From: Haloarcula sp. H-GB4
Lineage (GTDB): Archaea; Halobacteriota; Halobacteria; Halobacteriales; Haloarculaceae
Length of the DNA stretch: 64,000 nucleotides
Assembly (NCBI RefSeq): GCF_030848575.1
Contig: NZ_JAVDDX010000001.1
Coordinates: 186,001 to 250,000, forward strand
Reading direction: 5' to 3'
Part shown: positions 1-64,000 of the stretch, piece after piece
Position numbering within the stretch: the stretch's first letter is position 1
How the letters are laid out: each line of letters begins with the position of its first letter
Translations under genes and position numbers: made by a program
Notes under the pieces: generated by a model
What the model was told of the DNA's origin: nothing
The model's input: the letters and a program-made list of their open reading frames with translations, nothing else
Database searches by the model: none

Positions 1-460
1 GTCCGACGAGCGCGTCCGATGTCTGGCGCAGCGAGTCACCGACAACCTTGACTTCGCCGCAGGTTTCGCGGAGTTCAAACGCGCTTTCCGGTGAGTTTGT
101 TGCGGCGAGCAGCGACAGCTGTTCCGGGATAGCTTTCGCTACTTCGCGCGCCGTCGGTCCCGTATCGAAGAAGACGGCGTCGCCGTCGCTCAGTTCGTCG
201 ACAGCCCGCTCGGCGATTGCCTGCTTGCCGCTCGGGTTGTCGATGTCATCGGTCGTGCCGGACCCGTTGGTCGCTTCCTTCGACGCCGGGAGGGCACCGC
301 CGTGAAACCGTTCGATAAGTCCGTCTTCCGCGAGTGACGATAGGTCTCGCCGGATTGTCGCTTCGGAGACGCCGAACTCTTCGGTGAGCTCTTCGACCGT
401 GACTCGATCCGACTTGTTTACTTGTCGAACGATTTCCTTCCGTCGTTCATCAGGTATCAT
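1..460 (-). CDS. DeoR/GlpR-family sugar-metabolism transcriptional regulator (C-terminus cut by window edge)
   Basis: About 153 N-terminal residues are visible. Residues 1-57 form a DeoR-type winged helix-turn-helix, with the family-typical stretches VTVEELTEEFGVSEATIRRD and LIERFHGGAL. A DeoRC sugar-phosphate sensor domain follows, in which FFDTGPTA is the expected phosphosugar-binding turn. In haloarchaea, GlpR of this family represses fructose and glucose catabolic genes (established for Haloferax). The gene reads in the same direction as the upstream sugar ABC operon, so it probably controls that operon or a sugar kinase gene beyond the edge (inference). I see no clear TATA box directly before this start, so it may be partly read from the transporter promoter. 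Confidence 0.85.
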   Translation of the reverse strand, partial: MIPDERRKEIVRQVNKSDRVTVEELTEEFGVSEATIRRDLSSLAEDGLIERFHGGALPASKEATNGSGTTDDIDNPSGKQAIAERAVDELSDGDAVFFDTGPTAREVAKAIPEQLSLLAATNSPESAFELRETCGEVKVVGDSLRQTSDALVG

Positions 461-517
461 ATTCTAGTACAGCAGGCCCGGACCCTACGAGTGAGTACGG
501 CCTCCGACTGATGTATT

Positions 518-640
518 CTAGTTGGTGTCATCACTCTCGATAGAATCGGCCCCGTTCTCAGGGCCGGCGTCGCAGTCTAGTGATTTGCGAGATTGCTCGA
601 TGGCGTTCAGGGGTATATCATGCAGTATGTAGACGTTCAT
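518..640 (-). CDS. Possible 40-residue acidic micro-ORF between transporter and regulator
   Basis: A short frame starting MNVYILHDIPLN and ending ESDDTN, with an acidic C-terminal half. It begins 20 bases after the stop of the small membrane protein gene and lies in the gap before the regulator. The acidic composition suits a haloarchaeal protein. No domain, ribosome-binding site or independent promoter is visible, and the frame could be chance. No function is proposed. Confidence 0.25.
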   Translation of the reverse strand: MNVYILHDIPLNAIEQSRKSLDCDAGPENGADSIESDDTN

Positions 641-659
641 GAAAAACTCTCTCCCGGTA

Positions 660-833
660 CTAATCGCTGAAAACACCGAACAGCGTCGCGACGACCGTCC
701 CGACACTGCTGACGATTGCACCGCCGTACACGCCGGTCGCGTAATTGACCGCCGCGAGGCCCGCCAGTCCGAATGCGGCTCCGAACGCGAGCAGGCCGGC
801 AGGCGTCATCCTGTCGGTGATTTCCGTCGGCAT
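660..833 (-). CDS. 57-residue membrane protein, last member of the sugar ABC transporter operon
   Basis: Residues 10-30 form one hydrophobic helix (TPAGLLAFGAAFGLAGLAAV). Residues 36-54 form a second weakly hydrophobic segment ending LFGVFSD. The ATG lies two bases beyond the ATPase stop codon, so the two genes are surely co-transcribed. Size and topology suggest a small accessory or stabilising membrane subunit, or an unrelated small membrane protein. I recognise no family. It is distinct from the arginine-rich frame overlapping it in another register. Codon third positions are GC-rich like those of the neighbours, supporting real coding. Confidence 0.7.
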   Translation of the reverse strand: MPTEITDRMTPAGLLAFGAAFGLAGLAAVNYATGVYGGAIVSSVGTVVATLFGVFSD

Positions 834-835
834 CG

Positions 836-1966
<1,131 letters not shown>

Positions 1967-1972
1967 AATTAG

Positions 1973-2893
1973 TTACTCCTTGACTGCTCCTTGTGTGAGT
2001 CCGCTTACGATGTACTGCTGGAAGAACAGGCCGAACAGGATGCCGGGTAACGCGGCGATCATCCCGCCGGCTGCCAGATGTGCCCAGTCGACGAAGTCGT
2101 CAGCCACGAACAGCGAGACGGCGATCGGTAGCGTCTGGGCCTGTTCAGAGGACGTGAGAACGAGCGCGAAGACGAACTCGTTCCACGAGAAGATGAACGC
2201 GAGGATAGCGGTAGCCGCGATGCCCGGCTTCGCCATCGGCAGGATTATTTTGACGAAGGCCTCCCAGCGGGAACAACCGTCGATTCGGGCCTGTTCGTCC
2301 AACGATTCGGGGATGCCGTCGAAGTAGTTCTTCATGATCCAGACGGCGAAGGGGAGATTGAAGAACGTGTACGTGAGGATAAGCGCGAGACGCGTGTCGT
2401 ACAGGCTCCCGGTGAACCCGCCGATGAGCGGCGGGTTCGACATGATCTGGAAGAACGGGACGATGAGCGCGATGGGGGGAATCATCCGCGCACCGACGAT
2501 CGATAGCAGCAGCGACTTGTTCCCCATGAAGTCAAACCGGGAGAAACTGTAGCCGGTCACCGTTCCCAGAGTGATACAGATGAGCGTCGTCGTCGTCGCG
2601 ACGATCATGCTGTTGATTGTGTAGTTGTCGAATGGTCTGTTCGTGAAGATGTCCACGTAGTTCTGTGTCGTCGGGCTCTGTGGAAGGAACGTGATCGGCA
2701 GCGACAGCACTTCGCTCGATGGTTTGATGCTCGTAACGAAGATGTAGTAGATCGGGAACCAGATGATCAGGACGTATACGGCGAGCAGTCCGTAAGCCAG
2801 CAGTCGCTCGCGGGCGACGGACGGCCACTCGTTCTGTGTATCTAGTCCCAGCGACCGACGCAGTCGGTTGAGTGGTGATTTCTTCGTGCTCAT
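1973..2893 (-). CDS. Sugar ABC transporter permease, MalG/UgpE type
   Basis: 306 residues with about six transmembrane helices. The EAA loop, contacting the ATPase, reads EQARIDGCSRWEAFVKIILP near residue 210. The start is set at MSTKKSPL because that ATG overlaps the TGA of the preceding permease by four bases (ATGA). A longer frame upstream would lie inside that gene. The C-terminal TQGAVKE resembles MalG-like endings. It forms the membrane channel with the other permease, receiving substrate from the lipoprotein. Six bases separate it from the ATPase gene. Confidence 0.92.
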   Translation of the reverse strand: MSTKKSPLNRLRRSLGLDTQNEWPSVARERLLAYGLLAVYVLIIWFPIYYIFVTSIKPSSEVLSLPITFLPQSPTTQNYVDIFTNRPFDNYTINSMIVATTTTLICITLGTVTGYSFSRFDFMGNKSLLLSIVGARMIPPIALIVPFFQIMSNPPLIGGFTGSLYDTRLALILTYTFFNLPFAVWIMKNYFDGIPESLDEQARIDGCSRWEAFVKIILPMAKPGIAATAILAFIFSWNEFVFALVLTSSEQAQTLPIAVSLFVADDFVDWAHLAAGGMIAALPGILFGLFFQQYIVSGLTQGAVKE

Positions 2894-3828
2894 GCTTGGT
2901 AGGGTGATTCGCCGAATATCTTGTACAGACTGGCCACGATAGCGAAGGTCACGGCCAGCAGGACGACTCCGAGTGCAGCGCCGGACCCGGGTTCGTTGAA
3001 CACCTGTGCAGTCCGGTACAGCCAGGAGGCCCACACCTCAGTCGACTTCCCGGGGCCGCCCTGGGTCATCACCCAGACCAGATCCAGTGCCCGGATGTCG
3101 AAGATGATACGGATGGTCAGCGCGACCAGTATCGACGGTTTCAGGAACGGATACGTGACGTTCCAGAACCGGGACCACCGACTCGCGCCGTCGACCTCGG
3201 CGGCATCGTACAGCTGCTCGGGGACGTTTTGCAGACCCGCAAGCAGGATGATGATAATGAACGGTGTGAATACCCAGACGTCGGCGATAATGAGCGCCAT
3301 CATGGCGAGTGCGCCGTCCGAGAGGAACGGGATATTCCCGGAGATGATACCGAGTCGCTGGAGCGCGCCGTTAATCGCGCCGAAGTCGGACTGGAACATC
3401 CAGCGCCACATCAGCCCGCTCATCACGTATGGGAGAATCCACGGGACGATGACCGCCGTTCTGAACCAGCCCCGTCCTTTCAGGTCTTTATCAAGCAACA
3501 GCGCGATACCGAGGCCAAGCAGGAACGAGATGGAGACGCTGAAGCCGACGTAGATGACTGTATTCGTCGTGATTGAAACGAAACTGGGATTGAATATGCC
3601 GAGTGCGGCATTGCCCCCCTCTCGTGCGAAGATCAACCGCTGGAAGTTCCGCAGACCGACGAACTCCATTTCGTTTGTCACCGGGTTACGGAACTGGAAG
3701 CTACTGACAAGCAACTTCGCGGTCGGATAGACGATTATCGCAGCGATCCACAGGAGCGTTGGCCCGACAGTTAGCGGGACAAATAGCTTGTCGAGTTTGC
3801 GACGCAGTGGGCTCTTTTCGATTGACAT
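2890..3828 (-). CDS. Sugar ABC transporter permease, MalF/UgpA type
   Basis: 312 residues. A cytoplasmic basic N-terminus precedes a first helix near residue 20, and about six helices follow. The EAA motif is EQLYDAAEVDGASRWSRFWN in the C-terminal third, and TQGGPGKSTEV near the last periplasmic loop is typical of CUT1 permeases. It pairs with the downstream MalG-type permease. The gene sits 26 bases after the binding-protein gene and overlaps the next gene by four bases, so translation is probably coupled. Its substrate is not deducible from sequence. Confidence 0.92.
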   Translation of the reverse strand: MSIEKSPLRRKLDKLFVPLTVGPTLLWIAAIIVYPTAKLLVSSFQFRNPVTNEMEFVGLRNFQRLIFAREGGNAALGIFNPSFVSITTNTVIYVGFSVSISFLLGLGIALLLDKDLKGRGWFRTAVIVPWILPYVMSGLMWRWMFQSDFGAINGALQRLGIISGNIPFLSDGALAMMALIIADVWVFTPFIIIILLAGLQNVPEQLYDAAEVDGASRWSRFWNVTYPFLKPSILVALTIRIIFDIRALDLVWVMTQGGPGKSTEVWASWLYRTAQVFNEPGSGAALGVVLLAVTFAIVASLYKIFGESPYQA

Positions 3829-3854
3829 AATATATAGATCTTGAACCGCGTCAC

Positions 3855-5180
3855 TCAGAGCAGGCCGATGTCCTGGTAGAGGCGCTCGATGTTGTCGTAG
3901 GCATCGCTGAGTGCTGCCTCAGGGTCTTTGTTACCCAGCAGTGCCGGCGTGAGTTGTTCGTTAAGATAGTCGTCGACCTGTGGCTGGGCCATGTACGTCT
4001 CGCTTTTCGCGTTCTCGAGGTTGAACCGCATATCCTCGAGCAGCCAGGAGGGGTACTCGCTTTGGACCTCGTCGTCTTCGTACACCTCCGGAACAACAGC
4101 CGGGTTCCCCTCGACGAGCATGTTGTTCTTGGACGACGCCCGGGTCGTCATGAAGCGGGCGAACTCCTTGGCTGCGCCCTTCCGTTCGGAGAACGCTGAA
4201 ACGCTGATACCATTCGTGTCTTGGAAAGTCGCGCGGCTCTCCGGCCCCTTCGGCGGCTTAGCGCTCCCGATTCGGCCCTCGTCCCATTCGTCGATGGCAC
4301 GGGATCCGAGCGGCGTCCAGGATTCAACGGTCGCGTACTGGCCGGCGATGAAGTTGTCACCGACACCACCCTCGCCGAGGCTGGACATTCCGTCTGGGAT
4401 GATGCCCCGCTCGCGGAGCCCATTGAAGAACTCCAGTACCTCTTTGCCTTCCTCGACGAACACCGGCTCGTAGCTGTCGTTGAACAGCCGGCCGCCGGCC
4501 TGGTAGAGGAACTGCTTGAAACTGAACACGGACTTGCCGGACCAGGTGAACGCGAACCCGGACTTGTCGCCCTGTGAGAGCTGTTCGCCCTGACTCAGAA
4601 CCTCGTCCCACGTGTCCGGCGGCGCATCGAAGCCCTGGTCGTTCAGGTACTGCTGGTCGTAGAGGTAGCTCCCCCACTTCCCGAACTCGGGGGCCATGTA
4701 AGTTTGGCCGTCGAACTGAACGAGCTCGTTCAGCGAGTCGGGGAACTTGCTCATGTGGTCGCTTCCGAGGCCGATCGGCTCGAGCCAGTCGGAACTGACG
4801 AAGTCAGCCAGCCACCAGGTCGGGCCGTTGAAGGCGTCGACGGTACTGTCCTGGTTCCGCCAGATCGTCGTCAGACTGGTCTTGAGGTTACTCCACGGGA
4901 CCTCATTGACTTCCACGGAGATGCCTGTCTCCTCCTCGAACCGCTCGATGTTGGCTTCCGTACCCGGGTCGAACTCCAGCGACCCGGCGTTGTAGAACAC
5001 GATTTCGTCCGCCATCGTTTCCGAGCCGGTGCCGGTCGTGGCACCGTCGGAGCTTTCGCCGCCGGAGCCGTCCTCCGTGCTTGAATCGGAGCCGCCGCTG
5101 CAGCCAGCGAGTGCCGCCGTCCCGATGACACCGGCACTTTTGATGAACGTTCGACGAGTGCGTTTTGAATTCTTCTGCAT
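3855..5180 (-). CDS. Sugar ABC transporter substrate-binding lipoprotein (CUT1 class)
   Basis: 441 residues. The N-terminus has a twin-arginine motif (RRTFIKSAG) and a lipobox (ALAGC), so the protein is probably exported folded by Tat and lipid-anchored outside. A Ser/Gly/Thr/Glu-rich linker follows, then an extracellular solute-binding protein family 1 domain to the C-terminus. The start is set at MQKNSKR, not at an ATG four codons earlier, because a TATA box lies 26-33 bases upstream of it, the normal leaderless spacing. It is first gene of the operon and delivers substrate to the two permeases. Confidence 0.92.
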   Translation of the reverse strand: MQKNSKRTRRTFIKSAGVIGTAALAGCSGGSDSSTEDGSGGESSDGATTGTGSETMADEIVFYNAGSLEFDPGTEANIERFEEETGISVEVNEVPWSNLKTSLTTIWRNQDSTVDAFNGPTWWLADFVSSDWLEPIGLGSDHMSKFPDSLNELVQFDGQTYMAPEFGKWGSYLYDQQYLNDQGFDAPPDTWDEVLSQGEQLSQGDKSGFAFTWSGKSVFSFKQFLYQAGGRLFNDSYEPVFVEEGKEVLEFFNGLRERGIIPDGMSSLGEGGVGDNFIAGQYATVESWTPLGSRAIDEWDEGRIGSAKPPKGPESRATFQDTNGISVSAFSERKGAAKEFARFMTTRASSKNNMLVEGNPAVVPEVYEDDEVQSEYPSWLLEDMRFNLENAKSETYMAQPQVDDYLNEQLTPALLGNKDPEAALSDAYDNIERLYQDIGLL

Positions 5181-5536
5181 GCAATCGCTCACGAGACAGC
5201 CATGGATTATAAATTATGGGGTAATTAAAAATGAAGATTAATATCGTAACAGATACCATAAGCCTGTAAATGACTGCTTTAGTCGCTAAAATGATTTTTG
5301 AGAAGTTAAATTCGTTGTGGTTGGGATATTTACGTATTCTCACTTGCTATTTTGCGTGATTGATTTCGCTCACAAATCTGAATTCAGGCATGTTTTGAAC
5401 GATCCGTTCACCGAATCGTGCAGACCCGGCAACCGACTGAATCGGACTTCCGTCATTCGGTTCGGCATTGAGACGCCCGAAGATCGACTGTGACCCACAT
5501 GACCCCGCGCGATTTAAGCCACCCCGTCCGGTATCG
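5181..5536. other. Divergent intergenic region, AT-rich
   Basis: 356 bases between the ABC operon and the beta-propeller lipoprotein. About 5200-5360 is markedly richer in A and T than the rest of the window and carries the operon TATA box. The part near 5510-5518 (GATTTAAG) could serve the rightward gene. No ORF with coding character, RNA gene or long inverted repeat was recognised. The length leaves room for operator sites of the DeoR-type regulator, but I could not identify one. Confidence 0.5.
5206..5213 (-). promoter_or_regulatory. TATA box of the sugar ABC operon
   Basis: The minus-strand sequence TTTATAAT lies 26-33 bases upstream of the ATG at 5180, within a strongly AT-rich stretch. 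This predicts a transcript beginning at or within a base or two of the start codon. It supports the shorter start of the binding protein. Confidence 0.6.
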
Positions 5537-6757
5537 ATGTCCGTGACAGAGCGCGGACGGACGCGGCGGGCATTCTTGGGGACGCTCGCAGCGACGACAG
5601 TCGGTGCGGTCGCGGGGTGTCAATCGCAGTTCAATCCGCTCGCATCGACGGCGCTTGATGAACACGCCGCCACGCAGTTCCGGCAGGGGCTCCTGAACCA
5701 GGGATATCAGGACGTATCAGTTCCGGATGCTGTTGAGCGGGCCTGGGAACTGCCGGCGAACCGCGGGGACCACACAGCGGCGAAAGGCAGCCCTGCGATG
5801 GCACCGACAGGTGACCTGATTCTGGCTGACGATACCGGCCGCGTGCGGGCCATCGCACCGGATGGCGAGGTTCAGTGGTCGACGACGATCACGCAGGCGA
5901 CGCGCGGGAGCCACGGCACGCCGGCCATCGCCAACGACACCGTCTACATCGGGGCCTACGACGGCGCGCTGTCGGCACTGGATCTCGAAACCGGCCGGCG
6001 GCGCTGGCGGACGGAGCTGGGTGATGCCATCGGCGCGAGTCCGACCTACTACAACGGGTCGCTGTACGTCGCTGTCGAGCACGCGGCTCCGAGCGGCAGC
6101 GTCGTCGCTGTCAGCGCCGCGACCGGCGACGTGCAGTGGCGCGACAGCCGGCCGACCGACCACCCACACTCGACGGTGGCGCTGGACCGCGAACACGGCC
6201 GATTGTTGTTTGGCTCCAATGACGGCTACTGCTACGCGTGGTCGTTTCCGGGTTTTGAGCAAGCCTGGCGCTACGACACTGGCGGCGACGTGAAAGCTCC
6301 CATCGCTGTCGCCGACGGGACAGCCATCGTGTCGTCGTGGGCTGAGACAGTCACCGCTGTCGACGTGACCGATGGTTCGGAACTGTGGACCTTCAAGGCC
6401 GACGCTGACGTGATGTGCGCGCCGGCAGTCCACGACGGCACCGTCTACGTCGGCAGCCACGACGACAGGGTGTACGCAATCGATCTCGTCAGCGGCGCGG
6501 AGCAGTGGCGGTACGACACCGGCGGGTGGATTATTGGGAGTGTCGTCGCTACCCGGGAGCACGTACTCGTCGGGTCCTACGACGGGCGGTTGTACGCATT
6601 GGAGCGGGACTCGGGTGCAGTGGCGTGGTCCATCGAGAGCCGCGGCCACGTGACGAGTGCGCCGCTGGTGACTGCCGACGGCATCTACTACGCCGAGCGT
6701 GCAGTCGACGGCGACTGGAACCGACCGGGGATGTGCTACAGACTCGTTCCGGCATAA
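5537..6757 (+). CDS. Secreted PQQ-like beta-propeller lipoprotein
   Basis: 406 residues from MSVTERGR. A Tat motif (TRRAFLGTL) and lipobox (AVAGC) mark an exported lipoprotein. The rest is a series of PQQ-like (BamB/quinoprotein dehydrogenase) beta-propeller repeats with recurring elements such as GTVYVGSHDDRVYAID, ALDLETGRRRW and VLVGSYDGRLYALE. Repeats of this type fold as an eight-bladed propeller. There is no catalytic dehydrogenase signature, so a scaffold or binding role is likelier than enzyme activity. An upstream in-frame ATG is rejected because the Tat signal should be near the N-terminus and GATTTAAG lies about 20-27 bases before this start. Confidence 0.85.
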   Translation: MSVTERGRTRRAFLGTLAATTVGAVAGCQSQFNPLASTALDEHAATQFRQGLLNQGYQDVSVPDAVERAWELPANRGDHTAAKGSPAMAPTGDLILADDTGRVRAIAPDGEVQWSTTITQATRGSHGTPAIANDTVYIGAYDGALSALDLETGRRRWRTELGDAIGASPTYYNGSLYVAVEHAAPSGSVVAVSAATGDVQWRDSRPTDHPHSTVALDREHGRLLFGSNDGYCYAWSFPGFEQAWRYDTGGDVKAPIAVADGTAIVSSWAETVTAVDVTDGSELWTFKADADVMCAPAVHDGTVYVGSHDDRVYAIDLVSGAEQWRYDTGGWIIGSVVATREHVLVGSYDGRLYALERDSGAVAWSIESRGHVTSAPLVTADGIYYAERAVDGDWNRPGMCYRLVPA

Positions 6758-6799
6758 CGAAGCGAAACCCCTTACCCCACGGCCCGTCGACTCTCGACT

Positions 6800-7270
6800 A
6801 TGAGTACTATCCGGGTCGTCTGGGGGACTGCGACCGGCCCGACCGCGCTGGCCGCGTACGACGCGGCACTCGCCGAGGCGGGCGTCCACAACTACAATCT
6901 CATCTCGCTGTCGTCTGTCATTCCTGCTGAGCCAACTATTGAGGTAGTGGAGACAGCGCCAGACCTAGGGCCGCCCGGCGAAGCGCTGGAGGTCGTCCAG
7001 TCTTCGGCGACCGTCGCACCGGGCGAGCGCGGCGCGGCGGGCATCGGCTGGGCCCGCAGCGAGGACGGGCCGGGCATCTTCTACGAGGTCGACGGCACCA
7101 GCGAGGACGCGGTCAGGATGGAAATCCGTGAGGGGCTAGCCGCCGGTCGGGACCTGCGGGACTGGGAGTTCGTTGAGGAGAATGTCTACGTCGAGTCGGC
7201 GTCCGACGACGCCGAGTACGCCAGTGCTGTCGTTCTCGCCACCTACGGCGAGAGCCACCCCGTCGTGTAA
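6800..7270 (+). CDS. pdaD: Pyruvoyl-dependent arginine decarboxylase
   Basis: 156 residues, matching the archaeal PvlArgDC family. It converts arginine to agmatine. The proenzyme self-cleaves between two serines to make a pyruvoyl group, and the expected site is LSSVIP with the serine pair at 38-39. Further family features are the N-terminal VVWGTATGPTALAAYDAAL and the glycine-rich ERGAAGIGWA. Agmatine is needed in archaea for polyamines and for the agmatidine modification of tRNA-Ile. The gene is monocistronic in appearance, 42 bases after the preceding gene. Confidence 0.92.
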   Translation: MSTIRVVWGTATGPTALAAYDAALAEAGVHNYNLISLSSVIPAEPTIEVVETAPDLGPPGEALEVVQSSATVAPGERGAAGIGWARSEDGPGIFYEVDGTSEDAVRMEIREGLAAGRDLRDWEFVEENVYVESASDDAEYASAVVLATYGESHPVV

Positions 7271-7354
7271 GCGGCGTTGCACCGACGGTTCCGGCCAGAA
7301 CTGTGCTCGACCCTGGGTTTTTAGTCTTCCCCCCCATAGAGACAGAGAACGTTC

Positions 7355-7708
7355 ATGTACGGCAATACGTCGTTTGGTGGGGAGACGGAAGAAGTGACGC
7401 TGACCGCAGAACAGCGTGAGGAGCTCCGTCAGGATCTCTCAAGCGTTGCCGCCCGGACCCGCGAACTCCTGCCCGGCGAGTTCGTCGTTGGTTCTGAAAT
7501 CAGTAACAGCACGACAGGCCCACGGGCCACAATCGCAGTCCAGCCCCCGGTCGGATCGGTCGTCAGCGCTGACTACACGCCGGAAGACCCGGAAAGTGCG
7601 AGCATCTCCGCTGCTGAGCGCGACGACCTCGCGCAGGGCATCGCCGCCTCCGCCGCCCTGCAAGTCAAGCAAGTGATGGGCGACGATACGTCGCCGACCG
7701 CGCAGTAA
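7355..7708 (+). CDS. Conserved haloarchaeal protein of unknown function (possibly DUF5811)
   Basis: 117 residues, acidic, no transmembrane segment or signal peptide. It begins MYGNTSFGGETEEVTLT and contains a predicted amphipathic helix (EQREELRQDLSSVAART). A central part has beta-like character, and a second helix follows (DLAQGIAASAALQVKQVM). From memory this resembles the haloarchaeal DUF5811 family, but I could not verify that. A TATA-like GGTTTTTAGTC lies about 30-39 bases before the start. No function is proposed. Confidence 0.75.
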   Translation: MYGNTSFGGETEEVTLTAEQREELRQDLSSVAARTRELLPGEFVVGSEISNSTTGPRATIAVQPPVGSVVSADYTPEDPESASISAAERDDLAQGIAASAALQVKQVMGDDTSPTAQ

Positions 7709-7797
7709 CAGTCGCTGTTTTTGTGGTTGTAGATGGACAAATAGAGCCTTCAGAACGCTCGTATTTCAGCTCACAGACAGAACGTGATACAGACTTT

Positions 7798-8112
7798 CTA
7801 CTCGTCGACTCGTTCGAGAACAATCCCCTCATCAAAACGCCCCCGTTGTTCGGCCTTCAGTGCTCGCTTGTCCCGTAGTTCTTCACCAGTAACCCCTCTG
7901 TCTTTTCGAATCGCGTGGATTACTTCAAGAATATCTACCAGTTCCTCGATCTCGTGGCTTTCTCGATACTCTGCCACCTCTTCTTCTAACTTATCGACCA
8001 GCCGCTCGGAGTACTCGTCTTCGCCTGCGAGCGAGACTGTCGGCGTTTCCCCGTTTTTCTCGATCACTTCTGGAATCTTGTCTCGAACCAATTTATCAAA
8101 TTCTCTCGCCAT
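7798..8112 (-). CDS. MazG-like nucleoside triphosphate pyrophosphohydrolase (phosphoribosyl-ATP pyrophosphohydrolase-like)
   Basis: 104 residues starting MAREFDKLVRDKIPEVIEK, a signature of the small all-alpha NTP pyrophosphohydrolase family common in phages and mobile DNA. EEEVAEYRE and EELVDILEV supply the paired acidic residues expected to bind magnesium. The start was chosen here because the upstream extension loses family resemblance. CGATATAG lies 18-25 bases upstream, a little close. Codon use is clearly less GC-biased than in surrounding genes (many AAA, GAA, TTT, ATT), suggesting recent acquisition. Likely role: house-cleaning of non-standard nucleotides (inference). Confidence 0.8.
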   Translation of the reverse strand: MAREFDKLVRDKIPEVIEKNGETPTVSLAGEDEYSERLVDKLEEEVAEYRESHEIEELVDILEVIHAIRKDRGVTGEELRDKRALKAEQRGRFDEGIVLERVDE

Positions 8113-8266
8113 ATCATTCACTTCTGACACTATATCGTAGTGGTGTGATGAACAATTCCCGGGAAGCGTTGTTAGAAATATGACCGGCGTTCGGAGGAAC
8201 GACTCGTTTGTAAATAATCCTATTACACGCTCAAGCCGAAGCGGTGGGTAGATAGAGACACTACCG

Positions 8267-8461
8267 TCAGGAGCGTCGTCCGTCCGCGACCGGCGGATTG
8301 TAAAACAGCGCGTAGCCGATGGAGCCGGTCGCCGGGAGGCTGCCGGCACTCAGCGCCGTGACGAAACTAAGCGAAGTAACCACGGCACCGAGCGACGCCA
8401 GTAGCATCGAGAGGGCGATGCTGGCAAGCACGAGGTCAGGCATCGACAGGGACCCAGGCAT
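8267..8461 (-). CDS. Small two-helix membrane protein, unknown function
   Basis: 64 residues with two hydrophobic segments: about 8-33 (LVLASIALSMLLASLGAVV) and about 42-54 (LPATGSIGYALFY). The C-terminus PPVADGRRS is short and polar. A TATA-like TTTAATTA lies roughly 27-36 bases before the ATG, supporting expression and this start; MPDLVLAS six codons further in is an alternative. It lies 70 bases after the start of the region following aIF5B, on the same strand, but does not look operonic with it. No family recognised. Confidence 0.6.
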   Translation of the reverse strand: MPGSLSMPDLVLASIALSMLLASLGAVVTSLSFVTALSAGSLPATGSIGYALFYNPPVADGRRS

Positions 8462-8531
8462 TCGTGTCTATACGGAGACACGCTTCCTAATTAAATATTA
8501 TTACTCGCGCAAACAGCGCACCGAGTACCGC

Positions 8532-10337
8532 CTATTTCCCCCAGAAGGGGTCGCGGTTTCGGTGTTTCTCCAGATACATCGACAGCGCCTCGCGCTCGTC
8601 GACGGAGATGTCTTCCTTGAGCTCCTGTTCCAGAATCTTCGCGTGCTTCTCCGGAATCTCGACCCAGAGGTCGTCGCCTTCCTCGATCTGGCGGCCGACG
8701 GTCGGTCCCTGGATAGAGACGGCCATACGCTCTCCGGCGCGGGCCGAGTCGACGTCTTCGCCCTCGTCCTGAATCGTTTTGAGGGTCCCGACGCGGTTCG
8801 CTTCGCCGTTGTCCCACCTGATGACGTTGACGTTCCGGCGGAGTTCACCGGAGAGGATCTCGACGCCGACGACGGCCGGGTCGGACTGGCGGAAGGTGTG
8901 GTCCTGTAGAATCCGGAACTTCGCAGGTCGGGTGATGTTCTCCAGAATCTGTTCCTGCTGGGCTTCCTCGATGGCGGTAACGTGGTCGTCGTAGGACTCG
9001 ACGAGTTGGTAGATGACGTCGTCCTCGAACAGTTCCACGTCCTCCTGTTCGGCGAGGTCCCGCGCGTCATCGAGCACTTCGACACTGAACGCCAGAATCG
9101 CCTGATTGGTTGGCTCGCCGGCGGTTTCGGCGACTCGCACATCCCGCGGTGCGACCGCGCCGACCTCGGCCCGCATCACTGGGATTTCTTCCTCTTCGAG
9201 CGTACTGGAGAGGGCCTCCAGCGATCCGAGCGTGTCGGCCTTGATGACGACCCCTTCCTCCTGTGTCGTCACCTCGATTTCGGCGAGTTCTTCCTCCACC
9301 TCAGCGATGACCTCGCTGCGGTCGCGGTCGCGGATGACGCGGATCGGCGCGCCGGCCATCGCGTCGCCGAGGTCCGGCGCGGCGATTTTGACACCGTCGG
9401 CGGCGGCAACTTGGCCGACCTGTTCGAACTCCTGTTCGGTCCGGATCTCTTCAAGCGGACGCGGCCGGAGCAGGGCGCGCACGTCGGTGACAATTGGCCC
9501 TTGCAGCCCGCCGACGACGATGGTATCGTCGTTACGGATCGTCCCGTCGTAGACGATGGCGTCGAGCGTCGTCCCGAATCCCTGGGTGTCTTTCACTTCG
9601 AGGACGGTCCCGACACCGGGGCCGGTAGTGTCGATCTCCATCTCCTCTTTCATGTAGCGCTGGGACAGCCCCATCATCACCGTCAGCAGGTCGGGGATAC
9701 CCTCGCTGGTTTCGGCTGAGACCGGCACGACACCGATGTTGGCTTGGAAGTTCTGGACCCGCCAGTACATATCCGCGGAGAAGCCGTTGTCCGAGAGTTC
9801 GCCGATAATCTCGTACAGCTTCTCGTTGAGGTCGGACTGCACGCGGTCGGACTGGGCGTCCATCGTCTGCTGGACTGGTTGCCCCTCATTGGGGTTCCAG
9901 CCCGGGACGGTGTCGATCTTGTTTGCGGCAACGATAAACGGTGTCTGCGTTCGCTTGAGGATGTCAATGGCCTCCAGCGTCTGGGGCTGGAAGCCGTCGT
10001 TGACATCGACGACGAGGATGGCGATGTCGGCGAGCGCGCCACCTCGGGAGCGGAGCGTCGAGAAGGAGTGGTGGCCTGGCGTGTCGATGAACAGTAGGCC
10101 AGGCAGGTCGAAATCTGTTGGATCGACCAGATCTCCCGCGATCTCGGAAATCACGTCAAGTGGGACGGCTGTCGCGCCGATATGCTGTGTAATCGCGCCC
10201 GATTCGCCGGCAGTGACGGCCGAACCGCGGATCTTGTCGAGCAGGCTCGTCTTCCCGTGGTCGACGTGGCCCAGAACGGCGACGATGGGCGTCCGCAGGG
10301 TGTCGTCGGTGGCTGTTGTGGGGTCCGTGTCAGACAT
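8532..10337 (-). CDS. infB: Translation initiation factor aIF5B (IF-2 homologue)
   Basis: 601 residues, the usual size for archaeal aIF5B without intein. It is the GTPase that promotes initiator-tRNA binding and subunit joining. The G domain shows G1 GHVDHGKT at 23-30, G3 DTPGHH at 85-90 and G4 NKID at 139-142. Beta-barrel domain II, domain III and the C-terminal barrel (to FWGK) follow. Haloarchaeal infB genes sometimes carry inteins at the P-loop; none is present here. The nearby PRC-barrel and NOB1 genes fit a translation/ribosome-biogenesis neighbourhood. Confidence 0.97.
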   Translation of the reverse strand: MSDTDPTTATDDTLRTPIVAVLGHVDHGKTSLLDKIRGSAVTAGESGAITQHIGATAVPLDVISEIAGDLVDPTDFDLPGLLFIDTPGHHSFSTLRSRGGALADIAILVVDVNDGFQPQTLEAIDILKRTQTPFIVAANKIDTVPGWNPNEGQPVQQTMDAQSDRVQSDLNEKLYEIIGELSDNGFSADMYWRVQNFQANIGVVPVSAETSEGIPDLLTVMMGLSQRYMKEEMEIDTTGPGVGTVLEVKDTQGFGTTLDAIVYDGTIRNDDTIVVGGLQGPIVTDVRALLRPRPLEEIRTEQEFEQVGQVAAADGVKIAAPDLGDAMAGAPIRVIRDRDRSEVIAEVEEELAEIEVTTQEEGVVIKADTLGSLEALSSTLEEEEIPVMRAEVGAVAPRDVRVAETAGEPTNQAILAFSVEVLDDARDLAEQEDVELFEDDVIYQLVESYDDHVTAIEEAQQEQILENITRPAKFRILQDHTFRQSDPAVVGVEILSGELRRNVNVIRWDNGEANRVGTLKTIQDEGEDVDSARAGERMAVSIQGPTVGRQIEEGDDLWVEIPEKHAKILEQELKEDISVDEREALSMYLEKHRNRDPFWGK

Positions 10338-10431
10338 AGATGGCTCCAGAAGTTGTCAGAACCGAGTCGTCGGTGGCAGTTAAGTTCGTCGTCATCAAAC
10401 GCACGCAACCGAATGTGGGGCTAAGCGGCCG

Positions 10432-10986
10432 TCACTCGGTTACAGTGAACGACCCCGTCATGCCGACGCTCTGGTGGGGCACGCAGTGGTACTCGTACTC
10501 TCCGGGGACCTCGAACGTGTAGGCGTATTCGTAGCCCGAACTGTACGTCTTCCCGTTGTCTCCAGGCGTCCCGGACCAGTTGCTACCGGATGGCGTTGCG
10601 GTCGGTTTGACGTTGTGGCCGCCGGCCTCCCAGACCCACAGCACGGTGCTTCCAACAGAGACCTCGAACGTTTCCGGGTCGAAGCTGAGGCTTTCCGGCC
10701 CGACGGCGACTTGCTGGTCGGCCTCTACCGGCGTTCCAGTGGGTGTCGGCGTTTCCGTCGGAGTGGCAGTCTCAGTCGGTGTCGGTGTTTCGGGTGGGGT
10801 GGCGGTTTCTGTCGCCGTCGTCACTGAATCAGTCGGCGTTGCTGTCGCAGTACGGGTCGGTGTTTGCATAGCGGTGGCTGTCTCCTTTGGGGATGATTCA
10901 CCGCTGTCGCCATCACTGCAGCCCGCGACAGTCCCAGTAACGACGGCCGTGAGCGCGCCGAGAAACTGACGCCTGTTCCGGTCCAT
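10432..10986 (-). CDS. Halocyanin, membrane-anchored blue copper protein
   Basis: 184 residues. Tat motif NRRQFLGAL and lipobox VAGC at 20-23 predict a lipid-anchored exported protein. Residues 40-85 are a Thr/Pro-rich linker of TPTET-type repeats, a likely O-glycosylated spacer. The C-terminal cupredoxin domain has the ligand set His124 (GGHNV), Cys168, His171 and Met176 (HCVPHQSVGM). Halocyanins are mobile one-electron carriers of the haloarchaeal respiratory chain. Transcribed leftward behind its own upstream gap. The linker is encoded by degenerate short repeats, so its length probably varies between strains (inference). Confidence 0.93.
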   Translation of the reverse strand: MDRNRRQFLGALTAVVTGTVAGCSDGDSGESSPKETATAMQTPTRTATATPTDSVTTATETATPPETPTPTETATPTETPTPTGTPVEADQQVAVGPESLSFDPETFEVSVGSTVLWVWEAGGHNVKPTATPSGSNWSGTPGDNGKTYSSGYEYAYTFEVPGEYEYHCVPHQSVGMTGSFTVTE

Positions 10987-11182
10987 GCGTACTCGTGGGA
11001 TGCCTGTCGCTTATGACTGCTGCCTCCTGTGACCGTGCGCCCTTGGGCACAGAACGGCACCACCGGTGAATCGACAGTTGCTGACGCATAGTTTCTATCC
11101 GTGACCGTCGCTGTCAGCGACCATCGGTTTCTCGCCAGACATCCCCGTGGCGTTTATGTAACCTCGTTCGGAACAAAGGGGT

Positions 11183-11422
11183 ATGGCTGCAATACTCGCA
11201 GAAAACCTGTCGGGGAAAGACGTGATGGGGACTGACGGTGCGGAGATCGGCAGTCTCTACAATATCACGATGGACTTCTCCTCGGGCGCGTTGCACAACC
11301 TCGTTATTGACCCCGCGGAGTCGCTCCGCAACACGAACTTCGAGTACAGCGATCAGGGCCGCCTGCTTGTCCCAGTTGAGCGGGTCAAGGCGGTGAAAGA
11401 CCACATGATCGTCAAACGCTAG
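11183..11422 (+). CDS. PRC-barrel domain protein
   Basis: 79 residues forming a single PRC-barrel: LSGKDVMGTDGAEIGSLYN, then an SGALHNLVIDP strand and RLLVPVERVKAVKDHMIV. PRC-barrels occur in RNA-metabolism proteins such as RimM and in photosynthetic reaction-centre subunits. The gene's stop codon abuts the ATG of NOB1 directly, so the two are co-transcribed. This pairing suggests a role in rRNA processing or ribosome assembly (inference from context). Confidence 0.88.
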   Translation: MAAILAENLSGKDVMGTDGAEIGSLYNITMDFSSGALHNLVIDPAESLRNTNFEYSDQGRLLVPVERVKAVKDHMIVKR

Positions 11423-11881
11423 ATGTACGTCCTTGACTCCTCGGCATTTATCAACGAGTATCACACCGACGAGCAGATAGCGACGATTCCGCTCGTCAGA
11501 GAGGAACTGGAAGACGAGGCCGCCTATCGCTTCGACGCCCTCGAAGGTTCGGGGATGCACCTTCACATTCCCGAGGACAACACTGTCGAGCGCATCGAAC
11601 GCGCCGCCAGTGAGACCGGCGATCTGGCGGAGCTCTCGGAAACCGATATCCGGCTGATCGCAGCCGCGTTCGAACTCGACAGCCGCCTCGTCACGGACGA
11701 CTACGCGATGCAAAACGTCGCGGAGAAACTCGACGTGGCGGTCGAAGTCATCGCCCGCGAGGGGATTTCCGAACAGCGAGAGTGGCTGTTCCAGTGTGCT
11801 GGCTGTGGCCGCGAGTTCGACGAGAACCGCGACCGCTGTCCCATCTGTGGGAGCTCGCTTTCGCGGAAAAACCCGGCTTAG
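11423..11881 (+). CDS. nob1: NOB1-family endoribonuclease, 16S rRNA 3'-end maturation
   Basis: 152 residues. The N-terminal PIN domain begins MYVLDSSAFINE with the first catalytic aspartate at position 5. Further acidic residues occur around 28, 75 and 92-93. A C-terminal zinc ribbon uses Cys125, Cys128, Cys139 and Cys142 (CAGC and CPIC). This two-domain layout is diagnostic of archaeal NOB1, which cleaves the 3' end of pre-16S rRNA. It starts immediately after the PRC-barrel gene and its 3' end overlaps the convergent 48-residue gene by a few bases. Confidence 0.95.
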   Translation: MYVLDSSAFINEYHTDEQIATIPLVREELEDEAAYRFDALEGSGMHLHIPEDNTVERIERAASETGDLAELSETDIRLIAAAFELDSRLVTDDYAMQNVAEKLDVAVEVIAREGISEQREWLFQCAGCGREFDENRDRCPICGSSLSRKNPA

Positions 11882-12024
11882 ACGGTCTGTTCGTCCCGGG
11901 CTTCGAGCCCGAGATCGACTAGCTGCGACAGCACTTCCTCCTCTGTGATGCCGTAGCGCCGCGCAAGCGTTTCGATAATCCGCGCTTGATCGTCATCACA
12001 GACGATGGTGAACCGCCGAGCCAT
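11878..12024 (-). CDS. 48-residue ribbon-helix-helix-like protein
   Basis: A short gene, convergent with nob1 and overlapping its stop. The protein opens MARRFTIVCDDDQARIIETL and continues RRYGITEEEVLSQLVDLGLE. An initial beta strand and two helices with this spacing resemble a CopG/Arc-type ribbon-helix-helix DNA-binding fold. Members usually dimerise to bind DNA, as repressors or antitoxins. No toxin partner is adjacent. The strong GC third-position bias supports coding. A structural family match needs a profile search. Confidence 0.65.
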   Translation of the reverse strand: MARRFTIVCDDDQARIIETLARRYGITEEEVLSQLVDLGLEARDEQTV

Positions 12025-12080
12025 ACCATCGCATACAACCGTTGGTCGCATAAACACCCGTCAGACAACGGTCTGACGGC

Positions 12081-13223
12081 TCAGACTGCCGGATTTCCTG
12101 TAATCTCGATGTACAATGTGAGAAACTGGATGGCGTTGAACGCCCCGTGAATAAAGATGGGCACGAGCAGGTTCTCGGTCTTGAGATAGCTCAGGCCCAG
12201 CAGCGTCGAGAGGACGAACACTAGCAGTAGCGAGAGAACGGTCTGTGTCGGCGTGCCGGCGGCGTACTGTCCGAAGTGGACGACGCCGAAGACGGCGCTG
12301 GTGAGTATAATCGCCTGGAATTCACCGAAATCATCGTAGAGGTACTTCTGGATGAGGTTCCGGTAAATGAACTCTTCGCTCGGTGCGATAGTCAGAAACG
12401 CGAGCGGGACCATCACGAGCAGGAACGACGGGTCCTCGCGGGCCAGTTCTTCGACGCTGCTCCGCGCGGCTTCCAGCCCGAGCGCCTGAATGAGGTAACT
12501 GAAGCCAAACAGCGCGACCATGAGAATGACGACGCCGCCGACGCTGTAGCCGATGTCACGGAGACTGGGGCGCTGCAGGTCCAGATCGGTCCAGGTCCGG
12601 TTTAGTCGGCTGGCGACGGCTGCCCCAAAGCCGACGAAGCCGACGCCGAGGCCGATAGTGAGCGTAACATACGCGGGGCCGGTGACAGTCCCGCCTTCCA
12701 GCGCCGCGGCGCTGACCAGCCCTCCCGCCGCGGCCCCGAGAACGATGAACTGGGCGAACACCGTGCCCACGAGGAAGCCGGCCAGCCCGATTCCGGTTGC
12801 GACCGAGAGCGCTCTGGCAATCGTGTACAGCCGGTCGTTTGGTACGCCGGTCGCCAGCGCCCAGCCCAGCGCAACCGTCACGCCGCCGGCCAGCACTGTG
12901 AGATACACAGCGGTGCCGACGGTGGCCTCGACGCCAGTACGCAACTCCGGCCCGAAGAAGGCGACGAGTGTCGCGAGGGTTGCGACGATGCCCGCACCTG
13001 CTGCGCCCAGACCCGCCTGTCTGTGGTCGAGTGCGCCGTGACGGACAAGTGAGAAGGCGAGCGCGGCGACGACAAAGCCGGCGGTGGCGACCTGTCGGGC
13101 GGTGACTGGGCCAACAGTCGTCGTCGGTGTCATCCAGCCAACGACGCCAGTTTCTGTGGCGACGAGTACGACGAGACCGAGGCCAGCGGCGAGCACACCC
13201 CAGTTCGCGGCAGTGTCGTCCAT
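12081..13223 (-). CDS. CPBP-family (CAAX-protease/Abi) intramembrane metalloprotease
   Basis: 380 residues with about ten hydrophobic segments. The C-terminal domain carries the CPBP motifs: EEFIYR (paired glutamates and arginine), FGVVHFGQY with a histidine, and HGAFNAIQF with the second histidine and asparagine. Family members include the eukaryotic CAAX prenyl endoprotease Rce1 and bacterial bacteriocin-immunity proteins. The substrate here is unknown. The N-terminal half (about 220 residues, six segments) is an additional membrane domain. It starts 24 bases after the pgi stop on the same strand, so co-transcription is possible. Confidence 0.88.
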   Translation of the reverse strand: MDDTAANWGVLAAGLGLVVLVATETGVVGWMTPTTTVGPVTARQVATAGFVVAALAFSLVRHGALDHRQAGLGAAGAGIVATLATLVAFFGPELRTGVEATVGTAVYLTVLAGGVTVALGWALATGVPNDRLYTIARALSVATGIGLAGFLVGTVFAQFIVLGAAAGGLVSAAALEGGTVTGPAYVTLTIGLGVGFVGFGAAVASRLNRTWTDLDLQRPSLRDIGYSVGGVVILMVALFGFSYLIQALGLEAARSSVEELAREDPSFLLVMVPLAFLTIAPSEEFIYRNLIQKYLYDDFGEFQAIILTSAVFGVVHFGQYAAGTPTQTVLSLLLVFVLSTLLGLSYLKTENLLVPIFIHGAFNAIQFLTLYIEITGNPAV

Positions 13224-13246
13224 TATCGGCAGTCCGTTGCGCCGGC

Positions 13247-14557
13247 CTAAAGGGACTCCGTTTCACCGATCCGCAGTCGCTCACGTTCGTCGATTACCGC
13301 CGTCTCGTCTGTCGCTTCGCCGCGAATGAGCGCTCGCGTGGCGTTTTTACCCCACTCGACAGCGGGCTGAGTGAACGTCTCCACGTCCGCGAGTTCACCG
13401 ACCAGGACGCAGGCTGCCTCCATCGCGTACAGGAGTTCCCCGACGCTTTCGGCGTCGAGACGGTCGATCTCGACTTCCAGGGCCGGCCGGTCAGCCGCCG
13501 GCAGGCTCGCGACTGTCGCCTCGTACTCGGCGTCGATGAGGCCGCCGAGGTCAGTTCCAGCGAGATACGACAGGTCCTCGTGGTCCGGGTCGGGAATCGC
13601 CACGTCGGCGCGCTCCCGCGGCCGAACAAACGTGACGACCTTGTCCCGATGGCCGGCGCGGTACAGCTGGAGCTGGGAGTGCTGGTCGGTCGCGCCTAGC
13701 GCTCGTGCTGGCGTCTGTCCCCGGCCGTCTTTCCCTAGGCTCTCGGCCCAGAGCTGTGCAAACCATTCGCCGAAGGACTCCAGCCGCTCGGCGTAGGGCA
13801 TGACGGCGTTGACCGTTGCGCCCGCTTCTTCGAGCGCGTAGGCCATTGCGCCGTAGGCGTAGGCCGGCGAGTCATACAGCGACGGCGCGAGGTCGTCAGC
13901 CGCCTTTTTACCGCCGGCAAGCAGCCCCTCGATGTCGATGCCAAGAATCGCTGGCGGAACGAGCCCAACCGCTGACAACGCACTGAAGCGGCCCGGAACG
14001 CCCTCGGGAACCGGCAGCGTCGGCAGGTCGTGCTGGTCGGCGAGAGCCCGGAGCGGCCCGGAATCGCCCGTCGTGACGACGATGCGCTCGGTCCAGTCGA
14101 CGCCCCGGTCCTCGTAGGCCTCGCGGACGACGAGGAAGTTCGCCAGCGTCTCTGCCGTCGTCCCCGAACGGGAGACGACGTTGATGGCTGTGTCAGTGAG
14201 CGAGAGCCCGTCGAGCGTCCGCCGGACGTGCTCCGGGTCGACGTTGTCCAGTACGACGTGACTGCCCGGCTCGTCGGCAAGCGCCTCTGTGATGGTTTTC
14301 GCTCCCAGCGCGGAGCCACCGATCCCAACGGTGATGACCGATTCGGCGTCGGCGACCGGCGCGACGGCATCGCGGATGACCTCGGCGTCAGTTGTTTCGG
14401 GGAGATTCAGCGACGCGTACCCGAACTCGTCGTCGTCCCGACCTTGCTCGATTCGCTCGTGGGCCGTGGCCACCCGCTCGTCCAGTTCCTCAAGCGTCGC
14501 TCGCTCGACGCCCGGGTCGGCGGCACTGGCAAGCGCGGCTCCGATATCGACGTGCAT
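13247..14557 (-). CDS. pgi: Glucose-6-phosphate isomerase
   Basis: 436 residues from MHVDIGAAL. It interconverts glucose-6-phosphate and fructose-6-phosphate. SIS-type phosphosugar sites are seen: VGIGGSALGAKT near 76, INVVSRSGTTAETLANF near 130 and later GRFSALSAVGL; GATDQHSQLQL is the family motif near 300. A much longer frame extends upstream but would run antisense through the next gene, so the start is placed at the ATG preceding the conserved N-terminus. Haloarchaea use this enzyme mainly in gluconeogenesis and for feeding sugar nucleotide synthesis. Confidence 0.95.
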   Translation of the reverse strand: MHVDIGAALASAADPGVERATLEELDERVATAHERIEQGRDDDEFGYASLNLPETTDAEVIRDAVAPVADAESVITVGIGGSALGAKTITEALADEPGSHVVLDNVDPEHVRRTLDGLSLTDTAINVVSRSGTTAETLANFLVVREAYEDRGVDWTERIVVTTGDSGPLRALADQHDLPTLPVPEGVPGRFSALSAVGLVPPAILGIDIEGLLAGGKKAADDLAPSLYDSPAYAYGAMAYALEEAGATVNAVMPYAERLESFGEWFAQLWAESLGKDGRGQTPARALGATDQHSQLQLYRAGHRDKVVTFVRPRERADVAIPDPDHEDLSYLAGTDLGGLIDAEYEATVASLPAADRPALEVEIDRLDAESVGELLYAMEAACVLVGELADVETFTQPAVEWGKNATRALIRGEATDETAVIDERERLRIGETESL

Positions 14558-14683
14558 ACTGGGAGTGTCGACGGGCGGATACAAACAACTCCCGGACGGC
14601 ATGGCAGGCAGTAGACGTGGCTCCGTTGCCACCACTGGTCGGACAACACCGCGCTTAACCACGCGCTCGCCTAAGCCACAGGT

Positions 14684-15232
14684 ATGACAGACGCGACGGC
14701 AGAGCAGTCCGTCACAGCCGACGCCGACGACGACCGGCCCGAACCGTACAACGGGCTCCCCGGCGCGTTCCCGTACGCGTTCCGGGCCACTGATTCGTTG
14801 CTGTTCAAAGCCTACGTCCCGGTCGCACTGTTGCTGTCCGTGGCGATTACGCTCGTATTCACCTTCGGGCTGATCACGCAACTCGCCGAAACCGGCAGCG
14901 TCCGCGGCGGGACGTTCACCTTCTCCCGGAGCTTCTTCCTGTTCGTTGGACTGTTGCTCGTCGCGCCGCTGCTTGCCCCAGTACTCTCCGTCGCACGCCG
15001 CCATCGACGGACCGAATCCTCTGTTGCCTACGACCGCGCTCTCGCCCTCTCCGCGTTCGTATTCATCGGATCAATATACCTCGCGCTGTTAACTTCTGCT
15101 CCGGCGGAGCTTCGCGAGCCGACACAGAGCGCTGTCGTTGGCTTCTTCTACTCACTGCCGCCGATTGCTGGCGTCGTCCCGCCGCTGCTCGCAACGCTGG
15201 CGATATATCTGACCCACCGGCTGTTGAAGTAG
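14684..15232 (+). CDS. Four-helix membrane protein, unknown function
   Basis: 182 residues. A 40-residue acidic N-terminus (DADDDRPEPYNGLPGAF) precedes four predicted helices near 42-65, 85-108, 124-142 and 155-178. Basic residues flank the central loop (RRHRRTES). No conserved catalytic motif or recognised family is seen. It is divergent from pgi with a 126-base gap, and followed by another unknown haloarchaeal gene in the same direction. Confidence 0.75.
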   Translation: MTDATAEQSVTADADDDRPEPYNGLPGAFPYAFRATDSLLFKAYVPVALLLSVAITLVFTFGLITQLAETGSVRGGTFTFSRSFFLFVGLLLVAPLLAPVLSVARRHRRTESSVAYDRALALSAFVFIGSIYLALLTSAPAELREPTQSAVVGFFYSLPPIAGVVPPLLATLAIYLTHRLLK

Positions 15233-15327
15233 CGCCGCAAGCCTGCGGTTGTCCGCTCCCCTGCGATGACACTCCAGTCCGTTCCCGGGTCGAAACGGGC
15301 AAGAACGCCCGTCACGAATGTGTGTCT

Positions 15328-15795
15328 ATGACAGCGATCGAAGGGACATTTCTTGTCACGAACGCCGACGATGCGTCGGCGACGCTTCGGAACGTCGCGG
15401 ACTCACAAGTGTTGACACTGTCGGACAATCCCGGCGTTGAGGCCGGCGAGGTAGTAGAGGGGACAGTTGAACCGGAGCCGCCGATGGAGGTCACCTACAC
15501 CGTTACCGAGGTCGCCGAACGGCGCACAATTCCGGTCGAGACGGTCGACCTCGCGCCGACGGCCCAGACGACTGAAATCGCGGCTGAACAGGCCGCTGGC
15601 GAGCTAACGACGGTTGAACGGGCTGGCGAGGGCGAGGTACACGTCCTCACGGTCCCAGAAGACGAGACGGCCGAGGCTGCGACGGATGTCGTCGAGGACG
15701 AGGCAACTCTCTCGCGAGCGGCTAGGCTCGGCGTCGATCGTGTCGAGGTTCGGACGGCAGATGGCGTCGTCAGCGTGCGCTACTTGCCGGACTGA
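15328..15795 (+). CDS. Conserved haloarchaeal protein, possibly DUF5812
   Basis: 155 residues, soluble, strongly acidic. It starts MTAIEGTFLVTNADD; an in-frame GTG two codons earlier is less likely. A beta-rich N-terminal half (VLTLSDNPGVEAGEVVEGTV, then MEVTYTVTEVAERRTIPVE) precedes an alpha/beta C-terminal half (HVLTVPEDETAEAATDVVED). From memory this resembles haloarchaeal DUF5812, unverified. No function proposed. The gap before it is 95 bases. Confidence 0.7.
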   Translation: MTAIEGTFLVTNADDASATLRNVADSQVLTLSDNPGVEAGEVVEGTVEPEPPMEVTYTVTEVAERRTIPVETVDLAPTAQTTEIAAEQAAGELTTVERAGEGEVHVLTVPEDETAEAATDVVEDEATLSRAARLGVDRVEVRTADGVVSVRYLPD

Positions 15796-15821
15796 CGCGT
15801 TCTCTTATCCGCTCTCGCTGC

Positions 15822-16163
15822 CTATTCTGTCGGGCCGGCGACGCTCTGGACCTGCCACCCACCGGCGATGCCACACGCCTCGCGCTCGGTGTACACGAAT
15901 TCGGTGTCTTCGGTCACCGCTGTGCCGCCGTCGACGGATTCGACACGGAGCGGGAAGTCCAGCGTGTCGCCACAGCAGCCGACACCGACGAACTCCGTCC
16001 ATACGTCGCCCGATGTTGCGGTGTCGTGTGTCTTCCGGAGGTACGCGCGGAACGGCGACCCGTCGATTTTGTCGCGACCCCACCCGCTGAGGTCCGCGGG
16101 ATACGAAAGCTTGACGCTGATTGCACGCTCGGGCATGGATGGATATACGTGATAGACTGCCAT
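15822..16163 (-). CDS. Conserved hypothetical protein with three cysteines
   Basis: 113 residues, no signal or membrane segment. Features are VGCCGDTLDFPLRV with adjacent cysteines and EREACGIAGGWQVQS near the C-terminus. The three cysteines and a histidine (KTHDT) might bind metal, but the pattern matches no known motif. MPERAISVKL nine codons in is an alternative start. The gene is divergent from secF and convergent with the preceding unknown gene. I do not recognise the family. Confidence 0.6.
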   Translation of the reverse strand: MAVYHVYPSMPERAISVKLSYPADLSGWGRDKIDGSPFRAYLRKTHDTATSGDVWTEFVGVGCCGDTLDFPLRVESVDGGTAVTEDTEFVYTEREACGIAGGWQVQSVAGPTE

Positions 16164-16205
16164 AGATGTACGGCACAGCGGATGTCAGCGGCAGTGATTG
16201 GGAAG

Positions 16206-16213
16206 GCTTATTC
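16206..16213 (+). promoter_or_regulatory. TATA-like box of secF-secD
   Basis: GCTTATTC lies 25-32 bases upstream of the secF ATG at 16238, the standard spacing for a haloarchaeal leaderless transcript. It favours the start at MFEFEVPEV over an upstream in-frame ATG. Confidence 0.5.
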
Positions 16214-16237
16214 CGGCCCGTCTCACACCGTTCCGTC

Positions 16238-17101
16238 ATGTTCGAGTTCGAGGTCCCGGAAGTCGATTACACCCAGTATTCGAACCGCCAACTAGTGGCG
16301 GTTCCGCTGGTGGTGCTCGGTCTGGCGCTTGCGGTGCTCGGTGGCTGGTATCTGGTCACCGGAGCGCCAGTATCTCCAAGCATCGACTTCACGGGCGGTT
16401 CGGAACTCACCGTCGAGTCGTCTCTCTCACAGGCGGAGCTCAGGGACAATACGTTCGACGAACCCGTGGTTTCCGTCCAACAGGTCGAGGGTGAGAACCG
16501 GTATATAATCACGTTTGATTCGTCAAATCTGGAGCCCATTGAGGAAACCGCGCGTTCGAGCGATCAGATGGAGTTCCTCGGTAGCGGGACGACCTCACCG
16601 ATATTCGGCCAAGAGAACCAACGGCTAGCGGTCGCCGGCATCGGTGTTGCTTTCCTTGGGATGAGTTTGCTTGTCTTTGGGATGTTCCGGTCGGTCGTGC
16701 CAAGCATCGCGGTCGTTCTGTCGGCGTTTTCTGACCTCGTCATCCCGCTCGCGGTAATGAACCTCCTCGGAATCAAGCTCTCGCTGGGGACTGTCGCCGC
16801 ATTGCTGATGCTTATCGGTTACAGCGTCGACTCAGATATCCTGTTGAACAACCACGTCCTCCGCAGGTCCGGCGGGTTCTACGAATCGACGTATCGCGCG
16901 ATGCGGACTGGTGTGACGATGACGCTGACGTCAATGGCGGCGATGGCGGTGATGGCGATTTCGGCGACGATATTTGGGATCGACCTGATGGCCTCCATTG
17001 GGTTCGTTCTCGTTGTGGGACTAGCTGCTGACCTAATGAATACCTATATGCTCAACGTCACGTTGCTTCGCTGGTACAAGTACGAGGGGGTCAAACGATG
17101 A
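16238..17101 (+). CDS. secF: Protein translocase subunit SecF
   Basis: 287 residues with six membrane segments and the RND-type topology of SecF. The first extracytoplasmic domain begins after helix 1 with PSIDFTGGSELTVES, in which DFTGG is conserved. The distal part has RRSGGFYESTYRAMRTGVTM in the cytoplasmic loop between helices 4 and 5. With SecD it promotes late steps of Sec protein export. The stop overlaps the secD ATG by four bases. The F-before-D order is the one reported for haloarchaea, the reverse of bacteria. Confidence 0.95.
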   Translation: MFEFEVPEVDYTQYSNRQLVAVPLVVLGLALAVLGGWYLVTGAPVSPSIDFTGGSELTVESSLSQAELRDNTFDEPVVSVQQVEGENRYIITFDSSNLEPIEETARSSDQMEFLGSGTTSPIFGQENQRLAVAGIGVAFLGMSLLVFGMFRSVVPSIAVVLSAFSDLVIPLAVMNLLGIKLSLGTVAALLMLIGYSVDSDILLNNHVLRRSGGFYESTYRAMRTGVTMTLTSMAAMAVMAISATIFGIDLMASIGFVLVVGLAADLMNTYMLNVTLLRWYKYEGVKR

Positions 17102-18651
17102 GCACACTCAAGGAAAACTGGCGTGTCGTTGCGCTGGTCACGCTGTTGCTACTCAGCGCCGTCGCGCTGTTCGTCCCCGGCGTTCCGCCAGGGACTTCGG
17201 ATACTGAAGGGGCCGGGGCTGCCAACCAGTCGACAAACCTCCAGTACGGGATTCAGCTTAGCGGTGGGACGCGCATCCAAGCCCCCATTGTCGGCATTAC
17301 CGCCGAAGGTGTTGAGGTTGCGCCCGCGGATGAGACGACCCTCGAACAATCCGTCTCAGACCAGTTGGGCATCGATTCAATCGACGTACGGGTCTCTAAC
17401 CGCACTGAAACCGTTGAAGTGTTTGCGAGGAACGTAAGCGAGTCAGAAGTACAGTCCGCGATCGAAGCCGAGGGGTACGAGCCGAGTGAGGTCCGGCCCG
17501 GTGTGACCCGAGAAACACGCGAAAATATGGTGTCGGTCATCAACGATAAACTGCGAGAATCAGCCCTCACCGGCGGCTCTGTCCAGCAAGTAAGCTCTCC
17601 CGGCGGCCGGAGCTTCATCAGCGTCACAGCCCCAGATAGGGGGCGTGAGGAGCTTATCAGCCTGCTCGAAGAACGTGGCGTCGTTCGCGTGTACGCCGTT
17701 CACGACAACACTGAGAACGGATCCTATGTCCGCGAGGAGGTTCTCTCGCAGGAGGATCTGCGCGCCGGATCAGCACAGCGAAGCGAAACGCAGGGAACGC
17801 ACGTCCCGGTGACAGTCGAACAGGGTGCCGCCGAGCGCTACGCGAACGATATGGTCGAGGCTGGATTCGGTAGTGGATCGACCTGCCGCCGCTCGGACTA
17901 CGACCACGAGAACCTCCAGAACTCACAGGCGAACTGTCTGGTGACGACGCTGAACGGCGAGCCGGTGTTCGTCGGCGGCGTCGACCCGGGGCTAGGACAG
18001 TCCTACCGGAACGGTGACTTCGTCAACAACCCGCAGTTCATCATGCGGACCAGCAATATGTCTGAAGCGACCGAGCTGGAACTCGCGCTGAAAGCTGGTC
18101 GGCTGCCGGCCCCACTTGATTTCGACAACGCGGAGAGCCAGACGCTTTCGTCCGCGCTCGCTCAGGAGTTCCAGCAGCGCTCCCTCCTGACTGGCATTCT
18201 TGCCGTCATCGCGGTGAGCCTGGTTGTGTATCTCCGGTACGGGCGTCCAGAAGTCGCCCTGCCGATGATTGTCACGGCGCTATCGGAGGTATTCATCCTC
18301 CTCGGGTTCGTCGCCTTTGTCCAATATCCGCTGAATCTCTCGCATCTGGCCGGGTTCATCGCGGTCATTGGCACGGGTGTGGACGACCTCATCATTATCG
18401 CCGACGAAATCCTCCAGCAGGGGAAAGTCGAAACGGGACGCGTGTTCCAAAGCCGCTTCCGCAAGGCGTTCTGGGTCATTGGCGCGGCCGCGGCGACGAC
18501 CATCGTCGCCATGAGCCCGCTGATGGTCCTCTCGCTTGGTGACCTTTCCGGGTTCGCTATCATCACCATCGTGGGCGTACTCATCGGTGTACTCGTAACG
18601 CGCCCGGCCTACGGTGACATCCTCCGGAGTCTCGTGCTGGACGAGGACTGA
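17098..18651 (+). CDS. secD: Protein translocase subunit SecD
   Basis: 517 residues. After helix 1 comes LQYGIQLSGGTRIQAPI, the archaeal counterpart of the bacterial D1 (DLxGG) motif, then a large extracytoplasmic domain (about 60-340). The C-terminal membrane domain has five helices with the RND motif GTGVDDLIIIADEILQQG. The usual SecA is absent in archaea, so how SecDF is energised there is unresolved; ion-gradient coupling is a common proposal. Translationally coupled with secF by ATGA overlap. Confidence 0.95.
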   Translation: MSTLKENWRVVALVTLLLLSAVALFVPGVPPGTSDTEGAGAANQSTNLQYGIQLSGGTRIQAPIVGITAEGVEVAPADETTLEQSVSDQLGIDSIDVRVSNRTETVEVFARNVSESEVQSAIEAEGYEPSEVRPGVTRETRENMVSVINDKLRESALTGGSVQQVSSPGGRSFISVTAPDRGREELISLLEERGVVRVYAVHDNTENGSYVREEVLSQEDLRAGSAQRSETQGTHVPVTVEQGAAERYANDMVEAGFGSGSTCRRSDYDHENLQNSQANCLVTTLNGEPVFVGGVDPGLGQSYRNGDFVNNPQFIMRTSNMSEATELELALKAGRLPAPLDFDNAESQTLSSALAQEFQQRSLLTGILAVIAVSLVVYLRYGRPEVALPMIVTALSEVFILLGFVAFVQYPLNLSHLAGFIAVIGTGVDDLIIIADEILQQGKVETGRVFQSRFRKAFWVIGAAAATTIVAMSPLMVLSLGDLSGFAIITIVGVLIGVLVTRPAYGDILRSLVLDED

Positions 18652-18802
18652 GACCCTCGGCTGTACGCCTTTCAGGAATTTCGCCACCGCGAGTACTGTG
18701 TCTCAGTTACAGTTAACAGTATGAGCGGTTCCCGCTTTCTGCCTTAGTACGCGGTATTGGTTCGCCTCGAAGACACCACGTTCACTGTCGGCCTGTCCGC
18801 GT

Positions 18803-19438
18803 TCAAAAGTCACCCAGTGTCGACTGTGACGCCGCCGCCAACACGTCGTCACACGTCGACCACGACCGGCGGGCACACGCCGGCAACTCGCCATGTTGGT
18901 CGACATAGTCCGCCAGGAAGGCCCGCGTTGTCGGGTCACTGGGATAGCCTGACCCCACGTCGCCGTACTCCGCCGCCAGTTCCGCGACGTGTGTGTCGCG
19001 GGCGACCTTCGCGATGATTGAGGCCGCACCGACCAGCGGGTCCGTCTCGTCGGCCCCGTGTTCCGCCCGCACGGTCACCTCGGCGTCGACCGCGTCCGCG
19101 ACCCGGCGACCGAACCGCGCCGCGTCGGTGTCGCCGGCGTCGACCATCCCCGACAGTCCGTCCCGGGCCACCACCGAGAGCGCCGCTGCCTGCCCCTCGA
19201 CGGTCAGCGTATTCATGTCCGTCTCGTCGGCATCGATCCGTTCGACCTGAATCTCGGCGACGCCAACGGCGTCCGCCGACTCACGGATTTCCTCGGCCAG
19301 TCGCTCACGTCGCTCCGGCTTGATGTCTTTCGAGTCGCCGACACCATTGGGCAGAGCCACGGGGTCAGCCCTGACGGCGGCGGCGAACATCGACCCCAGC
19401 ACTGGTCCTTTCCCGGCCTCGTCGACGCCGAATCGCAT
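18803..19438 (-). CDS. rnhB: Ribonuclease HII
   Basis: 211 residues from MRFGVDEAGKG. It cleaves RNA in RNA/DNA hybrids and single ribonucleotides in DNA. The catalytic acid pair is Asp6-Glu7 in GVDEAGKGPVLGS. Further family elements are GDSKDIKPERRE and VGAASIIAKVARD. An ATG three codons upstream is possible; a TATA-like TTTTTGCA 22-29 bases before the chosen ATG favours this one. It is downstream of pus10 on the same strand, 58 bases away. Confidence 0.95.
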   Translation of the reverse strand: MRFGVDEAGKGPVLGSMFAAAVRADPVALPNGVGDSKDIKPERRERLAEEIRESADAVGVAEIQVERIDADETDMNTLTVEGQAAALSVVARDGLSGMVDAGDTDAARFGRRVADAVDAEVTVRAEHGADETDPLVGAASIIAKVARDTHVAELAAEYGDVGSGYPSDPTTRAFLADYVDQHGELPACARRSWSTCDDVLAAASQSTLGDF

Positions 19439-19495
19439 GGCTATCATCTGGATGGCGGTGCAAAAACAGCTTCCGGTCGGACGACTCCGGGAGCG

Positions 19496-20773
19496 CTACT
19501 CTTTGAGGAACTCGTCTGTCGCGAACGGTTCGTCCTCGCCCTGTACGTCGATTACGTCGAGTGCGGTCACCACAGCGTCGGTGTCGAGCAGGCCGGCCAG
19601 ACTCGGCTCCGTGCGGCCCTCATCGCTGGAGACGAGTTCCTTCACGTACAGGCCGCCCTCGCCGTGGATGCGGAGTTCGGCGTGCCGGTCGTCGGTCAGC
19701 TCGCCCTCGGCGTCGTACACCGTCCGCGTTCGGGTGAGGTCGGCCCGTCGGTGGGTGACTCGCTGGGGCGTCTCTTGCTGGATGGTCGCCCCGTCCAGTT
19801 CCGTCAGTGCGTCCTGCAGAGCGTCGGCGTCGACCGCGTCGCCGAACTCCACATCCATCCGGTAAGTCTTCGAGGCATCCAGTTCCTTGACGCGTTCGAC
19901 CATCTCGTGGGTCGCCAGGTGGAGGTCCGTCACCTCAACCTTCCCGTCGGCGAAGGCATTGATGTCGACTTCGAGCTCGTCAGCATCCACGTCGCGTTTG
20001 CGGGGTTCCATCACCTCGATGACGAACGGGCGGCCGGAGTCGAGCATCCGGGCGTCTACGTCCTCGCGACCTGCGCCGTGGAACACGGCCTCCTCGCCGT
20101 CCATCGCCTCACGGACGACAGGCGCGGACAGTTGCTCGACGCTCTCGTCGTAGCGGTAGCCACTGCCGTCACAGCCGTCACAGGGCTCGCCTTGCCACAG
20201 CCCAGTCCCGTTGCAGTCGTTGCAGGGCCACTTCGTCTGGGGGATGTCGCGTTCGAGCTTGCGGTAACGGCCGTAGACGAACGCCGAGTTGACGTGGGTC
20301 TCCACTTCGTCCGTTGCGAGGTCGAGCGTGAGCTGGACTGCTGGACGGCCGAACTCCACCTCCGCGCCGGTCAGGTCGCCGATTCGTTTGCCGACTTCGC
20401 GGTTGAGTTCGGTCTTCAGCGCTTCGCCGGCGTCGGGGTCTAGCCCCACGTCTTCCCGGAGCAGTTCGTCGTTCTCTTCGAGTAGCGGCGGCACTTTCGT
20501 CCCGACCTGATAGGTGTCGAACTCGTAGCCGCGGACGGCACTTGCGGCCTGCTCGGCCCACCACTCGAAGCGGTCACACTCGCCCTCACAGACCCAGCAA
20601 TCCTCGCTTTCCTCAAAGGGGTCGTCGTCTGCAAGCGCAAGCGTCACCCGAAGGGCGTGCCCTCGTTCGGCGTTGGCCAGCCCGAAACTCCGGTCGGCGA
20701 AGAGCCGGCCAAGGCAGGAATCACACAGCGGCCCGGTGGCAAGCGCCGCACGGGCGTCCTCAAGTATACTCAT
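19496..20773 (-). CDS. pus10: tRNA pseudouridine synthase Pus10
   Basis: 425-codon gene beginning MSILEDARAAL. Archaeal Pus10 makes pseudouridine 54 and 55 in the tRNA T-arm. A zinc site uses Cys17, Cys20, Cys59 and Cys62 (CDSC, CWVC) and a THUMP-like domain follows. A second four-cysteine site lies at 184-201 (CNDC, CDGC, with glycine-rich surroundings). The catalytic motif GREDVDAR lies at 235-242. The C-terminal ELRIHGEGGLYVKELVSSDE is the conserved RNA-contacting end. A longer start is possible, but CAATTACGG 21-29 bases upstream supports this one. TrmY elsewhere in the window uses its product. Confidence 0.94.
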   Translation of the reverse strand: MSILEDARAALATGPLCDSCLGRLFADRSFGLANAERGHALRVTLALADDDPFEESEDCWVCEGECDRFEWWAEQAASAVRGYEFDTYQVGTKVPPLLEENDELLREDVGLDPDAGEALKTELNREVGKRIGDLTGAEVEFGRPAVQLTLDLATDEVETHVNSAFVYGRYRKLERDIPQTKWPCNDCNGTGLWQGEPCDGCDGSGYRYDESVEQLSAPVVREAMDGEEAVFHGAGREDVDARMLDSGRPFVIEVMEPRKRDVDADELEVDINAFADGKVEVTDLHLATHEMVERVKELDASKTYRMDVEFGDAVDADALQDALTELDGATIQQETPQRVTHRRADLTRTRTVYDAEGELTDDRHAELRIHGEGGLYVKELVSSDEGRTEPSLAGLLDTDAVVTALDVIDVQGEDEPFATDEFLKE

Positions 20774-20855
20774 TGCCTGAGCCGACGCGTCGCCCCCGTA
20801 ATTGCGTTTCGACCTCTCGATCATCGGGTCAGTTGGCCTGCGACCGTGCTTGCGC

Positions 20856-21971
20856 TCACTCGCCAGTCATGCCGCCGTCGTCTGTGGTTTTGCCTTTTGA
20901 CTGCGCCTGATCGAACAGTTCGCCCGGAATTTCCTCGGTCGAGACGGAGATGGACCGCTGGGGGAACGGGATTTCGATATCCTCTGCCCGGAATCGCTTG
21001 TAGATCGCGCTGTTGAGTTCGTGAGTCGCCCGAGCTGTCAGAGCCGGATTACTGACCCAGCACAGCAGTTCGAAGTTCAGCGCTGAGTTGCCGAACTCCC
21101 GGAACCGGACCCGTGGGTTCGGCCGTTCCTGCACGAGGTCTTCGGCTTCGGCCAGTTCCAGAAGAATCTCCTCGACCCGGTCGATATCCGTCCCGTAGGC
21201 GACGCCGACAGGGACGCGAATCCGACGCTTGCGCCGCGGCGTCGACTCGTTGACGATGGCGGCGTTGTTGAGCTTCGAGTTCGGAACGGTGACGAGGATG
21301 TCGTCACGGGTGCGGATGACCGTCGAGCGGACGGAGATATCCTCGACACGGCCGCGTTCGCCGGTCTCCAGAACGACGAAATCGCCGACTGCGTACGTCC
21401 CGTCGAGATACAGCGAGAGCGAGCCGAAAAAATTCGCCAGCGTGTCCCGGGCCGCCAGCCCGACGATGATGCCCATAATCCCCGCTGAGGCCAGAAGCGG
21501 CGTCACGTCGATGTCCCAGAGGACTAGCAACAGCAGAATCCCACCGCCCGAGATGAGCGCGCTCCAGACGTTCTGGAGGATGGGGACCATCTGGCGGTCG
21601 ATGTACGCTGAATCCGTCGCGATGGCGGACGCTTGGCGACCGATGCGCAGTAGCGTCACCATCCAGACGATGACGACTAGCGAGAGCGTCCCGGCCTCCA
21701 GCGAGACGGCGATGGCCGGGCGGATGTCGTAAATCTGTGCGCCGGCGTACGCGCCGCCGAGACCGACCGTGACGTACACGGCGGTGTGAATCCCACGGAA
21801 GACGATGTCGTCGACATCGCCCTCGATGTGTGGGGTGACCCGTCTGAGCAGCCGGTCACCGAGGACACGGATGACCAGCGCAAGCGCGACCCCGCTGCCG
21901 ACGAGTACCAGAAACCCTTGCCAGGCCGGCAGTCCCGACAGCAGGTCTACCACCCCGCTTCCCAGTTGCAT
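20856..21971 (-). CDS. MscS-family mechanosensitive ion channel
   Basis: 371 residues. Three to five N-terminal helices lead into the pore helix region (ASAGIMGIIVGLAARDTLANFF, glycine/alanine-packed as in MscS TM3). The MscS beta domain follows (GERGRVEDISVRSTVIRT, LVTVPNSKLNNAAIVN), then the C-terminal alpha/beta cage ending in an acidic polar tail. These channels release solutes on hypo-osmotic shock, important for a halophile. Same strand as pus10, 83 bases upstream of its start. Confidence 0.92.
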   Translation of the reverse strand: MQLGSGVVDLLSGLPAWQGFLVLVGSGVALALVIRVLGDRLLRRVTPHIEGDVDDIVFRGIHTAVYVTVGLGGAYAGAQIYDIRPAIAVSLEAGTLSLVVIVWMVTLLRIGRQASAIATDSAYIDRQMVPILQNVWSALISGGGILLLLVLWDIDVTPLLASAGIMGIIVGLAARDTLANFFGSLSLYLDGTYAVGDFVVLETGERGRVEDISVRSTVIRTRDDILVTVPNSKLNNAAIVNESTPRRKRRIRVPVGVAYGTDIDRVEEILLELAEAEDLVQERPNPRVRFREFGNSALNFELLCWVSNPALTARATHELNSAIYKRFRAEDIEIPFPQRSISVSTEEIPGELFDQAQSKGKTTDDGGMTGE

Positions 21972-22060
21972 ACCCCCGCTTGGACACCGGGGCTATATAT
22001 ACTGCCACGTCGACGGCCGGAACCGAACGGCCTTTGTCCCGCGGCGTCCGCTCCGTGGGT

Positions 22061-22873
22061 ATGAACCCGATTCTCGTCGCTATTCTGCTGGGCCTGCTGC
22101 AAGGGGTGCTGGAATGGATTCCGGTCTCCAGCGAGGGCGGCGTCGCCCTCGCGTCGACGGTGGTCACAGGCGTCTCACCCGCCGCTGCGACCCGCCTCGC
22201 ACTCTTTCTCCACGCCGGAACGGCGGTTGCGGCCACGGCCTACTACCGCACCGAGGTCCGAACCATCCTCCATTCGATCCGGCAACTCTCGCGTCGTCCG
22301 TTCGCCGACGAGACGGCGGACCTCTCGTTTATTATCATCGCGACGGCGGCGACCGCTGTCACTGGTCTCCCCGCGTATATGGTCCTTGACGCGGCCGTTT
22401 CGGAGCTTGAGGGTGGTCTCTTTCTGGCGCTGGTCGGCGGCCTGCTCGTCATCACCGGCCTCCTCCAGCGCTTCGCCGCGGCGCTGTCACTGGGAGAGCG
22501 TGAGATTCCGGATGGGATCGACGCCGTACTGGTCGGGGTGTTGCAGGGGCTGGCCATCCTCCCCGGTGTCTCCCGGTCTGGAACGACAGTGAGCGCGCTG
22601 TTGCTCAGGGGCCACGAGGGTGAGTCGTCGCTTCGACTCTCGTTCTTACTGTCGATTCCGGCCGCGCTCGCTGCCAACGTACTGGTCCTCGTCGATGACG
22701 GTGTCCCCGCAATCGACCCGCTGCCGGCCGTCGTCGCGCTCGTTGTGAGCGCCGTCGTCGGCTACCTCACCGTCGACGCGCTGGTCCGACTGGTCCGGCA
22801 GGTCCCGTTCTGGGCGGTCTGTACGGTGTTCGGCGGGCTAGGCGTCGCTGGCGGATTGCTTGTCGCGCTGTGA
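22061..22873 (+). CDS. uppP: UppP/BacA-type undecaprenyl (isoprenyl) diphosphate phosphatase
   Basis: 270 residues, about eight helices. Signature motifs are LLQGVLEWIPVSSEGG near residue 12 (glutamate plus PVSSxG) and LPGVSRSGTTVSALLL near 170. In bacteria the enzyme recycles the C55 carrier lipid. In archaea the substrate is probably dolichyl-type diphosphate used in glycan assembly (inference). An upstream in-frame extension would enter the divergent mscS promoter region, so the start is set at MNPILVAIL. It ends 56 bases before cheF. Confidence 0.9.
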   Translation: MNPILVAILLGLLQGVLEWIPVSSEGGVALASTVVTGVSPAAATRLALFLHAGTAVAATAYYRTEVRTILHSIRQLSRRPFADETADLSFIIIATAATAVTGLPAYMVLDAAVSELEGGLFLALVGGLLVITGLLQRFAAALSLGEREIPDGIDAVLVGVLQGLAILPGVSRSGTTVSALLLRGHEGESSLRLSFLLSIPAALAANVLVLVDDGVPAIDPLPAVVALVVSAVVGYLTVDALVRLVRQVPFWAVCTVFGGLGVAGGLLVAL

Positions 22874-22928
22874 GAGCGGTGCTGGAACTTATTTACCCTT
22901 CGGCATCAAATCTGTAGTACCAGCGGCT

Positions 22929-23795
22929 ATGAGTGGTGACGAACGCAAGCTAGTCGACACGTCGGGGGACTTCCAGTACGTCGTCCGCGATGGCGACACG
23001 GTGACCGACCCGAAGTGGCGCTCCTGTCGACTCATCGTCACCAACAAGCGACTCATTCTGGCGACGAACGGCTCGAAACAGCCCATTCCTCACTCCAACA
23101 TCACCCTCCCGTCGAACCCTGACGATCTGGTTCCCGATGGTGGGACTGGCGGTGCAACCGCGCTGGAGGTGGGCAATAACGTCCTCCTCGTCGACACGCC
23201 AAACCTAGACGACTTCCAGACGGAGTACGTCCGCGCGACGCTACAGGGTGAGGTCATCCTCGCACGACAGCAAGCGGTCGTCGGTGGCGTCGTTCAGGAG
23301 GACGCCGAGTGGCGCAAGGCACGGTTTCAACTAGACGACGACATCATCCGCCTCCAGTTTCCCGGCGGCAAGAGTATGTCCTTCGAAATCGAGGACGTCG
23401 GAACCATCGAAACCGAGACCAGTACCGTGATGGGGCAGGAGCGGGATGTCATCGAGGTCGAACACACTGACGACCAAGACCGTAGCGTCGAAACCCATAT
23501 TTCGGGGATGGATCACCACACGCGGGCGCTGAAGACGCTGTTCACCCGCGTTATCGAGGACCGCGAGGACGATTACGAACTCTCGGAGATGGAGAGCCAG
23601 GTGCTGATGGCGCTGTACTCTGGTGTTTCACCGTTCGAGATGTCCGATTTCGTTGGGACGACACCTGACGAGGTCGAGGAAATCTATCAGAAACTGCTTG
23701 ATGTTGGTGCGGTTGACGAGGTCCGGGTTCGGACCGAGGTTGCGTTGAACGCGCAAGGGCGGAATATGGCGAGTGAAGCGATGAGTGAGAAGTAG
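22929..23795 (+). CDS. cheF: Taxis protein CheF (first copy)
   Basis: 288 residues from MSGDERKLVDTSGDF. CheF proteins, studied in Halobacterium, connect CheY to the archaellum motor (established for that system). The family layout is seen: an N-terminal beta-rich part (WRSCRLIVTNKRLILAT), a repeat of the same fold (WRKARFQLDDDIIRLQF), then a C-terminal winged helix (ESQVLMALYSGVSPFEMSDF). A TATA-like ACTTATTTA lies about 34-42 bases upstream. No chemotaxis or archaellum gene is nearby. The paralogue at 33444-34304 shares the architecture and motif order. Confidence 0.88.
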   Translation: MSGDERKLVDTSGDFQYVVRDGDTVTDPKWRSCRLIVTNKRLILATNGSKQPIPHSNITLPSNPDDLVPDGGTGGATALEVGNNVLLVDTPNLDDFQTEYVRATLQGEVILARQQAVVGGVVQEDAEWRKARFQLDDDIIRLQFPGGKSMSFEIEDVGTIETETSTVMGQERDVIEVEHTDDQDRSVETHISGMDHHTRALKTLFTRVIEDREDDYELSEMESQVLMALYSGVSPFEMSDFVGTTPDEVEEIYQKLLDVGAVDEVRVRTEVALNAQGRNMASEAMSEK

Positions 23796-23796
23796 T

Positions 23797-23820
23797 GCGG
23801 CGCTGTGCGCCGCAGAACGA
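23797..23820 (+). repeat. Hairpin-forming repeat unit, copy 1
   Basis: The first 17 bases, GCGGCGCTGTGCGCCGC, form a seven-base-pair hairpin with a three-base loop, immediately after the cheF stop codon. The unit continues AGAACGA. It could act as a transcription stop for cheF, but haloarchaeal terminators usually need a T-run, and none follows. Confidence 0.6.
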
Positions 23821-23907
23821 ACGGCAAAGCCGTGAGTAGCGAGAGCCCGAGCGAAGCGAGGGGTCTCGAAACGCGAACGGGGAGCAGCGCGACCCGTGAG
23901 CACCAGT

Positions 23908-23931
23908 ACGGCGCTACGCGCCGCAGAACGA
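23908..23931 (+). repeat. Hairpin-forming repeat unit, copy 2
   Basis: This copy matches copy 1 at 21 of 24 positions. The hairpin bases are CGGCGCTACGCGCCG with changes in the loop, followed by the same CAGAACGA. Conserved stem with changed loop is consistent with a mobile or structured repeat rather than chance similarity. Confidence 0.55.
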
Positions 23932-24110
23932 CTTCTCTTGACGCCGGGCCGAGAAAATCGGACAGGGACCGGTACTGAGCCGGGGCAGTTGAGCGGTACC
24001 GCTGAACGGGAGGACCACTGTGACCCGTGGTTTGCCTCTCGCGGCGGTTAAGTTCCGATGTAGCCCAGTCAGTACAGTCGGACTCGTGACCTGCTCCTGT
24101 CTGGCCGTTT

Positions 24111-24362
24111 TCACTCGGGCAGGTACTCGATGTCCTCAGCCTCGGTCACCGACACCCCGTCCGGAAGGTCTGACTCTGGGACTGGCGTCAGGGTGAGCAC
24201 TTCACCCGCCTCGGTCTGTACCCACTCCTGTCCTGTCGCTTGACTCCAATCGTGTGGGTCCCAGAACCCCGACTCGAAGCGCATCCAGATGTCGAGACCA
24301 CTGTAGTACTCTCCCGTTGAACTTTCGTAGATCATTGCTGACTCCACGGCGTCTGCTGCCAT
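24111..24362 (-). CDS. Small acidic hypothetical protein
   Basis: 83 residues starting MAADAVESAMIYES; the frame extends four codons further to a TTG, which is less likely. Aromatic-rich middle (YYSGLDIWMRFESGFWDPHDW) and acidic C-terminus (EAEDIEYLPE). No signal, helix or known motif. AATAATACC lies about 21-38 bases upstream on the same strand, consistent with a leaderless start. Function unknown. Confidence 0.6.
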   Translation of the reverse strand: MAADAVESAMIYESSTGEYYSGLDIWMRFESGFWDPHDWSQATGQEWVQTEAGEVLTLTPVPESDLPDGVSVTEAEDIEYLPE

Positions 24363-24544
24363 CGAAAAAGTCAATGCACCTACATGGTATTATTACTACC
24401 GGCAGGGCTGAAATTCGCCAGGCTTGAGAATGGAGGGGTGCTTGGACAGCACGGGTAAAGCGGTGGTTCGGCCACCGTATGTGTACGTTTAACAGGGATG
24501 TCGTAAACTAGCTATGGATCTACCGTTGCTGAAAACGGAGTGAC

Positions 24545-24760
24545 CTACTGCTGTTCCATCGCCAGCTCAAGCGACCAGAAGAAGCCGTAGTACGCGACGA
24601 CACCGGCGGCGAGCGTCAGGTAGTAGGCCCACTGGGGAGCCGGGAGCAGGTCGAAGATAACACTCACAGCAGTCACCCAGGCGATAGCGAACACGAGGTC
24701 GACGAACATTCCCCGCTTGTGGTCTTGCACGTGGTTACGGAGGGTGTCGACGACGCTCAT
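24545..24760 (-). CDS. Small two-helix membrane protein of the acetate-uptake operon
   Basis: 71 residues. A basic N-terminus (RNHVQDHKRG) precedes two helices at about 19-41 (FVDLVFAIAWVTAVSVIF) and 45-66 (YYLTLAAGVVAYYGFFWSL). It follows uspA by 52 bases on the same strand, as last gene of acs-symporter-uspA. Similar small proteins occur beside haloarchaeal transport genes (from memory, possibly DUF8119). Its role is unknown. Confidence 0.72.
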   Translation of the reverse strand: MSVVDTLRNHVQDHKRGMFVDLVFAIAWVTAVSVIFDLLPAPQWAYYLTLAAGVVAYYGFFWSLELAMEQQ

Positions 24761-24812
24761 CGGTGCCCTCGCACCATCCGTGGCGGTCGTAGTCGGTTCA
24801 GTCCCATGCTAG

Positions 24813-25286
24813 TCACGCCTCGATATCCGTCTCGCCGTGAACGTCGACGACCAGCACCGGCAGCCGCGTCCGGCGGAGCACCTTCTCTGTGACGCTGCCG
24901 AGGATGACGCGTTTGAGACCCGAGCGGCCGTGGGACCCCATCACGACGAGGTCGATGTCGTTGTCCTCGACGAACTTTCGGATGGCGCGGGCCGGCTCGC
25001 CAGCGGTGACGTGCTCTTCGACCGCGATGCCGTGCTCGGCGGCCCGGTCGCGGACGTAGCCGGTGGCTTCGTCTGCGTCGGCTTTCACTTCTGTCATCTC
25101 CTCCAGATTCCCCTGTCGGATTCGGTCGACCTGCTCTGTCCCCAGCGAGTAGCTGGTGGCGTCGACGTCGACGACGTACAACGCGTGGACCGTCGCGCCG
25201 TACTTCGAGGCGATATCGACTGCCTGATCGACCGCGTTTTCGGCGGTTTCGCTGCCGTCGGTCGGAACAAGAATATTGTCGTACAT
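24813..25286 (-). CDS. Universal stress protein UspA family
   Basis: 157 residues from MYDNILVPTDGSETAENAVD. The alpha/beta fold has the ATP-binding signature near the C-terminus: VMGSHGRSGLKRVILGSVTEKVLR, matching G-2x-G-9x-G(S/T). Such proteins often sit with transporters and are thought to modulate them. It begins five bases after the symporter stop, so it is co-transcribed and may regulate that transporter (inference). Confidence 0.93.
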   Translation of the reverse strand: MYDNILVPTDGSETAENAVDQAVDIASKYGATVHALYVVDVDATSYSLGTEQVDRIRQGNLEEMTEVKADADEATGYVRDRAAEHGIAVEEHVTAGEPARAIRKFVEDNDIDLVVMGSHGRSGLKRVILGSVTEKVLRRTRLPVLVVDVHGETDIEA

Positions 25287-25290
25287 TGGT

Positions 25291-26961
25291 TTAGTCGTCT
25301 GCGGGGGTGCCGCCACTGGTGCTATTGCCGACGACGTCTGCGGCGGTCTCTTGCTGTCCCATTGGTTCGGGGCTGTGACACTGTCGAACCATCTTCTTCG
25401 TCTCCAGGGGTGGCTCGGGCGTCGCCAGCGACACGGCGATGGTGACGATGAACACGAGTGGCGTCCCGATCAGCGCCGCGCCGATGGGCGGGACGTACTG
25501 GGCGTATATCGGGACGAGTGCGCCACCCTCTCCAGCGGCTGCGCCGAGCGCGCCGATGTAGTTCGGCAGGACGCTGTTGATAATCGAGGTGATCCAGATG
25601 AGTAGGCCGAGTATCATCCCGGCCAGTGCGCCCTGACGGTTCGTGTTCTCCCACCAGAGACCGAGGAAGAACATTGGGAACAGGACGACGCCGGCCAGCG
25701 AGAACGCGTAGGCGACCAGTTCGCCGATAAGCGCCGGTGGGTTGAACGCGGTCACCGTCACCAGTGCGCCCATGCCGATAATCGTCCCGCGACCGATGAG
25801 CACCTGCTGGCGCTGGGTCGCGTCGGGATTGATCAGTTCGGTGTAGATGTCGTGTGCGACCGCCGATGAGGCCGTGATGAACAGGCCAGCTGTCGTCGCG
25901 ATGGCGGCCGCCATCGCCCCGGCCGCGACGAGGCCGACGAACCACGTCGGGAGGTTCGCGAACTGTGCGGCGAGCACGACGATCACGTCACCTTCAGCGC
26001 CGGACATGCCGCCTTCCGCGGCGTAGGCGCTCGCGCCCGTCGTCGCTTGAAAGAGGTCGACACCGAAGGCCGCCATCGCGGGCGACGCCCAGTAGAGCAG
26101 GAGGATGAAGAACAGCCCCCACACGCAGGACCAGCGAGCGACGCGCTCGCTCCTGACCGTGTAGAATCGGACGAGGACGTGTGGCAGGCCACAGGTCCCG
26201 ACAATGAGCGAGAACGCCGTCGCGATCCAGAGGTAGAACGGCTGGTTCACGAACGGCGCGGAGAACTCGCGTCCGAGGTCGGCGATCAGTGCGCCGTACT
26301 CGATCTGCGGGAGCACCGTCGAGTATCCCTGCGAGAAACCGACGATGTACACGCCCGCGAGGAACGCGACGATGAGGATCGTGTACTGGACGGCCATGTT
26401 CTTGGTCGCGCCCAACATCCCCGAGAGCGCGAGGTAGCCGACGGTGATCGTCATCATCACGACGATCATCGGAATGATGTCGAGCCCGAAGACGTACTGG
26501 CCGACAAGCCCCATGCCGCGGGCCTGTCCGACGGAGTAGACGTACGCGATGAGCAGCGTGGTGAACGCCGCCAGCGCGCGGGCAGTCGGTGAATTGAACC
26601 GGTCACCCACGAAGTCCGGCGCGGTGTACTTTCCGAACCGCCGCATCTGCGCCGCCAGGAAGATGAGCAGGACGAAGTAGCCGGTCGTCCAGCCGACGAT
26701 GAACGCCAGCCCGTAGAAGCCAGAGAGCGCGACCAGTCCGGCGAGTCCCAGATACGAGGCGGCGGACATCCAGTTCGCGCCGATGGCCATCCCGTTCTCG
26801 ATGTTGCCGATGCCGCGGCCCGCGACCCACATCCCCTCGGTGTCGGCCACCTTGAACACGTAGCCGATGACGAGGAACGACGCCATCATCAGGAAGACGA
26901 TAATCGCCGGGACGAGCTTGAACGAGATGTCGAGCGCCTCTGCCTGTAGTGGGACCGTCAC
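25291..26961 (-). CDS. Sodium:solute symporter (SSS family), large subunit, probably acetate/short-chain carboxylate
   Basis: 556 residues with about thirteen helices. SSS hallmarks include WVAGRGIGNIENGMAIGANW in the helix 1-2 region and GTCGLPHVLVRFYTVRS. This class resembles ActP-type carriers that need a small partner (DUF4212), encoded immediately upstream with a four-base overlap. The order acetyl-CoA synthetase, small subunit, large subunit strongly suggests acetate or another short carboxylate as substrate. The C-terminal tail is hydrophilic and acidic. Confidence 0.9.
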   Translation of the reverse strand: MTVPLQAEALDISFKLVPAIIVFLMMASFLVIGYVFKVADTEGMWVAGRGIGNIENGMAIGANWMSAASYLGLAGLVALSGFYGLAFIVGWTTGYFVLLIFLAAQMRRFGKYTAPDFVGDRFNSPTARALAAFTTLLIAYVYSVGQARGMGLVGQYVFGLDIIPMIVVMMTITVGYLALSGMLGATKNMAVQYTILIVAFLAGVYIVGFSQGYSTVLPQIEYGALIADLGREFSAPFVNQPFYLWIATAFSLIVGTCGLPHVLVRFYTVRSERVARWSCVWGLFFILLLYWASPAMAAFGVDLFQATTGASAYAAEGGMSGAEGDVIVVLAAQFANLPTWFVGLVAAGAMAAAIATTAGLFITASSAVAHDIYTELINPDATQRQQVLIGRGTIIGMGALVTVTAFNPPALIGELVAYAFSLAGVVLFPMFFLGLWWENTNRQGALAGMILGLLIWITSIINSVLPNYIGALGAAAGEGGALVPIYAQYVPPIGAALIGTPLVFIVTIAVSLATPEPPLETKKMVRQCHSPEPMGQQETAADVVGNSTSGGTPADD

Positions 26962-27392
26962 TGCTCGACACCCCCGTCAGTGGCCGCTGGCTCGCCCGCC
27001 TCGGGAGCCGTGTTATCGACGGAATCGGAATCGATGCCGTACTTCTGGTCGAGACGGTCCCGGTAGCGGGTGTACACTACTGCCAGTATGAGCGCGCCCG
27101 TCGGCGCACCGAACGAAACGAGGAAGTAGTGTAGCGGGAAGCCGAATAGGGGCGTCTGCACGGTCATCATCTCCGGCGCAAGTGCGGTCAGCGTCACCGG
27201 GCCGAACACGACCAGCGCCCAGAGCACGAAACTGCTCCAGATGATCTTCAGATGGTCGCGCATGAACGGCGTGCTTGGTCGTAACAGGTTCACCTCCCTG
27301 TCGAGGTAATCGATGTCATCGTGGGCGGCCGCCGTGCCGCCATCTGGTTGTATATCTGACTCTTCTCGGTCTGCATGCGTGTCTCTTGACAT
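26958..27392 (-). CDS. DUF4212 small subunit of the SSS symporter
   Basis: 144 residues. A 38-residue hydrophilic N-terminus, two helices at about 50-72 and 82-108 and an acidic tail. The core FMRDHLKIIWSSFVLWALVVFGP and LHYFLVSFGAPTGALIL match the sodium/substrate symporter small-subunit family. The stop overlaps the large-subunit ATG, and 45 bases separate it from the acs stop. Confidence 0.9.
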   Translation of the reverse strand: MSRDTHADREESDIQPDGGTAAAHDDIDYLDREVNLLRPSTPFMRDHLKIIWSSFVLWALVVFGPVTLTALAPEMMTVQTPLFGFPLHYFLVSFGAPTGALILAVVYTRYRDRLDQKYGIDSDSVDNTAPEAGEPAATDGGVEQ

Positions 27393-27437
27393 GGGTTTGA
27401 AGGCTTGAAAATTCGTGGTGCTGTTCGCCGCTACGGC

Positions 27438-29432
27438 TCAGTCACCCTGGACTTTGGTCTCGATATCACTGACGACGTCAGGGTTTCGCAGCGTACTCGT
27501 ATCGCCCAGCTCTTCGCCGTTCGCGATGTCCTCTAGCAGGCGGCGCATGATCTTTCCGGAGCGAGTCTTCGGTAGCTCTGGCGTGAAGATGACCGCTTCC
27601 GGCCGCGCGATGGGCCCGATAGCGTCCTCGACACCCTCGATAATTGCACTGCGGAGTTCCTCGTCCTCGTCGTAGCCGTCCTCGGTGATGACGTATGCGT
27701 ACACCGCTTCGCCCTTGATATCGTGGTCGCCACCGACGACAGCGGCTTCAGCAACGCCTTCCACGCCGACGATAGCGCTCTCGATTTCCATCGTCCCGAG
27801 ACGGTGGCCGGAGACGTTGATGACGTCGTCGACCCGTCCCAGCACGGTGATGTAGCCGTCATCATCGATTTTCGCGCCGTCCTCGGGGAAGTACACCCAG
27901 TCGTCGGAGTCGTCGCTGTCGGTATCCGAGTACTCGGCCCAGTACTCGTTGATAAACCGTTCGTCGTTCTTGTACAGCGTCCGGAGCATCCCAGGCCACG
28001 GCTTGTCGACGGTCAGGTAGCCGGCACGGCCGGGTTCGACTTCTTCACCCTCGGTGTCAACGATGCGTACGTCGTTGCCCGGCAACGGCGGCCCGGCGGA
28101 CCCTGGTTTCATGTCTTTGACGCCGGGCAGCGTCGTTATCATCATGCCGCCAGTCTCGGTCTGCCACCAGGTGTCGACGACGGGACACTCCTCGTTGCCG
28201 ATGTGCTTGTAGTACCATTTCCAGGCCCGGGGGTTGATCGGCTCGCCGACCGTGCCCAGCAGGCGCAGGCTGGAGAGATCGTGTTTTTCGGGGTACTCCT
28301 TGCCCCACTTCATGAACGCGCGGATGGCCGTCGGCGCGGTGTACAGTTGGTCGGCCTCGTACTCCTCGACAATGTCCCAGAGGCGGTCCTTGTCGGGGTA
28401 GTCCGGCGTCCCCTCGTACATCATTGTCGTCGTCCCGAGCGCGAGCGGGCCGTAGACGATGTAGGAGTGGCCGGTAATCCAGCCGATGTCGGCAGAGCAG
28501 AAGTACGTGTCCTCGGGTTTGATGTCGAGCACTGCCTGCGAGGTCCAGGCTGCCCAGGCGAGGTAGCCGCCAGTGGAGTGTTTGACACCCTTCGGCTTCC
28601 CGGTGGTCCCGGAGGTGTACATGAGAAACAGCATGTCCTCGGCGTCGCGGTTGACCGGTTCGACCGTTGCGCCCTCGTTGTCGGCGATGACGTCCTCGAA
28701 GGCGACCTGGTTGTCCGCGTAGTCGTGGTCGAAGCCGTCGCCGTCCATCAGGCGCTCGGCGACGATAGCGCGTTCGACCTCGTGGTCGACGCCGCTCAGT
28801 CCTTCGTTGGCTTTGTCGAGGTGGTCAAGCGGGTCACCGCGGCGGTAGTAGCCGTCACAGGTGACCAGATACTCCGAGTCGGCGGCGTTCATTCGGGTCG
28901 CGAGCGCGTCCGCGGAGAAGCCGGCGAACACGACGGAGTGGGGTGCGCCGATGCGGGCACAGGCCAGCATGGCGATGGGGAGCTGCGGAATCATCGGCAT
29001 GTACATCGTCACGACATCGTCCTCGCCGACGCACATCTCCCGCAGGCCGGCCGCGAACTCGTTGACTTTCCGGTGGAGTTCCTCGTAGGTGTAAGTGATG
29101 TTGTCTTCTTCGACTGGCTCGCCGACCCACTCGATAGCGGCTTCGTCGCCGCGCTCATCGAGGTGCCGGTCCAGGCAGTTCGCTGAGGCGTTCAGTGTGC
29201 CGTCCGTGAACCACTCGTAGAACGGCGGGTTCGAGTCGTCGAGTACCTGATCGTACTCTTCCTCCCAGTCGAGGAGGTCGGCGGCTCCCTCCCAGCACTC
29301 CGGCCAGTTCTCCTCGAACTCGTCGTAGATACCCTCGTCCGTGACGTTCGCCTGCTCGACGAACGACTCCGGGGGCTCGAAAACCTCCTGCTCCGCAAGC
29401 CGCGCTTCTAGCTGGACATCTTCATCTGACAT
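27438..29432 (-). CDS. acs: Acetyl-CoA synthetase (AMP-forming), first copy
   Basis: 664 residues, normal for AMP-forming Acs. It activates acetate with ATP and CoA. The adenylation core has YTSGTTGKPKG in the P-loop, DTWWQTETGG preceding the AMP-contact region, and TRSGKIMRRLL with the catalytic lysine near the C-terminus, the site of regulatory acetylation in other Acs. It is first gene of the leftward acetate-uptake operon. Close paralogue at 31336-33279, so one copy may serve a different acid or condition. Confidence 0.95.
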   Translation of the reverse strand: MSDEDVQLEARLAEQEVFEPPESFVEQANVTDEGIYDEFEENWPECWEGAADLLDWEEEYDQVLDDSNPPFYEWFTDGTLNASANCLDRHLDERGDEAAIEWVGEPVEEDNITYTYEELHRKVNEFAAGLREMCVGEDDVVTMYMPMIPQLPIAMLACARIGAPHSVVFAGFSADALATRMNAADSEYLVTCDGYYRRGDPLDHLDKANEGLSGVDHEVERAIVAERLMDGDGFDHDYADNQVAFEDVIADNEGATVEPVNRDAEDMLFLMYTSGTTGKPKGVKHSTGGYLAWAAWTSQAVLDIKPEDTYFCSADIGWITGHSYIVYGPLALGTTTMMYEGTPDYPDKDRLWDIVEEYEADQLYTAPTAIRAFMKWGKEYPEKHDLSSLRLLGTVGEPINPRAWKWYYKHIGNEECPVVDTWWQTETGGMMITTLPGVKDMKPGSAGPPLPGNDVRIVDTEGEEVEPGRAGYLTVDKPWPGMLRTLYKNDERFINEYWAEYSDTDSDDSDDWVYFPEDGAKIDDDGYITVLGRVDDVINVSGHRLGTMEIESAIVGVEGVAEAAVVGGDHDIKGEAVYAYVITEDGYDEDEELRSAIIEGVEDAIGPIARPEAVIFTPELPKTRSGKIMRRLLEDIANGEELGDTSTLRNPDVVSDIETKVQGD

Positions 29433-29502
29433 GGTCTATCATCGATATTTCACAGCGGCCATATAAACAGGGGGTCTAACTACGATAACATGAAACAGGG
29501 TT

Positions 29503-31194
29503 TCAGTTGTCGACCGGCTGTCGCGGTTCGGTCGGACGGTCGTCGAAAAACGCGGTCAGGACCTTCTGCTGTGCCTTCCTGAGGTGATTATGCAACGTCG
29601 GCGACGAGACGTCCAGCGAGTCCGCTAGCTCCTCAGCGGTCGAGCCCCGAGGCCACTCGAAATAGCCGCTGTGGTAGGCCGCCTGAAGAACGGTCTCTTG
29701 CCGGTCTGAGAGGGTGTCGGTCAGTCGGTCGCGGAATCCAGTGTCCGTCTCGGCCGGCCGTTCCGTCTCTCGCTTCGCTGCTAACGATGTCTCCCTGTAG
29801 GCGTCGGTGACGGCGTTGACTGTTGGTCTGATATCGGCCTCACCGGGGAGCTCGACTGCGATAGTCGCGACACCGTCAGTGGCTGTCACAGACCGGATGC
29901 GCCCGCCGCTTTCGACCAACTGTAGTGCTGGCGTATCGGTGACGACAACTTCCAGTAACACGCCGTCGCTGTGCTGTTCGAGGAGTCTGGCGTCGGCCAC
30001 GCCGTCATCGTCGTCCGCATACGAGAGTATCGCGTCAGCCGAAGCGCCTTCGACCATCAGATAATACAGCAGTGACTGGCCCGCAACAGGGACGACGCCG
30101 GACAGTTCGACCGTACACTGTAACGCTTCGGAGACCCCGACGGTGAAGGTTCGCTCGTCCCCACAGTGGAACTCCAGCTCGGTCACCGTGTCGGCAAGCA
30201 GGAGGCGCTTGCGTTCGGCGGCGACCTGTGCGTGGCCGATCTGGACCCCGAGCGCGGACAGTACGGCGCGTTCCGCGTCGGTAAGCCCCTCGTTGGCTCC
30301 GACCCCGATGACACCGGAGACCGCGTTTTCCCTGACTAGCGGGACCAGCGCGACCGGTCCGGCGCTGTCGTCGACGACACGAACCTCGCCCACGTCGAGC
30401 GGGGCGGTGACTGACTCGGTATGCTCATCGACCTGCTGCTCGACGGTCGACTCCGAGACCTCTGTCGTGGCGCGCGGTGTCAATCCATCGCCGGTACGCT
30501 CGGCGAGCCAGGCGAACTCGAAGCCCGCCGTCTCGGTCAGGTGGTCACAGACCGTTGTCGCAATCGCTTCATCAGTTGCAGCGGCCGCAAGCGTCTCGCT
30601 GACCGCCGTAATCCAGCCAACGGTTCGTTGCGGCTCGCTTGCGGACGCCTGCCCGCCGGACCCGTCGACGGCCGCGACGATGGTTTCGCGGTCTGGTTCG
30701 TCGAGCAGCGGGTCCAGCCGGTCGAGTCGGTCCCAGCCGCCGAGCGCACAGACGATGTCCGGCGGAACGCCATCGTCCAGCAGGCTCGCCGCGAACCGCC
30801 ATCGGAGGTCGCGTGATGAAACCTCCTTCAGGTGTGGTGTCGTCTCAGCGGCTCGGTCGGCTACCTCATTGACCAGCATCTGGAGCCGACGTGGGGAGAC
30901 GGAAAACAGCGGCTCGTCGTCGTCCATTCCGGCCGAATTCGTGTACTTCCGCATGTCGTGTTCGACCGAATCCGGGAGGTACGTCTCGCGGACTACTTCC
31001 CCGTCCTCCCGAACAGCCAGCAGGCGATATCCCTCGAACTCGACGATATCGGCCAACCGTACGGCGGTCATCTCCGCCGGGCGGAGTCCGACCTCCGCAC
31101 CGAGCCGGAGCACGAGGTCGGATCGGTGTGTCTCGGCTGCGCGCCGGAGCTGTTCGTACCCTCGCTCACCGATGCGGTCCGATTCGCCGTCCAT
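29503..31194 (-). CDS. Bat-type transcription regulator with an integrase-like N-terminal domain
   Basis: 563 residues in three parts. Residues 1-180 look like a tyrosine-recombinase catalytic domain: AEVGLRPAEMTAVRLADI with Arg38 as box I arginine, then SSRDLRWRFAASLLDDG (box II region) and LGGWDRLDRL. The box II histidine is Arg128 and no catalytic tyrosine is seen, so it is likely inactive. Residues about 190-330 are GAF-like. Then comes the Bat-associated domain and the bacterioopsin-activator helix-turn-helix (HTH_10) at about 500-550 (TAEELADSLDVSSPTLHNHL). It lies between two acs genes and probably controls acetate metabolism (inference). Confidence 0.85.
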   Translation of the reverse strand: MDGESDRIGERGYEQLRRAAETHRSDLVLRLGAEVGLRPAEMTAVRLADIVEFEGYRLLAVREDGEVVRETYLPDSVEHDMRKYTNSAGMDDDEPLFSVSPRRLQMLVNEVADRAAETTPHLKEVSSRDLRWRFAASLLDDGVPPDIVCALGGWDRLDRLDPLLDEPDRETIVAAVDGSGGQASASEPQRTVGWITAVSETLAAAATDEAIATTVCDHLTETAGFEFAWLAERTGDGLTPRATTEVSESTVEQQVDEHTESVTAPLDVGEVRVVDDSAGPVALVPLVRENAVSGVIGVGANEGLTDAERAVLSALGVQIGHAQVAAERKRLLLADTVTELEFHCGDERTFTVGVSEALQCTVELSGVVPVAGQSLLYYLMVEGASADAILSYADDDDGVADARLLEQHSDGVLLEVVVTDTPALQLVESGGRIRSVTATDGVATIAVELPGEADIRPTVNAVTDAYRETSLAAKRETERPAETDTGFRDRLTDTLSDRQETVLQAAYHSGYFEWPRGSTAEELADSLDVSSPTLHNHLRKAQQKVLTAFFDDRPTEPRQPVDN

Positions 31195-31335
31195 GCGTTT
31201 CGGGGATTCACAGAATATCGAAATAAGCGTTGCGTCCGATGCGCGGATACATACGAGTAAAACAATAGTAAAGCGATCGTCGGAGACGTCGTCGTCGCGA
31301 GTATATTTCGGAAATACAGAGAAAGCCGAAACAGC

Positions 31336-33279
<1,944 letters not shown>

Positions 33280-33443
33280 CAGTTGACAGTACATCGCCGC
33301 ACGCAAAAAATATCCTATCTAATTGTGTACGATTCGCTGCGAGAGCCCTACCGGTGCGGCCGGCCGTTCTCACTTTCGACACTGGCGACGGAACTTATAT
33401 TGAGTCCTGCGGACAACGAGTGTACAAGAGGCCGGTACGGGGT

Positions 33444-34304
33444 ATGAGCGACACCGAAAAGAAGATCGCCGATACGAAGGGGCAGTTCCTTCTGGCGGTC
33501 TCACAGGGCCAGCGGCTGACTGACGCCGAGTGGCGAAACTGTCGCATCGTCCTCACCACCGAGCGGGTCGCCCTGCTGGGCGATGATAAGCGACAAATTT
33601 CACTGACTGATATCGATCGTATTGCCGACCGGTTCGACGTGAACCAGCAGAGTGCTGGTGTCTCCGACTACGTCGCGCTCTACGTCGGCGAGGACGTTAT
33701 CCTCGTATCGGCGTCAGACCACGGAACGTTCGAAACCGATTTTTACCGGGCGAGTCTCGACGGCGCAATCGTGCTGGTGCAACACCCGGCACTGAAGGGT
33801 GGTGTTGTCCAGTCCGCCGAATGGACGAAAGGCCGACTCAAAGTGACCGACGAGGCGCTGAAACTCGCCATGGCCGACGGGCAGGCCGTTGTCATCGACC
33901 GCGCCGACATCGGCGACCTTGCTGTTGAAGAGAAACAGGTCAGCGGCGAGGAGCGGACGGTCATTCAGGTCGAGCACAGCGAGGAGGATATCAGCGTCGA
34001 AACACACCTTGCGGGCGAAGAGTTTCACGCAACTGTCCTCCGGACGATGCTCGAAGAGAGCGCCGAACAGAATCAGGCTGATCTTGACCTGAGTTCTACG
34101 GAGAAACGGGTCATCATGGCGCTGCACTCCGGCGTGTCGCCGTTCGATATCCCCAACTTTGTCGGCATCGACGTCGAGAAAACCGAGGAGATCTTCGACC
34201 GACTGATCGAACTCGACGTGATAAGTGTGCTCCGGGAGCGGACCGAAGTGAATCTGACGACGAAGGGCCGTCGGGTCGCTGGCGAGCGGATGGGCGAGCA
34301 GTAG
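33444..34304 (+). CDS. cheF: Taxis protein CheF (second copy)
   Basis: 286 residues from MSDTEKKIADTKGQF. Same layout as the first copy: WRNCRIVLTTERVALLG, an internal second domain (WTKGRLKVTDEALKLAM) and the C-terminal winged-helix region (EKRVIMALHSGVSPFDIPNF). A longer frame upstream is rejected because it enters the divergent acs promoter. TATA-like ACTTATATT lies about 43-51 bases before the start, giving a short leader. Probably transmits CheY signals to the archaellum motor. It is isolated from chemotaxis genes. Confidence 0.88.
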   Translation: MSDTEKKIADTKGQFLLAVSQGQRLTDAEWRNCRIVLTTERVALLGDDKRQISLTDIDRIADRFDVNQQSAGVSDYVALYVGEDVILVSASDHGTFETDFYRASLDGAIVLVQHPALKGGVVQSAEWTKGRLKVTDEALKLAMADGQAVVIDRADIGDLAVEEKQVSGEERTVIQVEHSEEDISVETHLAGEEFHATVLRTMLEESAEQNQADLDLSSTEKRVIMALHSGVSPFDIPNFVGIDVEKTEEIFDRLIELDVISVLRERTEVNLTTKGRRVAGERMGEQ

Positions 34305-34462
34305 TCTGTCATCCAGACCCCGCGAAGCGTCACGAGGACCGACTGTCTCGGAGGTTTCACTCGTCTGGTTTTGCCGCCATAACTGGACATACGTGTCGAG
34401 TAAACACCGACCAATCTCGGTAAGGCCGCCATATTGAAGCCCCTCCTCCGTCTGCAATATGT

Positions 34463-35653
34463 ATGCACATCGATACGGCTGTAGTCCTCGCTGCGGGTGA
34501 AGGGACTCGCCTCCGGCCGTTGACGCGAAACCGGCCAAAACCTATGTTGCCGGCCGCGAACCGTCCGATCCTTGAACACGTCTTCGATGCGCTGGTCGAG
34601 GCAGGCATCGAGAAACTGGTCGTCGTCGTCGGCTACAAGCGCGACCGCGTTCAGGACCACTTCGGGCCGACGTATCGTGGCGTGCCCATTTCCTACGTGA
34701 GCCAGACGAAACAGCTCGGCAGCGGGCACGCACTTCTTCAGGCACGGAGCGTCGTCGACGGCCCTGTTCTGGTGATGAACGGTGACCGTCTCGTCGACGC
34801 AGCCACTATCGAGGCGGTAAATACCTCCTACGCGGAGACTGGGCACACGAGTATCGCCGTCATCGAACGACAGGATACCAGTCGATACGGAGCTGTCGAG
34901 GTACAGGACGGTGATATCGTTGACATTGTCGAAAAGCCACAACACGACGAATTCAGGCTCATCAATGGCGGCGTGTACGCCTTCAACGGCGACATTTTCG
35001 AGGCTATCGATGAAACGACCCGTCATGCCGGCGAGTTGGCACTGACCGACACTATCGAACTCCTGCTTGAATCTGACCGCGTCCAGGCGGTCGAGATCGA
35101 CGGGATGTGGGTTGACGCAACTTACCCGTGGGACCTGCTGACTGTCGCCCGCGAGGTGCTAGCGCGAGGTCGAGTCGTCGAATCGGCCCGAGACGAACAG
35201 GTCTGGGTCGACAACTCCGCACGCGTCCACGACGAGGCGACCCTCCAGTCGCCGGTCGTCATTGGCCCGGACTGCGAGATTGGCCCGGACGCCGTCATCG
35301 GTCCAAACGTCGCGCTGGGCCGTAATTCCACTATCGGAGCCAACAGCGTCATCCAGCACACCGTCCTCGATGCGGACACGCGTGTCGACCCGAGTTCAAC
35401 CCTCATCGACACTGTCACCGGCCAGGACGTGAATCTGGGCGTCAACACCGTCGTTCCTGGTGGGCCGGCCGATGTTCAGGTCGGCATGGAGGTGTTCGAG
35501 GACCAGCGGCTCGGTGCCGTCATCGCCGACCGTGCCACTGCGCTTGGTGACGTGAGCTTCGTCTCCGGGTCGCTCGTGGGTCCAAATGCCCGGCTCGCCA
35601 CCGGCGTGACAGTCGATGGAACCGTCCGCGAAGGCGCGGAGGTGGTCCGCTGA
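34463..35653 (+). CDS. Bifunctional sugar-1-phosphate nucleotidylyltransferase/acetyltransferase (GlmU-like)
   Basis: 396 residues. The N-terminal nucleotidylyltransferase domain opens AVVLAAGEGTRLRPLT, with the pyrophosphorylase motif and later KPMLPAANRP (substrate lysine). Residues from about 235 form a left-handed beta helix of hexapeptide repeats (SPVVIGPDCEIGPDAVIGPN), an acyltransferase fold. Archaeal enzymes of this form make UDP-N-acetylglucosamine from glucosamine-1-phosphate or related sugars. The TGA overlaps the ATG of glmS by one base, supporting a hexosamine pathway. TATA-like CCATATTGAAG lies about 27-37 bases before the start. Confidence 0.9.
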   Translation: MHIDTAVVLAAGEGTRLRPLTRNRPKPMLPAANRPILEHVFDALVEAGIEKLVVVVGYKRDRVQDHFGPTYRGVPISYVSQTKQLGSGHALLQARSVVDGPVLVMNGDRLVDAATIEAVNTSYAETGHTSIAVIERQDTSRYGAVEVQDGDIVDIVEKPQHDEFRLINGGVYAFNGDIFEAIDETTRHAGELALTDTIELLLESDRVQAVEIDGMWVDATYPWDLLTVAREVLARGRVVESARDEQVWVDNSARVHDEATLQSPVVIGPDCEIGPDAVIGPNVALGRNSTIGANSVIQHTVLDADTRVDPSSTLIDTVTGQDVNLGVNTVVPGGPADVQVGMEVFEDQRLGAVIADRATALGDVSFVSGSLVGPNARLATGVTVDGTVREGAEVVR

Positions 35654-37443
35654 TGTGTGGGATTATCGGCTGTGTTGGCCGCGGCGACGAAACGCTCGAC
35701 ACGCTTGTCCACGGCCTCTCGAAACTGGAGTATCGCGGGTACGACTCCGCCGGCGTCGCGCTTGCGAACAATCATATCGACCTGTGCAAACACTCCGGGA
35801 AAATTGCTGACTTGCGTGAGGCCCTCTCTGAACGGACGCTCTCAGGGTCGGTCGGTATCGGCCACACCCGCTGGAGCACGCACGGCCCGCCGACCGACGA
35901 GAATGCTCACCCGCATCAGGACTGCACCGGCGATGTCGCAGTCGTCCACAACGGGATCATCGAGAACTACCAGTCCCTGCGAGACGAACTCGTCAGCGCT
36001 GGACACACGTTCACGTCTGACACCGATACCGAGGTCGTCCCCCATCTCATCGAGGACGCGCTAGAGGCGGGGGCTGACCCTGAAGGCGCTGTCAGAGAGA
36101 CGGTCGACCGACTTGAGGGAAGCTACGCCGTCGCCGTCGTCGTTGCCGGCTGTGACTCGGTATTTGCCGCACGAAACGACTCGCCGCTCGTGCTAGGCAT
36201 CGACGACGACGCGACGTATCTGGCCAGTGATGTGCCCGCCTTCCGGGACTTCACTGACAAAGTCGTCTACCTCGCTGACGGCGAATTCGCCCGACTCAAC
36301 GGTGCCGGATGGACCGTCACTGACACCGACGGCACTGTCGTTGAGAAGGACATCGACACCGTCCAGTGGGATCCCGAGGAGACCGGCAAGAGCGGCTACG
36401 ACCACTTCATGCTCAAAGAGATTCACGAGCAACCCCGAGCGCTCCGGCAGTGTCTGCGGGGCCGGGTCGACGAACTCGCCGGAACGGTCGATATCGGCGA
36501 CCTCGGCGACCTCTCCCCGACTGGCGTCCAGTTCGTTGCCTGCGGGACCTCCTACCATGCAGCCCTGCACGGCGCACAGCTGTTTCGTGAAGCGGGCATC
36601 CCCGCCCAGGCGTTCCTCGCCAGCGAATACGCCACAGGTACGCCACCCATTGGCGACGCGCTCGTCGTTGGCGTCACGCAGAGCGGCGAAACCGCGGACA
36701 CGCTTTCGGCACTTCGGGCCGCCCGCCGTCGCGGCGCGCGCACGCTGGCCGTGACCAACGTCGTCGGCTCCACTGCGGCCCGCGAGTGCGACCACGCGCT
36801 GTACATCCGCGCCGGACCGGAAATCGGCGTCGCCGCGACCAAGACCTTCGCCTCCCAGCTAGCCGCACTGAATCTGCTCGCCCTCGGGACGTCGACAACC
36901 GGCGACGCCCGGCAGGTAATCAGCGCGCTCCGTGACCTCCCTGGCCACGTCCAAGAGGTTCTTGACGAATCTGCCGCCCGGGAAGTCGCTGAGTTGTATC
37001 AGAACGCCAACGCCTACTTCTTCATCGGCCGTGGCTACCAGAATCCTGTGGCACTTGAGGGCGCACTGAAGATGAAGGAAATCACCTACAAGCACGCTGA
37101 GGGCTTCGCTGCCGGTGAGCTAAAACACGGCCCACTGGCCCTGGTGACCGAGAACACGCCCGTATTCGCTATCGTAACTGGCGACGACGAGCGCGCCCGC
37201 AAGACGATCGGAAACGTCAAAGAGGTTGAAGCGCGCGATGCCCCAGTGGTCGCGATTACCGACGGACAGAGCGACGTTGAACGGTACGCTGACCACGTGC
37301 TCCAGATTCCGGAGACACATCCGAGGGCCGCTGCAGTGCTTGCAAACACGCACCTGCAACTGGTGTCGTATCACACGGCTGCGTTGCTGGGGCGAAACAT
37401 CGATAAACCACGCAACCTGGCGAAAAGTGTGACTGTGGAGTAA
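35653..37443 (+). CDS. glmS: Glutamine-fructose-6-phosphate aminotransferase (isomerising)
   Basis: 596 residues. It makes glucosamine-6-phosphate from fructose-6-phosphate and glutamine. The class II glutamine amidotransferase domain starts CGIIGCVG with the nucleophile Cys2. Two SIS domains follow, with TQSGETADTLSALR in the first and MKEITYKHAEGFAAGELKHG in the second. The end PRNLAKSVTVE is the conserved GlmS C-terminus. It is translationally coupled to the GlmU-like gene. Confidence 0.97.
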   Translation: MCGIIGCVGRGDETLDTLVHGLSKLEYRGYDSAGVALANNHIDLCKHSGKIADLREALSERTLSGSVGIGHTRWSTHGPPTDENAHPHQDCTGDVAVVHNGIIENYQSLRDELVSAGHTFTSDTDTEVVPHLIEDALEAGADPEGAVRETVDRLEGSYAVAVVVAGCDSVFAARNDSPLVLGIDDDATYLASDVPAFRDFTDKVVYLADGEFARLNGAGWTVTDTDGTVVEKDIDTVQWDPEETGKSGYDHFMLKEIHEQPRALRQCLRGRVDELAGTVDIGDLGDLSPTGVQFVACGTSYHAALHGAQLFREAGIPAQAFLASEYATGTPPIGDALVVGVTQSGETADTLSALRAARRRGARTLAVTNVVGSTAARECDHALYIRAGPEIGVAATKTFASQLAALNLLALGTSTTGDARQVISALRDLPGHVQEVLDESAAREVAELYQNANAYFFIGRGYQNPVALEGALKMKEITYKHAEGFAAGELKHGPLALVTENTPVFAIVTGDDERARKTIGNVKEVEARDAPVVAITDGQSDVERYADHVLQIPETHPRAAAVLANTHLQLVSYHTAALLGRNIDKPRNLAKSVTVE

Positions 37444-37906
37444 GCGGCGCGCAGCTGGCTACTCGCGCTGCTCTGGCGGCTCCGGCGGTTCGAGGAGCTT
37501 TGCCGCCAGCTTGGCTGTTGTTGAACCCGAGAGCCTTTTTTGACAGATCGGGTCACCGTGTTGAGGCTAGAATGTTTCCAGAATCGTGTAAGCTGGGGGG
37601 TGAAAGCGCCGAAAACAGCGAATAATGGATCGACAGTGTGCGTTTCGCGTAGATCGATGACGATGACCGTTGACTGCGACACTACTGTGTGGCTCAAATC
37701 ATCCTGCCGTGTCACTTTGCCGCTGTGACTGTCTCTGCATCGTTTATCGAAACTCGATGAGACAGTGCACCAGCGTGATGATCACGGTTCCCAGATTTAG
37801 TGCCACGATACGCCCCTACTGGAGTGCTTACTGAGACACACTGGTTCACCACGACCGGCGTATTGCGGTCGAATACTGAGATGGTAGACTCAATGACTAA
37901 CTGTTC
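37444..37906. other. Gene-free stretch, unexplained
   Basis: 463 bases between the convergent glmS and the priming transferase. Composition is less GC-rich than genes nearby. Short frames here lack coding character. A minus-strand frame containing STVTLFARLRG is simply the antisense of the conserved GlmS C-terminus plus adjoining DNA. A decayed mobile element is possible given the length, but I recognise no transposase or terminal repeats. Confidence 0.4.
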
Positions 37907-39322
37907 TCAATGGTTCCTGTGTGCCGTTATCACATCAATAATAACGCTCCAGACCTGTCTCGAAACGAGTTTCATATCATAGCTAAACGACTGATCGCGC
38001 ACATACTCTAGGTCGTATCGCAGCTTTTCGCCCGGCTCCTTTCCAGTCACATGATTAACTTGGGCAGGCCCGGTCAGACCCGGTTTGACGAACCATCGTT
38101 TCTGCCAGTCAACGACGCCGGTCTGGATATCCGAGTCCAGTTCTGGTCGTTCGGGCCGTGGGCCGACGACACTCATATCGCCCCGCAGTATCGACCAGAG
38201 CTGTGGAATTTCATCCAGATGCGTCTGTCGCAGCACTCGCCCAACCGATGTTACGCGTGGATCAACCCCACCTGCATCTTCGTCGCTGATCTTCGCGCCG
38301 GTTTCGCCTTCCGCGTTCTCGATCATCGACCGGAACTTGTAGATCGAGAAGGTCTCGCCGAACACCGCTGTTCGGTCTTGTCGGTACAGTATTGTGCCGC
38401 CGTCCTCTAGCTTTATCGCTACTACAATCCCAATAATCACCGGCGATAGTACAATCAGCCCGGCCGATGCAAACGCAATATCGAATGCGCGCTTGAGAAT
38501 GTAGTCCTGTATGTCCCAGGGCTCGATTTCCACGTCGACTAGCGTTCCGACCCCACTGCTGGCGGTCAGTACAGAGTCTGTGTGTTCTCGGTGGACTTTT
38601 GCGTTGACACCATACTCGTAGCAGGCGTCGAGCGCGCCGAAGAACTCCGCCCGGTCGGCGTGTTCAAACGCTAGCACGACCGTATCGATATCATACTCGA
38701 CGAGTACATCCTCGATTCGCGAGAGACCACCCAACCGTTCCAATCCACCGGGGTTAGTTCCGCCGTCAGCGATGGCTTCGGTCCGTTCGACTGTCGTCAT
38801 AACACTCGTCGGACAGAGATATCCCAGGAGCGTCCCGTCGACCTCGCTTGCTACTTCCTCTATCACTCGGAGGTTATCGCCGACGACGATGGTTCGCTCG
38901 CCGTTTGATGATGGCCGCTCTCGAATCCACACAAACCACGCGGGCAGTGCGACCAGTAACAACGGGGTCACTAACACGACAGTCAAGCGCGGCAGTTTGT
39001 ATGAATAGTCGAAGTAGCCGATTGTCGCCAGAACGAGAGCTGCCACGAGCACCCGCTTCTGGGCCAGCGCTACAGCATCGAGAATTCTCCGTGGACGGGG
39101 TTTGTACAGCGGGAGGAACACGCTGACGACGACTGCGGTCGTGACTAGGAGTTCGATCGTGAACTCCGGTCCCTTTGGAGGATCGGTCGGCAACCGACTG
39201 AGTATCGGGATGGTTGTCGCTATCGACTGGATGGTAGCGTTGTTGACAAGTGCGACGGCGACCGCTGTCAGCACGACAACGCCGGCTACACTTGCGACTC
39301 GATACCGCCAGCCACTATCCAT
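37907..39322 (-). CDS. Polyprenyl-phosphate sugar-1-phosphate transferase (WbaP/WcaJ-type priming enzyme)
   Basis: 471 residues. Four N-terminal helices (about 8-140) are followed by a nucleotide-binding-like domain (ERTIVVGDNLRVIEE). After a fifth helix comes the catalytic phosphoglycosyltransferase domain from about 285, with KRAFDIAFASAGLIVLSP, the KFRSM motif, DPRVTSVGRVLRQTHLDEI and GDMSVVGPRPE. The enzyme transfers sugar-1-phosphate from a nucleotide sugar to a lipid carrier, starting glycan or exopolysaccharide assembly. Haloarchaeal carriers are dolichyl phosphates. The gene is monocistronic. Confidence 0.92.
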   Translation of the reverse strand: MDSGWRYRVASVAGVVVLTAVAVALVNNATIQSIATTIPILSRLPTDPPKGPEFTIELLVTTAVVVSVFLPLYKPRPRRILDAVALAQKRVLVAALVLATIGYFDYSYKLPRLTVVLVTPLLLVALPAWFVWIRERPSSNGERTIVVGDNLRVIEEVASEVDGTLLGYLCPTSVMTTVERTEAIADGGTNPGGLERLGGLSRIEDVLVEYDIDTVVLAFEHADRAEFFGALDACYEYGVNAKVHREHTDSVLTASSGVGTLVDVEIEPWDIQDYILKRAFDIAFASAGLIVLSPVIIGIVVAIKLEDGGTILYRQDRTAVFGETFSIYKFRSMIENAEGETGAKISDEDAGGVDPRVTSVGRVLRQTHLDEIPQLWSILRGDMSVVGPRPERPELDSDIQTGVVDWQKRWFVKPGLTGPAQVNHVTGKEPGEKLRYDLEYVRDQSFSYDMKLVSRQVWSVIIDVITAHRNH

Positions 39323-39678
39323 TATCAGTGTGATTGCCGAGTTCCGGCATAAGTCCTACGTCCCGGGACTCAAATGCTGAAGCTACTGTCCGTGGACACG
39401 CGGCCCAATAGCCCTGAATTGTCGTTGTGATACCGGGAGAAAGTGCTGCACGAGACGTATTCGTGAGCCGACGTCCCCACGGTGTACGTACCGACGCAGC
39501 CGTGTCGGCTATCGCAGCGTCGATCCAGCTCTTGCTGTGCCTGTTCCGTTTGACGCTGTACGATAGATCTCGTCTCACGGTGGTGGTCCAGCCTTCCGAT
39601 TGAGTACCCGCATAGCCACGCGGCCTACGTGAGTGTCTGGTTTCACTGGTTACTGACCAGGCTACCCAAGCTGGGTTC
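39323..39678. other. Gene-free stretch upstream of the priming transferase
   Basis: 356 bases between two leftward genes, of lower coding character than surroundings. A minus-strand frame containing SKSWIDAAIADTAASV was inspected but has no recognised domain. I see no TATA box at ideal spacing for the priming transferase. Nothing else can be supported. Confidence 0.4.
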
Positions 39679-40434
39679 TCACTCGCTCGCAGCGATGTTT
39701 TCGGCGGCTATCTCCGGATCAATCTCGCCCTGTAGCCGCTTCTCGGCCTGATCGCGGTCCTCGGGATAGCCGATATCGTTCCGCCAGCCGTCCATGCGGA
39801 TCGCGTCGATCGTTCGCCCGGAGTGTAACAGGAGGTCAATCGCATCACTGATCTCGTACTCGCCGCGATTGGAGGGTTGCACCAGATGGCAGGCGTGGAA
39901 GATAGCCGGCGTGAACGTGTAGAACCCGGTCATCACTAGGTTCGACGGCGGCTCTTCCGGTTTCTCGACGACTTCGGTGATCTCGCCGTACTTGTTGGTA
40001 TCACAGACACCGTACCGCCCGGCCTCCTCCCAGGGCACTTCCTCGACGAGGAAGGCGGCGTCGGCGCGTTCTTCGGCCTGACGGTTGACGACGTCTTGGA
40101 GGTTCGCTTCGAAGATATTGTCGCCGAGCATCAGCATGAAGTCGTCGTCGACATGCTCCTCGACGGTCAGGAGTGCGTGGGCAAGGCCGTTCTGTTCGCG
40201 TTGGTGGGTGTAGGTAATCGGGACGCCATCGAACTCGTCCTCGTAGTGATTAATGATGGCCTGCTTCTTGTAGCCGACAACTACCAGCAGTTCGTCAGCA
40301 CCCAGTTCGATCAGTTGCTCGAAGCAGTGGGTCAGAATCGGTTTCCCTGCGACCTCTACCATCCCCTTCGGCTTGTCTTCAGTCAGCGGGCGGAGACGGG
40401 TACCCTCACCAGCGGCGAGTACGACAGCTTTCAT
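39679..40434 (-). CDS. aglF: Glucose-1-phosphate nucleotidylyltransferase, AglF-like
   Basis: 251 residues from MKAVVLAAGEGTRLRPLT. It is a single-domain nucleotidylyltransferase without the hexapeptide tail. Conserved elements: LTEDKPKGMVEVAGKP (substrate lysine), NGLAHALLTVEE, MLGDNIFE (metal aspartate) and GWRNDIGYPED. AglF of Haloferax makes UDP-glucose for N-glycosylation. The gene is divergent with aglM, whose product oxidises UDP-glucose, supporting that role. TTTTATC 24-30 bases upstream implies a leaderless transcript and excludes a TTG start three codons earlier. Confidence 0.88.
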   Translation of the reverse strand: MKAVVLAAGEGTRLRPLTEDKPKGMVEVAGKPILTHCFEQLIELGADELLVVVGYKKQAIINHYEDEFDGVPITYTHQREQNGLAHALLTVEEHVDDDFMLMLGDNIFEANLQDVVNRQAEERADAAFLVEEVPWEEAGRYGVCDTNKYGEITEVVEKPEEPPSNLVMTGFYTFTPAIFHACHLVQPSNRGEYEISDAIDLLLHSGRTIDAIRMDGWRNDIGYPEDRDQAEKRLQGEIDPEIAAENIAASE

Positions 40435-40457
40435 ATATCTCAATTCGTTGGCCGTCC

Positions 40458-40498
40458 GATAAAACTCTTGTCGAATTATAAGATCCGAATTATAATAT
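40458..40498. promoter_or_regulatory. Divergent promoter region of aglF and aglM
   Basis: A leftward TATA box (TTTTATC, 40458-40464) lies 24-30 bases before the aglF start. A rightward TATAATAT (40491-40498) lies 25-32 bases before the aglM start. Two copies of GAATTATA, at 40473-40480 and 40487-40494, 14 bases apart, lie between and partly within the boxes. They are candidates for a shared regulator site. Confidence 0.55.
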
Positions 40499-40522
40499 CC
40501 GCTCCTTGACTACTGCCGCTCG

Positions 40523-41830
40523 ATGAACGTCAGTATTGTCGGGAGCGGATACGTCGGGACGACGGTCGCGGCGTGTCTTGCGGATCTCGGGCACGAAGTC
40601 GTAACGATAGACATCGACGAAGACATCGTTGATGCAATCAATGACGGCGAGTCACCGATACACGAACCTGGGCTTGACGAACTCGTCGCCGAACACGGTG
40701 GTGGGCGACTCCGGGCAAGTACCGACTACGAGGAAATACTCGACACTGAGCTAACGATGCTAGCGCTCCCGACGCCCTCCAACGACGATGGAAGCATCGA
40801 CCTCCAGTTCATGGAAGCCGGGGCGGCATCTATCGGTGAGGCGCTGGCTTCTGCCGAGCGCCCGGCAGACGACCCGCATCTCGTCGTCACGAAGTCGACT
40901 GTCGTCCCGAACACGACTGAGGATCGGCTCGCACCACGTATCGCCGACGCCGGTCTTGAACGGGGGGTAGACTTCCTCGTCGCGTCCAATCCCGAGTTCC
41001 AGCGCGAGGGGACGGCCGTCGCGGACTTCCTGAACCCCGACAAGCTCGTCTTCGGGACGGACGACGACCGATCTACGGCCCTGCTCCATGACCTCTACGC
41101 GCCACTACGCGAGGCCGTTGACGGTGACGTGCCGATCGTCGAGACCGGTATCGCCGAGGCCGAGATGATAAAGTACGCCAACAACACATTCCTCGCAACG
41201 AAGGTCAGCCTCATCAACGACATCGGGAACATCTGCAAGGAGTTCAACGTTGACGCCTACGAGGTCGCCGATGCTATCGGACTTGACGACCGAATCAGCG
41301 AACAGTTCCTCCGAAGCGGCGTCGGCTGGGGTGGCAGTTGCTTCCCGAAGGACACGGACGCCATCATCGCCGCGGCGCGGGAGCAGGGATACGACCCTGC
41401 GGTCCTCTCTGCGGCCGTGGAACTGAACGACGCCCAGCCTGAGCGTCTCCTCTCTCTCCTCGACAACCACGCCGACGTGTCCGGCAAACGCGTCGCCGTT
41501 CTTGGATTGGCATTCAAGCCCGGCACGGACGACATCCGGAACACGCGAGCGGTTCCGGTCATCGAGGGATTGCAGGAGCGCGGTGCGGATATCGTCGCCT
41601 ACGACCCCGTTGCCACCGAGAATATGCGCGAACGCTATCCCGACATCGAGTATGCCGACTCGGCTGCGACCGCTCTCGAGGGTGCCTCCGGCGCTATTGT
41701 TGTCACTGACTGGGATGAGTTCGGAGCGCTCGACGCTGAATTCGACGAGATGGCTGCCCCTGTCGTCGTTGACGGCCGACGTATCATTGACCGGCGCGAC
41801 GGCATCACCTATGAAGGATTGACCTGGTAG
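40523..41830 (+). CDS. aglM: UDP-glucose 6-dehydrogenase, AglM-like
   Basis: 435 residues. An N-terminal NAD-binding Rossmann motif ([20 protein letters not shown]) and the conserved acidic loop [11 protein letters not shown], then a central helical dimerisation part ([19 protein letters not shown]). The catalytic cysteine is in [12 protein letters not shown]. The C-terminal UDP-binding domain starts [17 protein letters not shown]. It oxidises UDP-glucose to UDP-glucuronate. AglM is the N-glycosylation enzyme of this type in Haloferax. Start and leaderless promoter agree (TATAATAT 25-32 bases upstream). Confidence 0.93.
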
Positions 41831-41835
41831 CGCGG

Positions 41836-42330
41836 TCAGTTACGCGACCGTTTTCGCCTATCAAGGACTGTTACTGTACCGGCAGCGAGTAGCGCTACCA
41901 CGAGCACGGTCGGGTCCGAAGACACGTACAGGCTCGGTGTCGGCGGCCGCCAGTTTGTGAACGGATACAGCCAAGCGCTTGCCCGCCCGTCGGCGTACAC
42001 CCGCATCCCATCGAGCAGGAGTGACGTGAGGCCGCCGAACGTCACCAGGCCGTACACTCGTCTCCAGTGGCGTCGATCGAATGCGACGGTGATAATTCCA
42101 GCGAGCAACAGGACTCCGCCGAGTGTGGAGAGCGGGTCGTATGAAAACGGGAATCCAAGTATAGATTCAACCGTTCTCTCTTCAAGGACGATTTCTATTT
42201 TCACCAGATCAGGAATCGCCGCACCGCCCATCCCAACGACGACCCAATGCTGATCGAGCCAGTCGACGCGCCAACTCGCGACCGTGAGAAGGATATACGG
42301 AACGAGCAGGTGTGTCAGCAGGTCAGCCAT
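41836..42330 (-). CDS. Membrane-bound metal-dependent hydrolase-like protein (YdjM/DUF457 type)
   Basis: 164 residues starting MADLLTHLLVPYILL. The N-terminal TH and a following GGAAIPDLVKIE fit the YdjM/LexA-regulated membrane hydrolase family, where His and Asp line the active site. Four predicted helices. The ATG overlaps the preceding gene's 3' end by eight bases, so the two are a unit. No biochemical function is known for the family members I recall. A GTG one codon earlier is the alternative start. Confidence 0.75.
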   Translation of the reverse strand: MADLLTHLLVPYILLTVASWRVDWLDQHWVVVGMGGAAIPDLVKIEIVLEERTVESILGFPFSYDPLSTLGGVLLLAGIITVAFDRRHWRRVYGLVTFGGLTSLLLDGMRVYADGRASAWLYPFTNWRPPTPSLYVSSDPTVLVVALLAAGTVTVLDRRKRSRN

Positions 42331-42823
42331 CACGGGCCTCCAGCGTCCACGTCTCTCTATCGATGCGCCAGTACCGGAAGGACAGCAGCAGGAATCCGAA
42401 TGCGCCGATAGCCGAGGCGCCGTACTTGTAGAACTCGGCCCACCGACTGCTGTTAACGACTTCGATGCGCTCGGCCGCTATCGTCTGTGCTGGTTCGAGC
42501 GTCCCGTACACCTGGACAACGCCACCGGGTTCGACGGCTGTTCTCGTCTCAGTGACCCTGAGTGTGATTGCCGTCCCATCGTTTTCGGCCCTGATTCGCA
42601 TCTCGCCTTCGCTGGTCTCTGTCACCGTGCCAAACACCATAAGCTGCTGACCGACGTACGACTCGTACCCAGCCGAAAGGTCCGTAGCATCTGGATACGG
42701 TGACCGTTCGTCCTCCGTAATCTCTGCGTGGACGAACAGTCCCCCGAGTGTCAGACACAGCACAAGCACGATGACGACACGAACCCAGACGCGCACATCC
42801 TCTGTTCTTTCGGTGGGTATCAT
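42323..42823 (-). CDS. Membrane protein with an extracytoplasmic OB-fold-like domain
   Basis: 166 residues. Helix one lies at about 12-32 and helix two at about 133-150. Between them is a beta-rich segment (YVGQQLMVFGTVTETSEG, then VVQVYGTLEPAQTIAAERIE) resembling an OB fold of the tRNA-anti/CcmE type. A short basic tail follows. Co-directional with the STT3-like gene upstream (42 bases away) and overlapping the YdjM-like gene. Possibly an accessory factor of the same machinery, but no function can be assigned. Confidence 0.65.
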   Translation of the reverse strand: MIPTERTEDVRVWVRVVIVLVLCLTLGGLFVHAEITEDERSPYPDATDLSAGYESYVGQQLMVFGTVTETSEGEMRIRAENDGTAITLRVTETRTAVEPGGVVQVYGTLEPAQTIAAERIEVVNSSRWAEFYKYGASAIGAFGFLLLSFRYWRIDRETWTLEARDG

Positions 42824-42865
42824 GGTCGTTTCGCTTCAGAACTACGGCATACCAGTCTGCGGAAA

Positions 42866-45199
42866 TCACTCGACAGTGACGTTACCGCCGCCGTATACTG
42901 TCTGCTCTGTGACTTTGACGGTCGTTTCACTACCGCTCTCGGTCGTCACGGTGTACGTCCCTGGGTTTGCGACGGTAACAGTGAACTCACCGTTTCGGTT
43001 GGCTGTCGTCTGGCGCTCGTAGTCGATCTCTCTGTCCGAGACAGCGACCGTCGTTACGATCGAGACGGTCGAATTCGGGGCCACAGTCCCCTGTATCGTC
43101 CCACCGGGGACGACTGCGAACGCCCTGTGGCTCCCGTCTTCGCTTGTGAAGAGCGGTCGGTAGTGAGACAGGCCGTCCACATCTCCGTTCCGGCTTCCGA
43201 AGTGCTGGTGTAGCCGAGTATATATCGCGGTCGGCTCCTCGATGTCAGTTTCTGTCGTCACGACGTATCCGACTCGACTGGAAATCCGATTATGGGCCTT
43301 ATCAGGGTCTGTGGCTGTGACGAACGGCCCGTACGTCTGGCGGGCGTAGCTGTAGCTCCGTGACTCGCCATTGACGAAGTAGTTGTACACGCGATTCTGT
43401 CCCCAGCGGCTGAGGACGTAGTTTCCGGGATATTCGAGTCCGCGCTCGGCGGCGTCTGCCTCGATTGCAGTCGCCGCGTCGTATGTCCCATCCTCGACGA
43501 GTACTTGACTCGTTTTGACTGGTACCTGCACCATCCCGAGGGCCCCGAACAACAGGAACAGCACGAACAGCGACACAACTGCGCGGCTATCCGGAACGAG
43601 TACGTCTCGCAGATCTCTGTCGCCAGTCGCCAGCACCGGACGGGCCAGATCGACCCACGAGGCGACCCAGACGAACGCGAAGCCAGAAAACAGCGCGAGA
43701 AACGGGGCCAGTTCGCCGACGAAACGGACCTGAATCACAGCAAGGGCGAACAGTAGCCAGGCGTAGCTACTGGCGACGAGCCAGCCGCTCCGGTCGCTCC
43801 GAGCGAGGTCGACGCCCCACACCATTGCTGGGAGCGCTAGGAACAGTGTCAGGCCGAGCAGGAACAGGAAGCCAAATGCGTCTGCGTTGAACAGTCCGTA
43901 CGTCTCAGCAATCGCGTCGGATCGAAACAGCGTATCGAGACGCCTGCTGAACGTTCCCCACTGTTCTGTGAAGCCAAAGCGGAAGACAAGGAGGCCGACG
44001 ACGCCAAGCCCGATATCGACCGCAGCCAGCTGTCCGGCGGTGCCACCGAAGCGTCTGGCTACTTCTGCTGTCACGATGACGACAACTGTGCCCACCGTCA
44101 GCAGTGCTGGCGCACTAGCGACAAGCGCAGTTTGCCAGCCGGTGACAGTATGGACACCGCCAGCGAGTATCGCACCGAGGCTGACACCGGCAAGAACTGG
44201 TGCGTTCTTGACCAGTGCCGATCGGTCGTTTGAGACATCCAGCAGTGTCTGTCCCAGCACCACCAGACTGGCTGGCAGGACAAGCAACGGTCCGGCCTCC
44301 CACGCAAGCACCTGGCCGGCGATCCCGACCCCGATACCGACCGCGGCAATCCACGGCTGTGGTCGACGAAGCGACGTTCGATTCGTGGCCGTCGTTAGCG
44401 CAACCACGAGTGCAAGGGCGGTGAGCCCCAGCCAGGGGTAGTCGAAGGCGTGGTGGTCCGCGAATCCGAGGCTCGTCCGGAAGGCGTGGCCGGGAATAAA
44501 CGCCAGAAAGAGGACCGATGCAAGACCGACGCGCCGGTCGCTAGACACCCGAACTGCGAGTAGATAGAGCAGGACGCTCGTGACGAGTGCTGACACGACC
44601 GGATACCAGGCGAGAACGTGGCCAATAACTGGTTTGCTCCCACCAAAGAGGCTGGCGACCCACCAGAGCGTCGCAATCGTGAGTGGCTCCCCGTTGGTTA
44701 TTCCACCAGGGAGCACGGAGAGCGCCCCGAAATCGGCTGCGCTGGCGGCGTTCGCCGCGACCTGTTCGATGTGGTACCTGTAGTAGTAGGGGTCGTTACT
44801 TGATAAGACGATGTCGCCACCGCGATATATTGACCCGATGACGTACGTTCGGGCGACGAACACGACCGCTATGGCGGCAACGAGCAGGCCAGTTGCTCGT
44901 GCGTCGAAATCAAAGCGTAGCGCGTCACCGAGCGCCAGCCCGTGCCCGCTGTCGCTACCAACCTCGGATTCGCCGTTGAGCGCGGCCCGCACAGCGTCGG
45001 GATCGGCGACGCGGTACTCGTCACCAGCCTTCTCGACGATGCCAGCGGAGACAAGTTCACCGAACTGGCCCGAATCGATGGGAATGTCGTCGAACGTCCA
45101 GCCGTCCTGCCCGTCGTCGACGGCCAGAACCGCTTCTGTCGCATCTCGTAGCTCGGGCCGGTCATCGAGTACCGCTTCCGTCCCGGGCGTATCGCTCAT
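42866..45199 (-). CDS. STT3/AglB-like membrane protein (GT66-related) lacking the canonical WWDxG motif
   Basis: 777 residues. Residues 1-95 are a soluble domain like a winged helix (WTFDDIPIDSGQFGELVSAG). About twelve helices follow, with SNDPYYYRYH at 134-143, whose Asp136 is the likely first catalytic acid, and FADHHAFDYPW at 246-256. The soluble part, from about 560, has RWGQNRVYNYF with Trp599, where oligosaccharyltransferases normally have WWDxG. The last 100 residues form a beta sandwich. Related to AglB, but a standard role in N-glycosylation is uncertain. Its position in a sugar-nucleotide cluster suggests a glycan transfer role. Confidence 0.8.
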   Translation of the reverse strand: MSDTPGTEAVLDDRPELRDATEAVLAVDDGQDGWTFDDIPIDSGQFGELVSAGIVEKAGDEYRVADPDAVRAALNGESEVGSDSGHGLALGDALRFDFDARATGLLVAAIAVVFVARTYVIGSIYRGGDIVLSSNDPYYYRYHIEQVAANAASAADFGALSVLPGGITNGEPLTIATLWWVASLFGGSKPVIGHVLAWYPVVSALVTSVLLYLLAVRVSSDRRVGLASVLFLAFIPGHAFRTSLGFADHHAFDYPWLGLTALALVVALTTATNRTSLRRPQPWIAAVGIGVGIAGQVLAWEAGPLLVLPASLVVLGQTLLDVSNDRSALVKNAPVLAGVSLGAILAGGVHTVTGWQTALVASAPALLTVGTVVVIVTAEVARRFGGTAGQLAAVDIGLGVVGLLVFRFGFTEQWGTFSRRLDTLFRSDAIAETYGLFNADAFGFLFLLGLTLFLALPAMVWGVDLARSDRSGWLVASSYAWLLFALAVIQVRFVGELAPFLALFSGFAFVWVASWVDLARPVLATGDRDLRDVLVPDSRAVVSLFVLFLLFGALGMVQVPVKTSQVLVEDGTYDAATAIEADAAERGLEYPGNYVLSRWGQNRVYNYFVNGESRSYSYARQTYGPFVTATDPDKAHNRISSRVGYVVTTETDIEEPTAIYTRLHQHFGSRNGDVDGLSHYRPLFTSEDGSHRAFAVVPGGTIQGTVAPNSTVSIVTTVAVSDREIDYERQTTANRNGEFTVTVANPGTYTVTTESGSETTVKVTEQTVYGGGNVTVE

Positions 45200-45247
45200 G
45201 TGTCCTCTCTTTCCGGTCTGGCGAATAAATCCATCGGGACTCGTCGT

Positions 45248-46243
45248 CTACGTGTTCGTCGACTCCAGTGCTGTCCGAATCGCTGACTCGATATCGTGTT
45301 CCGGTGACCAGCCTAGCGCATCGGTCGTCCGCCCGGTATCGACCGGGAACGAGTCGACGAGTGTCTCGTCGTCGCCCCGTGGGTTCTCGACCAGTTCAAC
45401 GTCGGCATCGACGTCGGCAACATCGGCGGCGAGATCCTTGACGAGGTTGGCCACATCGTGGACCCCAGGATCCTCGTCGCTCGCGATTTCGTATTTCTCG
45501 ACGCCGGTCTCGCCGCGGTCCAGTTGCTCCAGCAGCCGTTCGCAGCTATCGACGTAGGCCCGGGCTACGTCCTTGACGTGAATGAAGTTCCGGGACTGCG
45601 TCCCGGGCTCGTAGACCGTCAGCGTCTCGCCAGCGAGCGCACGGTTCACGAAGAAGTTGATGACTGTTCCCTTCGAGACGGTCTGGCCGTCTATCTCGTG
45701 GCTTCCGTAAAGGTTCGAGATCATGAACTGATGGGCCGGGAACGTGCCGTCGGCGTACGTCTCAATATCGCGCTCGTTGAGCAGTTTCGTTCGGCCGTAC
45801 CAGTTCAGCGGGTCCCGCGGATGGTCGACCGTAATGGGGAACTCCTGTGGATCGCCGATGACGGCCATCGAGAACGGGAAAATCAGTGCCGCGCCTGTCT
45901 TGCGGCAGAACCAGGCGACGTTGTCTGTTCCCTGAACGTTGACCTCGTAGGCCAGATCCTGCTTCTGCTCGCAGTCGTCGACACCGGAGATGGCGGCGAG
46001 GTGCATCACGACGTCGGCCCCGTCCAGCGTTGCTTCCAGACGGTCCCGGTTCCGGATGTCGACGTGCTCGATCTCGACGTCGCCGACGGACCGCACGGTA
46101 CCGAGATAGAAGTTGTCGATAGCAGTGATCTCCCAGTCGGGGTGGGCCTGCTGTAGTTCGTAGATGACGCGGCTGCCGATGTAGCCTGCACCGCCGGTGA
46201 CGGCGATGTGGGGCCGTTCGCTGGTTGATTCTGTCTCAGACAT
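45248..46243 (-). CDS. NAD-dependent nucleotide-sugar epimerase/dehydratase
   Basis: 331 residues from MSETESTSERPH. Short-chain dehydrogenase with VTGGAGYIGSRVIYELQQ (NAD site), HLAAISGVDD and the YGRTK catalytic tyrosine-lysine pair. Other motifs: FPFSMAVIGDP and NFIHVKDVARAYVDSCE. The sugar specificity is unknown, though UDP-glucose 4-epimerase is the nearest well-known activity. The stop codon of the upstream epimerase overlaps the start by eight bases, so the trio is co-translated. Confidence 0.85.
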   Translation of the reverse strand: MSETESTSERPHIAVTGGAGYIGSRVIYELQQAHPDWEITAIDNFYLGTVRSVGDVEIEHVDIRNRDRLEATLDGADVVMHLAAISGVDDCEQKQDLAYEVNVQGTDNVAWFCRKTGAALIFPFSMAVIGDPQEFPITVDHPRDPLNWYGRTKLLNERDIETYADGTFPAHQFMISNLYGSHEIDGQTVSKGTVINFFVNRALAGETLTVYEPGTQSRNFIHVKDVARAYVDSCERLLEQLDRGETGVEKYEIASDEDPGVHDVANLVKDLAADVADVDADVELVENPRGDDETLVDSFPVDTGRTTDALGWSPEHDIESAIRTALESTNT

Positions 46244-47171
46244 TGGTGGTGAATTTTTCCGCGAGGTCGCGGACACCCTCGCGGAGCGTCCACGATGGTT
46301 CGAAGCCGGTCTCGCTCAGCCGGTCGAAGTTGACGTGATACGACGGGCCGGGATGCTCGTCTTCGAGGTAGGTCACGTCGACCGGGGCGACCTCGTCGGC
46401 GACGATATCGGCAATCTCCGAGATCTGGTAGTTCGCGTCCATCGACCCGACGTTGTACACCGGTTCGTCCCAGGAATCGGGGTCGCACGCCGCCTCCGCG
46501 TAGGCACGGGCAGCGTCTCGGACGTGGATGAACGGCCGCCAGTTCGAGCCGTCGCCGTAGACGGTGAGCGAGCGGTCGGTGAGTGCCCGAAACACGAAGT
46601 AGTTCACGACGAGGTTGAACCGGATGCCCGGCGAGTGGCCGAAGTTCGTGGCCATTCGCAGGGCGGTGCCGCTCATGTCGAATTCCTCGCAGTACTCCTG
46701 CAGTAGCGTTTCGGACTGGAGTTTCGTCTCTGCGTAGGGGTTGATGGGATCTGGGTTGACCGTCTCGTCGATGTCGGTGCTGGTCGCGCGGCCGTAGACG
46801 TTGCACGAGGAGGCAAAGACCACGTGGTCGACCCCGAGTTTGCCGGCTGCAGTCAGGAGGTTTTCGGTGCCGTCGTAGTTGATAGCGAACGTCTCGTCGC
46901 GGCGCTCGTGTGTGCTCGACGCCCCGGTGATGGCAGCGAGGTGGATGACGCGGTCGACGCCACGCATAGCGCTCTCCACGTCGCCGTACTCGCGGACGTC
47001 GCCCCGGCGGAATTCGAGCCCGTCCCCGAGCGTCCCCAGCAGCGCCCGCGGGGACCCTGAGGAGAGGTCGTCGAAGACGACGATGTCATCCACGCGGTCG
47101 TCCGCCCGGAGCAACGGTATCAGCGCGCTGCCGATGTAGCCACAGGCCCCGGTGACCAGCACGTCCATCAT
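46236..47171 (-). CDS. NAD-dependent nucleotide-sugar epimerase (UDP-glucose 4-epimerase-like)
   Basis: 311 residues with VTGACGYIGSALIPLL, HLAAITGAS, SSCNVYGRATS (serine) and NPYAETKLQSE (catalytic Tyr-Lys). RPFIHVRDAARAYAEA is a conserved C-terminal element. It begins with two adjacent Met codons, and either may be used. The first overlaps the upstream stop by one base. Fits UDP-sugar epimerase or related enzyme; specificity is not readable. Confidence 0.87.
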   Translation of the reverse strand: MMDVLVTGACGYIGSALIPLLRADDRVDDIVVFDDLSSGSPRALLGTLGDGLEFRRGDVREYGDVESAMRGVDRVIHLAAITGASSTHERRDETFAINYDGTENLLTAAGKLGVDHVVFASSCNVYGRATSTDIDETVNPDPINPYAETKLQSETLLQEYCEEFDMSGTALRMATNFGHSPGIRFNLVVNYFVFRALTDRSLTVYGDGSNWRPFIHVRDAARAYAEAACDPDSWDEPVYNVGSMDANYQISEIADIVADEVAPVDVTYLEDEHPGPSYHVNFDRLSETGFEPSWTLREGVRDLAEKFTTNV

Positions 47172-48343
47172 CAGTCCTCGCTCAGGACGCCCGGGAGGAA
47201 GCGGTCCTCGTGGGACTCAATGGTGTCGGCATAGCGGGTCAGCGTCCCGAAGATGTCGTCGACGCCGTCCTCGAAGGACTGTGACTGGCCGCCGATGAGG
47301 TCGTCATAGCAGTCGTTCTCGATCTCCATCTTGTGGGTCTCGTCCTCGTCGCGGGGGTTCTCGAAGTGCTCGACATCTACGTCGAGGTCGTACTCGCTGC
47401 CCACGTCTGCAATCGTCTCAGCGATCTCGACGATACTGATGGCGCGCGTGACCTGGTTGTACACTGTCAGGCCCTCGGGGCGCTCGTCTGGGTCGGTGAG
47501 GGCCACTTCGGCCAGCCCTTCGACGGCGTCTTCGAGTGAGATGAACGGCTTGCGCTGCTCGCCCTTGCCGTAGACGGTGACGGGATAGCCCGCGGCGGCC
47601 TGTGCGCAAAATCGGTGCGTGACCGTTCCGAAGTAGTAGTCGAAGTCAAAGCGCGTCTTGAGGCGGTCGTCTTCGCGGGTTTCCTCGGTTTCGGTCCCGT
47701 AGACGATGGCCGTCCGCACGTCAGAAATTGGGATGTCAAACTGGGTGTGGGCCAGCCGCATGTTCTGTGCGTCGAAGCCCTTCGTCGCGTGGTACCAGCT
47801 CCCGCCCATGTTGGGGAACGGCACGTCGTCGCGCTCGCCCTGATTCTCCATCGTCGCGCCGCCCTCGGGAATCGGGAACTCCGGCGCGCCGTAGACGCCC
47901 GTCGTCGTCGTCTCGACGAAGTGGGTGTCTGTGAGGTCGTGTTCTTCGAGGCCCCACAGGAGGTTCCGCGTCGCCTGGAGGTTGTTGTGCTGGGTGTAGT
48001 TCGCCCGCTCGCCGTTGATCTGGGAGTACGGTGCGGAGGGCTGTGCGGCGGTGTGAACGACGACTTCTGGCTCGTGGACCGCCAGCAGTTCGTCGACGAA
48101 TGACTTCTCAGCGAGGTCGCCCTCGACGAAAGAGAGGTTCGTCAGGCCGTGGACCTCGCGGGCCGCGTCGAGGCGCTCGTCGATGCTGGCGACCGGTGTC
48201 GCACTCGTCGCGCCGACGTCTTCAACCCACCCACGCCGGGAGAAATTGTCGACAAGCAGCACTCGGTCGTCTGTTCGGTCTGCGATTCGCAGTGCGGCTG
48301 GCCACCCGACGTAGCCGTCGCCGCCAGTGATGAGGATAGTCAT
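47171..48343 (-). CDS. SQD1/Agl3-like UDP-sulfoquinovose synthase family protein
   Basis: 390 residues with ITGGDGYVGWPAALRIA, HTAAQPSAPYSQINGER, TTGVYGAPEFPIPEGG and TRFDFDYYFGTVTHRF, then GYPVTVYGKGEQRKPFISLED. This set resembles plant SQD1 and Sulfolobus Agl3, which add sulfite to UDP-glucose to give UDP-sulfoquinovose. The resemblance is from memory. It heads the three-gene operon (45248-48343, leftward). A haloarchaeal sulfosugar on S-layer glycans or lipids would need such an enzyme, and Haloarcula hispanica glycans reportedly contain sulfoquinovosamine. Confidence 0.82.
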   Translation of the reverse strand: MTILITGGDGYVGWPAALRIADRTDDRVLLVDNFSRRGWVEDVGATSATPVASIDERLDAAREVHGLTNLSFVEGDLAEKSFVDELLAVHEPEVVVHTAAQPSAPYSQINGERANYTQHNNLQATRNLLWGLEEHDLTDTHFVETTTTGVYGAPEFPIPEGGATMENQGERDDVPFPNMGGSWYHATKGFDAQNMRLAHTQFDIPISDVRTAIVYGTETEETREDDRLKTRFDFDYYFGTVTHRFCAQAAAGYPVTVYGKGEQRKPFISLEDAVEGLAEVALTDPDERPEGLTVYNQVTRAISIVEIAETIADVGSEYDLDVDVEHFENPRDEDETHKMEIENDCYDDLIGGQSQSFEDGVDDIFGTLTRYADTIESHEDRFLPGVLSED

Positions 48344-48464
48344 AGTTACTCAGATAGTGAGTAACCGTGATGCGTAATCAATCTTCTGTTTAGCTGTCCG
48401 TTTGTCTCGTACAGCCTGCCCGCTCGTGTGACACTTGACCCCTCAAAACAGCAATTTAATCTCT

Positions 48465-48611
48465 TTATTGGACGATATCGAACCGACCGAAGTACTTGGA
48501 GATGTACTGGTTCGCGTCCGCCGGTGGTTCCGTGACGACGCGATACGCGTCATGTTGGTCGCCGAGGCCCATGTCCTCCGCTTGCGGGCCACCGATGAAA
48601 CCACTCCCCAT
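48465..48611 (-). CDS. 48-residue hypothetical protein
   Basis: The frame reads MGSGFIGGPQAEDMGLGDQ, then HDAYRVVTEPPADANQYISK and YFGRFDIVQ. Third-position GC bias is strong and glycine, aspartate and glutamate are frequent, as in haloarchaeal proteins. TTTTAA lies 18-25 bases upstream; that is slightly close, so a start at internal Met14 is possible. It is flanked by the SQD1-like gene promoter and tRNA-Pro. No family recognised. No partner gene is obvious. Confidence 0.6.
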   Translation of the reverse strand: MGSGFIGGPQAEDMGLGDQHDAYRVVTEPPADANQYISKYFGRFDIVQ

Positions 48612-48628
48612 CTCGTTGTTTCGCAACC

Positions 48629-48636
48629 GTTAAAAC
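48629..48636. promoter_or_regulatory. Palindromic TATA box near tRNA-Pro
   Basis: GTTAAAAC reads GTTTTAAC on the other strand. It lies 33-40 bases upstream of the mature tRNA-Pro 5' end, fitting a tRNA start a few bases ahead of it, and 18-25 bases upstream of the small leftward ORF. It may serve either or both. Confidence 0.5.
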
Positions 48637-48668
48637 TGCCCCTGTCTTCTATCCGATTGCTATCGCAC

Positions 48669-48741
48669 GGGCCGGTGGGGTAGCCTGGTATCCTTCGGCC
48701 TTCGGGTGGCCGTAACCGCGATTCGAATTCGCGCCGGCCCA
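48669..48741 (+). tRNA. tRNA-Pro(CGG)
   Basis: A 73-base cloverleaf. Acceptor stem GGGCCGG pairs with CCGGCCC and the discriminator base is A. The D-loop is AGCCTGGTA. Anticodon stem CGGCC/GGCCG encloses loop TTCGGGT, so anticodon CGG reads the CCG codon. A TAAC variable loop precedes T-arm CGCGA-TTCGAAT-TCGCG. CCA is not encoded. A short T-run (ACTTTTCC) follows and could end transcription. Confidence 0.95.
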
Positions 48742-48919
48742 CTTTTCCAATTCAAACCGGTCAGAGACATTTCCGGGTCTGGAGGTGGCCGCACCACGTT
48801 CTCACGGGCGAAAGCACTGCGCGCTCACAGAACAAAGCTCCATGGCGGTTCGAATTCGCACTGGTTCCTGTTTCATCTACAGCATCGAAAAGCAACAGGA
48901 CCGCTCTCTACGCCGATTA

Positions 48920-50440
48920 TCAGCCGTTGTTCCGACCCCGAGTGACTACGTAGGCCTGTCCGCGGAACTGGAACCGTCGACGGTTCGAATCGTATCCGAG
49001 TACGCCGTCCACAGCCCGCTCGTCGGTCTCGACAACGATATGACGCACATCGTCGGTCAGGAACGGGAGGGCGTTACGAAGTCCACCCTCGTACGTGGCG
49101 AACCGACCGCTTGCCATGACCTGTTCGGCGATAACCCGCTCACTCGCGCTGTCGGTGCGAGTCAGCGAGAACGTTGCGTCGGCAGGACGTTTCCCATCGC
49201 CGTGACGGTCAGTCGTCACGGTGACGGTGTCGCTGTCACGCGCTGTTGACACGTCGTCGGTTGGCGTCACGGCAGCGCGGTCACCGACTAGCTCGACTAG
49301 GGCACTGCTCTCGGCTGTCGGATGCCCGTAGCCGGCGACGACGGCGTACTCGCCGCCGCCGAGATAGCCCTGCGTGAGGCCGTCACAACGGCAGTCGCCG
49401 GTTCCACAACCGACGGCCTGTCGGTTAAACGCCCGGAGGTCCCACTGTTCCCGACCGCCCGGCACCAGGATGCGACAGTCGTCGGTGTGGCCCGTCGGCG
49501 CGATGTGGAACCACTCGCCGTCGACGAGTTTGTAGAGATTCCAGTGGCCACACTGCAGTCGCTCGTGGCTGTTGTTGACCATCTCAAAGCCCACCTGTGC
49601 GTCCAACTGCACTCGCTCGGCAGTCGGGCGAACGAAGGTTGAGGTCGTCTTATTTGCTTCGTGGAACCACTGGACGCTGCCGTCGCCGGGAAACGGCGGG
49701 AGCGAGCGGCCGGCGAACCGGGAATCAGTTTCGGGGCCGGGACTCCGCGTATCCCAGACGGAGACCGAGAGGGATTCGCCTTGGCCGCGGAACTCGTAGG
49801 TCCCGGTCGGCCGCCCGGACTGGCCTGGTTCGCCGACGAGTGCGTACTCCAGTCGGACCCATTCACCGGGGTCCAGCCGGTGGGTTTCTGGCATCCACGG
49901 ACCGACGTCGTCGACGCGCCAGTACCCCTCTTCTGTTCGGCCGAGCGAGGGCACTTCCTCGGCGAGTTCGTTGTTCTCCGTGGGCGCAAGATGGAGGCGG
50001 GCTTCGTGGTCATAGCCACTGGGTTGGCGGCTATATGTCCGTCCGACCCCCGGAATCCAATCGATTCTGAACGTGTTCTCGAACTCGTTGCCGTTCTGGA
50101 GCCAGCCGCGAAGCGTGGCCGGATGGCTGTCGGTCGCCGTCCGGTCGAACCAGAACCCGATTCGGGCTCCGTCGTCGGTGTGGAGTCCTGGCGAACTGAG
50201 GGCGTAGGTTCGCGGCCCGGTTTCCATTTCGATGACCGTCGTCGGATTCTCGGGTCGGGTTGGGTTGCCCGTATCTGCCGGCGTCTCTGCTCCGCTGTCG
50301 TTCGCGTCGGTTGGTGACTGGTCCGGTTGCGGTGCAGGCGTCACGCTGTCAGTTTCATCCGCTCCAGGGGCACCGAACGAACAGCCGGCGAGCCCGGCCA
50401 GCGCACCCGGGACCGACGCGAGGAGGGCACGTCTGCGCAT
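48920..50440 (-). CDS. Tat-exported lipoprotein, unknown function
   Basis: 506 residues. The N-terminus RRRALLASVPGALAGLAGC is a Tat-plus-lipobox leader. A 50-residue Pro/Asp/Thr/Glu-rich linker follows. The mature region has beta-rich repeats such as TGPRTYALSSPGLHTDDGA and a cysteine-rich stretch (QAVGCGTGDCRCDGL). Another cysteine pair lies near GHWNLYKL and TDDCRIL. Aspartate-rich surfaces fit a halophilic secreted protein. No enzyme motif found. Confidence 0.8.
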   Translation of the reverse strand: MRRRALLASVPGALAGLAGCSFGAPGADETDSVTPAPQPDQSPTDANDSGAETPADTGNPTRPENPTTVIEMETGPRTYALSSPGLHTDDGARIGFWFDRTATDSHPATLRGWLQNGNEFENTFRIDWIPGVGRTYSRQPSGYDHEARLHLAPTENNELAEEVPSLGRTEEGYWRVDDVGPWMPETHRLDPGEWVRLEYALVGEPGQSGRPTGTYEFRGQGESLSVSVWDTRSPGPETDSRFAGRSLPPFPGDGSVQWFHEANKTTSTFVRPTAERVQLDAQVGFEMVNNSHERLQCGHWNLYKLVDGEWFHIAPTGHTDDCRILVPGGREQWDLRAFNRQAVGCGTGDCRCDGLTQGYLGGGEYAVVAGYGHPTAESSALVELVGDRAAVTPTDDVSTARDSDTVTVTTDRHGDGKRPADATFSLTRTDSASERVIAEQVMASGRFATYEGGLRNALPFLTDDVRHIVVETDERAVDGVLGYDSNRRRFQFRGQAYVVTRGRNNG

Positions 50441-50573
50441 AGTCGAGTGGTCCGCCGCTCCCGGTAAACCCTTTCTGGACGCTCAGACGGCGTTTGTAGC
50501 GTCTTCGATACTCAATTTGAGAGAGAACTGCCCACCGCCGTCTCGATAGCCCCGACCGTTCGGATTCGGGCTG

Positions 50574-50990
50574 TCACCCCTCCGCGAACATCTCGACGAC
50601 GCGGTCCAGGTCGGGCGACAGTTCCTGCATCACATCTGTTGTCGTAAGAATACCAACGCCCTCGATCTGTCCGTCGACTACGAGTCGCTTGATGCCGTGC
50701 TCAACCATCGTATCGATGGCTTCCTCTAGCGGGGCACCGGCTTCGATGGTCTTGACGGGAGTTGTCATCAGGTCTCCAATCGGCGTCGTATCAGGGTCGA
50801 TCCCATCGTGGAGGCCGGTGATAATATCCGTTTTCGTGAGTATTCCTTGCCCGTACTCGGTTTCGACAACGACAGAACCGACCGCTTCGGATGCAAGGAG
50901 CTTCGAAGCGTCTCGGACGGACAGCTCGCGGTCAACGGTTTTCACCGGCTTCGTCATCACTTGCTCGATGGGCGTGTCAAGTGAATTCAT
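50574..50990 (-). CDS. CBS-domain pair protein
   Basis: 138 residues from MNSLDTPIEQVM with two CBS domains: ELSVRDASKLLASEAVGSVVV with ILTKTDIITGL, and APLEEAIDTMVEHGIKRLVV with ILTTTDVMQEL. Tandem CBS modules bind adenine nucleotides and act as energy sensors. No effector domain is fused. A TATA-like CTTATTATG 21-29 bases upstream supports this ATG. Confidence 0.9.
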   Translation of the reverse strand: MNSLDTPIEQVMTKPVKTVDRELSVRDASKLLASEAVGSVVVETEYGQGILTKTDIITGLHDGIDPDTTPIGDLMTTPVKTIEAGAPLEEAIDTMVEHGIKRLVVDGQIEGVGILTTTDVMQELSPDLDRVVEMFAEG

Positions 50991-51010
50991 ACCACAAGTT
51001 AGCAAACACA

Positions 51011-51019
51011 CATAATAAG
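51011..51019 (-). promoter_or_regulatory. TATA-like box of the CBS-domain gene
   Basis: The minus-strand CTTATTATG lies 21-29 bases before the ATG at 50990. It indicates a leaderless or near-leaderless transcript and fixes the start in preference to an upstream frame opening. Confidence 0.5.
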
Positions 51020-51053
51020 TCATTTGACTCCCGCAATCGGTTCTGACCTGGCT

Positions 51054-51509
51054 TTACCAGTCAAACCCTTCGTGAATCGCCAGTCCCTCTTCCTGACATA
51101 TCGGCCCGACGACGTTGGTCACTCCGTCGAGAATTTCGCCCGAGCGGACGGACGCCTCGTGGCCGCTGAACCTGCTCATCTCATCACTGCTGACGCTGTA
51201 CGTTATCCGACCGAGACCAGCGTACCGGAGGCCGCCGGCACACATTGGGCACGGTTCGGTGCTCGTGTACATCACGATTTCCGCGCGTTCGTCCGGGTCA
51301 AACTCACGCATCGCTCGGTGCGCTAGGTGGAGTTCCGGATGGCGGCGCACATCGGATTCGGTGAGAACGCGGTTCGACGCCTCCATGACGATTTGGTCGT
51401 CACGAACGAGTACAGATCCGAACGGCCGGTCACCGCGGTCGACAGCGGCCCGAGCCAGCTCGAACGCGCGCTGCATATGCGTTTCGTGGTCGAACTCTGA
51501 AACGGACAT
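51054..51509 (-). CDS. Nucleoside deaminase (cytidine/guanine/adenosine deaminase superfamily)
   Basis: 151 residues from MSVSEFDHETHMQRAF. Zinc site: an HPE motif (RRHPELHLAHRAM, histidine ligand plus proton-shuttle glutamate) and PCPMC with the two cysteine ligands. The MYTSTEPCPMCAG stretch is typical of guanine deaminases and of tRNA adenosine deaminases. Substrate cannot be set from sequence. HPE replaces the commoner HAE. It is divergent from trmY. Confidence 0.88.
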   Translation of the reverse strand: MSVSEFDHETHMQRAFELARAAVDRGDRPFGSVLVRDDQIVMEASNRVLTESDVRRHPELHLAHRAMREFDPDERAEIVMYTSTEPCPMCAGGLRYAGLGRITYSVSSDEMSRFSGHEASVRSGEILDGVTNVVGPICQEEGLAIHEGFDW

Positions 51510-51671
51510 AACGGCGCTTCGCCCCGCAGTCGGAAGTAGGCTCGGCGCGGGACACCACCGTCGTGTCCTCGACTGTGGCCCCCACTCGGAATCTGGCTCC
51601 TCGTCAGCATGGATGAGAGCTGACGGGTTCGCGGTCGATGCACGTAAGTCTCTAACCGGCTTCGCACCCGT

Positions 51672-52268
51672 ATGCGCCAGTTCATCATCATCGGCCACGA
51701 CGCCCCGACGACGCCGGAGTTCTCGCTCGACGACTTGGCCGGCGCGGCCGGCCGGCTCGACGTGCTCTGTCGGTGTGTCACCAGCGCGTTCTTCCTGAGC
51801 CATGCTATCCGAGAAGACGTGCGAGTCCACTTGGTTCTGGGCGACGAGTACACCGTCACGTTCGATGGCAGCGACCTCCGTCGGCTGAACCCCGACGAAC
51901 GGTCCACGGCGGCGCTGATACGCAAGGCGCTAGAAGAGCGCGAGGAAGCTATCGGTCACATCCCGGTCGAAACCTCGCCGGGCGTGTCGCTCACGCGACG
52001 GGGGTTCGAGGGGACGCTGGACGACGTGGCCCGCCGCGGAACCGTCGTCCAGTTGCACGAGGACGGCGACCCTATCGTCGACGTTGCCCCACCGTCGGAC
52101 CCGGTGTTCGTCCTCTCGGACCACCATGACTTCCGCGACGAGGAAGCGGCGCTGCTGGCCGACCGCGCAGACGAGCGCGTCTCGCTTGGCCCGAAGGCAC
52201 TCCATGCTGACCACTCGATCACGGTCGCGCACAACTATCTGGACACGGCGGGGTTCGAGCAGTACTGA
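51672..52268 (+). CDS. trmY: tRNA (pseudouridine-54 N1)-methyltransferase TrmY
   Basis: 198 residues of a SPOUT methyltransferase. Family features: [19 protein letters not shown] at the start, [25 protein letters not shown], then the C-terminal knot region [15 protein letters not shown] and [19 protein letters not shown]. It methylates N1 of pseudouridine-54 in archaeal tRNA, using S-adenosylmethionine, to give m1-pseudouridine. Its substrate is made by Pus10, encoded at 19496-20773. Monocistronic-looking. Confidence 0.95.
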
Positions 52269-52396
52269 CGGGGCACGCTTGGAGACTGCCAGAAGGGTTT
52301 TGCTCCGTGGTTCGCTGAATGGTGTATGGCATTATTGGGTTCGGAGACAGCGACGGGTCACGCTGTCCGACGACGCACTGAAATGACGGGGGATCG

Positions 52397-54502
52397 ATGA
52401 CCGACCGGGAAAGCCTATCCCGCCGTGCGGTTCTACAGACGGTCGCCGGAGCCGGCCTCGTATCCGTCGCCGGCTGTTCGGCGCTCGAAAGCGAAAGCGA
52501 CGACGCGGCCTCGACAGTCGAGGGCGAACGCGCCGAAGAACTCGCCCGACGGTTCGCGCCGACGCTGTACTTCGACCGGGCGGAGCCGTGGTTTCCGACG
52601 GACCCGCGACCGTACACCAGTGAACAGGACGGAGAAACTGTCGTCGACGGGTTCGACGCCTTCGACGGCTATCACGAGCGGATGACCGACGGGGAGCCGC
52701 CGGACCCGACGGCGTTCTACCACGTCGTCGAGTACGAGAACTCGCCGCTGGCGGCCGTCCAGTTCTGGTTCTATTCGGCGTTCGACCAGTTCACGACGAA
52801 CTTCCACTGGCACGACTGGGAGGTCCTGCACGTGTTCGTCGACACGGCGATGGGCGACCCGCAACTGTACGTCGCCAGCTCCCACTCCCGGAAGGTGCCC
52901 AACAACGAGTTCCTCGATCCTGATCCGGAGATGGTCCCGCGCATCCTCTCGGAACTGGGGTCACATTCCAGCGCGCTGTCGGTCAACGACGTTCGCGACC
53001 GGTTCACCCGGCTGCCGGAGGGCGACCGGTTCGCGGACATCACGAACAGCGCCGTCGAGACCATCGAGGATCTTGCGGAGATTCCCGTCGCCTATGGGCT
53101 CCCGCGCGACGAGGGCTCCCGACTCCCGTACCTCGTTCCGGAGTACGAGGGCGCGCCGCTGTACGAACACGAGCAACTGCCGTCGGTCAGTCGCGAGGAC
53201 CTCATCTCGGAGTCGCTCACCGTCCGCTCGTTCGACAGCCTCACCGAACCGCCGTCGGACCTGCCGACGCGGGAGACGGGACTCGTGTTCCAGCACACCG
53301 ACCGCGGCGAGGCTGACCCGGACATCGAGTACGACCTCATACCGAGTAGCGAACTGGAACACATCGCCGATTTCACCGGCCCGCAGTTGAGCTTCGAGTT
53401 CGCAGTACCCGAGTTCGCCGAGGACGCCGTCTCGGGGCATATCACGACGACGGGTGCGCCCTGGAACCAGCCCCGCTACGAGAACCCCGCTGCGGACATC
53501 TCCGAGCCGAACCACCGGGCGGCGCTGGCCGAGCGCTACGACGCCATCGGCGCGCCGGCGGAGATACGGACCGTCGTCGCCAGCCTCTCAGAAGCTGTCT
53601 CGAACGACGACGCCCCCGAGAACGAGGGGCTCACGACCGAGGACACGACCGTCGAGTCCGTCGCCCTACTGGAGAGCGACCCCGAGGCCATCCCGACCTT
53701 TTCGGGCTTAGCCGTTGTTCAAGACGTGCCCACGGGTGAACACCGGTTCACGGTCAACGGGGCCGGCGTCGCGCCACACAGCGAGACAGTATCGGTCCCT
53801 GAAACGAGCGAGACCGAGGGACCGACCAGAGCCGGTGTCGACGGCGAGGTCCCACTCGTCGCCCGGGAGAACGCCACCCGTCTTGAAGTCGACCCGTCAG
53901 GGGCCGACAGCAACCTCACCGACCTCGCCGTCGAGGATGACTTCGCCGGCCGGCTGTACGACGCCCCACTCTCGGAACCCGACGCCGTGTACGTCCACGG
54001 CGGCGGCGCGTACACGACGGAGGTCCGGGACCGCGACGACGAGGTCGGTGCGTTCCGGGTGAACCCGGAGCCTGAGGCCGACATTGCCGCACAGATCGAA
54101 CAGCCCCGAACCGGAAAGGCGTCGCTGGCGTCATTTCTCGTCGACATCGCCGAGGAGACGCGCCAAGCGGTGCTCGACGAGATGGACGATGACGGCGATT
54201 CTGACGATGATGACGGCACTTCCGAGAGTAGCGGCGGCTCCGGGAACGCTATCCAGGGCCTCGAACGGGCGCTCGCCGCTGTCGTCGAGGCTGCTAGGCG
54301 AGCGACGGAACGCGCAGAGGCCGGCGACCGCGGGAACGCTGACAAGCAACTCCAGGCCGTTGCCGACCGACTCCAGCGCGTCGCGACCAGAATCGAGGCC
54401 GCCAGCGACACCCTCTCTAACCCGCTATCGAACGCGGCTCGACGACGCCTGGAACAGGCCAACCGTCGGACAGAGCAGGCACAGGCCGCCGACAAACTGT
54501 GA
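52397..54502 (+). CDS. Large exported lipoprotein with a VPS62-like domain
   Basis: 701 residues. A Tat/lipobox leader (SRRAVLQTVAGAGLVSVAGC) anchors it outside. Residues about 45-170 resemble VPS62: FAPTLYFDRAEPWFPTDP, then QFWFYSAFDQFTTNFHWHDW and YVASSHSRK. The HDWE block followed by SSHS fits the GDWE...SxHS pattern of VPS62. The middle 300 residues are beta-rich without assignment. A Ser/Asp-rich linker near 600 leads to a helical C-terminal segment rich in Ala, Glu and Arg that may form a coiled coil. Function in archaea unknown. Confidence 0.82.
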   Translation: MTDRESLSRRAVLQTVAGAGLVSVAGCSALESESDDAASTVEGERAEELARRFAPTLYFDRAEPWFPTDPRPYTSEQDGETVVDGFDAFDGYHERMTDGEPPDPTAFYHVVEYENSPLAAVQFWFYSAFDQFTTNFHWHDWEVLHVFVDTAMGDPQLYVASSHSRKVPNNEFLDPDPEMVPRILSELGSHSSALSVNDVRDRFTRLPEGDRFADITNSAVETIEDLAEIPVAYGLPRDEGSRLPYLVPEYEGAPLYEHEQLPSVSREDLISESLTVRSFDSLTEPPSDLPTRETGLVFQHTDRGEADPDIEYDLIPSSELEHIADFTGPQLSFEFAVPEFAEDAVSGHITTTGAPWNQPRYENPAADISEPNHRAALAERYDAIGAPAEIRTVVASLSEAVSNDDAPENEGLTTEDTTVESVALLESDPEAIPTFSGLAVVQDVPTGEHRFTVNGAGVAPHSETVSVPETSETEGPTRAGVDGEVPLVARENATRLEVDPSGADSNLTDLAVEDDFAGRLYDAPLSEPDAVYVHGGGAYTTEVRDRDDEVGAFRVNPEPEADIAAQIEQPRTGKASLASFLVDIAEETRQAVLDEMDDDGDSDDDDGTSESSGGSGNAIQGLERALAAVVEAARRATERAEAGDRGNADKQLQAVADRLQRVATRIEAASDTLSNPLSNAARRRLEQANRRTEQAQAADKL

Positions 54503-54517
54503 GTGCCCATCCTATCC

Positions 54518-54643
54518 TCAGAGCCCGCCCCACCGGGCCAATGCGCCGGCAACGAGCACCAGTCCCCCGGCGATGAACGTTCCGGGGACCGGGAGGACAA
54601 ACAGTACAATACCGAGCAGGAGAACGATTGTCGATACTTTCAT
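54518..54643 (-). CDS. 41-residue two-helix membrane protein
   Basis: MKVSTIVLLLGIVLFVLPVP is followed by GTFIAGGLVLVAGALARWGGL. Two short hydrophobic helices are separated by a proline-rich turn. The compact sequence has a small Lys/Arg charge at each end. The frame extends upstream, but the ATG here begins the only plausible protein. It is convergent with the VPS62-like gene and 94 bases from the Nudix gene start. Confidence 0.65.
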   Translation of the reverse strand: MKVSTIVLLLGIVLFVLPVPGTFIAGGLVLVAGALARWGGL

Positions 54644-54737
54644 TCCATCTTCAGAGAGTGCGCCACGTCGTATCCGTCCGGTGCCTGCATTTGCGTGGAC
54701 CCGTGCTGACTTTGCCGGTGGGGACCACACTCTCCAT

Positions 54738-55283
54738 ATGGACGAGGAACTCGCCTGGGAGACGCTTGATGCCGAGACCGCCTACGCCTGTCCGGGGTTT
54801 GACGTCGTCCGTGAGGACGTCCGCTTCCCTGACGGCACGGAGGGAGAGTTCGACTACGTGCAGCACGGTGAGAGCGTCATCGTGCTCCCGTTTACCGCCG
54901 ACGGTGACGTGGTTGTCATCGAGGAGTGGCGACAGCCAGTCCGCCGGATCAACTACGGTCTGCCTGCCGGAACGATGGAAGACGAGGACGACGATCCAAG
55001 CGTCGCCGCCGCCCGCGAACTCCGCGAGGAAACCGGTTACGAGGCAGATACGCTCGACCACCTCTACACGGGCGAACCGGCCAACGGCAACACCGACTAC
55101 GTCTTCCACTACTACGTCGCACGCGGATGTGAGGCGACAGCCGACCAGAATCTAGACCACAACGAATCGATTCGGGTCGACACTGCCGACTTCGATTCGC
55201 TGGTCCAGTCGGTGCGCGACGGCACGCTCCGTGACAGTCGGTCTGCCGTAGGTATCATGTACTATGCCCTGTTCGAGGGTTGA
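54738..55283 (+). CDS. Nudix hydrolase (ADP-ribose pyrophosphatase-like)
   Basis: 181 residues from MDEELAWETLDAE. The Nudix box lies at about 93-115: GTMEDEDDDPSVAAARELRE, then ETGY, matching Gx5Ex7REUxEExGU. YVQHGESVIVLPF, EEWRQPVRR and the GLPAG just before the box are typical of ADP-sugar pyrophosphatases. A preferred substrate cannot be fixed. Confidence 0.9.
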   Translation: MDEELAWETLDAETAYACPGFDVVREDVRFPDGTEGEFDYVQHGESVIVLPFTADGDVVVIEEWRQPVRRINYGLPAGTMEDEDDDPSVAAARELREETGYEADTLDHLYTGEPANGNTDYVFHYYVARGCEATADQNLDHNESIRVDTADFDSLVQSVRDGTLRDSRSAVGIMYYALFEG

Positions 55284-55327
55284 ACCGACGACAGCTTGAT
55301 ACCTTGTGAAGTGGTATCGTATAGCAT

Positions 55328-55585
55328 ATGGCCTCGATTCCACTCGACGAACAAACGGAGCGCCGGCTTGATAAACTGCGTGCGGCCGTCCGCCGTCGGA
55401 CCGGCCAGCCGATTTCGCGGGCGGAACTGCTCGAACGGCTTGTCGAGGACGCCTACGGGTCCCGCGATGAGGTGGTTGCTATGTTCCGAACGTCACAGGC
55501 GTACGTCGCCGACGAGGACTCAGGGACCGTCCACCGACCCGAGCGAAAACTGGTGCCCGGCGGAGCGGAGCAGCCCGACGAATAG
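55328..55585 (+). CDS. Ribbon-helix-helix-like small protein
   Basis: 85 residues. [20 protein letters not shown] is strand plus helix, then [18 protein letters not shown] forms the second helix, a CopG-like arrangement. The C-terminal half is acidic and disordered. Possibly a DNA-binding repressor or antitoxin-like protein. No toxin gene is adjacent. It lies between the Nudix gene and tgtA in the same direction. Confidence 0.65.
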
Positions 55586-55706
55586 CAGCGCTGTGCCCGC
55601 CGGCGCGTTGTTCGCGCCCAACCGCCGTTCTCGGCTGCCGCCAGCAACGAACGGCCAGCCACGGGGGAACACAACCCTTAGGCGCGCCCACCGACGACGA
55701 CGTGTA

Positions 55707-57179
55707 ATGACGAATTTCGAGGTCCGCCAGTACGACGCCGCGGGCCGGCTGGGCGAGCTAACGGTGCCACGGGCCGGCGTCACCGTCGAGACGCCGACTA
55801 TCCTGCCGGTGGTCAATCCCCACGTCCAGACGGTCGCACCGGCAACGTTGGCGTCGGAGTTCGGGGCGGAGATACTCATCACGAACAGCTACATCCTGCA
55901 CGGCTCCGATGACCTCCGTGAGCCCGTGCTGGAACAGGGCCTCCACGACCTGCTCGGGTTCGATGGGGCTATCATGACCGATTCCGGGTCCTTCCAGCTC
56001 GCCGAGTACGGCGATATCGACGTGACCACTGAAGAGATTCTGGAATTCCAGCACGAGATTGGCTCCGATATCGGCACGCCGGTGGACATCCCGACGCCGC
56101 CGGATGTGGACCGCGAGCGGGCGACCGAGGAACTCAAAACGACACAGGAACGGCTCGAACACGCTGCCACCGTCGACACCGGCGAGATGCTCGTCAGCGC
56201 GCCGGTTCAGGGAGCGACCTACCCGGATCTGCGGGAGCGCGCCGCTGCAGATGCCGTCTCCACGGGACTTGATGTGTTCCCGCTGGGAGCCGTCGTCCCG
56301 CTGATGAACGAGTATCGCTACGCCGACCTCGCGGATGTCGTCGCGGCCTGCAAGCGCGGGCTGGGTGAGGTCGGCCCGGTCCACCTGTTCGGCGCGGGCC
56401 ACCCGATGATGTTCGCGATGGCGGCGGCGCTGGGCTGTGACCTGTTCGATTCGGCGGCATACGCGCTGTACGCTCGCGACGACCGGTATCTCACGGTGCA
56501 GGGGACGGAACTGCTGTCCGAACTAACCTACTTCCCGTGTCACTGTCCGGTCTGTACAGACCACACACCGGCGGAACTCGATGCGATGGACGCTGACCAG
56601 CGCGAGGAACTGCTTGCGCGACACAACCTCCACGTCACCTACGGCGAAATTCGGACGGTCAAACAGGCGATTCGCTCGGGCAACCTCATGGAACTGGTCG
56701 ACAGCCGCGCCCGTGGTCATCCGGAGATGCTCGACGGCTACCGCGCGCTTCTCGACCACGCCGAGCAACTCGAACGCACTGATCCCGTCTCGAAGGACGC
56801 GTTCTTTTACACCTCGAACGAAAGCGCTCGTCGGCCCGAGGTCCGACGCCATCAGGACCGACTGGAGCGTCTCCCGGTTGAGGGCGAGGAGGTGCTGCTG
56901 ACCGAAGGCAGCTCCAGTGCACAGTACGACGAGAGCTGGGGCGTCCTGCCCCCGTTTGGTCCGTATCCGCGCGAACTCGCCGACACCTATCCGCTGACCG
57001 CAGAAACGCCGGACCGGACCGACCGAGCAGCCTACGAGACCGCGGCCACAGGCGTCCGGCGGCTGGTCGAACTCCATCCTGACGTGTCGTTCACGCTGGT
57101 CCACGACGACTGGCCGGCGACGGCGCTCGACCGCGTGCCCGAGGGCGTTCGCCTGCGTGACCTGCACGCCCGCGACTGA
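55707..57179 (+). CDS. tgtA: Archaeal tRNA-guanine transglycosylase
   Basis: 490 residues from [18 protein letters not shown]. It swaps guanine-15 of archaeal tRNA for preQ0, the first tRNA-bound step of archaeosine formation. The catalytic aspartate is in [17 protein letters not shown] and the second in [15 protein letters not shown]. The zinc site is CHCPVC with a later histidine. A long upstream frame is rejected, as CCCTTAGGC lies 24-32 bases before the chosen ATG. The archaeosine genes arcS and raSEA follow at 59.7 and 63.3 kb. Confidence 0.95.
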
Positions 57180-57205
57180 TCTGTTTTAATCTTCTCGTCC
57201 GCCGG

Positions 57206-58081
57206 TCAGATCGTCGGCACATCAACGTCCGCATCGGCAGCCTCACGCCACGAATGGGTCGGCTCCCAGCCAAGCATCGCTGTGGCTTTGGCCGTCGAGT
57301 ACGCCGCGGCGTCCTCCTCGACCGTGCAGTCGTCCGGAACGTTGCCGTACTGCTCGCGCATGAGGTCGACCAGCGACCGGCCCAGCGCGTTGTCGGGTCC
57401 CACGCAGTTGAACGCCTCGTGCCCTGTGACCTCGGCGGTGAGGGTGGCCTCGACGAGGTCGACCACGTCCCGCACGTCGACGTACGACCAGTAGTTGCCC
57501 GCCCCGGCCGCGAGGTCATCGACGTACTCCTCGTCTCGACAGGGGTACTCACCGGGAATCTGTATCCACGAGGGGCGAATCGACGCCACAGAGATGCCGT
57601 CCCGGCGCGCAATCGTCTTCCCAATCTCCTCTGTGACGACCTTCGAGAGCCCGTAGTCGTCTTCCGGTCTGCACGCGTGCTCTTCCGTGATCGGGAGTTC
57701 GTCCGGAACGGGGGTCTCCTCGGCGAAAAAGAAGCCGTACGCGCCGTCCGAAGAGCCCTGCACCACGTCAGCGCCGACGCGGCCGGCCGCTGAGAGGACA
57801 TTGTGTGCCGCCAGCGTATTATTCTGAAACAGGTCTACCCCGGGGTGGTTCCCGGCGACCGGAATCGCCGCCCAGTGGACCACTGCATCCGGGTCGATGG
57901 CGGTGAGCGCGTCAAAGACGCTCCCAGCGTCTGTCAGATCGAGTGCCCGGTATCCGACAGCCGGATGGCCCTCATCGTTGGGGAGTCGACGGTCAAGGAC
58001 TGTTACGTTGTGCGGTCCAGCGAGCCGCTCGACGATCCAGCGTCCGGAACTCCCTCGGCCGCCGGTCACAACAATATTCAT
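57206..58081 (-). CDS. NAD-dependent epimerase/dehydratase, specificity unknown
   Basis: 291 residues from MNIVVTGGRGSSGRWIVE. The Rossmann motif is GGRGSSG. Other elements: HWAAIPVAGNHPG, QGSSDGAYGFF (serine region) and DDYGLSKVVTEE with the catalytic Tyr-x3-Lys. Leftward, on the opposite strand to flanking tgtA. Sugar epimerases of this sort act on nucleotide sugars or uronates. The adjacent alginate-lyase-like gene hints at uronate metabolism (inference). Confidence 0.85.
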   Translation of the reverse strand: MNIVVTGGRGSSGRWIVERLAGPHNVTVLDRRLPNDEGHPAVGYRALDLTDAGSVFDALTAIDPDAVVHWAAIPVAGNHPGVDLFQNNTLAAHNVLSAAGRVGADVVQGSSDGAYGFFFAEETPVPDELPITEEHACRPEDDYGLSKVVTEEIGKTIARRDGISVASIRPSWIQIPGEYPCRDEEYVDDLAAGAGNYWSYVDVRDVVDLVEATLTAEVTGHEAFNCVGPDNALGRSLVDLMREQYGNVPDDCTVEEDAAAYSTAKATAMLGWEPTHSWREAADADVDVPTI

Positions 58082-58156
58082 ACCGGATCTGAAACCGCTG
58101 GCATCCAAAGCGTGGTGGTGTGACTGCGCATTCGGGAACGGGGCTTGCTCGACCCG

Positions 58157-59479
58157 CTACAGATCAAGCCGGAACCGCTCGCCGTGCGTGAACGTCGTCC
58201 AGCCGAGGATGCGTTCGTCCCGATGCGGTCGGTCGGGATTGTCGATTGCCGCCTGCTGGGCCGAAACGTATGTCGGGACGTTCTTCACCGGCTGTCCGCT
58301 TTGCTTGAGCGCTTTCAGATACGTGTCTTTCTCGTAGTACGAGTATGCCACCTCGTACACTGAGGACGCAGCTTCCTGCTTTCTGGCGGGGAAGCCGTCA
58401 CTGTTGACGAACCGGTCGGGGTCTCCCTCGCCCATCGCTTCCCAGGCTTCTGGATCGGCCACGTATGGCGCGTGGGCGTCGAGAATCCGCTCAATCGCCC
58501 CCTTGTCACCGTCGAATTTCTGGTACTCGTACAGCGTGGGGCCATCGAGTTTGTCGGCGTAGAGCCGGCTGAGTTCCGCACCGGTGAGCAGCGCCTTCGC
58601 CGCGTACAGCGAGTACGCCAGGCTTGACGAGCGACCGATCTCATGTTCCAGCAGGCCGTCTTCCCGGAGCTGGGTGAAGCCCGTCTCGCGGTTACGCTGC
58701 ATCGCCTTCCGGAACCGGCCCCAGTCACGGAGGTACACTGACCCAGCAGCGTGGGTCATCTCTTGCCAGTTGAAGATATTCTGTTGCCCCATCTCGGTTG
58801 GAATACCATGGCCAACGTCGTCTAAGAACGTCCGAACCCACTCCTGTAGGCCGGTCTCTGAGCCGACACTGTCGTCGTTCCACGCTTCGTGGCCGCGAAC
58901 GAGTTCCGCGCCCCACCACATTTTTGGGAGCGTGATGAACTGTTCGATGCTGTTTGTTTTGACAGGGGCCATGTAGGTCTCCGAACGCAGGAACCAGTGG
59001 TTCAGTAGCTCGATGGCTTTCTCGGCGTACTGGTCCGCGCCGGTGTACTGGTAGGCGAGGCCAAGGTCACGGATCCGATCCCCCGTCCTGATGGCGGCGA
59101 CGTAGTCCTTGCGCGCTCCGGGGTCTTCGGGCCCTTTCGTTTTGAACTCGTGGCCGTCGCCGTTGTCGGTGACACTCTCTGGGTCCGCCGCCATCGCGTC
59201 GCGGACATCGTCCATGAAGGCCTTGTGGGCCTCCGTCCACGGGCTGTCACCGTTCTCGACACGGGACTGTACCGCAGCCAGCGCGTCGAGATGAATGAAC
59301 ATTGCGGGCCTGCTTTCCGCTGTTGACTCGGATACCTGTTCTGTCGCTGTCGGTTCCGTCTCGTCTGACGCGGCCCTCGCACCCGAGTCTCCCGAGGAGA
59401 GGCCAGTCGAACAGCCCCCCAGCGCTGTGGCTGTCCCCGAGAGGGCGAGCAACACGTCTCGTCGTGTCTGTCGCTGCAC
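58157..59479 (-). CDS. Exported alginate-lyase-family lipoprotein
   Basis: 440 residues. The leader RRDVLLALSGTATALGGC is Tat plus lipobox, followed by a Ser/Glu/Thr linker. The mature part is helical like an alpha/alpha barrel: LGLAYQYTGADQYAEKAIEL, TLPKMWWGAELVRGHEAW, QNIFNWQEMTHAAG and LLEHEIGRSSSLAYSLYAA. These match the Alginate_lyase family, whose members cleave uronic-acid polysaccharides. Specificity is unproven. The start codon is GTG; a TATA-like CTATAGG lies about 19-26 bases upstream. Confidence 0.82.
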   Translation of the reverse strand: MQRQTRRDVLLALSGTATALGGCSTGLSSGDSGARAASDETEPTATEQVSESTAESRPAMFIHLDALAAVQSRVENGDSPWTEAHKAFMDDVRDAMAADPESVTDNGDGHEFKTKGPEDPGARKDYVAAIRTGDRIRDLGLAYQYTGADQYAEKAIELLNHWFLRSETYMAPVKTNSIEQFITLPKMWWGAELVRGHEAWNDDSVGSETGLQEWVRTFLDDVGHGIPTEMGQQNIFNWQEMTHAAGSVYLRDWGRFRKAMQRNRETGFTQLREDGLLEHEIGRSSSLAYSLYAAKALLTGAELSRLYADKLDGPTLYEYQKFDGDKGAIERILDAHAPYVADPEAWEAMGEGDPDRFVNSDGFPARKQEAASSVYEVAYSYYEKDTYLKALKQSGQPVKNVPTYVSAQQAAIDNPDRPHRDERILGWTTFTHGERFRLDL

Positions 59480-59670
59480 GAACGGTCAGCCGTCCCCTAT
59501 AGATTTAGTTAGGACCCAGCTAATCAGCGGATAGCGGCCTGTTCGCGATAATCATGGTCACATAACTGCCGATCAGGATGGCATCTGCTGGATTTGACCG
59601 TCGCTTCGGTCGCGGGGGCGGTGCTGGCCCAAAGGCAAGATAGTTGGTCGCGCGTGGCTGACGCCATTGC

Positions 59671-61458
59671 ATGACCGACTACTTCGAGGTCCACGAGCGT
59701 GACAGCGCCGCGCGAGTGGGTGAGTTGCGCCTCGCCGACTCCGTGACGACACCGGCGCTGGTCGACGACGTGGACACTGAGACGCCGGGCGATTGCCGAC
59801 ACGTCCTTGCTGACGCCGGAAGCCGCTGGTCCACCGAGCAAGACGCCCCCGACGGCGACGACTCGCTACTCACTGTTTTGCCCCACCGCGGACTCCCCGC
59901 CGGCACGCCGGACGAAGTCGCCGAGGCTTTCGCCGTCGACTATCCCGATGTTGCGTTCCCAAGTGCGGCCGTTGTTTCCCCTGATACCGCGACCAACCAC
60001 GGCAGCGACGCCTACGTCCTCGCTGGCGCGCCCGGCTACGTCGGGCACGCGTCGGCGTTCGTCGATGCCGTTACGACCGTCCGTGAGACAATCCCCGCGG
60101 ACACCGCGCTCTACCTGCCTGGCGTTGCAACGCCGCGAAACGTTGCGACGCTCGTCTACGCCGGTGTCGACCTCGTGGACCCCGACCGCGCCGTCATCCG
60201 TGGGACCGAGGGCCGGTATCTCACGACCGACGAGGCGTACTTCCTCGAAGACCTCGATGAGTTACCGTGTGCGTGTCCAGCCTGCCAGCAGCCACGTTCG
60301 GAGTTCAACCGCGAGGACTGCGCCGAACACAACGTCAACGCGCTCGCTGCGGAACTCCGGCGGGTCCGCCGCCGGATTCGTGATGGTCGCCTCCGTGACT
60401 ATGTCGAGGGACAGGCCAGACAGAACAACTGGCTCACCGCGACGTTCCGACAGCTGGATCAGGAGTACGGCTACTTGGAGGAGCGAACGCCGCTCATCCG
60501 GCGCGCTGACCTCTCGGCGGCCAGCGACGACTCGCTCCGGCGGGTCGAAATCCAGCGCTTCGCCGAGCGCGTCACCGACCGCTACGTACCACGGTTCGAT
60601 GACCGCCCGCTCGTGCTGGTCCCGTGCTCGGCACGGAAACCCTACAGCGATTCCCAGAGCCACAAGCAGTACCACGACGCCATCAAGTGGCGCGCCCACG
60701 TCGTCTCGATGACATCGCCCATCGGCGTCGTGCCACAGGAACTCGAACTCACCTACCCCGCACAGCACTACGACTCCGTCGTCACGGGCAACTGGACTGC
60801 CACCGAAATCGAGTTCGTCAGTCGCGTGCTCGAACGCTATTTAGAAGGGACTGACTACCCGGAGATTATTGCCCACGTACCCGGCGAAGGCTACCGCGAC
60901 ATCTGCGAGCGCGTGGCTGATTCGCTGGACCGGGAGTTCACCTACACGGTTACCGACCACCCGACGACGGCAGATTCGCTGGGGAACCTCGCTGCCGAAC
61001 TGGAAGGCTGGGACCGCTATCCGAAACGAGAACGCGAACACAACACTATCCGCGCCGTCGCCGACTACCAGTTTGGTGAAGGCGCGGGCGACGAACTGTT
61101 CGACGACCTCTCGACACAGGGCAGGTATCCGCAACTCCGTGCCGACGACGCCGACGGAGAACAGCTAGCGGCGCTGGCCCAGCAGTATGGCGTGCTCTCG
61201 CTGACCACCGCCGGGGCGCGTCGCTGGGTCGAGAGCGATGTTCCGACAAAAACCGTCGAGATCGAACCGTTTGTCCCCCACGGCTCGGTACTGGCGCCGG
61301 GGATCACGGACGCTAGCGACGACATCCGCGTCGGCGACGACGTGGTGATTCAGGGCGACGCGGCCTTCGGCGTCGGTCGCGCACAGATGAGCGGCCAGGA
61401 GATGCAGTCCTCGACACGAGGTATCGCCGTCCAGATGCGCCACACCGAAGAACTGTAA
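59671..61458 (+). CDS. arcS: Archaeosine synthase ArcS (TgtA2)
   Basis: 595 residues. Paralogous to TgtA but its catalytic core differs. The diagnostic motif PCSARKPYSDSQSH is present, plus a zinc site (CACPAC) and GEGYRDICERVADSL. A PUA domain forms the C-terminus (VLAPGITDASDDIRVGDD). ArcS attaches lysine to preQ0 in tRNA position 15, and RaSEA then completes archaeosine (established). The start follows a 190-base gap after the alginate-lyase gene. Confidence 0.95.
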   Translation: MTDYFEVHERDSAARVGELRLADSVTTPALVDDVDTETPGDCRHVLADAGSRWSTEQDAPDGDDSLLTVLPHRGLPAGTPDEVAEAFAVDYPDVAFPSAAVVSPDTATNHGSDAYVLAGAPGYVGHASAFVDAVTTVRETIPADTALYLPGVATPRNVATLVYAGVDLVDPDRAVIRGTEGRYLTTDEAYFLEDLDELPCACPACQQPRSEFNREDCAEHNVNALAAELRRVRRRIRDGRLRDYVEGQARQNNWLTATFRQLDQEYGYLEERTPLIRRADLSAASDDSLRRVEIQRFAERVTDRYVPRFDDRPLVLVPCSARKPYSDSQSHKQYHDAIKWRAHVVSMTSPIGVVPQELELTYPAQHYDSVVTGNWTATEIEFVSRVLERYLEGTDYPEIIAHVPGEGYRDICERVADSLDREFTYTVTDHPTTADSLGNLAAELEGWDRYPKREREHNTIRAVADYQFGEGAGDELFDDLSTQGRYPQLRADDADGEQLAALAQQYGVLSLTTAGARRWVESDVPTKTVEIEPFVPHGSVLAPGITDASDDIRVGDDVVIQGDAAFGVGRAQMSGQEMQSSTRGIAVQMRHTEEL

Positions 61459-61490
61459 TTTTATTTTCTGCAGAGTAGAATCGGACGCAG

Positions 61491-62423
61491 ATGGTCGATG
61501 CCTTTACGCTCTATCTGGTTGGGATCGGTGTTCTGGGCGTTGGTTTCTTTGCCGTCTATGTTTACTACGAGTTTCAGACGGCGGCGGGTCGACCCTACCG
61601 GCAACGGGGCGTCACTCGGCGCGGTATCACGGGTGCCACGGTCGTCCCGCTTGCGACAGTCCTGCTGTTCGGGTTCGTGGGCGAGGTGAACATCTTCGCC
61701 TCCGACGACGTGCTCAGGGCCGTCGGCTACGCGACTGTCGTCCTCTTGTTCGTGTTCGCCGCTGGGCTGATCGGTCTGAATATCTCTCACACGCTCGGGC
61801 GGCGGTGGCGACGACTGCACCCCGACAACGACGTGCCGACCGGGACCCTCGAATCCGGCGAGGTGGCCTGCACTGGCGAGGTGACGGCCGCCGCCGTCGG
61901 CACGGCACCGGTCACGGACCGCCGGGCTGTCTGCTGGTCGTGGCACGTCGAGGTGTTGAACCCTCACGGCGTCGGGAGCAAGGGGGACCAGTTCACCACC
62001 GTCGAGGCAGACCAGGGCGGTGTCACGTTCGCTGTCGACGACGGGACCGGGCCCGTCCTGGTCGACCCCAAGGAGGCGACGCTCGACCTGTCCTCGACGC
62101 GGGCGCTGTCCTTCGATTCCGAGGACGGGCCGCCCCCGGCGTTTCCGAACCCAGCCCCGAAAGTCGAACGGACGCACGACGACAAGCCCCGGACCTACGA
62201 GGAGTCCATCGTAGCACCGGGCGACCGGGTTGCTATCGCCGGGACCGCAAGTGAGACCGCGGACGGCCTCCTCGTCTCCGGGCCCGACGCCCACGTCGCC
62301 ATCGGGTCGCTTTCGACGGTGGCCACCCGGTACCGGAACAAAGCGCTGCTGTACGGGCTGGCGGGGGTCGTCGGTGTCGGCGTCGCCGTCGACTGGCTGG
62401 CGGCGCTGTACGGCGTCTTCTGA
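61491..62423 (+). CDS. Membrane protein with a GIDE-like domain
   Basis: 310 residues. Three N-terminal helices (about 4-26, 45-64, 75-97), then a large hydrophilic part with GEVACTGEVTAAAVGTAP, CWSWHVEVLN and DDGTGPVLVDPKEATL, and a C-terminal helix (ALLYGLAGVVGVGVAVDWLA). The hydrophilic part resembles the GIDE domain of E3 MUL1-like membrane proteins, in which the beta-rich block is typical. No RING finger is present. Function unknown. Starts 32 bases after arcS. Confidence 0.72.
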   Translation: MVDAFTLYLVGIGVLGVGFFAVYVYYEFQTAAGRPYRQRGVTRRGITGATVVPLATVLLFGFVGEVNIFASDDVLRAVGYATVVLLFVFAAGLIGLNISHTLGRRWRRLHPDNDVPTGTLESGEVACTGEVTAAAVGTAPVTDRRAVCWSWHVEVLNPHGVGSKGDQFTTVEADQGGVTFAVDDGTGPVLVDPKEATLDLSSTRALSFDSEDGPPPAFPNPAPKVERTHDDKPRTYEESIVAPGDRVAIAGTASETADGLLVSGPDAHVAIGSLSTVATRYRNKALLYGLAGVVGVGVAVDWLAALYGVF

Positions 62424-62463
62424 GCATCGGGGGGCTTATCGACGACGGGGGCCGACACCAGCT

Positions 62464-62862
62464 ATGGCCCGGTTAGTCCCGCGACGGTTCCTGCCCGCTG
62501 TTGCGTTCGCGCTGCTACTGCTTGTCGTCTCGCTGCTCCCCGCGCCCGAGGCTGGCAGGCCGATCCCGGTGCTGCTCGGCGTCGCACTCGACAAGTGGGT
62601 CCACGCCGGTAGCTACGCGGTACTCGCGTGGCTCCTTGCGCGGGCTCGTGGGAGTCGGACACTGGCCGCAGTGGTGCCAGTGGTCGCTCTCGCCGCCTGC
62701 TACGGCGGCGGCATCGAACTCCTGCAGGGACTGACCCCCTCGCGGTCACTTAGCGGAGCCGATGCGATGGCAAACGCCATCGGCGCCGTCGTCGGTGGCG
62801 GGCTCTGGGTGGCGCTAGGCAGGCCCGTCCCGACGAGAGCGCGGCGGCAGTCAGAACAGTGA
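62464..62862 (+). CDS. VanZ-family membrane protein
   Basis: 132 residues with four helices. DKWVHAGSYAVLAWLLARAR and GGGIELLQGLTPSRSLSGADAMANAIGAV carry the VanZ signature (KxxH in the second helix, E..Q and D..AN in the fourth). Function in archaea is unknown. Starts 40 bases after the GIDE-like gene in the same direction, so they may be co-transcribed with arcS. Confidence 0.88.
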   Translation: MARLVPRRFLPAVAFALLLLVVSLLPAPEAGRPIPVLLGVALDKWVHAGSYAVLAWLLARARGSRTLAAVVPVVALAACYGGGIELLQGLTPSRSLSGADAMANAIGAVVGGGLWVALGRPVPTRARRQSEQ

Positions 62863-63251
62863 CCGCAGCCACGCCAGCAGCCCCCCGTTCCCGCTCAATA
62901 TCGATGTGTCGCCGGACGCCGTCTCTCGCTCCTATTTCTGGCACCCGGGGTGGTCGCATAGTGCTCTCGCCATACATATGGTAGTTCTGCGGTCGCTCAA
63001 CGACCGTCCCACAGTTCCGGGCACTCGTAGGCGTCTACAAGCCGTTCGTGTCGGTTTTCGACACGACCCCAGAGGTGTTGATGCTGTTGCCCCGATCGTG
63101 TTTCGTTTAGCAGCGACTGGTACGGCGAGCCAGAAAGCCCCGGCTGTTCGTACTGTATGGTCCGCAATCACACACTGCTGTCCCTCCAAACGAGACACCG
63201 ACCGAACGGCGAACACAGGAGCTATACACGCCCGTCGGCAAGGACGGCGTA
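62863..63251. other. Intergenic region with a possible decayed micro-gene
   Basis: 389 bases between the VanZ gene and raSEA. On the minus strand a short frame at 62851-62973 reads MARALCDHPGCQK, then an in-frame TAG at 62932, then ERETASGDTS and LLAWLRSLF before a TGA. It may be the remnant of a small protein. A TATA-like CTATACA at 63222-63228 serves raSEA. The rest has no recognised feature. Confidence 0.4.
63222..63228 (+). promoter_or_regulatory. TATA-like box of raSEA
   Basis: CTATACA lies 24-30 bases before the raSEA ATG at 63252, the leaderless spacing seen repeatedly in this window. It shows that raSEA has its own promoter and is not transcribed only from arcS. Confidence 0.5.
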
Positions 63252-64000
63252 ATGAGCAAACCGAGTCCTGAAGTCTACGAGGAGGGCAAGGGCATGGACG
63301 CCCACAACTCCGTGATGCGTGACATCCGGTCGCGCAACGACTCCACCTACGACCCTCGCGAGCCGACCCGCGTGTGGCTCGACGAGGACAACACACCTGA
63401 CGGTGTCTACCAGAGCCTGACCATCATCCTGAATACCGGCGGCTGCCGGTGGGCGCGTGCCGGCGGCTGTACGATGTGTGGCTACGTCGCCGAGAGTGTC
63501 GAAGGCGGGACCGTTGCCCACGAGGACCTCATGGCTCAGATCCAGCACTGTCTGGACCACGAGAGCGAGAACAGCGACGAGCAGAGCGGCCTCATCAAGA
63601 TCTACACCTCCGGGAGCTTCCTCGACGAGCGCGAAGTCCCAGCAGAGACGCGGCAGGCTATCGCCGAAACCTTCGCGGACCGCGAGCGCATCGTCGTCGA
63701 GTCGCTGCCGGATTTCGTCGACGAGGAGACCGTCGGCGACTTCGTCGATGTGGGTCTAGAGACGGACGTGGCGGTCGGCCTCGAAACCGCGACCGACCGC
63801 GTCCGACACGACTGCGTGAACAAGTACTTCGACTTTGCCGACTTCGAGGAAGCCTCCAAGGCAGCACAGGCCGCCGGTGCTGGCGTCAAGGCGTACCTGT
63901 TGATGAAGCCTCCGTTCCTCTCCGAAGCCGAGGCCGTCGAAGACATGAAGCGGTCAGTGCGACGCTGTGCGGCCGTCGACGGCTGTCACACCGTCTCGAT
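63252..64000 (+). CDS. raSEA: Archaeosine biosynthesis radical SAM protein RaSEA (C-terminus beyond window)
   Basis: 249 residues visible, MSKPSPEVYEEGKGMDAH onward. The radical SAM cysteines are Cys65, Cys73 and Cys76 (CRWARAGGCTMCGY). The barrel continues with IYTSGSFLDEREVP, VVESLPDFVDEE and VAVGLETATDRVRH. RaSEA acts with ArcS to turn the lysine-preQ0 intermediate in tRNA into archaeosine (established). The C-terminal portion is cut by the edge. Confidence 0.93.
   Translation, partial: MSKPSPEVYEEGKGMDAHNSVMRDIRSRNDSTYDPREPTRVWLDEDNTPDGVYQSLTIILNTGGCRWARAGGCTMCGYVAESVEGGTVAHEDLMAQIQHCLDHESENSDEQSGLIKIYTSGSFLDEREVPAETRQAIAETFADRERIVVESLPDFVDEETVGDFVDVGLETDVAVGLETATDRVRHDCVNKYFDFADFEEASKAAQAAGAGVKAYLLMKPPFLSEAEAVEDMKRSVRRCAAVDGCHTVS

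Follow-up and report, generated by a model that had tools for sequence, protein, structure and literature searches.

An apparently inactive Xer/Cre-type recombinase domain in a haloarchaeal regulator encoded between acetyl-CoA synthetase genes, and lox-like candidate operators at its own promoter

The window considered here is a 64,000-nucleotide stretch of Haloarcula sp. H-GB4 (contig NZ_JAVDDX010000001.1, positions 186,001 to 250,000). Its minus strand carries, in the direction of transcription, an acetyl-CoA synthetase reading frame in the position of acs8 (31336–33306), a gene for a 563-residue regulator (29503–31194), a second acetyl-CoA synthetase gene in the position of acs7 (27438–29432), a region with a small membrane-protein reading frame (26962–27437), a sodium:solute symporter that is the counterpart of the acetate transporter ActP (25291–26961), and a universal stress protein corresponding to uspA28 (24813–25316). 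The regulator was delimited from the ORF list with Pfam and NCBIfam, and its neighbors were identified from the ORF list and locus comparison; the small frame, which lies between acs7 and the symporter at the position of HVO_A0155, was read from its translation and is, by eye, a putative DUF4212 symporter subunit. A preliminary description of this DNA had placed the regulator between duplicated acs genes with a symporter downstream, and both the reading frames and the locus comparison agree. The arrangement, domain order and adjoining acs genes included, extends across the haloarchaea: throughout the class Halobacteria, acs genes stand on either side of the regulator, on one strand, at 84 of 88 loci, and the remaining four keep the upstream acs, two of them lying near a contig end. 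Downstream, the 88 loci follow the order of the window, with the symporter in most and the universal stress protein often. Two loci (L067 and L083) have no downstream acs and carry a symporter close behind the regulator, with the upstream acs kept.

The N-terminal domain of the regulator is found in 236 of 292 Halobacteria genomes, a count that includes the recombinase-only relatives discussed below. Outside the class, some 200 genomes of the phylum gave no match to a full-length profile at the threshold used. As to a viral origin of the domain, viral contigs scanned with one divergent query, a recombinase-only paralogue, yielded no relative. In Haloferax volcanii, the acs7–HVO_A0155–ssf–uspA28 operon is transcribed when cells grow on acetate but not when they grow on glucose or on casamino acids; its symporter is an acetate transporter (PMC7746861). 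There, HVO_A0156 is acs7 and HVO_A0158 is acs8; gene numbering and conserved order together lead one to expect the counterpart of the regulator at HVO_A0157, on which no published work was found in the literature searched.

The regulator is assembled from four parts, all on the minus strand: a tyrosine-recombinase catalytic domain, inactive by its residues (residues ~8–180; 30655–31173), a GAF domain that is the presumed sensor (209–322; 30229–30570), a BAT domain (335–489; 29728–30192), and an HTH_10 DNA-binding domain (495–546; 29557–29712). The last two are matched by Pfam far above their curated cut-offs (BAT, E 1.1e-43, 149.2 bits vs. 25.8; HTH_10, E 3.1e-21, 75.4 bits vs. 23.1). The Pfam Phage_integrase match spans residues 12–157; residues 1–180 alone score above the curated cut-off (E 1.2e-6), and the whole protein slightly below it. 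NCBIfam XerA_Arch (E 4.8e-12) aligns residues 11–151 with model positions 100–239 of 263, so the protein has just the catalytic half of a recombinase and lacks the N-terminal core-binding (SAM-like) domain. The proposal that a tyrosine-recombinase domain is fused to a GAF/Bat/HTH_10 regulator is thus upheld by both profile collections, and structure prediction supports it as well. An AlphaFold2 model of residues 1–185, built with 14 aligned sequences, reached a mean pLDDT of 90.3 and a pTM of 0.84, and its top match among PDB structures is XerA (5hxy; Z 18.3 over 167 residues at 3.9 Å), followed by Xer, integron, XerH, Cre, and the lambda and P2 integrases. The phage repressors MrpR/YopR and SroF are also among the structure matches (Z 12.8–14.8), and Foldseek and VIA likewise match the predicted domain to XerA and Cre. 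A Xer/Cre fold for residues 1–180 is in this way confirmed as a prediction of high confidence; the full-length model has a poor overall arrangement (pTM 0.41). The closest named relative, in Haloarcula japonica, is 93% identical. Across lineages the sensor middle varies, being GAF, PAS plus GAF, or two PAS plus GAF (L123, L070, L112, L086, and others). The recombinase domain and HTH_10 are retained at both ends while this sensor part changes.

Within the recombinase domain, the residues fall into two classes with very different fates. A profile alignment with Cre (P1 record) pairs Arg38 with Arg173, Arg102 with Arg259, Arg128 with His289, Arg131 with Arg292, Trp154 with Trp315, and Leu163 with Tyr324, the Arg102–Arg259 pairing coming from a modest profile alignment (hhalign probability 58–64%). 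Arg38 is the box I arginine, Arg131 the box II arginine, and Trp154 the box III His/Trp. Arg128 occupies the position of the box II histidine (Arg128-x-x-Arg131), and Leu163 that of the catalytic tyrosine, nine residues after the tryptophan (W+9), where Haloarcula has leucine. The alignment agrees with the earlier readings of Arg38 as box I arginine and of Arg128 at the expected histidine. Among 74 non-redundant fusion members (<85% identity), the box I arginine is present in 64, the box II arginine in all 74, and the box III tryptophan in 67; the box II histidine is found in 4, most others having Arg or Ser, and no lysine is conserved at the turn corresponding to the β-hairpin. Tyrosine at W+9 is present in 45 of the 74, having changed at least 11 times on the family tree, and a few of the members that keep it also retain the box II histidine. 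The earlier statement that no catalytic tyrosine is visible therefore holds for this protein but not for its family; the accompanying view that the domain is apparently inactive stands, its active site being broken by loss at the Lys, His, and Tyr positions. Four residues, Arg102, Arg103 (together encoded at 30886–30891, minus strand), Met106, and Arg131, are invariant in all 74 members, with Arg24, Gly36, Glu41, Arg69, and Leu130 among the further invariant positions. Arg103 and Met106, invariant in the fusions, are new relative to recombinase-only relatives. As far as the alignments go, the fusion family is one in which catalytic residues are gone and the putative DNA-facing residues are retained.

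The likely DNA partners of these residues are found at the regulator's own promoter. Two copies of an inverted repeat, TTTCG-N16-CGAAA, lie upstream of the gene as candidate operators. The proximal copy (31198–31223, no strand assigned) runs from −29 to −4 relative to the ATG and overlaps a TATA-like CTTATTTCG, and the distal copy (31306–31331, no strand assigned) lies a few bases past the acs8-like stop codon, 108 bp away from center to center. When the 200 bases 5′ of the regulator at 86 loci were compared with shuffled sequence, TTCG-N16-CGAA occurred in 59 regions (1.9 in shuffles) and TTCG-N15-CGAA in 30 (2.4 in shuffles); other spacers were near chance, except for a mild excess at 6–8. 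The same test gave no enrichment of the lox-like repeat at the acs7 and acs8 promoters. The copies share the consensus GTTTCG-N15/16-CGAAAC, whose middle is degenerate. The proximal repeat is present at 80 of the 86 loci, the distal at 80, and both at 76, and the two share one spacer length in 72 of these 76 pairs. Among 44 representatives (<65% identity), the corresponding numbers are 40, 39, and 37, with the spacer shared in 34 of 37. The spacer is 15 in some lineages (L070, L088, L095, and others) and 16 in most, and no recognizable repeats were found 5′ of the regulator at L110 and L114. In nearly all cases the proximal copy starts 24–33 bases 5′ of the start codon, and the distal copy is mostly found around −120 to −140. 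The distances between them are mostly 95–110 bp, clustering at 95–98 and 104–109 with none at 99–103; helical phasing of the pair is not claimed, the Rayleigh statistic being similar at periods of 10–12 bp.

Of the three TTTCG-N16-CGAAA copies in the entire genome (4.19 Mb), two are those at the regulator promoter; a reversed control pattern has no occurrence. The third copy (L136, G000:C1:467241–467266) is intergenic and probably a chance occurrence, no link having been found; by eye, pilin-like genes and a small regulator lie near it. Class-wide counts of the pattern are not diagnostic, because a 10-base pattern arises by chance in every genome. Haloarchaeal transcripts are often leaderless, so a protein seated on the proximal repeat, which stretches from the TATA-like CTTATTTCG almost to the ATG, would cover the core promoter, and autorepression would be the natural reading.

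The geometry of these repeats is that of loxP, which, taken from the two half-sites annotated for it in the P1 record, reads TTCG-N16-CGAA. An inverted repeat of this lox type is present at the regulator promoter, with a spacer of 15 in some lineages. The regulator thus shares with the Cre/loxP system the catalytic-domain fold, the TTCG/CGAA half-site with 16 bases between, and the recognition-helix arginine. It differs in having neither the core-binding domain nor the Lys, His, and Tyr residues, and in that its repeats lie over a promoter and their inner 15–16 bp are not conserved. At base pair 10 of loxP, Cre Arg259 makes a hydrogen bond, and its replacement by alanine nearly abolishes specificity there; Cre reads the inner bases 5–7 largely through its core-binding domain (PMC6486577). 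Within CGAA, base pair 10 is the G. The missing core-binding domain makes coherent structural sense of short half-sites separated by a spacer that is long and degenerate but fixed in length. A five-base likeness to loxP could possibly have arisen by chance; three features nonetheless point the same way, namely the spacing, where the invariant Arg102 sits, and the missing domain. With Lys, His, and Tyr gone, recombination at these repeats is not expected. The suggestion that the recombinase fold serves as an extra DNA-binding module has consequently become much better supported, by an invariant arginine of the putative recognition helix and by lox-like repeats at the regulator's own promoter. 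The companion idea, of a regulator spanning two distant sites, survives in part: there are two repeats, mostly 95–110 bp apart, but both are at its own promoter rather than at two remote genes.

Relatives consisting of the recombinase domain alone provide an independent view of which part of the protein reads such sites. These proteins of ~200 residues, one of them a paralogue in the same genome (L122:5694–6293, G000:C2), had Arg, Lys, His, Arg, Trp, and Tyr complete in the four examined. They are widespread in haloarchaea and often multi-copy (L118, L120, L138–L167). Their promoters bear conserved palindromes, TTCGTAGTTATCCGATAACTACGAA at L120, TGTCGTAGTTGTAGTATAACTACGACA at L118, and CGACTT-N7-AAGTCG in many others, or else TCGTAGTT-N7-AACTACGA, plus a second site near the start, and such relatives are possibly self-regulating or regulators too. 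The palindromes are related to the fusion repeats, not identical: all have a CG pair outside the inner 15–17 bases, as the fusion repeats do, but their inner bases are conserved even though the core-binding domain is absent here as well. Since these relatives have no HTH_10, their CG-bearing promoter palindromes indicate the recombinase domain, rather than HTH_10, as the probable reader of the repeats.

The strongest competitor assigns the repeats to HTH_10, or to HTH_10 and BAT together as a dimer, and leaves the recombinase domain a dimerization or protein-contact module only. The gene adjoining the repeats does encode an HTH_10, and inverted repeats spaced by two turns are frequent targets of HTH dimers. 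Yet a contact module need not retain DNA-facing arginines, and here the Arg102–Arg103 helix and the box II Arg131 are invariant; the half-site and its spacing match loxP, with Arg102 at the place of Cre Arg259; and related palindromes stand at promoters of relatives that lack HTH_10 altogether. Other BAT/HTH_10 loci fetched from the same genome showed no paired repeats of the lox-like kind, though their specificity may differ. We regard this alternative as unlikely. Decay of the active-site residues could also be taken to mean that the protein is an ordinary Bat-like regulator whose recombinase domain is vestigial and free of functional constraint, but a domain kept across the class, with invariant Arg103 and Met106 that are new compared with recombinase-only relatives, makes this very unlikely. 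It is very improbable that the tyrosine-keeping lineages are still recombinases and the two repeats their recombination sites: tyrosine at W+9 in 45 of 74 members, joined in a few by the box II histidine, would suit such a role, but the β-hairpin lysine has been lost from all the fusions, the histidine is nearly always gone, the tyrosine has been lost many times, the repeats remain conserved in tyrosine-less lineages such as Haloarcula, and excision of ~100 bp would delete the regulator's promoter. Equally remote is the idea that the repeats terminate transcription of the upstream acs gene or fold within its mRNA. Although the distal copy lies directly 3′ of the acs8-like stop codon, a 5–6 bp stem around a fixed loop of 15 or 16 bases is a weak hairpin, the second copy covers the regulator's core promoter, and the spacer length is common to both copies in 34 of 37 cases.

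A second conserved element, distinct from the lox-like repeats, is found at the acs7 promoter. Locus comparison delimits it as TAGTTAGA-N7-TTTAT (29463–29482, minus strand), a candidate activator site together with the TATA box of the acs7-like gene; the element lies directly 5′ of the TATA box, and other lineages carry GCATAATTAG or GCACACCTAGA. In the form seen in Haloarcula, the copy at acs7 is the only one in the genome. We consider it a candidate HTH_10 site. The conserved gene order, this promoter element, and the induction by acetate published for the acs7 operon together suggest that the regulator controls acetate use.

The favored reading is then as follows. A tyrosine recombinase of the Xer/Cre type would have supplied its catalytic domain to a haloarchaeal regulator, in which the domain would now serve solely to bind DNA. 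Each GTTTCG-N15/16-CGAAAC repeat would be bound by two copies of this domain, each copy reading one CGAAA with its Arg102–Arg103 helix, as the catalytic domain of Cre does on the CGAA of loxP. Occupation of the proximal repeat would block transcription of the regulator, and the distal repeat could pair with the proximal one through recombinase-type protein contacts, giving a loop. The GAF/BAT middle may sense a signal connected with acetate or with the energy state of the cell. HTH_10 would act on the acs7–symporter operon at the different element 5′ of its TATA box. We infer the assignment of domains to sites, repression, looping, the signal, and acs7 activation from the comparisons above. 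The whole, a dead recombinase domain binding repeats at its own promoter for autoregulation, coupled to a sensor and to an HTH_10 acting on the acs7–symporter operon, appears to us reasonably probable; binding of the repeats by the recombinase domain is likelier than the whole, and looping between them less likely. A bolder version, in which the dead Cre/Xer-like domain would form a synapse of the two lox-like repeats and the GAF/BAT signal would make or break the loop, switching acetate metabolism through the second DNA-binding domain, is a doubtful proposition. Were it true, a whole archaeal class would carry a recombination machine remade as a repressor that loops DNA under ligand control. 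On the favored reading itself, a family now filed among archaeal recombinases would gain a concrete, testable role in transcription regulation, with probable operators named and a link to the operon for acetate uptake and activation of most haloarchaea. Haloferax volcanii, genetically tractable and with an acs7 operon known to be acetate-induced, would allow a direct test.

The architecture itself has been listed before. A review of the tyrosine recombinases of archaea, published in 2021 in FEMS Microbiology Reviews, describes, in its entry on fam30-04, large proteins with Phage_integrase, BAT, and HTH_10, some with GAF_2 (PMC8371274). The regulator, a single protein that combines Phage_integrase with BAT and HTH_10 and is of the kind that occurs with or without GAF, has exactly this architecture, and the fusion as such is accordingly less novel. 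That entry files the family among recombinases, and in it catalytic residues, gene context, operators, and function are not analyzed (PMC8371274). The gene order, the active-site decay, the promoter repeats, and the palindromes of the relatives were not found in the literature searched; what is new here is the acs–acs position, the catalytic decay with retention of DNA contacts, the two promoter repeats, and the related palindromes of recombinase-only relatives.

Among characterized proteins, Bat of Halobacterium, the bacterioopsin activator, shares BAT and HTH_10 with a sensor upstream; it has no recombinase domain and controls the bop genes. XerA (5hxy, 4a8e) is the closest solved structure by both fold and sequence, but in full length it has an N-terminal domain and a complete active site. 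The nearest functional parallels are the repressors MrpR/YopR of Bacillus prophage SPbeta and SroF of phi3T (PDB 8a0a, 8bj6, 9rgl, 9rd5), which have the tyrosine-recombinase fold. MrpR is a DNA-binding repressor of this fold without recombinase activity (PMC10516654). It differs in being a bacterial prophage repressor with its own core-binding domain and no sensor or HTH, whereas the regulator is chromosomal and archaeal, lies at a metabolic locus, and is fused to GAF, BAT, and HTH_10. By analogy, MrpR provides a precedent, showing that conversion of a recombinase into a repressor has happened elsewhere. The haloarchaeal regulator would be a chromosomal, sensor-fused case of such evolution, in which the loss of catalysis and the apparent retention of DNA reading can be followed residue by residue, and in which the candidate operator keeps the geometry of loxP.

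Follow-up and report, generated by a model that had tools for sequence, protein, structure and literature searches.

STT3-type N-glycosylation is taught as requiring the sequon N-x-S/T, which is read by the WWDYG motif of the enzyme. The stretch of Haloarcula sp. H-GB4 DNA analysed here (the window, 64,000 nucleotides) encodes an STT3/AglB-like protein in which this motif is replaced, raising the question of which glycan such a protein may transfer, and to which acceptor.

An STT3/AglB paralogue with a replaced WWDYG motif

The gene occupies 42866..45199 on the minus strand, as do all parts of the protein given below, and encodes 777 amino acids; the plus frame of the same interval contains many stops. 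The protein scored above the cut-offs of Pfam STT3 (34.1 bits, cut-off 24.5) and Pfam AglB_L1 (28.5 bits, cut-off 23.6). With the NCBIfam model archaeo_STT3 (TIGR04154) it reached 138.8 bits, far under the cut-off of 450, and thus falls outside that class. The preliminary description of the locus, an STT3/AglB-like protein with a winged-helix N-terminus and without WWDxG, was confirmed, with the reading frame placed on the minus strand; neither a WWDxG motif elsewhere in the protein nor a classification as standard AglB was found.

An AlphaFold2 model of the paralogue (pLDDT 90.8) was compared to the PDB by Foldseek. The best match was a complex of A. fulgidus AglB with peptide and dolichol phosphate (7e9s, E 1.7e-21, TM 0.66). 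Together, the model, the Foldseek match to AglB and the Pfam STT3 score identify an STT3-type GT-C membrane fold, with the transmembrane region at residues 100-565 (43505..44902; also delimited by profile alignment). The long peripheral beta domain AglB_L1 covers residues 699-772 (42884..43105; hhalign to AglB E 8.5e-16). The paralogue shares the GT-C fold, both DXD motifs, the TIXE-type Glu, the Arg and the peripheral L1 domain with AglB-Long of A. fulgidus (AF_0380; 7e9s, 5gmy, 3waj), but differs from it by the replaced WWDYG, a DK motif not recognisable in the sequence consensus, a smaller soluble domain and an added N-terminal winged helix. An STT3-like GT-C fold is also found in the C-mannosyltransferase DPY19 (7zli), which uses DolP-Man as donor and Trp as acceptor; DPY19 was a lower Foldseek match and was missing from the sequence-level PDB matches of the paralogue.

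Conservation of the membrane-side motifs was examined in a family alignment of 74 distinct sequences, each 600 amino acids or longer. In DXD motif 1 (44792..44797), N135-D136 is present in all 74 members and pairs with Asp47 of A. fulgidus AglB. DXD motif 2, G245-F-A-D248-H249-H250 (44450..44467), has Asp at position 248 in 63 members and Glu in the other 11, while H249 occurs in 74/74. These are the acidic residues that the preliminary description had read as kept in SNDPYYY and FADHH. To this we add the conservation of E432 (72/74) in the TIXE-type segment A429-I-A-E432 (43904..43915), which lies opposite TIAE (Glu360) in A. fulgidus AglB, and of the invariant R492 (74/74; 43724..43726), which pairs with the Arg of QNRF. 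In the profile alignment all four elements coincide with their A. fulgidus AglB counterparts, so that the two DXD motifs and the TIXE/SVSE Glu of external loop 5 of STT3/AglB/PglB are present (motif roles from PMC8342417 and PMC3703281). A subgroup (L088, L074, L068, L089, L071, L072, L086, L076, L075 and L079) has E-H-R instead of D-H-H in DXD motif 2, and its metal binding may differ. Some members of approximately 1000 amino acids (L063, L061, L029, L059 and others) carry a lectin-like C-terminal domain of LamG type (Laminin_G_3) beyond AglB_L1.

On the soluble side, WWD was found in 0/74 family members. WWDYG occurred in 26/26 canonical haloarchaeal AglB proteins, that is, those in which our script located the motif, with four loci left unparsed. 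In its place the family has V-[LF]-[ST]-x-W-G-x-N-R-x-Y-N-Y-F-V, with V595, W599, R603 and N606 invariant (74/74); in the window it reads V595-L-S-R-W599-G-Q-N602-R603-V-Y605-N606-Y-F-V-N-G-E612 (43364..43417). A profile alignment of the family with haloarchaeal AglB (642 columns, hhalign E 3.7e-37) places VLSRWGQ over VLSWWDY, indicating that the second Trp is the one residue of WWDYG retained, with the first Trp, Asp, Tyr and Gly replaced. This agrees with the earlier assignment of RWGQNRVYNYF, with Trp599, to the WWDxG position. When the soluble domains alone were aligned by hhalign, no significance was obtained around the motif (second and third hits, E 0.05-0.14), and the register of the motif therefore relies on the full-length profile alignment and the predicted strand-helix pattern. 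No conserved Asp/Lys or Met/Ile pattern corresponding to a DK or MI motif was seen in the consensus of the family, read at the level of sequence.

The N-terminal domain (residues 1-77, 44969..45199) is predicted by the model to be a winged helix (helices 7-13, 15-30, 43-51 and 67-74, strands 55-58 and 61-64), followed by a disordered linker (residues 78-95), in line with the earlier reading of this region. It is homologous to the N-terminus of a haloarchaeal DUF106/EMC3_TMCO1-like protein (hhalign E 2.9e-17, reversed control 0.05), and blastp matched it to DUF106 proteins of 13 genomes (E 3e-8 to 4e-4). By sequence, it is thus an N-terminal module common to different membrane proteins. The DUF106/EMC3_TMCO1-like proteins sharing the module include L092:2386-3276 of the own genome (C1, at about 315.4-316.3 kb) and L176-L192. 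The same domain (E 2e-15) begins a 601-amino-acid GT-C-like protein with a WIDESFS motif in genome G015 (L193:1198-3000, plus strand), approximately 20 kb from the family member of that genome. As the N-terminus of STT3 proteins is cytosolic, the winged helix is probably cytosolic as well and therefore unlikely to take part in choosing or binding the acceptor; a coupling to secretion or glycan assembly is our guess at its role.

Distribution and genomic context

Family members (matches better than 1e-100, counted by hand from the result table) were present in approximately 157 of 294 haloarchaeal genomes; the remaining ones gave weak AglB- or DUF106-type matches only. Outside the haloarchaeal class, partial matches of ordinary AglB type were obtained and no family member was seen. 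AglB was detected in 116 of 117 genomes. The own genome, for which Haloarcula species gave matches of about 90% identity, encodes one canonical AglB at C1:904721-907342 with an intact motif (VLSWWDYGHW), answering the proposal to search for a canonical aglB elsewhere in it. With the family in about half of the haloarchaea and its homologue AglB in nearly all of them, the paralogue is a patchy accessory enzyme on top of AglB. In a tree, the family and AglB were each monophyletic, the support value of the family being unusable after rerooting. Broken copies occur as well, as a split frame in G028:C39:190915-193655 (L020, L046), with one in-frame stop each in G077 and G088, and with three stops in a second family copy of G170.

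Several genes around the paralogue are predicted to act in glycan synthesis. At lower coordinates in the window lie an archaeal GlmU-type nucleotidyltransferase/acetyltransferase gene (34463..35653, plus strand; TIGR03992, 312 bits) and a gene for a WcaJ/EPS-type polyprenyl glycosylphosphotransferase (Bac_transf; 37907..39322, minus strand), which, by family match and co-occurrence, we propose as the maker of a pyrophosphate-linked donor. Sugar nucleotides may be supplied by an AglF-type UTP-glucose-1-phosphate uridylyltransferase (39679..40443, minus strand; NF041313, 441 bits) and an AglM-type UDP-glucose 6-dehydrogenase (40523..41830, plus strand; NF041297, 759 bits). Two small membrane proteins are encoded directly downstream of the paralogue on the minus strand (42323-42823 and 41836-42333), one YdjM-like and one without a family match; they accompany the family mainly in Haloarcula. 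On the other side, a gene resembling UDP-sulfoquinovose synthase (SQD1; 47171-48343, minus strand), which with NF041015 scored 350.9 bits, under the cut-off of 575, adjoins two further epimerase genes.

Across genomes, the WcaJ-type transferase was the commonest neighbour. It lay within 8 kb at 31 of 51 family loci and at 0 of 12 loci of canonical aglB (P 1e-4). Among 80 genomes, a homologue (match better than 1e-120) was present in 39/40 that carry the family and in 4/40 that lack it (Fisher P 9e-17). Genome G117 has the family and the sequence ANAS and no WcaJ homologue at this threshold. WcaJ-type enzymes produce pyrophosphate-linked sugars. The donors of haloarchaeal AglB, in contrast, are linked to dolichol monophosphate (PMC8674786, PMC6591318).

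Covariation with the N-terminal Asn of the S-layer protein

The S-layer protein of each genome was taken as the best match to the TIGR04207 signal; TIGR04216 had been tried as finder and was discarded, as it matched 7/65 genomes only. A genome was scored positive if Asn occurred among the first two residues past the Ala run of the signal of its main S-layer protein. Cleavage sites were set by this simple rule, without a trained predictor, and the mature N-termini are thus predicted ones. In an exploratory set, viewed before the rule was fixed, an N-terminal Asn was found in 30/40 genomes with the family and in 4/34 without it (P 3.4e-8). In a holdout of fresh genomes, for which the rule had been written beforehand, the effect was weaker (19/37 compared to 4/38, P 1.5e-4). 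Genomes that carry the family and lack the Asn numbered 10/40 and 18/37, respectively. A more relaxed parse of the signal end, run to check the strict rule, yielded 46/77 and 8/75 in the pooled sets. The excess of Asn was confined to positions 1 and 2 (31/77 and 17/77), later positions having 5-12 of about 75, and the association survived permutation restricted to families (P 5e-5) or to 17 genera (P 0.002).

Under the relaxed parse, 36 of the 46 N-terminal Asn residues in genomes with the family were outside N-x-S/T and 10 inside, compared to 5 of 8 inside in genomes without it; Pro at +1 occurred in 0/46. In Haloarcula, the genus of the window, the N-terminal Asn often stands in N-V-S, a canonical sequon. 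Physical proximity was also observed: in six genomes, compared to 0.6 expected, no more than 8 kb separates the S-layer gene from the family gene.

One of the genomes, G092, encodes a bacteriorhodopsin 100% identical to an H. salinarum query sequence, and on this basis we take it to be H. salinarum. It contains AglB and a family member at C1:932302-934620. The S-layer gene (TIGR04216, 1181 bits) ends at 928986, about 3.3 kb from the family gene, and a WcaJ homologue is located at 938966, 4.3 kb away. Past the Ala run the S-layer protein reads A-N-A-D, an Asn without Ser at +2.

Asn-2 of the H. salinarum S-layer glycoprotein carries a repeating-unit glycan that is built on Dol-PP and persists when Ser-4 is exchanged for Val, Leu or Asn, an observation termed unexplained (PMC2952790). 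A single oligosaccharyltransferase gene had been found in this organism at the time of that review (PMC2952790), and a 2019 study left undecided whether AglB handles the Asn-2 glycan (PMC6591318). An H. salinarum strain with aglB deleted is available (PMC6591318). The Asn-2 transferase, known as an activity, shares with the paralogue the organism, the donor type expected from WcaJ and, as predicted for the paralogue, independence from Ser at +2 (PMC2952790); the tie between this activity and the gene is one that we infer.

A candidate second oligosaccharyltransferase and its alternatives

Based on these results, we consider it fairly probable that the paralogue is a second oligosaccharyltransferase beside AglB, acting on the N-terminal Asn of the S-layer protein without need of Ser or Thr at +2. 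In the proposed pathway, a WcaJ-type sugar-1-phosphate transferase would start an exopolysaccharide-like glycan on a pyrophosphate-linked polyprenol, and the paralogue would move this glycan onto an Asn at the very beginning of the mature S-layer glycoprotein. Metal binding and activation of the Asn would depend on Glu432 and the DXD motifs that the paralogue has kept, and the conserved surface S-x-W-G-x-N-R-x-Y-N-Y-F would substitute for the Trp-Trp-Asp pocket. Ser or Thr at +2 may be dispensable because the pocket that reads the hydroxyl is gone. In H. salinarum, the paralogue would then be the enzyme for the repeating-unit glycan at Asn-2. The wider proposal, a new class of oligosaccharyltransferase that reads an N-terminal Asn by position rather than by N-x-S/T, draws on a polysaccharide donor linked through pyrophosphate and would settle the Halobacterium Asn-2 problem, is in our judgement evenly balanced between right and wrong. 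The preliminary description had named three options, a non-standard sequon, another acceptor or a non-protein glycan; this interpretation is supported in part, the covariation favouring the first option in the form of an Asn site independent of Ser/Thr.

The near-constant company of an initiating transferase of EPS type, the adjoining sugar-nucleotide genes and the LamG-type lectin domain on some members would also suit a ligase or polymerase of an EPS pathway that places WcaJ-initiated glycans on sugar or lipid instead of protein, the S-layer correlation being indirect. H. hispanica, moreover, produces an EPS of acidic character by a route still to be worked out (PMC9943897). Such a function does not account for the retention of the TIXE-type Glu and of AglB-like soluble and peripheral domains, nor for the covariation with a specific residue position of the S-layer protein and the adjacency of S-layer genes in several lineages, and we regard it as rather unlikely. 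The paralogue could also build or polymerise the glycan, with another enzyme attaching it. A paralogous AglB serving ordinary N-x-S/T sites, with labour divided by glycan type, would fit the core catalytic residues, the frequent N-V-S of Haloarcula and the precedent of three AglB paralogues in A. fulgidus (PMC3703281). Such an enzyme would hardly be expected to have lost four residues of WWDYG family-wide, to show no conserved DK motif in the family consensus and to be associated with Asn residues mostly outside N-x-S/T; this explanation appears very unlikely.

Transfer of a single sugar such as sulfoquinovosamine from DolP onto an already protein-linked glycan is suggested by the adjacent SQD1-like gene and by DolP-QuiNS reported in H. 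hispanica (PMC9943897). We dropped it as the main idea, since the SQD1-like neighbour is mostly confined to Haloarcula, lying near only 2 of 40 family loci outside this genus, whereas the near-universal partner is WcaJ, a maker of pyrophosphate-linked donors; we consider such a transfer highly improbable. Very improbable, finally, is glycosylation of another residue, either O-glycosylation in the Thr-rich S-layer region or C-glycosylation as by DPY19: the latter is an STT3-like GT-C enzyme among the Foldseek matches, but it is Asn that the covariation singles out. We also considered, and rejected, the family as the enzyme that makes the low-salt glycan at Asn-498 in H. volcanii independently of AglB (PMC3871713), since it is absent from all sampled genomes of a Haloferax-like genus (g51, identity inferred) and no named Haloferax locus was found.

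If the favoured reading, a second oligosaccharyltransferase for the N-terminal S-layer Asn, is true, a widespread STT3 paralogue without WWDYG would represent a natural oligosaccharyltransferase of relaxed sequon. It would provide a candidate gene for the H. salinarum Asn-2 puzzle, unexplained according to the review (PMC2952790) and open in the later study (PMC6591318). The candidate can be tested in genetically tractable strains, and such an enzyme might be used to attach polysaccharides to chosen sites of proteins.
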